The translations under genes and the position numbers were made by a program. This document shows, in pieces, positions 1 through 21,393 of a stretch of DNA of 21,393 nt (positions within the stretch are counted from its first letter, which is position 1; each line of letters opens with the position of its first letter). The notes beneath the pieces are model-generated. The model had not been told where the DNA came from and did no database searches. It saw only the letters and a list, made by a program, of their open reading frames with translations. This stretch comes from a virus: positions 1 to 21,393 of the IMG/VR virus record IMGVR_UViG_3300008999_000045; one strand, given 5' to 3'.

Positions 1-891
1 CTCTTCCTTAGATTCATTTGACTTTTCTTTTTGAACACTTAGTTTCTGAGATAAAGAATCTCTTTCTTCAGTCAATGCGTCTAATCGAGCCTTTAAGTCA
101 TCTACATTAACAGCCTCTTCGGTTGCTACTGCTTCTGTCTGTGCGGCAGGCTCTGTTTGTGCCGTTTCTTCTGCTTTACCTACAATTAGGTTTTTGATTT
201 CGGTAAACCAATTTTTCATAGTTTCTTCGTTCATTTTACTCTCTGTTTTTATTTCTTCGTTTCCGAAGGTGGTTAATATATCCTCTGCTGTTTTGTTTTC
301 GAAGCCACTCATATCGTACTTAGCGACAATCTCCATTTTACCTGACACGCTATCTACAAAGCCCATCTCTTTAGCCTCATCAGCACTAAGCCAAGTTTCA
401 GCTTCTAGCATAAAAGAAATCTTTTCTTCATCTAAACCTGTTCGTTTAGAGTACACGTTAAGCATAGTAGACTCTACTTTCTCTAAAGCGTTTACTTGTC
501 TTCGCATCTGAGACTTATTACCGAATACATTACTCATAGGAGAATGAATCATAAATAAGCTATTAGAAGTCATTTCTATGGTGTCTGCTGCTAAAGCTAT
601 TACCGTAGCCATAGACGCCGCCAAGCCTTCTATTTTTGCCGTTACCTTCCCTGTGTAGTTCTTTAACGCTGTGTAGATTGCTTGCCCTTCGAAAACATCT
701 CCACCTGTACTATTAATGTGGAGGGTAATATCTTTTCCTTCTAAACCTTTAAGGTCTTGCAAAAAGCTTTTAGCTGTAATCCCGTGAACACCTATCTCAT
801 CGTAAATGAAGATGTCTGTAGACTTACCTTTAGCTTTTGCCTCTATCGGATTGATAGCATACCAAGACTTATTTTCGTAGATATTTTCCAT
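1..891 (-). CDS. ClpP-type head maturation (prohead) protease, C-terminus cut by window edge
   Basis: Starts at the ATG ending at 891 and stays open for 297 codons to the left edge, so it is partial. The protein would cut capsid or scaffold proteins during head assembly. Residues about 25-185 show the ClpP/S14 fold signature: HINSTGGDVFEG (58-69), the nucleophile serine in GLAASMAT (Ser93), the histidine in MIHSP (His117), and ETWLSADEAKEMGFVD (165-180). By alignment in memory with E. coli ClpP, the third triad position is Glu165 rather than Asp. After about residue 205 the sequence turns acidic, Ala/Glu/Thr-rich and coiled-coil-like, as in phage proteases that carry a scaffold-like tail. It lies 23 nt after a small gene and is the last visible gene of the late operon, so the capsid gene would be expected just left of the window. 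The family call is firm; the role of the tail is inference. Confidence 0.9.
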   Translation of the reverse strand, partial: MENIYENKSWYAINPIEAKAKGKSTDIFIYDEIGVHGITAKSFLQDLKGLEGKDITLHINSTGGDVFEGQAIYTALKNYTGKVTAKIEGLAASMATVIALAADTIEMTSNSLFMIHSPMSNVFGNKSQMRRQVNALEKVESTMLNVYSKRTGLDEEKISFMLEAETWLSADEAKEMGFVDSVSGKMEIVAKYDMSGFENKTAEDILTTFGNEEIKTESKMNEETMKNWFTEIKNLIVGKAEETAQTEPAAQTEAVATEEAVNVDDLKARLDALTEERDSLSQKLSVQKEKSNESKEE

Positions 892-914
892 AATACAAAT
901 ATAGTTAATTAATT

Positions 915-1196
915 TTATATAGTGTTGCCATTGATTGACACTTTGTTCTTCATATAATCATACACTACTCTTTGAGTTTGCCTGATAGATATTCCGTACT
1001 TTTCTGATAAGTCTATAAATATATTTTTTATAAGCTCAGAATTGTTTTTAGTTAAGGCTTCATCAAAGTCAGCCCTAATTAAATAGTTTCTAACTAAGTT
1101 GTTATTAAGTAAGCCCTCATTGTATAGAGAGTTCACTACTTCGGAAGAATCTAATTCGCAAAGATTTGTTATTCTTTTTATAAGTTCCTGTTTCAT
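915..1196 (-). CDS. small protein with HTH-like C-terminal half, unknown function
   Basis: A 93-residue protein starting 2 nt after the tape measure stop, so it is translated as part of the late operon. I do not recognise a family. Residues about 60-82 (including LSEKYGISIRQTQRVV) look like a helix-turn-helix: a helix, a YGIS turn, then a polar recognition-type helix. The N-terminal half is predicted helical with alternating Leu and charged residues. A DNA-binding protein between tape measure and head protease would be unusual; it could equally be a small helical virion or assembly protein. The gene is supported by tight spacing, an A-rich leader and a TAA stop. The function is open. Confidence 0.7.
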   Translation of the reverse strand: MKQELIKRITNLCELDSSEVVNSLYNEGLLNNNLVRNYLIRADFDEALTKNNSELIKNIFIDLSEKYGISIRQTQRVVYDYMKNKVSINGNTI

Positions 1197-1198
1197 AT

Positions 1199-4171
1199 TT
1201 AAAATCTAGATGAAGATTCAATTACTTTTAATCTATTCTCAGTTTCTCTTAACGCTTCCACAGGCAGAACTACATTTGTGTTTCTACCAACAGCAGCCCC
1301 GATAGCGTTGTAGTCTATGAATCCTGAGTTACCGAAGTTTGGAGACGAGAATCCTACACCCCCGCCTGCTTGATTCATTGCGCTTAAAGCTCCTCCAAAC
1401 ATAGCGGTACTCCTTTTGTTTATAACAGCTTCGCCTCCTTCTAGCTCGACCACTCTACCACCAACTCCAAACTTTTCTCCACCTTTTGAGTGAGAGTTTC
1501 CGTGAACCATACCACCGTTCGCAAACTTCTGAGATTTTATTGAGTCTACATTAGCAGCATATCTACCTAAAGCTAATGCAGCCATAATTGTGTATTGAGC
1601 ACCACCCGCAGCACCAAACGTAAATGCGTTCCCAGGATTTGCTGCCGCTTGAACAGCGATATTAGCAAGCTCTTGAGCTAGACTTATTCTAGCTAACTTT
1701 AATTCGTTTTCTTTTCTTAGCTTAAAAGACTCTTTTTCTATAGCGTCTTTTCTTTTCTTAGCAACTCTATCGTTTATAAGTCCGTCTTGATTAGCCCTTT
1801 CATTGGCTTCGGTTTTCTTGTCTAAGATTCTTTGTTGATTAGCAAGCTCTACCTCCGCAGCTTTCTTTGCAGCATCAGCTATTAAGTTTATACCCTCTAT
1901 CGCAAACTTGACTTTTTGGTCACGCTTACTTGCTTCAGTTTGTTCATCAAGTTTAGCTAATTGTCCCTCAGCATTTGCTTTTTTAGCTTTAAGTTTTGCT
2001 AATGTTTCATCACTCTTTCTTTCTTCAGCATTTATTAACTCATCAAAATAAGCTATGTCTATTTTTAACATATCCCTTCTAAACTCTGCGTTAGTAAGGT
2101 TGTTTTCTTTCGCTTCTCTTTTAGCTTCAAATATCTTTGTGTCAGCAACCTCTGTAGCTAATTGAGTTTGCATATCGTCATACTCTTTACTATTAGAGCG
2201 CTCTACTTGCAGCCTTTTTTTCTTTATAGATAACTCAGCCTTAGCAATATTATCTTTTATTCTAGCTAACTCAGTCTCATCATCAATATTATTTAAGTAA
2301 TACTTTTGCTCTAAACCTCTAAATGAATCTAGTTTTGCTTCTAGCTTCTCTAATTCTATTACGTTAGCGTATTCTCCATCTTCAAACCCTTGAGCGTCTA
2401 AATCTTGAAGTTCTTTTTGTAAAGCTAATCTTTGATTCCGTTCAGCATTATTGTAAGCTATTCTATCATTTGCTTTTTTATCATCAATTGTTTTTTTATC
2501 AGCAGCAGCTTTTGTATCTGCAGCAAGAATTTTCTCGTTGTAATCTCTGTAAGCGGTTATAAATGACTGATAGTTAAGGTGATGCATGCCCGCTAAAGCA
2601 GCATTAAATTCTCCCTTTTTATTTCTAGTCTTATCTATGTTAGTATTAAAAGTGTCTACTTTTTGTTTTTGTTCATCAGTAAGCCTTGTAGTATTGCCAG
2701 GGTTTCCAAATCCATACATAATTGAATTTAGCTCTTGTATCTCAGGAGCCATTTTTTTAATCTCTGCTCTAGTATCTTTTAAAGCTTGCGCAGCATTTCT
2801 CTTCAACATCTTTTTGTAAGTTGAAGTTTGACTAGTAAACGGGTTTACTTTTTCGAAAAAACTTAACTGTTCGCTAGCTAGTATTTCCATACTCTTAGTC
2901 ATTTCACTAACTAATTCTCCAAAGAATGAAGAGTCTCCTATAGCTATTTTAAAGTTTTTCCAAGAATTACCAAGTGTGTTTAACTTAGTATCCATAGAAT
3001 CCATTAATTCATTTTCAGCTCTAGTTAAATTACTAGCCCTTAATGTTTCATCATTTAGTTTTCCTAGAATTTCATGATATTGGTCTGCGTTATCCCCTGC
3101 AACAGAGAATACAGCGGTTAGACCACGAATATTACCAAACATAGCCTCTATGTCAGCAGGGTTATCTTTAAACGCTTTATTTAGCCTTTTCATTGTCTCA
3201 GTAAATCCTACCGCCTTAAGCTGAGCAGAACCCATAGGTATTCCTAACTTTATAAATAAATCTCTAGCTTGAGCTGAAGGTTTTTGCATTTGAGCTAAAG
3301 CAGCACGAATAGCTGTAACCGATTTAGCGGCATCCAAACCTGTTCTAGTGGTAACAGAAAGAGTAGCTCCTAATTCCTCAAGGCTAACTCCTGAAGATGC
3401 AGCTAAAGGTAAAACAACCCCTAAAGACTTAGATAATTCTTCTACAGTTGTTACACCATATTTTTGAGTTGTAAATAGTATTTCAGCAACTTCCCTTGCT
3501 TTATCTGCAGATTCTCCGTAAGCGTTTAATGCTGTAGTAATACCTAGTGTTGCAGACTTCAAGTCAGTAACACCTGCCATTGCTAAAGTAGACGCCTCTC
3601 CTAAAAACTCGATAGCCTCTCCTCCCTTAATCCCTGCGGAAACAGAGTTGAACATAGCTTTGTTTATATCTGCTAAACCAAAACCAAACTTCCTACCTAT
3701 ATCTAAAGCTCCTTGATATAACTTTGGTTGGAGTAAAGAACCCTCATCTCCATTTAATAAGGTTGCAACATTTTTAACTCCTTTTTCAAAAGCGGCAAAA
3801 TCCTTAACTCCTGTCATTAAAAATTGAGACAACTTTCTAAAGGCTTGAATAGCAATTCCAACTGAAGCTCCCATCTTAAGCATACCTGCCGCTGAAGACT
3901 TCCCTGCTTTTGCATTTCTTCTCTTGGCTGTAGTGTTTCTGTCTAAGCTTTTTATATGTGAATCAACTGCTCTTTTTTGCTTTTTCTGAAGTAAAGTTAG
4001 TTTTGCTATTTGACTAGCTTGAGCTGAGTTTGCAGCCTTTTGACCTTTTACTTTTTTATTTAAAGCTGATAAAGTTTTGTTTGTAAGCCTTAAGTCTTTT
4101 TGATATTCTTTCAGTTTATTTAACCCAACAATGTCTAGGTCAATCTGATACTTATCTTTTTTAGTTGCCAT
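1199..4171 (-). CDS. tail tape measure protein (TP901 family-like)
   Basis: A 990-residue protein that would set tail length and travel with the DNA on ejection. Residues 1-85 are Lys-rich and coiled-coil-like. Residues about 120-380 match the phage tail tape measure TP901-type core, with repeated small-residue helices (for example LGEASTLAMAGVTDLKSAT near 190-208 and GVSLEELGATLSVTTRTGLD near 261-280). Residues about 560-830 are a long charged helical region. The C-terminus (about 905-960) is Gly-rich with the FANGGMVHGNSHSKGG and VVELEGGEAVINKRS type motifs common at the end of tape measures. Using roughly 1.5 angstrom per residue, the tail would be near 150 nm, which fits a long-tailed siphovirus (inference). 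It lies directly after the tail hub gene, whereas in many siphoviruses the tape measure precedes the distal tail and hub genes. Confidence 0.93.
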   Translation of the reverse strand: MATKKDKYQIDLDIVGLNKLKEYQKDLRLTNKTLSALNKKVKGQKAANSAQASQIAKLTLLQKKQKRAVDSHIKSLDRNTTAKRRNAKAGKSSAAGMLKMGASVGIAIQAFRKLSQFLMTGVKDFAAFEKGVKNVATLLNGDEGSLLQPKLYQGALDIGRKFGFGLADINKAMFNSVSAGIKGGEAIEFLGEASTLAMAGVTDLKSATLGITTALNAYGESADKAREVAEILFTTQKYGVTTVEELSKSLGVVLPLAASSGVSLEELGATLSVTTRTGLDAAKSVTAIRAALAQMQKPSAQARDLFIKLGIPMGSAQLKAVGFTETMKRLNKAFKDNPADIEAMFGNIRGLTAVFSVAGDNADQYHEILGKLNDETLRASNLTRAENELMDSMDTKLNTLGNSWKNFKIAIGDSSFFGELVSEMTKSMEILASEQLSFFEKVNPFTSQTSTYKKMLKRNAAQALKDTRAEIKKMAPEIQELNSIMYGFGNPGNTTRLTDEQKQKVDTFNTNIDKTRNKKGEFNAALAGMHHLNYQSFITAYRDYNEKILAADTKAAADKKTIDDKKANDRIAYNNAERNQRLALQKELQDLDAQGFEDGEYANVIELEKLEAKLDSFRGLEQKYYLNNIDDETELARIKDNIAKAELSIKKKRLQVERSNSKEYDDMQTQLATEVADTKIFEAKREAKENNLTNAEFRRDMLKIDIAYFDELINAEERKSDETLAKLKAKKANAEGQLAKLDEQTEASKRDQKVKFAIEGINLIADAAKKAAEVELANQQRILDKKTEANERANQDGLINDRVAKKRKDAIEKESFKLRKENELKLARISLAQELANIAVQAAANPGNAFTFGAAGGAQYTIMAALALGRYAANVDSIKSQKFANGGMVHGNSHSKGGEKFGVGGRVVELEGGEAVINKRSTAMFGGALSAMNQAGGGVGFSSPNFGNSGFIDYNAIGAAVGRNTNVVLPVEALRETENRLKVIESSSRF

Positions 4172-4182
4172 TACTATATATT

Positions 4183-7100
4183 CTATTCAGTTATTAATAA
4201 TAATTCTACTTCTGTTGCTTCTCCCGAGAAATTGTAATCTTTTACTTTGCTTATAATATACTTATTATTGTTTATATAAACTAATCTTCTAAAGTCTAAA
4301 TTAAAAATATCAAAAGGAGTTAAGTGAACTTTTGCGGTTATCAACTTATCTGCCTTTTTAAGATTGTTAATTAACTTGCTATGATAAAGCTCAGTTAAAC
4401 TAGAACCATTAATAGCGCTAGAAAAAGAGAGGTTTGGATAGCCCGAAGAGGTGTCTGAAAAAGAAGCGTACTCTCTATAAGTACTAGCGTTATTAGCGTC
4501 TCCTAAAAACCCTCCTTCATAAGCTTGAATGCCAAATTGAATGAACTTTTTTTCAAGTACATACCTAATAAAACGATTGCTTTCTAACTCTACTAAATCG
4601 CCTTCATAAGCTAGCTTATATCCGTGAGAATTATTCGCTTCAGGTTTTTGTTCAACTATATCAGGAGTTAGTGTAGATGATGAGTTCCCCCAAACTTTAG
4701 GTAACCTTATAGATGAATAAGTTATTTCATTCCAATCTGACATGCTTCTAACAATAAACTTGTCGAAATCCATTTCTAAGAAAGAGAATATATTCAACCC
4801 TATTACTGTAGGTTCTGATAAGTTATCAGGATTTATTTGAGCGTGGAAATCGCCAAGACCTACCGTTGTTCCTCCAACTGTATAAGAGCTTGCGTCTTCC
4901 CCATCTTCATTCATTTTAAGTATTATGTTAGAATTACTTACATTGTTTTGCTTAACGCTTGTTATTGTAGACTTCTCAGTCCAATCTAATGCTTCTGTAG
5001 TTTCAGAATCTAAATCAAAAAAGCTTGAATAAGGTTCTGCTGTAACAACATTACTGTATGGATTAAAAGACCATATTAAATTAAACATCTTAGTTACATC
5101 ACTAATAAACTCTAAGCAAGTAGCGTCAGGTAAAACCTCTCTATACGAAACTCTAGGTGTAGCCTCTGAGTTGTAAACAGCCATAGACTTCCCTTTTAAC
5201 GGAGAAATACTCTTACTTAACTTCATTGAAATATCAAACTCATGAACTACATAAGTAACAGAACCTAAAGTTGGGAAACTTGTATGGTCAGGGGAGGTAG
5301 CGTTAGTTTTAGAGCCTGTAGCAGTCATTACAATGTATTCTTGACCTGCTTTTAAGTATTGGACTCTATTTAATTCTAATCTTGTATTATTAAGCCTAAG
5401 CGTCTCAGTTGCCATACCTTCTGCATCCGTGACATCATTCATTATTGACTTTTCTATTAATATAGACGCATCATCTTCTAAGTCAAATAACTCTCCTCCA
5501 AACTTATTGTTATTCGCTCCATAAATAGAGTCATCAGCATACTGAGCAGGCATCAACATAGTTGTGTAAATAAACTCGCTAGGTCTATGAAGGTAATGTG
5601 AAAAGCTAGCATTTCCTGGACTCCTCCACTTAAAAGATACTTTTGATTGAGTTGAAATCTCGTAGTAACCACTTTTCTTAACAGTTATTCTAGACCTTTC
5701 AGGATTGTAATCAAGTAGAGGTTGCCCTGTGCCACTTGCGTATCCGTGAACTGAGGAAGCAAAAGGTCTAGAGCCAAAAGTTGAAGAGGAATTATACAAG
5801 TTATCTTGATTATCAGGATGATATAATCCATTTATAGCTGTCACGTTAGAGCTGTAAGAATGAGTAGACCCTACATCGCTAAGTATATTACTGAACCTTA
5901 TAGGACACCAATCAACGACATAAGCGTAAACACCACTATTAGACAGTATTGATGATTTTAAATAACACCTAAGAGAGATAGCTATTGAGGAGCTACCTTC
6001 TCCACTATCTAATATAGCGTAAGAACTAAAAGTTCCAAGTTCGGTTGTTGCTTCAAATCTAGAGTTTAAAATATCATCCTCGTGTATCCTCATCTCAGGA
6101 GCTATAGACACAAGTTTAGATGTTAAGTCTGTAAATTCAGTAGAGAAATCTGAACTCCACTCATCTTGATTATTAAAGAAGTTACTATTAAGAGTATATC
6201 CCTCTGATTCAAAGATTTTTACTAGTAAGTTTTTAATTCGAAAAGCAGCTTTTACATTATCAAATCCAACTGAAGCTTCATTTTCCACATCTCCATTAGT
6301 GTCTTGCATTAAATCCCATAAACCATTATCTACTAAAGGAAATACTATTTCATCATCAAGAGATGTAAACTCTTGAGAGTCTATAATATCATTACTACTA
6401 ACTAAGTAAGTAGCTGATTCTATATCCCTTAGATTCTTGTTTGAAATAGGATTTGACCAAGAACTATTTCCTGTTTTTAAATTAAAAACTAATTCGTCAA
6501 AACCATTAATGCCTAGCGAAGATTCAGTTAAGAATAACTGACCTTTAAGTATATCGAGTCCTTTAGACTTTACTATACAAGGGAAGCCACTTGAATCAAT
6601 CAAACTTTTAGTAGCGTTTATTTCGTTTGTAAAAAGCAATGCTTTTTTATTGTTATTAGTTGCGGGAACTCTAATTGTTTTAGAATAACTACCGCTACTT
6701 TTACTAACCTCATTAAAATCTTTGACAGAAAAATTTAAAGAAGTATTAAAATCATCACTTAAATCTAGGCTTGTAAATGTGAAAGTTGTAGTTGGAGTAG
6801 AAACATTACAAGTAATTTTGACTGAGTTTATAATAGTATCTACAATAGTGCTGTTACCCTTTATCTTTAAAGTTAATAACTGAACATTATCTCCCAAGCT
6901 CCAAACTTTATCTTCACAATCTATAGTTGTTATTCCTGTAGAATTAACGGTAGTAACTCTATCCGCTGTGCTAGAGTAGTTTTCTATAACCTCTATAGTA
7001 TTTCCTGTGTTAATTTTTTTAACATCAATTATAACCTTAAAAATATAAGATATGTTTGCATCTTCTATATTTGAAAACATAAGAAAGTCAAACACACTAG

Positions 7101-9558
7101 AATTAATAACGTGTTCCCTTTGAAGTATTATCTCAGGGTTAGCTGCTGCTGCATTGCCTGTTAAGTGGTCGTAACTTCTGACTCTAAAAGCTGCTTCGTA
7201 AGGAGCAACTAAAAGTCCTGTATTGATAGTTGTTTCATCTCCGTATTTTTCTAAACCTACTACAGTCCCAACATTAGCCCCTATATTTAAAAGAACGTAA
7301 GTTATAACAGCGGAAGTTGTTCCTAATGCTTGATTGCTATTTTCTTGAACTGTAGCTAGTCTTATTCTTAACTTACCGCCTGTAAGCGTTATAGTATGAG
7401 AAGTAAGCCCTGCTGAACTTATTTCTGAAGCCTCAGTTCCGTCTCCCGAGTCTAAAAACAATGAATCTCCTGAGTGGCTTGCTAAGTGAACCTGAATTGT
7501 TATAGGAGTGGTTGTGTCTGTAATTTCTTGATTTAATACAATGTAAGGAGGTTCAACACCTGCAGAAGTAGCGTTATAGTAAAATTGTATTTCATTATTA
7601 CCTGAAGTTCCTTGGCTTATGTATGCGTTTTCAGCAGTTTTAAATTCAATAGAAGATACGAGTACTACTGAGTTTAATAAAGTAGTTCCCGTTATTGAAT
7701 CGGCAAATATGTGCATATCGGTAGAGCCTATTATAAAGCTTCCGCTTATTAAGTTTTCAGCATTTGTTTGATTTCTCTCTGCGTCTACAGCAAAATCATT
7801 TTTAGGATTTACTCTAAAAGACTCTTCTTCGTTAAATTTAGAATTACCGTTAGTGTCGAAGAAATTTATTGTTTGCTGTTTAGATAGAACAGGCTCTTGA
7901 AGATTGTCTGAAGTGCTTTCTATTTCATCTGCAACAACTTGAGAGCCATTGTAATAGTGGTATTTATTAATAAATGTATCGTTAGAAAAGTCAGTTGAAG
8001 TTATGATAATATCTTTGTTTGAGCGTACAGCTCCTTCTCCAAGATATTGAACAAAAGATGGAGAACTCAGAAGATTATGATTCCCATTAAGCTTTATTAT
8101 AGGAGCTGTATCACTATAAAGTCCTGCTGCCGCTCTTAGCTTTATGTATCCTAATCTAAGTATATCTTCCTCTTGTGAGCCTTGTATTTTTATTATTATT
8201 TTAAAAGGAGTAATTGTTTCTTGTAGAGGGGTCGTAAAAAATCCGTGTCTAGCACCCGTAAGGCTACTTAACCCTGCATTAGTAGTTACTAATTCATTAT
8301 ACTGTAACTCCTCGTTAGTTACACGTATAATAAATGGGCAATTAGACTCAAGTATATATACCCCTAAATTAAATTCACTACCTGCTCTAAGGTTTAATCT
8401 AGTCTCAGCTTGAGTGCTGTAAAGCCCTTCTGAACCATTACCTCTTAATACAACTTGAGCTTGACCCGAAGTCGTGCTTGACGCTAAGCTAGTATAGTCA
8501 ATATTATTAGGATATGGATTCCAAAAAGTGTGACTATTAACTGCAGGCTCAAAAGCTACAGATACAGCGTTTGAATTTACGGAGTCTGTGTGACCCCCAC
8601 TTAAAGACGAGGTATTGTTTAGTCTTACTCCATTGTCAGCAGGCGCACTTCCTTGAAAGCCTATAACAAATGATACCCTTTTACCTATGTCTGATGTAGA
8701 AAATATATTTTCAAGAGTAAGAGCTATAGGTTGTCCAACTCTAGTGTGACCACCATAACTTAAAGATTGAGGTATTTCAGGAATCTTATGACTAACAAAA
8801 AAATCTTGATTATACCCTTCCCATAAGTGCATATGACCTTGATTAAAAGAGTATTCGCTTGAAAATGCTATCAAGCTAGCGTCTTGAGACTTAAGCCTAA
8901 TCAAATCCCCATCAGTAACATTTTTAACGCTACTAATCTGTTCTGCAACTGCAGATTGATTTGTAGTCCTATAAGAACCAAATTCATACATTAAATTAGT
9001 GTTCTGAGTATAAGGTAAAAGAGTTACATCTCCACCTCCGCTAATATTATTTACAGCAGCAGGTATCCCTGAAAGATTATCAGTAGTACCTATTCTTTCA
9101 GCGTGAGTATTGCCGCCACCTAAGTGGCTCATAAGGTTTAAACTAGGAATGATAGCTCCATTATCCCCGTTGTAATAAGAATACCCATTAGTTGTGTCAT
9201 CTTCAGATAACTGATTACCTGCAGCGTTTAATCCTGAGTTTGCTATAGAAGCATTGTAAACAGTCCAACCAACAGGCTCGTAAAAAGAATGATGAGCTGA
9301 AGGGTATAAACTATCTGTATCGTTATTAAATCCTTCATCAAACCCATTAGCAAATATATCAAGAAGAGCATTCGCTTCAAAATCAGGGATAGGAGAATAT
9401 CCTTGTACAGACCAAAATGAAGGAACTTTTTGATTTGAATAATCGTTGTATAAAAAAAAGTTAGAGTTCGTTAGAGTAATCTCTTCAAATATAGAGAATA
9501 CACCACTTTCAGGAGCTAAAGGGTTCTGAACTATTATTTCAAATATATTGTTATCCAT
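4183..9558 (-). CDS. giant tail hub / tip protein with large N-terminal adhesin-like region
   Basis: At 1791 residues this is the largest protein in the window and probably forms the tail tip that contacts the host. Residues about 1-920 are rich in Ser, Thr, Asn and Gly with short beta-strand patterns, as in receptor-binding or adhesin regions, with no family I can name. At about 925-1010 there is a segment containing GSYSKTIRVPATNNNK, resembling a segment I recall from Bacteroidetes phage tail-tip proteins. Around 1480-1515, FISDVTKMFNLIWSFNPYSN followed by an acidic EPYSSFFDLD resembles the hub domain of those proteins. The last 150 residues contain RRLVYINNNKYIISKVKDY, a beta-rich ending often seen in hubs. 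It sits between a distal-tail-like gene and the tape measure gene. Tail tip identity is well supported by context and size; the domain assignment is from memory, not a search. Confidence 0.75.
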   Translation of the reverse strand: MDNNIFEIIVQNPLAPESGVFSIFEEITLTNSNFFLYNDYSNQKVPSFWSVQGYSPIPDFEANALLDIFANGFDEGFNNDTDSLYPSAHHSFYEPVGWTVYNASIANSGLNAAGNQLSEDDTTNGYSYYNGDNGAIIPSLNLMSHLGGGNTHAERIGTTDNLSGIPAAVNNISGGGDVTLLPYTQNTNLMYEFGSYRTTNQSAVAEQISSVKNVTDGDLIRLKSQDASLIAFSSEYSFNQGHMHLWEGYNQDFFVSHKIPEIPQSLSYGGHTRVGQPIALTLENIFSTSDIGKRVSFVIGFQGSAPADNGVRLNNTSSLSGGHTDSVNSNAVSVAFEPAVNSHTFWNPYPNNIDYTSLASSTTSGQAQVVLRGNGSEGLYSTQAETRLNLRAGSEFNLGVYILESNCPFIIRVTNEELQYNELVTTNAGLSSLTGARHGFFTTPLQETITPFKIIIKIQGSQEEDILRLGYIKLRAAAGLYSDTAPIIKLNGNHNLLSSPSFVQYLGEGAVRSNKDIIITSTDFSNDTFINKYHYYNGSQVVADEIESTSDNLQEPVLSKQQTINFFDTNGNSKFNEEESFRVNPKNDFAVDAERNQTNAENLISGSFIIGSTDMHIFADSITGTTLLNSVVLVSSIEFKTAENAYISQGTSGNNEIQFYYNATSAGVEPPYIVLNQEITDTTTPITIQVHLASHSGDSLFLDSGDGTEASEISSAGLTSHTITLTGGKLRIRLATVQENSNQALGTTSAVITYVLLNIGANVGTVVGLEKYGDETTINTGLLVAPYEAAFRVRSYDHLTGNAAAANPEIILQREHVINSSVFDFLMFSNIEDANISYIFKVIIDVKKINTGNTIEVIENYSSTADRVTTVNSTGITTIDCEDKVWSLGDNVQLLTLKIKGNSTIVDTIINSVKITCNVSTPTTTFTFTSLDLSDDFNTSLNFSVKDFNEVSKSSGSYSKTIRVPATNNNKKALLFTNEINATKSLIDSSGFPCIVKSKGLDILKGQLFLTESSLGINGFDELVFNLKTGNSSWSNPISNKNLRDIESATYLVSSNDIIDSQEFTSLDDEIVFPLVDNGLWDLMQDTNGDVENEASVGFDNVKAAFRIKNLLVKIFESEGYTLNSNFFNNQDEWSSDFSTEFTDLTSKLVSIAPEMRIHEDDILNSRFEATTELGTFSSYAILDSGEGSSSIAISLRCYLKSSILSNSGVYAYVVDWCPIRFSNILSDVGSTHSYSSNVTAINGLYHPDNQDNLYNSSSTFGSRPFASSVHGYASGTGQPLLDYNPERSRITVKKSGYYEISTQSKVSFKWRSPGNASFSHYLHRPSEFIYTTMLMPAQYADDSIYGANNNKFGGELFDLEDDASILIEKSIMNDVTDAEGMATETLRLNNTRLELNRVQYLKAGQEYIVMTATGSKTNATSPDHTSFPTLGSVTYVVHEFDISMKLSKSISPLKGKSMAVYNSEATPRVSYREVLPDATCLEFISDVTKMFNLIWSFNPYSNVVTAEPYSSFFDLDSETTEALDWTEKSTITSVKQNNVSNSNIILKMNEDGEDASSYTVGGTTVGLGDFHAQINPDNLSEPTVIGLNIFSFLEMDFDKFIVRSMSDWNEITYSSIRLPKVWGNSSSTLTPDIVEQKPEANNSHGYKLAYEGDLVELESNRFIRYVLEKKFIQFGIQAYEGGFLGDANNASTYREYASFSDTSSGYPNLSFSSAINGSSLTELYHSKLINNLKKADKLITAKVHLTPFDIFNLDFRRLVYINNNKYIISKVKDYNFSGEATEVELLLITE

Positions 9559-9559
9559 A

Positions 9560-10930
9560 TTAGTAATTTATTGTATGTGATTCTTTAATAAAGGATAGTT
9601 CGAAGATAGAAGGCTTCCCATCTCCACTAGATATAACCATGTCGCTTTGAATAACTGATACAGCAACAAAAGAGTTATCTTCGTATATAAATACCTTACT
9701 ACTTCTTTGTATTTCAGATAAGAACTCTAATGTTTCTTCGTTCGCTAAAGTTCTACAAGTATTAACTTCTAACGTAGAACCCCTAGACACACCTCTGTTG
9801 TTTTTATTTCTAGAAGTATGTCTTGTGTATGATGATTTTGATTTAGCAAAAGTTGTAGCTACTTGTTGATGAGATACACTAGTAAACCCTTCAAAAAGAT
9901 AGAAATCTAAAACTCCGAAATCATTGTAAAAATATATAAGAGCTGAATCAATCGGAACTGAACCGAAATTTTGATTAATAACATTAAGTCCTCTCTCTAC
10001 TATTTCAAAGTTCAACCTAACACCTGTAGCGTCAGTAGTTTTTAAGGCTACAGAAAACCTCCCGCTTTTCAACCCTGGTTCAGTTCCTGCATTTAATAAC
10101 CCAAAAAGATTTTCGTCTATAGACATGTTAGATATTAATATGTCTGTAGTATCATTTGTATATATAGTGTGAACACTTTCGTTAGCTACAGCAACTCCTG
10201 AATCGTTAGTATAGTCTACAACTAAAACAATTTCATTCGCTGTAGCTCCTTGAGTTAAAGCCTGAATTAACAATGGTGCTTTGCGAGGAATCTTTCTTAT
10301 TGTTGATGAAGGACAGTTTGTTAGAGGTCTTCTAAACAAACCATTTACACTTGATGTTATTAAAGCGTTACTAATCCATCCTGCTTTTGGTATAAATCCT
10401 GATGCGGCATATAAATTTGAAAACTTGTTTGCTATAATTAATTCATCTTTAGCGTATGCGTTTATAGTTGTAATTTCGTGAGATGTTATGTGATTGCTAA
10501 GGTCAAGCGTTAAAACACCTGTATCCGCATCTTTAAAGTAAGAACGCCCAAGAACTCGTACCTTCATTACAATCCCCGTACTTAAACCGTAAACAGGCGC
10601 TGCCGTTTGCAGCGAACCGTCAATTACATCTTCAAATACTTTAATTTCATCATAGATATAAGCCGAAGCAAACGAAGAAACATCGAAGGTAAAAGTAGGG
10701 TTAGTAGATGATGAGTCAAAATCTCTAGATTGAACTATAGGAGTACCTAACCTAGACCAAGAAAATGTAGCGCCTTCATCAAAAGTAGCGTAACCTTCTA
10801 CTGTACATTCAACTGAATAAGGAATGTCTGTTCCTGAATCTTTTCCAAATTGAAAAAAAATAGGTCTTTTAGTTGACTGAAGCCCTAATCCTGCAACAGA
10901 TTGATTTGTTAATACTATATTATGAGCCAT
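9560..10930 (-). CDS. putative distal tail (Dit-like) structural protein
   Basis: A 456-residue, beta-rich protein with no signal peptide or membrane segment, placed 1 nt upstream of the hub gene in the transcription direction. Residues about 1-130 alternate short strands and turns, typical of tail proteins. Residues about 395-456, with ETLEFLSEIQRSSKVFIYED followed by FVAVSV and a closing beta strand ELSFIKE, resemble the C-terminal part of distal tail proteins in Bacteroidetes phages, where a leucine-rich helix precedes a strand that accepts a position-specific change in the tail surface. It would connect the tail tube to the hub. Alternatives are a tail tube protein with additional domains or another baseplate component. 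The structural role is strongly supported by the operon context; the exact name is moderate. Confidence 0.6.
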   Translation of the reverse strand: MAHNIVLTNQSVAGLGLQSTKRPIFFQFGKDSGTDIPYSVECTVEGYATFDEGATFSWSRLGTPIVQSRDFDSSSTNPTFTFDVSSFASAYIYDEIKVFEDVIDGSLQTAAPVYGLSTGIVMKVRVLGRSYFKDADTGVLTLDLSNHITSHEITTINAYAKDELIIANKFSNLYAASGFIPKAGWISNALITSSVNGLFRRPLTNCPSSTIRKIPRKAPLLIQALTQGATANEIVLVVDYTNDSGVAVANESVHTIYTNDTTDILISNMSIDENLFGLLNAGTEPGLKSGRFSVALKTTDATGVRLNFEIVERGLNVINQNFGSVPIDSALIYFYNDFGVLDFYLFEGFTSVSHQQVATTFAKSKSSYTRHTSRNKNNRGVSRGSTLEVNTCRTLANEETLEFLSEIQRSSKVFIYEDNSFVAVSVIQSDMVISSGDGKPSIFELSFIKESHTINY

Positions 10931-10937
10931 TTTTTTA

Positions 10938-11429
10938 TTATTTTAATGTATTTAAAGTTGATTTCTGAAAGGCGTGAAACAAGTCTTTCCGAACGCTTGA
11001 CTTTAATCTTTGCATTTCTTTAGCTAAAATTACGTCAGCCCAACCTACTTTATATTTGTTCACGCTAGCAAACCCGTTTTTCTTTATACTTATAGCAATT
11101 ATTAAAGCTAATTGCCTTCTAGTTCTAATTTTTGCTTTTGTTTTAGACCTATCTATCTTTATTCCTTTAGCATCCATCCAAGCAAGTATTGCGTCTATGT
11201 TTGGAAGTGAAGTAGGTTTTATGTTTCTATTTAGTATATTACCGTAGCTTAACATTAATGTTTGAAGAGATAGTCCTACTTTAGTTTCAACAACCCTAGT
11301 CTTAATACTTCTCCTTAAGCTACCTGTAGCTACGTGCCCTCTAGCATCTAAACCCTCCTGAAGCTTCAAGCTTAATCTACCCCCATAGGCGGCTAAGCTT
11401 TTTTTAAGATTACTTAAACCTTTACTCAT
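10938..11429 (-). CDS. HK97-gp10-like head-tail connector / tail completion protein
   Basis: A 163-residue basic protein. The ATG at 11429 lies 1 nt after the upstream TAG stop (TAGGATG), the same coupling seen at 15349, so I prefer it to an in-frame ATG at 11450 that would add seven residues and overlap the upstream gene. Near the N-terminus ARGHVATGSLRRSIKT has the DTGxLR-S-like signature of HK97 gp10 proteins. It is followed by a beta segment with YGNILN, a W-containing helix (ILAWMDAKGIKI), and RRQLALIIAISIKKNGF, a helix ending typical of the family. These proteins sit at the neck or head-tail interface and help complete the tail. The neighbours are a tail terminator-like gene upstream and a distal-tail-like gene downstream. 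The family call is good but made from motif recognition only. Confidence 0.7.
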   Translation of the reverse strand: MSKGLSNLKKSLAAYGGRLSLKLQEGLDARGHVATGSLRRSIKTRVVETKVGLSLQTLMLSYGNILNRNIKPTSLPNIDAILAWMDAKGIKIDRSKTKAKIRTRRQLALIIAISIKKNGFASVNKYKVGWADVILAKEMQRLKSSVRKDLFHAFQKSTLNTLK

Positions 11430-11430
11430 C

Positions 11431-12651
11431 CTATAAATTATTAAGAGCAAGCATTACACTAAACACGTCTTGTTGTGATAAAGCTTCTCTATATAGAGCT
11501 ACATTGCTAACCTCTGCAATTAATCCTGAGTTGTTATCAGTTCCGTCTTGCCTCGCTCCAAGCCTAAAAGTCTTTGAGCCCGAAGATATATACTCCTGCT
11601 CTATTTCTCGGGATTGTATAACATAAAGTTCGTTTTGCCAATAGACTCTAATCTTACCTTCAGATGATTCGTGAACTAGGGCTATAGTTTTAGGATTACC
11701 TAAAGTTCCGTAAGGCTTAACATTTGACGTATTAACAATATAAGAACCTACACTTGTTCTAGGATTGTTACCTAAACCCATGTCTTGTACTATATCTAAA
11801 TACATAGTGCCTTCAGACTGTCCAAAGTTTTGAATTTTTAGAATTAAGTTATCCAAGTCATTATTCCCTTTTATATTAAATATAGTTGAATATCCCGAGG
11901 GGCTAGGTTCTTCAGGAGTTTGCAATGTTACGAATACTGTAAAGTCTGCGTTATTCAAGGTAAAAAAACTATTTGATAAGGACTCCGAAGAGCTAGTATC
12001 AGTAGGCGCAGAAAAATCTATAGTATTTCTTGTTGTAAGAGTTGGTACTTGGTCTGTTTCTTCACTTGCTAAAGCAAAAGTTCCGCCTGTATTATTAATT
12101 AAAGGCAACCAAGACATATAACCATCCGTTGTTGTAACTCCAAATACTGAAGTGTGAAACGACCATAAGTTATTTGTATAAGGTAGAGTAGATAAAGCAG
12201 GCGTTGTTCCTGCGAAAGCTAGTTTAGATGGGGCTAATAAAGTAAAATTAACCTTAATTCCAATACTCATATCAGAGCCAAATCTAGACACTCTTTCTAT
12301 ATCAAAAGACTCTCCATCTATAACGTACTGCCCGTTTCTTTGAGCAGCTAAAAATCCGATAAAATTGTTGAACAAAGATAAAGACTCGTCATACAATGAA
12401 GCAGGGTTATAATCAACTTCTCGCAATGATTTTTTTATTAAAATAAAACAAGTTAAGTCGTACTCCTCTCTAGCCCTATTTATGTCCGATATTTTTGAAG
12501 AAGGTGGCTCTACAACGCACAAAGGATATGAAATGTTTTTTAATCCATTTATCTCACTTTCTGTAATTAAGTGAAACGATTTTGAAGTCGAAGCTAAATA
12601 CCAAGATGAAGCAAAGTCAGTAGCTAGGTTTTGTATATTCTTAAAACTCAT
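11431..12651 (-). CDS. putative tail terminator fused to a LamG/concanavalin-like lectin domain
   Basis: A 406-residue two-part protein. Residues about 1-145 look like a tail terminator/gpU-like domain: an amphipathic start, a beta strand (YDLTCFILIKKS, about 64-75), a helix with LFNNFIGFLAAQRNGQY (93-109), then DIERVSRFGSDMSIGIKVNF, a closing strand. Residues about 165-403 read as a LamG/concanavalin-like beta sandwich: NADFTVFVTLQ (234-244), FNIKGN, a strand with IALVHESSEGKIRVYWQNEL, FRLGAR, and the typical ending LIAEVSNVALYREALSQQDV. Lectin domains of this kind bind glycans and are usually on virion surfaces. A terminator normally caps the tail at the head end, so a lectin there would decorate the neck. 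The fusion is clear from the reading frame; the identity of the N-terminal part is inference. Confidence 0.65.
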   Translation of the reverse strand: MSFKNIQNLATDFASSWYLASTSKSFHLITESEINGLKNISYPLCVVEPPSSKISDINRAREEYDLTCFILIKKSLREVDYNPASLYDESLSLFNNFIGFLAAQRNGQYVIDGESFDIERVSRFGSDMSIGIKVNFTLLAPSKLAFAGTTPALSTLPYTNNLWSFHTSVFGVTTTDGYMSWLPLINNTGGTFALASEETDQVPTLTTRNTIDFSAPTDTSSSESLSNSFFTLNNADFTVFVTLQTPEEPSPSGYSTIFNIKGNNDLDNLILKIQNFGQSEGTMYLDIVQDMGLGNNPRTSVGSYIVNTSNVKPYGTLGNPKTIALVHESSEGKIRVYWQNELYVIQSREIEQEYISSGSKTFRLGARQDGTDNNSGLIAEVSNVALYREALSQQDVFSVMLALNNL

Positions 12652-12654
12652 AAT

Positions 12655-12921
12655 TTATTTTTTATATCTAATATCATTTATTTCAGAGTCGTAATTAGCC
12701 TTGAGCGCAAGATACGATAAATATCTGAATACTTCCCCCGTATTTGTATATAAAACACTATTAATCGGAGTTTTATCAGGTTGGTTAAATATACCACACT
12801 CTGCCAATTCGTATAGCGTTTTAATCCAACCAAGCCCAGCAAAAGCCTTTTCGTAAGCGGCAATTTCTTTAGCTGAGCCGCTGCTTCGTATTGAAGGTAT
12901 GCTAGACTGTATACTTGACAC
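12655..12921 (-). CDS. -1 frame extension of the tail assembly chaperone (or separate GTG-start ORF)
   Basis: An 88-residue reading frame overlapping the 3' end of the preceding gene in the -1 frame. It has a possible GTG start at 12921, but the frame is also open upstream through the T9 run (FFFVQEVSSIQ), so translation by frameshifting from the chaperone is the more likely route. Codon use (GAA, AAA, AAT, GAT, TTA) matches the neighbouring genes much better than that of the overlapping zero frame. From residue 16 of this ORF the sequence is helical (AKEIAAYEKAFAGLGWIKTL) and then contains TNTGEVFRYLSYLALKANYD, similar in style to the C-terminal half of long chaperone products in Bacteroidetes phages as I recall them. 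The stop is followed 3 nt later by the terminator-lectin gene. Confidence 0.6.
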   Translation of the reverse strand: MSSIQSSIPSIRSSGSAKEIAAYEKAFAGLGWIKTLYELAECGIFNQPDKTPINSVLYTNTGEVFRYLSYLALKANYDSEINDIRYKK

Positions 12922-13490
12922 TTCTTGGACAAAAAAAAAGCGAAGTCAAAGCCTACTGACATAGGTAACTCTTCAAATTTTTCAGCTAACAAATCTCTTT
13001 CCTCAGTATCCCACTCTTCTCCGTAATCCACTATGTGTGCGGCTTGATGAGCTAAATATATTACAGAGTTTTTATCTGTATACTTAGAAACCATCTCCGC
13101 CTGCAAGGATTCTATATACTGCCCAAACTTAGTATTAATTGGCAATAATTCAGGTAGATTATATTTCCTGCCTTGAAACTCAAAAGACTTTAATTTTTTA
13201 GGCTTATACTTTTCTCTTAAGAAAAATAACTTATCAACGTAACTCAAAGCTACAGCGTAATCTAAAGCGGAAGTATCTTCTTCGCTTAAGCCTGTAAAAC
13301 TTTTGACTATTTCGAAGTTTAACTCTAATTCTTTGGTTAATATCCTCCTACTATAATCCTCATCAGACTCTTCTTCTATAGGCTCTGTTGCTTCTTGAAA
13401 ATCAACCAACGCTTTATTGTAAGCTGAAAATTGTCGTAAGTTTACGTCATCCCAAGATTCAGGTAATTTCAAGCCATTTAATTCCGTCAT
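12678..13490 (-). CDS. putative tail assembly chaperone, zero-frame product
   Basis: A 270-residue protein encoded right after the large terminase. Residues 1-186 look like natural coding sequence: LKLPESWDDVNLRQF at 7-21 and FTGLSEED at 65-72 are patterns I recall from Bacteroidetes phage proteins thought to be tail assembly chaperones, which coat the tape measure during tail assembly. At residues 184-187 the mRNA carries nine U. A -1 slip there gives a 278-residue product ending in the frame at 12655-12921. The zero-frame tail (187-270) uses codons such as CTG, CGG and CCG that the surrounding genes avoid, so the -1 frame is the better protein over most of the overlap, although FFLSKKCQVYSLAYLQYEAA also looks natural. 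This is the classic lambda G/GT layout, but the gene is far from the tape measure gene. Chaperone role is an inference from pattern and frameshift. Confidence 0.6.
   Translation of the reverse strand: MTELNGLKLPESWDDVNLRQFSAYNKALVDFQEATEPIEEESDEDYSRRILTKELELNFEIVKSFTGLSEEDTSALDYAVALSYVDKLFFLREKYKPKKLKSFEFQGRKYNLPELLPINTKFGQYIESLQAEMVSKYTDKNSVIYLAHQAAHIVDYGEEWDTEERDLLAEKFEELPMSVGFDFAFFLSKKCQVYSLAYLQYEAAAQLKKLPLTKRLLLGLVGLKRYTNWQSVVYLTNLIKLRLIVFYIQIRGKYSDIYRILRSRLITTLK
12930..12941 (-). promoter_or_regulatory. candidate -1 ribosomal frameshift site (T9 slippery run)
   Basis: On the minus strand the sequence reads GCT TTT TTT TTG in the zero frame. This contains the heptamer T TTT TTT, which satisfies X XXY YYZ for a -1 slip and leads into TTT GTC CAA in the -1 frame. 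Both frames then stay open for about 80 codons, which is rare by chance in AT-rich DNA. A weak bulged hairpin can be drawn about six bases downstream (GAAG/CTTC stacked on GTAT/ATAC), which could act as a stimulator. An assembly homopolymer error is the main alternative. Confidence 0.55.
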
Positions 13491-13497
13491 AATTTGT

Positions 13498-14943
13498 TTA
13501 TCTAAATGCTGTTATTCGTTTTCCTTTACTATATAAATCTAATGCTATCTGCAAGCAGTCTACCATATCATCGTGCCTTGCGTTAGGGAACTGTGCGCAT
13601 TGGCTTACAAAATTATCCACCCACATACCATCCAACAGGTTGACTCTACCTCCCTCAATTATATTTACTACGTCAGAAATTCTAGCCACTTTATCTTTAG
13701 AAGGGGACTTAGATTCAATAACGGTAAGTCTAGTGTTTCGCCTTAAAGTTTGGACTATTGATTTCCCACTAGCTTTAGGTTCTACGTATATCTTTGAAGT
13801 TCTTGAGTACCCATTTCTTAAGCAAAAAGTTTGTATATACTTAACTAATTCAGGGAACTCTAAATACTTTTCCTCTACACATCTGATGTAATATTCGTTT
13901 TCGTATAAAGCGTAAGCTAATAAAGCCGAAGGGTCGTTATTTTCTTTTGAAGTGTAAGCGGGGTCTACAACAAAATTCCAATTCATAAAGATTTCATCAC
14001 TAAAGCTTTTGTGTATATTAAACCACTCTTTCTTTATTATCCCTCCGTCAGCAGGCGCAGGTTGTTGTTGAAGTTGTCCTGCGTATTCGTAGCTTCCTAA
14101 TTGGTATTTATAGTCTTGCAATATTTTTCTAGAGAATCTAGTATCCCAAAACAAGTCGTTTTTATAGAATTTAAGGAGTCCTTTAGGACTCAAAATTTTT
14201 GAAGACTCCGCAGGTATGCAAATATGTTTGTAACCATCAGGGTTGTTACGCAAAAGGTATCCACTTAAATCATCTTCATGTAGCCTTTGCATAATTATTA
14301 TCCTAACGCCCGTTCTAGGGTTGTCTAAACAACTATAAAGAGTTGTGTTATACCAATCATTAGCGTGAGTCCTTTCAGCCTGTGAGGCAGCTTGTTTTGG
14401 GCTTATAGGGTCATCCACTATTATAATAGATGCTCCTGCCCCTGTTACAGTCCCTCCAACCGAAGTTGCTCTACGATTTCCTGTGTGGTCATTAACGTAA
14501 TGATGTTTAGTGTTCTGGTCAGGCTTTATAACAAATAAATCCCCCCAATTATCTTGAAACCACTTACTTTGTATAACATCTCTAGACTTTGCACTATGCT
14601 CAACACTTAATGAAGCAGAATAGGATGCTGTTATGAATCTAAGCTTTGGGTCTCTTATCCAACACCAAACAGGAAATAATATCGTACACATAAGAGATTT
14701 AGATGCACGAAAAGGGACATTTATGATTAAGTCTTCTGTTTTAGGTTTATCGGCTATAATTCTTTCAGCCTCCTTCTGTAGAAGTTGGCAAACATATTGA
14801 TGATGCCAATTAATATCTAACTGAACAGCAGGCTCAACAACTTTAAATGCCTCCTTAAAAAATTCAAAGTAAGACATTTCACAGAGCTTTCTCCTTAGAG
14901 CCTCTGCCATTTCTTTAGTTGTAGCTTCGTTCAAGTGATTCAT
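13498..14943 (-). CDS. terL: terminase large subunit (packaging ATPase-nuclease)
   Basis: A 481-residue motor protein that translocates and cuts phage DNA at the portal. The ATPase half shows a terminase-style Walker A, NVPFRASKS (75-83), in which the usual Gly before Lys is Ser, a Walker B IIIVDDP (173-179), and the coupling motif IIIMQRLHEDDL (215-225). The nuclease half shows VVDPAYT (325-331, Asp327), YVEPKASG (386-393, Glu388) and ARHDDMVD (455-462, Asp458/459/462), the RNase H-like acidic set. Length is normal for the family. It starts 7 nt after the stop of the upstream unknown gene, is preceded by an A-rich leader without Shine-Dalgarno sequence, and is followed 7 nt later by the chaperone gene. 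All motor and nuclease motifs appear intact. Confidence 0.95.
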   Translation of the reverse strand: MNHLNEATTKEMAEALRRKLCEMSYFEFFKEAFKVVEPAVQLDINWHHQYVCQLLQKEAERIIADKPKTEDLIINVPFRASKSLMCTILFPVWCWIRDPKLRFITASYSASLSVEHSAKSRDVIQSKWFQDNWGDLFVIKPDQNTKHHYVNDHTGNRRATSVGGTVTGAGASIIIVDDPISPKQAASQAERTHANDWYNTTLYSCLDNPRTGVRIIIMQRLHEDDLSGYLLRNNPDGYKHICIPAESSKILSPKGLLKFYKNDLFWDTRFSRKILQDYKYQLGSYEYAGQLQQQPAPADGGIIKKEWFNIHKSFSDEIFMNWNFVVDPAYTSKENNDPSALLAYALYENEYYIRCVEEKYLEFPELVKYIQTFCLRNGYSRTSKIYVEPKASGKSIVQTLRRNTRLTVIESKSPSKDKVARISDVVNIIEGGRVNLLDGMWVDNFVSQCAQFPNARHDDMVDCLQIALDLYSKGKRITAFR

Positions 14944-14950
14944 TTTTAAA

Positions 14951-15349
14951 CTATGCTTGTATTACAAATCTTTCTCTACTAGCAATGTGTTCTATCGTTA
15001 AAGTCCCTCTAGCTCCACTTCTTCCTGCTCTGTAAGTAAATTTAAAAGGGGCTATTTTAGCAACTTCAGTAGCACTATTAGTTATGCTTGAAGACTGAGA
15101 AGAGCTAATTCCGTTTTTAGCTGTGTTAGCTGCAATAGCTGAAGCCTGAGCAGGAGATAAAGCTGCTTTATTCTCGTTTATAGCTGATAAATCACAAAGG
15201 GCGTTTATATCATCTCTTAAATCTTCTACAACATCTTCTAGCTCAGGCTCTCTCCCTTGCTTGTTGTTATCTTCAATTAAAGGTGGTCTAGTGCCTATTA
15301 CTTTTGCGTATTTAGTGTCTGTATTTTTTTCTCTTCTTGCTACTGCCAT
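14951..15349 (-). CDS. unknown phage protein between putative small and large terminase
   Basis: A 132-residue protein. I chose the ATG at 15349 because it lies 1 nt after the TAA of the upstream gene; an in-frame ATG at 15364 would overlap that gene by 14 nt. The N-terminal third is charged (MAVARREKN, then EDVVEDLRDDIN), the middle is Ala/Ser/Gln/Asn-rich and low complexity (AIAANTAKNGISSSQSSSIT), and the C-terminus turns into probable beta strands (FKFTYRAGRSGARGTLTIEH). I do not recognise the family. Its place between two packaging genes suggests a role in DNA packaging or in the head, or a passenger protein in the operon. A virion surface role is also possible because of the beta C-terminus. 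Confidence 0.75.
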   Translation of the reverse strand: MAVARREKNTDTKYAKVIGTRPPLIEDNNKQGREPELEDVVEDLRDDINALCDLSAINENKAALSPAQASAIAANTAKNGISSSQSSSITNSATEVAKIAPFKFTYRAGRSGARGTLTIEHIASRERFVIQA

Positions 15350-15350
15350 T

Positions 15351-15713
15351 TTATAAATCTTCAAAGTTTATATCCTCAACACTTTCTGAGCCTTCGCCTA
15401 ATAATTTTTTTAGGTCAGCCGTTGTAGTGTCTTCAGTTAAATTAATTTCTATTTTATGTGTCTTCTCTTCGTTTATCTGAGCCGCTAACAGCTTAGGTGT
15501 AACGTAAGGAAGTAGTTTTACTATGCAATCTATGTAATCTTTAGCACTCTTCTCTCTAACCTCTTCTAAAGCTTTCTTTATTTCTATAGTACTGCCCTTT
15601 AATGCAAACGCTATAGTTTCTCTAGTGATTTTAGTTAGCTTATTAGGCTCTCCCTTTTTTCTCCCGTTAGGATTTGCGCTTACCCCTGCCTTAAATTTGG
15701 TTGATTTAGCCAT
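15351..15713 (-). CDS. DUF5681-like protein, putative terminase small subunit
   Basis: A 120-residue basic-to-acidic protein. Residues about 6-28, FKAGVSANPNGRKKGEPNK, match the DUF5681 signature (an F-x-x-G-x-S-x-N-P-x-G-R pattern) found in phage proteins often encoded just before the large terminase. The middle (about 28-75) is predicted helical, and the end (about 80-120) is acidic with EDTTTADLKKLLGEGSES. Small terminases recognise phage DNA for packaging, and this one lies two genes upstream of the large subunit. Its start ATG overlaps the stop of the previous 45-residue gene by one base (TAATG), a sign of translational coupling. Motif recognition is from memory; the packaging role follows from position. 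Confidence 0.7.
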   Translation of the reverse strand: MAKSTKFKAGVSANPNGRKKGEPNKLTKITRETIAFALKGSTIEIKKALEEVREKSAKDYIDCIVKLLPYVTPKLLAAQINEEKTHKIEINLTEDTTTADLKKLLGEGSESVEDINFEDL

Positions 15714-15850
15714 TAATATCCTTTTTTCTTCTTTACTTTAGGTTTAGTGTGCCCCCAACCCTTTGCTTTAAGGGCTAAGTGTTCTTTATTAGTCTTAGCC
15801 GTTTTTACTTGACCTGACTTGCTATACATTTTGTGTGGTTTGAATGCCAT
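15713..15850 (-). CDS. 45-residue very basic small protein
   Basis: A short gene, MAFKPHKMYSKSGQ at its start and HTKPKVKKKKGY at its end, with 14 lysines in 45 residues. It starts 2 nt after the stop of the upstream gene and its TAA overlaps the next ATG, so the spacing on both sides is typical for a real operon gene. Residues about 14-37 (GQVKTAKTNKEHLALKAKGW) resemble small proteins I recall from Bacteroidetes phages, but no function is known to me. The charge suggests nucleic acid binding, possibly with the packaging machinery or packed DNA. There is no cysteine and no membrane segment. Confidence 0.7.
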   Translation of the reverse strand: MAFKPHKMYSKSGQVKTAKTNKEHLALKAKGWGHTKPKVKKKKGY

Positions 15851-15852
15851 AA

Positions 15853-16131
15853 CTATTTTTTACCTCGATTTCTAGCTCTATTTTTAGATGCTTTTTCTTT
15901 AACTAACTTACCTTTTTTAGTGTGAGACATATCCATTCCGTCTTTATTACCATAAGTTCCTGCCTTTCTGTTTGCAGCGTTTAGTTCTGCTCTATATTTC
16001 TTGGCTTTAGAAGTTTTATTGTATTTTTTTTGGTAGTCAGCTTTTTTCTTTTTAGCCTTTGGATTTTCAGCGTAGTACTTAGCACTCTTGCTTTTTCCTG
16101 TACTTTTGCCTGCTAATGTATTTCTTGCCAT
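15853..16131 (-). CDS. 92-residue Lys/Arg-rich phage protein, first gene of the late operon
   Basis: The chosen ATG at 16131 lies 17 nt after a consensus Bacteroidetes -7 element; an in-frame ATG at 16251 would place the promoter inside the gene and add a hydrophobic, poorly composed leader, so the short form is preferred. About one third of the residues are Lys or Arg. KYYAENPKAKKKKADYQKKY, KYRAELNAANRKAGTYGNKD and DMSHTKKGKLVKEKASKNRA form patterns I recall from small proteins near terminase genes of marine and gut Bacteroidetes phages. No function is known to me. The basic character and position suggest a DNA- or head-associated protein. It is expressed first in the late operon and so would be made in large amounts. 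Confidence 0.75.
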   Translation of the reverse strand: MARNTLAGKSTGKSKSAKYYAENPKAKKKKADYQKKYNKTSKAKKYRAELNAANRKAGTYGNKDGMDMSHTKKGKLVKEKASKNRARNRGKK

Positions 16132-16148
16132 AATATTACCTTTATTGG

Positions 16149-16156
16149 CAAATGTA
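16149..16156 (-). promoter_or_regulatory. candidate late promoter, -7 element TACATTTG
   Basis: On the minus strand TACATTTG matches the Bacteroidetes -7 consensus TAnnTTTG perfectly and ends 17 nt before the ATG of the first late gene. No clear TTG -33 element is present at the expected distance; the upstream sequence is a T-rich run. A short leader CCAATAAAGG follows. The position explains transcription of the whole minus-strand operon. Confidence 0.55.
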
Positions 16157-16202
16157 AGAAAAAAAATTGTAAAATCCTTGACTTTACGGAAATAAAAGTA
16201 TA

Positions 16203-16216
16203 ACTTCGCTCGAAGT
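16203..16216. promoter_or_regulatory. 14-nt palindrome ACTTCG-CT-CGAAGT, possible operator
   Basis: A perfect inverted repeat with 6-nt arms and a 2-nt centre, about 47-67 nt upstream of the late -7 element. It could be bound by an activator or repressor of the late operon, or fold as a small hairpin in a longer transcript. No factor is known. Confidence 0.3.
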
Positions 16217-16288
16217 ATTCGCTGAGTCTTTACGAAGCTATCTAAAAACAAGGGCGCACTGTATTTTTTTTACGAATCAACCTTGACT

Positions 16289-16318
16289 ATACCCCCTTAT
16301 TATTTTTGAGCATACCCC
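16289..16318 (-). repeat. GGGGTATGCTCA element, copy upstream of the late operon
   Basis: Read on the minus strand, 16318-16307 is GGGGTATGCTCA, followed by an AA-rich spacer and GGGTATA near 16289. The same 12 bases and a similar GGGTACA follow-up occur on the plus strand at 20695-20718. Both copies point towards a following transcription unit (late genes on the left, 20804 and on to the right). A GC-containing 12-mer match in AT-rich control DNA is unlikely by chance. A shared regulator site or promoter part is the likely explanation. Confidence 0.4.
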
Positions 16319-16349
16319 TTAACCCTTACCTCAACACTATGGGAGAGTT

Positions 16350-16367
16350 CACAATTTATGTGTTGTG
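16350..16367. repeat. interrupted inverted repeat CACAA-N8-TTGTG
   Basis: CACAA at 16350-16354 and TTGTG at 16363-16367 form an operator-like dyad in the middle of the divergent region. The arms are short, so chance is not excluded. It could be a repressor site between the two directions of transcription. Confidence 0.2.
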
Positions 16368-16550
16368 TATAATAATAGCACCCAACATATTGACGGTTCT
16401 ATATATATAACTAGCTGAGTATGTAGGAGTGGTCGTATATAGGTATCTACATGCTTAAGTGTTTAGGTAGTTAAGTATCGTGTTAGTTGATAGTGAAGAT
16501 ACAACTGTTAGCTTGCTCCTGTAATTTATTGCAATCTTTTGTACATTTCC

Positions 16551-16581
16551 TTGCGTAGTTTGTTCAAAAACCTTACCTTTA
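16551..16581 (+). promoter_or_regulatory. candidate early promoter TTG-N20-TACCTTTA
   Basis: TTG at 16551-16553 is followed by a 20-nt spacer and TACCTTTA at 16574-16581, one mismatch from the Bacteroidetes -7 consensus TAnnTTTG with a typical -33/-7 spacing. It lies about 56 nt upstream of the first plus-strand gene. A second imperfect -7 (TACATTTC, 16542-16549) is nearby. Confidence 0.35.
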
Positions 16582-16637
16582 TCAAAGATAAAAAGGAGAT
16601 AAACTATTTCCACATCTAACAAACTAAATATGTAGTT

Positions 16638-16910
16638 ATGATTAAGTTAAAATTTGAAGACGAAATTAAAAGAGTAAAAGAAGTAAAAAACTTTTCTGAG
16701 ATGTTCGCAATACTTATAGAGATTGAGAACAAAAGATACTCAATAGAAAACTATTCTTATGAGTTATGGAATGAAATAAAAACAGACGCTATAGGCTTAT
16801 TTAACAATGAGTTTGAATTGTTTTTTAATACAGATTTGAATACAAAAGCAGACTTAATAAATTTCTTTTACTTAAGTTTAAAACTAGAACCAAACAAAAT
16901 AAAAAGCTAA
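16638..16910 (+). CDS. 90-residue unknown early protein
   Basis: First gene on the plus strand after the divergent region, with a leader CTAAATATGTAGTT and no Shine-Dalgarno sequence at the start. The protein is acidic and helical (EDEIKRVKEVKNFSEMFAI near the start, then IEIENKRYSIENYSYELWNE), soluble, and has no cysteine or membrane segment. I do not recognise it. Codon use matches the neighbouring genes. Its position behind the candidate early promoter suggests a small regulatory or host-directed early protein, but this is only by place. Confidence 0.7.
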   Translation: MIKLKFEDEIKRVKEVKNFSEMFAILIEIENKRYSIENYSYELWNEIKTDAIGLFNNEFELFFNTDLNTKADLINFFYLSLKLEPNKIKS

Positions 16911-16913
16911 GCC

Positions 16914-17012
16914 ATGACACAGACACATTTAATTGTATTAATATCTTCAACGATATTTTCAATAGGTAGCTTTTCACTACTATGTTATTTTAGTGAAGCA
17001 TTTAAAAAATAA
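16914..17012 (+). CDS. 32-residue putative membrane peptide
   Basis: A very short gene beginning 3 nt after the previous stop (AAGCTAAGCCATG). The peptide MTQTHLIVLISSTIFSIGSF continues to LLCYFSEAFKK. Residues about 6-26 form one hydrophobic segment, ending in a short FSEAFKK tail, as in single-span small phage membrane proteins. The tight spacing supports translation, but short size means the gene is not certain. Function unknown; membrane-active early peptides are common in phages. Confidence 0.5.
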   Translation: MTQTHLIVLISSTIFSIGSFSLLCYFSEAFKK

Positions 17013-17019
17013 ACCAAAC
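17002..17019 (+). repeat. 18-nt direct repeat, left copy
   Basis: TTAAAAAATAAACCAAAC covers the stop codon region of the 32-residue gene and recurs perfectly at 17565-17582 over the stop of the 175-residue gene. The pair brackets the 175-residue gene with its leader. It is AT-rich, but 18 identical bases in the same relation to a stop codon are unlikely by chance. Confidence 0.5.
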
Positions 17020-17040
17020 AAAAACAAACCAAACAAAAAC
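17011..17040 (+). repeat. tandem 15-mer AAACCAAACAAAAAC, G-free leader
   Basis: Two head-to-tail copies (17011-17025 and 17026-17040) followed by AAACAAA and the ATG of the 175-residue gene. The tract contains only A and C, so it cannot form strong mRNA structure. Such leaders probably promote ribosome loading in Bacteroidetes, where Shine-Dalgarno pairing is not used. Confidence 0.6.
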
Positions 17041-17047
17041 AAACAAA

Positions 17048-17575
17048 ATGAAAAATCAAACAACAACAACAGCTCAAAAAGAATTATCGATATTAGAACA
17101 AATCGAACTTTTAAAATCTCAACTTACTGCAAAGGAGCAAGCAAAACTAAATGACAAAAATAAAACCGAAGCCCAAGAGTTCGAAGCCAAAGAAAAACAA
17201 ACTACAACCGATATAAAAAACTATTTAGAAACTGCAATTTTAGAAACTATAGAAAATTGTAGGGTTGAAATTCAAAATAAGTTTGAGTCTAACGAATGGT
17301 TAGAAACTTGTATCGATACAACAAAACAATACATCTCAATAGGTGTAACTCAACTTAACCCAAAAGCTAAAGACAACAAAAGCGATAAAAATCTAAAAGT
17401 AAATTTAACATTTAGAACATTCGCAGACTTGTCAAATGAAGCAAACAAAAAACAAAATAAAGATGTTGCAAAAACTATAAAAACAACTTCGAGCGATAAA
17501 ATAAAAAGTTTTGAACGTAGCCAAGTAGACGTAACCCTTGACAAAATAGCAGAGCGAAGTGGCATTAAAAAATAA
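17048..17575 (+). CDS. 175-residue charged unknown protein, probably highly expressed
   Basis: The protein is soluble and strongly charged. Residues about 10-65 look coiled-coil-like (KELSILEQIELLKSQLTAKEQ, then a Lys/Glu/Thr-rich stretch). Residues about 75-125 include the probable beta segment YISIGVTQLNP and LKVNLTFRTFADLSNEA. The C-terminus ends in DVTLDKIAERSGIKK, a short helix. I do not recognise a family. A tandem AAAC-type leader in front and a strong terminator 22 nt behind mark it as a stand-alone, probably abundant product. It could bind nucleic acid or a host enzyme, but nothing in the sequence proves this. An 18-nt direct repeat brackets the gene, so it may be a mobile cassette. 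Confidence 0.75.
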   Translation: MKNQTTTTAQKELSILEQIELLKSQLTAKEQAKLNDKNKTEAQEFEAKEKQTTTDIKNYLETAILETIENCRVEIQNKFESNEWLETCIDTTKQYISIGVTQLNPKAKDNKSDKNLKVNLTFRTFADLSNEANKKQNKDVAKTIKTTSSDKIKSFERSQVDVTLDKIAERSGIKK

Positions 17576-17582
17576 ACCAAAC
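17565..17582 (+). repeat. 18-nt direct repeat, right copy
   Basis: Identical to 17002-17019 and placed in the same way across a Lys-Lys-stop gene end. Together the two copies could have allowed insertion or loss of the 175-residue gene by recombination. Confidence 0.5.
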
Positions 17583-17597
17583 TAAAAAGAACCGTAT

Positions 17598-17629
17598 AAA
17601 AGAGGGCTACAAAATAGCCTTCTTTTTTT
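17598..17629 (+). terminator. rho-independent terminator
   Basis: AAAAGAGGGCTA pairs with TAGCCTTCTTTT across a CAAAA loop with one G-T pair, and runs into seven T. The hairpin begins about 22 nt after the stop of the 175-residue gene. It would separate that gene from the next transcription unit and is the clearest terminator in the window. Confidence 0.85.
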
Positions 17630-17670
17630 ATGCACAACATCTAAAAAACTAACTATAAAAATACGAAACT

Positions 17671-17838
17671 ATGAAACTATTTAAATTCTCAACTAACAAA
17701 TTAAATAACTATTCAACTAACCATATATTTAAATATCTATTTTTTTCAATTTCCACTCTCACTCTCACGGGGGGCAGAACTTTAAATGCTGTTTTCTTGC
17801 AGGGGCTTTTTAGGGATAGACACACTCATAAGAAATAA
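17671..17838 (+). CDS. possible 55-residue ORF in the leader of the 552-residue gene
   Basis: An ATG-initiated frame after the terminator, starting MKLFKFSTNKLNNYS and ending FRDRHTHKK. The middle is hydrophobic (YLFFSISTLTLT). The frame ends inside the repeated leader motif, in the same way as the 63-residue gene near 20.9 kb ends SHTHKNY over its own copy of that motif. It may therefore be an upstream leader peptide rather than an independent protein, or a chance frame. There is no family match I can name, and the gene call is weak. Confidence 0.3.
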   Translation: MKLFKFSTNKLNNYSTNHIFKYLFFSISTLTLTGGRTLNAVFLQGLFRDRHTHKK

Positions 17839-17858
17839 ACTAGGGGAAATTTACAAAC
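17821..17858 (+). repeat. bipartite leader motif, copy 1 (before the 552-residue gene)
   Basis: CACACTCA (17821-17828), a 13-nt spacer, then AGGGGAAATTTACAAAC (17842-17858), 25 nt before the ATG. The last 17 bases are identical to copy 3 at 20996-21012, and the layout also occurs at 19491-19520. A cis-acting signal for early gene expression is likely. Confidence 0.6.
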
Positions 17859-17883
17859 AAACAAAAACTAAAAAAACAAAGTT

Positions 17884-19542
17884 ATGAATAAGCTAATTTT
17901 AAATACGTCTTTAATAAAACTAATTGAAGATGCAAAAAATATCAAGGAAACTAACACGGGCAAATTATTACTAAACGCTCACAAAGGTTTTGTTGGAGAG
18001 CAAACAATTTTATTCGGAGATGAAATGCCTAACTACTTAAATATTTCTAATGATGAGTTGGGTAAAATTTCTTACGCAACAAATAGAAAGATACAACATT
18101 ACTCTTGGGAAACCGAAGAAGATATTTTTGGCTCACACACTCATAGGACTAAAGCTAAGGTAGGGAAAACTCTAAAGAAAATATTTTGTTCTACTTTGCT
18201 AGAAGCAAACGAAGTTACTCCAAACGATATAGAAACATTTGTTAATCAATTAAAATCTTTGTCGGGAGATTCTGAAAAAAGATTTGATTCAATAAAACAA
18301 ATTAATGACTATGCTTATTACTTAGAAGAAAACACTTCTTACTACGCTCAAGACGGAAACGGAAGTTTAGGGGAGAGTTGCATGAGATACGATTCTTGTT
18401 ATGAAAATGATTATTTTGATATGTACGAAAATAATTGTTCAATGCTTGTAAATATTGATGATGAGGGCTTACTAGATGTGAGAGCTTTGCTTTGGGAAAC
18501 TACTTGTGGGGTAAAAATTATGGATAGAATTTATACTGACGAGCAACATAAAGAAGAATTATTTAAGTTGTGGGCTTCTAAGAATGGTTACATTCACAAA
18601 CAACAACAATCTTATTCTCAAAAAACTAACTTTATTTCTAACGGGGTAAAGCTAGAGAATAAAACTTATCTAATAAAGACAGATGCTTGTTCATCAGAAT
18701 TATGCGATGATTATAGAAGATTTCCTTACATGGATACTTTTACTTATGCTTTTAGAAATGATGAAGATGGACATTGGTACTTAACGAATAATCCTGTGGG
18801 AGTTGCTGAAAAGTTTGGTGTTAAAGAATTTAGAAAATTCGAAAGTACTGACGGAGATTATGGTTTCCATTCCATATACAAAGTTCACGCTGTAAAACTT
18901 GACGAAAATAAAAATCTTATTCTTAATGAAATATACTCAACTTCAGACTATATTGAGAGGGAGTACTCTATCAGTTTATTTCATAGAGGTTCAGTTTTAT
19001 TTGATTTATTTAAAAACGAAAGTGGGGAGTTAAAACTATCTCGAGAGATTTTCTTGAGCGAAGACGGAACACATGATAGAATTATTAGGTCGGGAGATTC
19101 TAATTCTAATAATGCTTATTGTTTAAAATCTGAAACTTTTTATTGTTCGGGCGAGGGTACTAGCTATTTTAAATCCGTTAAAAAAGTAACAACATGGGAT
19201 GAAGATATTTGTGCAGAAAAAAATACAATGAAAGATTTTGAGGGGAGAATAATAAAAAAATCTAAAGCCAAAGTTGTCTACATAGAAGGTAGGGGAGTAG
19301 TCATAGATAGGAACTTTATGAACATAACAACAACTTTTGACGGAGTTGATAGACCTAGGACTGAGTGCGTTGAGTTGAAATCTTTTGGTAGTTGGCAATA
19401 TTTCTCTAAAGTTGTGCACAAAAAAGAAATAGATTTTTGTAACTTAGTGAATGTTAAGACGACTGAAAAAATACAATTTAGACAGAACACCACACTCACT
19501 CAGATTTCAGAGGGGAATTTCGACAAGAGAAGAAAGATATAG
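17884..19542 (+). CDS. 552-residue early protein of unknown function with conserved-looking core
   Basis: A large soluble protein with no signal peptide or membrane segment. Residues about 70-90 contain HYSWETEEDIFGSHTHRTKA. Residues 161-237 carry a distinctive core: SLGESCMRYDSCYE, NNCSMLVNIDDEGLLDVRAL, LWE, MDRIYT, and FKLWASKNGY. From memory, a similar core (SCMR, then RALLWE, MDRIYT and a WA motif) recurs in unrelated phage proteins annotated as hypothetical; I cannot assign activity. Several Cys (for example 166, 172, 185, 208) could bind metal, and a second set lies at about 415-450. The gene has the repeated leader motif in front of it and in its own 3' end, where copy 2 serves the next gene. 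It stops in TAG, 31 nt before the peptidase gene. Confidence 0.8.
   Translation: MNKLILNTSLIKLIEDAKNIKETNTGKLLLNAHKGFVGEQTILFGDEMPNYLNISNDELGKISYATNRKIQHYSWETEEDIFGSHTHRTKAKVGKTLKKIFCSTLLEANEVTPNDIETFVNQLKSLSGDSEKRFDSIKQINDYAYYLEENTSYYAQDGNGSLGESCMRYDSCYENDYFDMYENNCSMLVNIDDEGLLDVRALLWETTCGVKIMDRIYTDEQHKEELFKLWASKNGYIHKQQQSYSQKTNFISNGVKLENKTYLIKTDACSSELCDDYRRFPYMDTFTYAFRNDEDGHWYLTNNPVGVAEKFGVKEFRKFESTDGDYGFHSIYKVHAVKLDENKNLILNEIYSTSDYIEREYSISLFHRGSVLFDLFKNESGELKLSREIFLSEDGTHDRIIRSGDSNSNNAYCLKSETFYCSGEGTSYFKSVKKVTTWDEDICAEKNTMKDFEGRIIKKSKAKVVYIEGRGVVIDRNFMNITTTFDGVDRPRTECVELKSFGSWQYFSKVVHKKEIDFCNLVNVKTTEKIQFRQNTTLTQISEGNFDKRRKI
19491..19520 (+). repeat. bipartite leader motif, copy 2 (inside the 3' end of the 552-residue gene)
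   Basis: CACACTCA at 19491-19498, 12 nt, AGGGGAATTT at 19511-19520, the same arrangement as the other two copies. It lies within the coding sequence of the upstream gene and about 53 nt before the peptidase ATG, so the motif is kept despite the coding constraint. Its target is probably the peptidase gene. Confidence 0.5.
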
Positions 19543-19547
19543 TTAAT

Positions 19548-19573
19548 AACAAACAAACAAACAAACAAACAAA
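19548..19573 (+). repeat. (AAAC)n tract directly before the peptidase start codon
   Basis: AAC, five AAAC units and AAA run up to the ATG at 19574. It is a G- and T-free leader like those at 17011-17047 and 17855-17880. A tetranucleotide repeat could also vary in length by slippage and so tune expression. Confidence 0.55.
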
Positions 19574-20674
19574 ATGAATTACAAAAACCTAAAAGATAGT
19601 TTGAGGGAAGTATTAAGTACCCAAGCTACAAGTTACGAATATACTGACACTATGAATTTTTTGATAGAAAAATCTATCGAGTTCGGCGCAGATGATTTCG
19701 AAGTAGATGAACACGACAACATATATATTACTAAGGGTAAAGCTAAGGCATATCCTTGTGTTGTTTCTCATACGGATACAGTTCACGATATTTATAAAGA
19801 ATATAAAGTTTATCAAGTCAAGGGCAATTTTGTTGCGTTCGATTCAGATTCTATGCAACAAGTTGGAACAGGAGGCGATGACAAAGTTGGTATGTGGGTA
19901 TGTTTAGAAATGCTACGTAAATTTGATAATATAAAAATATGCTTCTTCGCTCAAGAAGAAATTGGTTGCATAGGAAGTTCTAAAGCTAAAGCAGAATTTT
20001 TCGATGACGTTGGTTATGCTTTCGAATGCGACAGAAAAGGTAACGGAGATTTTGTTCAAGAATCTTCGGGAGTTAAAATGTTTGGCGATGTTTTCAAAGA
20101 AGCCATAAAATCAACATTAAATACTTACGGATATAAAATTACTACGGGAGGTTTGACTGATGTTCACGAAATTTCTCAAATTGCAAATATTGCTTGTGCT
20201 AACATGAGTTGTGGATATTATAAACCACACTCAAAACAAGAGTACGTAAATATTGAAGACGCAATAAATACGTGCAAAATGGTTGGGGCTTTAATTACTA
20301 AGCTAGGAGAAGTTAGATACGACCACGAAGCAGAAGATTCTTATTCTTCTTTCGGTTGGGGTAATTATAGTTCTTATGGTGCTTATGGTTATTCAAAACC
20401 AAAATATAAACCCACAAAGAAAATATCTAATAAATCAAAACTATTTTCAGGTTGCGATATGTGTGGGGCTATTTCTACCGATGGTTGCGATTTTTGTGAA
20501 ATAGAAAGTTCATCGGACTTAAAATCGGAAAACGAACCTGTAAACGCAGTATTTTCGGGAATGAGTTACGCTTGTAGTTGTGGAGGAAATCAAAAATCTT
20601 ACAAAGATTCAGAGGGAGAGTTTTTGCATTGTGCTACTTGTGGAATGTACAAACCTTCAGTTGTTCCATTTTAA
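19574..20674 (+). CDS. M20/M42-like zinc metallopeptidase fused to C-terminal zinc-binding knuckles
   Basis: A 366-residue protein. Residues 1-250 carry the co-catalytic metal site of the M20/M28/M42 clan: VVSHTDTVHD (63-72, His66 and Asp68), GTGGDDKVG (98-106, Asp102/103), FFAQEEIGCIGS (124-135, Glu128/129), FECDRKGNG (150-158, Asp153) and YYKPHSKQEY (215-224, His219). All expected ligands are present, so an active aminopeptidase or peptidase T-type enzyme is likely. Residues about 255-285 are a Tyr/Gly/Ser linker. Residues 290-360 hold two Cys pairs each side: CDMCG...CDFCE (294, 297, 305, 308) and CSCGG...CATCG (334, 336, 353, 356), which look like zinc ribbons. The target is unknown. It might act on host or phage proteins; the zinc module may bind the substrate or nucleic acid. 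The family is firm, the fusion and role are inference. Confidence 0.85.
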   Translation: MNYKNLKDSLREVLSTQATSYEYTDTMNFLIEKSIEFGADDFEVDEHDNIYITKGKAKAYPCVVSHTDTVHDIYKEYKVYQVKGNFVAFDSDSMQQVGTGGDDKVGMWVCLEMLRKFDNIKICFFAQEEIGCIGSSKAKAEFFDDVGYAFECDRKGNGDFVQESSGVKMFGDVFKEAIKSTLNTYGYKITTGGLTDVHEISQIANIACANMSCGYYKPHSKQEYVNIEDAINTCKMVGALITKLGEVRYDHEAEDSYSSFGWGNYSSYGAYGYSKPKYKPTKKISNKSKLFSGCDMCGAISTDGCDFCEIESSSDLKSENEPVNAVFSGMSYACSCGGNQKSYKDSEGEFLHCATCGMYKPSVVPF

Positions 20675-20694
20675 AAATTTGTTTGTTTGGTGTG

Positions 20695-20738
20695 GGGGTA
20701 TGCTCAGAAGTGGGTACACCCCTACTTAAAAATGAGCA
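20695..20738 (+). promoter_or_regulatory. GGGGTATGCTCA element with nested hairpin
   Basis: GGGGTATGCTCA at 20695-20706 is the exact reverse complement of 16307-16318. TGCTCA (20701-20706) also pairs with TGAGCA (20733-20738), and inside them AAGTGGG pairs imperfectly with CCCCTACTT (20708-20727). No U-run follows, so it is not a simple terminator. It lies about 66-109 nt before the next gene, and probably acts in control of the right-hand unit. Confidence 0.4.
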
Positions 20739-20803
20739 ATATATAACAAAGTTTATATCTTATATATAGTCGAATTACTAATTGTTTAAAACTTATACGA
20801 ATT

Positions 20804-20995
20804 ATGTTTAAAAGATGTTTAGTCAATCAAGTTCTTACAGAATTAACTAACAAAGGGAAGTCTATCCACGTTGTAGATAGGTATTTAAGGAGGTTTTACG
20901 GACTAGAATGCAGTTTAGCCACACTCACTAAGAGATTATTTTTTCTAAGAGTGCAAGGCAAGTTAAAGGGTAGCCACACTCATAAAAATTATTAA
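20804..20995 (+). CDS. 63-residue small basic protein, HTH-like
   Basis: A short basic protein beginning MFKRCLVNQVLTELTNKGKS, with a segment SIHVVDRYLRRFYGLECSLA and TLTKRLFFLRVQGKL. The pattern of a helix, a short turn at FYGLECS and a second helix followed by a hydrophobic strand is compatible with a winged helix DNA-binding fold, but no family is recognised. Its end (SHTHKNY) lies over copy 3 of the repeated leader motif. It follows the GGGGTATGCTCA element by 66 nt. Spacing of 33 nt to the next gene and natural codon use support it. It may be a regulator of the early region. Confidence 0.6.
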   Translation: MFKRCLVNQVLTELTNKGKSIHVVDRYLRRFYGLECSLATLTKRLFFLRVQGKLKGSHTHKNY

Positions 20996-21012
20996 AGGGG
21001 AAATTTACAAAC
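20975..21012 (+). repeat. bipartite leader motif, copy 3 (before the 98-residue gene)
   Basis: CACACTCA (20975-20982), 13 nt, AGGGGAAATTTACAAAC (20996-21012), 16 nt before the ATG at 21029. The 17-base second half is identical to copy 1. It overlaps the 3' end of the 63-residue gene. Confidence 0.6.
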
Positions 21013-21028
21013 TATTAAAAACTAAAAG

Positions 21029-21325
21029 ATGAAAAAAGAAAAAGCACCTATCTTTTTACACGAAAGAAAACAAAAACAAAAAGAATACAAAGCTAAAGGG
21101 AGAATTTCAGAGTATCACAAAGAGAGATATGTTGAGAGCCTTAAAAAAGAAAAAGAAAGGGATTGTAACTCTTTTGTAACAAAGTGTAACTACGAGCTTG
21201 TTATGGGCTTTAAAATGGATAATATTTACGGGGATTATAAAGGAGTTCGTAATAAGTTAGTTAAAAAATACTTTAGTAAGTTCGGGCTTTATAAAGGTAC
21301 TCACGAAACAAGGCAAGTAAGATGA
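21029..21325 (+). CDS. 98-residue charged unknown protein
   Basis: A very basic, Lys/Glu-rich protein starting MKKEKAPIFLHERKQKQKEY. Residues 1-45 are coiled-coil or disordered in character, and residues about 50-98 appear more ordered (NYELVMGFKMDNIYGDYKGV, then KLVKKYFSKFGLYKG). I do not recognise a family. It is preceded by the repeated leader motif, so it would share control with the 552-residue protein and peptidase. It is the only gene here that I see ending in TGA. The 70 bases after it contain only an 11-residue overlapping frame and no gene that I can support before the window ends. Confidence 0.7.
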   Translation: MKKEKAPIFLHERKQKQKEYKAKGRISEYHKERYVESLKKEKERDCNSFVTKCNYELVMGFKMDNIYGDYKGVRNKLVKKYFSKFGLYKGTHETRQVR

Positions 21326-21393
21326 TGAATCCAGAAGATAAACAAAAAGTAAAATGACAGATCTGTGATAATTCTAAACCCGAATCTAAATAC

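Follow-up and report, generated by a model that had tools for sequence, protein, structure and literature searches.

A run of nine T and two open reading frames behind the large terminase gene of a phage: a candidate slippage gene with two alternative ends

The gene that follows the large terminase gene in the phage sequence studied here contains a run of nine T, beyond which two reading frames remain open for a long distance. This raises the question of how the gene is read and whether one or both of its ends are used. The window, that is, the whole stretch of DNA that was analysed, comprises 21,393 nucleotides and corresponds to IMG/VR record IMGVR_UViG_3300008999_000045. An earlier note, made from these letters without database searches, had regarded the locus as a tail assembly chaperone gene with a -1 frameshift site and a long overlap. 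The reading that now fits best, with a confidence somewhat above even, is a gene with programmed slippage that would give a 270-aa zero-frame product and a 278-aa -1 product with 184 shared residues, most likely a pair of tail assembly chaperones. One gene very probably makes two proteins that share their first half but differ in their ends. In the phage of the window and in its relatives, a single stretch of DNA encodes both of these ends, which is unusual.

Layout of the gene and its neighbours

The gene and its immediate neighbours lie on the minus strand. The gene for the large terminase subunit (terL, 13498-14943; PF17289; phrog_38, 3e-102) is directly upstream, and the zero-frame ATG at 13490 stands just after its stop. 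From this ATG, 184 codons (12939-13490) form the N-terminal part that is common to both products. The T9 run occupies 12931-12939 and includes the heptamer T TTT TTT at 12939-12933 in the register of the zero frame; the earlier note had placed the link between the first part and the -1 frame at this heptamer, and its coordinates were right. The zero-frame ORF (12678-13490, 270 aa) consists of the 184 codons, FF and a further 84 codons, as the note had counted, and ends with TAA at 12680-12678. The -1 end (12655-12939) comprises 94 codons, FFF included, followed by a stop at 12657-12655, and the whole -1 fusion is 278 aa long. The two frames overlap over 12678-12930, where the synonymous divergence of the -1 frame is reduced. 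Just 3' of the run, a short stretch on the minus strand, TACAGTCTAGCATACCT (12895-12911), encodes YSLAY and QSSIP in the two frames and is identical or nearly so at the DNA level in 8 of the 11 genomes of clade 1, the clade of the window. Dual coding or a signal at the nucleotide level may be the cause of this conservation, and both fit.

The next gene downstream (11431-12651, minus strand) begins with an ATG 3 nt past the -1 stop and has at most a sub-threshold laminin-G match. The tape measure protein gene (1199-4171, minus strand; PF10145, 1e-29) lies 8.5 kb downstream of the slippage gene, confirming that the latter adjoins the large terminase gene, away from the tape measure gene. The upstream neighbour of the tape measure gene encodes a 1791-aa protein, and a 93-aa gene followed by a head protease gene lies on the other side. 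This 1791-aa tail-region gene (4183-9558, minus strand) matches nothing in Pfam or PHROG; inspection by eye shows a segment of the 'SKTI..P.T' type that it has in common with the 800-aa gene of clade 3. On the plus strand, opposite to the structural genes, 19574-20674 encodes a phage-borne protein with M42/M20 peptidase matches above the Pfam cut-offs. The T9 run is the sole run of at least nine A/T in the window, where shuffles predict 5.3.

The T9 run and the two frames in related genomes

Relatives were collected by IMG/VR scans with the zero-frame protein, with the terminase and with alignments of both. Clade 1 comprises 11 distinct genomes (the window, L006-L012, L024, L025 and L026), a count that excludes L005, which is near-identical to the window, and L023, which is a repeat of L026. 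Their proteins are 37-93% identical to the zero-frame protein of the window. An exact T9 followed by G, with both frames open, is present in 11/11 genomes, and T TTT TTT is in register throughout. Past the run, the zero frame is open for 73-96 codons and the -1 frame for 93-101 codons. These findings suggest programmed slippage at the T run and support the long overlap, both of which the earlier note had proposed. The zero-frame stop is mostly located about 20-30 nt ahead of the -1 stop and the next ATG. A conserved start codon for the -1 part was looked for and none was found; an independent start of this part was therefore rejected. Elsewhere in about 125 kb of clade-1 sequence, runs of nine A/T occur only at L007 4029, L010 908 and L009 909.

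A DNA-pattern scan for the site, in which T9 was required, yielded at least two further clades with a T9 gene after terL. Clade 2 (L079 and L095) was found through the T run itself, and its zero-frame end is 31 codons long. Clade 3, which includes L078 and L090 and at first had zero-frame ends of 64 codons, grew to 22 loci after queries with the N-terminal part, in which the run was not used; the same queries gave no new member of clade 2. T9 is present in 20 of these 22 loci and T10 in two (L188 and L189), with the frames kept, so the conservation that the earlier note had suggested looking for in related phages extends beyond clade 1. In L188 and L189, T10 arises by a TTG to TTT substitution, and both frames are still split; the single continuous frame with 8 or 10 T that the note had named as counter-evidence does not appear there. 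The zero-frame ends of clade 3 reach 63-75 codons from the run, counted where the contig is long enough, and those of clades 2 and 3 stop well before the next gene. The clade-1 profile aligns with clade 2 along the entire fusion, across the T run (E 1.5e-27), and its match to clade 3, although collinear, is weak (E 6e-4, probability 28%). According to this profile comparison, clades 1 and 2 share a conserved -1 fusion, and conservation of the -1-frame protein is a stronger argument for this frame than the codon use considered earlier. Because the -1 end is conserved between clades and the zero-frame end is variable, the long zero-frame end is probably lineage-specific, an overprint of clade 1.

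Two cultured phages carry a similar gene. The structural model of the zero-frame product matches 32 viral models at E<=1e-3 in Foldseek, including I6R9M9 of Nonlabens phage P12024S, which was taken to be P12024S_38 because the length (175 aa) and the position agree. P12024S_38 follows terL, as the slippage gene does in clades 2 and 3, and has T9 at 23578-23586 (L192, JQ823122). The -1 frame is open there for more than 80 codons, and the zero-frame end has about 26 codons. P12024S_38 and P12024S_39 (L192 23136-23830, JQ823122) are annotated as separate hypothetical proteins and appear to be one slippage gene. P12024L, which was reached by similarity to P12024S, has the same T9 in the gene after terL. 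In both phages, the run is in a different codon phase from that of the window and its length is again nine; the heptamer T TTT TTT also falls inside the P12024S run. Profile comparison found no significant sequence similarity of the P12024 genes to the window family, so what connects them is the fold, the gene order and the T run. When the window protein or the fusions of clades 2 and 3 were compared with named phages by tblastn, nothing convincing emerged. In other phages of flavobacteria and of Bacteroides that were found by way of terL (P2559Y, P2559S, phi17:1, MA9V-3, tant8-1, Harreka_1, RAP44, BS-TP2 and phiST), the annotation gives other genes after terL, namely portal or small unnamed genes. 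Among 396 genomes of the phylum to which the MAG behind L032 belongs, a set without a positive control, no match was found at E<=0.001.

Selection on the zero frame and the mode of slippage

The openness of the zero frame is firm and is not random. Synonymous permutation of the -1 frame keeps the zero frame as open as observed with P of 0-0.046 per clade-1 genome, and codon-usage resampling of the -1 frame with P of 0-0.011; these per-genome values are not independent because the genomes are related. An offset-2 (-1) shadow frame of more than 48 codons occurs just 11 times in 27,300 ORF codons of the clade-1 genomes, which equals the number of these loci, and judging by their lengths these frames probably lie at the slippage gene. 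Taken by itself, openness is weakly unusual in clade 3 (P 0.025-0.039) and not unusual in clade 2 (P 0.11-0.27).

The observed to expected ratio of synonymous divergence of the -1 frame is 0.62 in the overlap (five pairs) versus 0.96 for TerL and 1.13 for the shared part; once stop-sensitive codons are excluded, it is 0.64. The depletion is significant, but two close pairs carry most of it, with 5/90 and 7/82 in the overlap versus 36/164 and 41/141 for the shared part; these pairs are also low relative to TerL and the next gene. Three observations count against a constraint on the zero frame. The pair L007/L008 has no such depletion, the closest pair differs in the overlap at five places that each alter the zero frame while being silent in the -1 frame, and depletion in clade 3 extends beyond the zero-frame stop. 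Since recoding rarely leaves such openness and synonymous change is reduced in two of the five pairs, the zero frame is probably selected, although the constraint on its residues is moderate. The use of both products, which the earlier note had suggested, is an inference from sequence, and the zero-frame end may have a role as a protein. AlphaFold2 gives pLDDT values mostly of 80-92 over the shared part, lower at about residues 111-140, and models the zero-frame end at low confidence. A function deduced from the basic character of the zero-frame end was rejected, as this charge arises passively from the -1 frame.

The way in which the second frame is reached can be narrowed by the run itself. 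RNA polymerase would most likely add one U (or drop two) at T9, and the resulting mixture of mRNAs would be translated in both frames; slippage of the ribosome by -1 on T TTT TTT may contribute or even be the main route. A run of nine A/T whose length is conserved among homologues is considered very likely to serve purposeful transcriptional slippage (Baranov et al. 2005, PMC1088944), and the run described here has at least nine T and keeps this length among its homologues. It has nine or ten T in all members and never seven or eight. In clade 1, the -1 frame has TTT as its third Phe codon without exception, although elsewhere both TTT and TTC occur in 20 of 24 columns with invariant Phe. A conserved RNA structure or stimulator was searched for and none was conserved, so an RNA stimulator was rejected. 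The run length, the different phase in P12024S and the lack of a conserved RNA structure favour transcriptional slippage over the ribosomal mechanism that the earlier note had assumed. This is a preference, short of proof, because dual coding could also keep the eighth and ninth T and thus partly explain their conservation.

A more far-reaching reading, rather less likely than not, is that in a group of phage tail-assembly genes transcriptional slippage at T9 would give two proteins of near-equal length with alternative C-terminal ends, both selected, in the same 250 bp. If true, this would mean alternative ends instead of the usual short and long pair. It is also possible, though short of an even chance, that ribosomes shift by -1 on T TTT TTT, as in the lambda G/GT type, and that the extra run length is incidental or kept by dual coding. 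This is consistent with the heptamer being in register in all clade-1 genomes and present inside the P12024S run, and -1 ribosomal frameshifting is the known mode of tail chaperone genes (PMC5009743). However, T TTT TTT needs seven T's and the run never falls to seven or eight, it remains nine in P12024S despite the different phase, and a conserved downstream structure is lacking.

A somewhat less likely alternative holds that what counts is just the shared part together with the -1 fusion, and that the zero frame stays open to let ribosomes that have not shifted cover the mRNA up to the next gene (anti-polarity), the peptide itself being irrelevant. The position of the zero-frame stop about 20-30 nt before the -1 stop and the next ATG in most of clade 1 agrees with this, as do the passive basic charge and low-confidence fold of the zero-frame end. 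Yet depletion remains without stop-sensitive codons, and the zero-frame ends of other clades (31 or 63-76 codons) stop well short of the next gene. That the zero frame is open by chance, owing to the amino-acid make-up of the -1 frame and AT-rich codon use, is strongly disfavoured. The same 27,300 codons do contain offset-1 shadow frames as long as 94 and 106 codons, but the low recoding P values recur at the same place in all 11 genomes. An extremely improbable explanation is a sequencing or assembly error, a pseudogene or two separate genes. Homopolymer runs are error-prone, but the same run and split recur in many separate contigs, in two other clades and in the cultured P12024S and P12024L, which excludes the assembly error that the earlier note had feared, and two genes would leave the -1 part without a conserved start codon.

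Possible function and comparison with known systems

The slippage gene had no hit in Pfam or PHROG, and no match to the PDB, by sequence or by fold, was convincing. Foldseek matched the zero-frame model weakly to an annotated tail assembly chaperone (E 0.0074, prob 0.98), and the -1 tail alone as a fold query gave nothing. A tail assembly chaperone is the best functional guess and is plausible because of the recoding layout, the tail module downstream and the fold match to an annotated chaperone. The unusual place after terL, the lack of sequence homology and the distance from the tape measure gene count against it. From the sequence, two overlapping frames, a conserved slippery site and a shared N-terminal part can be read, as in G/GT-type genes, but the gene is not just upstream of the tape measure gene. 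A chaperone pair of this type would in addition bind tape measure and tail tube while the tail is assembled, be missing from virions and be made in a fixed ratio. The lambda scheme invoked by the earlier note thus fits in its recoding layout, while the chaperone identity stays at the level of plausibility. The 37-kb relative behind L007 has the same tape-measure surroundings as the window. There is no obvious chaperone gene beside the tape measure gene, where a 93-94-aa gene is still a possible candidate. L199 and L201 (37 kb relative) contain, in this order, terL, tail genes, tape measure, head protease and portal, with the tail module before the head genes and the portal late.

Polymerase slippage in a phage family, if true, would be a second way to set the ratio of two products, next to the ribosomal slippage by which the known frameshifted tail chaperones are read, and it would account for the separate annotation of the two parts of the gene. 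With the cultured P12024S and P12024L, slippage can already be tested, although the zero-frame end of these two phages is short. How a second frame is gained and retained can be studied well on the end of clade 1, which is long and read twice.

In 2004, Xu, Hendrix and Duda (cited in PMC5009743) reportedly described tail assembly chaperone genes with a -1 frameshift, lambda G/GT among them. Like lambda G/GT, the slippage gene is one gene in a tail module, with a shared N-terminal part and a -1 fusion that carries an extra C-terminal domain. In contrast, it is flanked by terL on one side and the tail genes on the other, with the tape measure gene 8.5 kb away, its slippery site is T9, and the zero-frame product of its clade has an end of its own (73-96 codons), almost as long as the -1 end. 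Bacterial transcriptional slippage at A9 or T9, known from IS elements, Shigella mxiE and Thermus dnaX (PMC1088944), resembles the window in the nine-long run that is kept and in the alternative C-terminal ends, whereas the gene of the window belongs to a phage tail module and has both frames open far past the run. Overprinted viral genes are similar in that a long end was seemingly gained in the second frame of an older coding region. They differ in that the extra end of the window would be expressed through slippage on a shared protein, without a start of its own. The closest counterparts in cultured phages are P12024S_38/_39 and P12024L_40/_41 of the Nonlabens phages (Inhavirus), which share with the window the place after terL, the fold match, T9 and a -1 frame open past the zero-frame stop, and differ from it in their short zero-frame end (about 26 codons) and codon phase.
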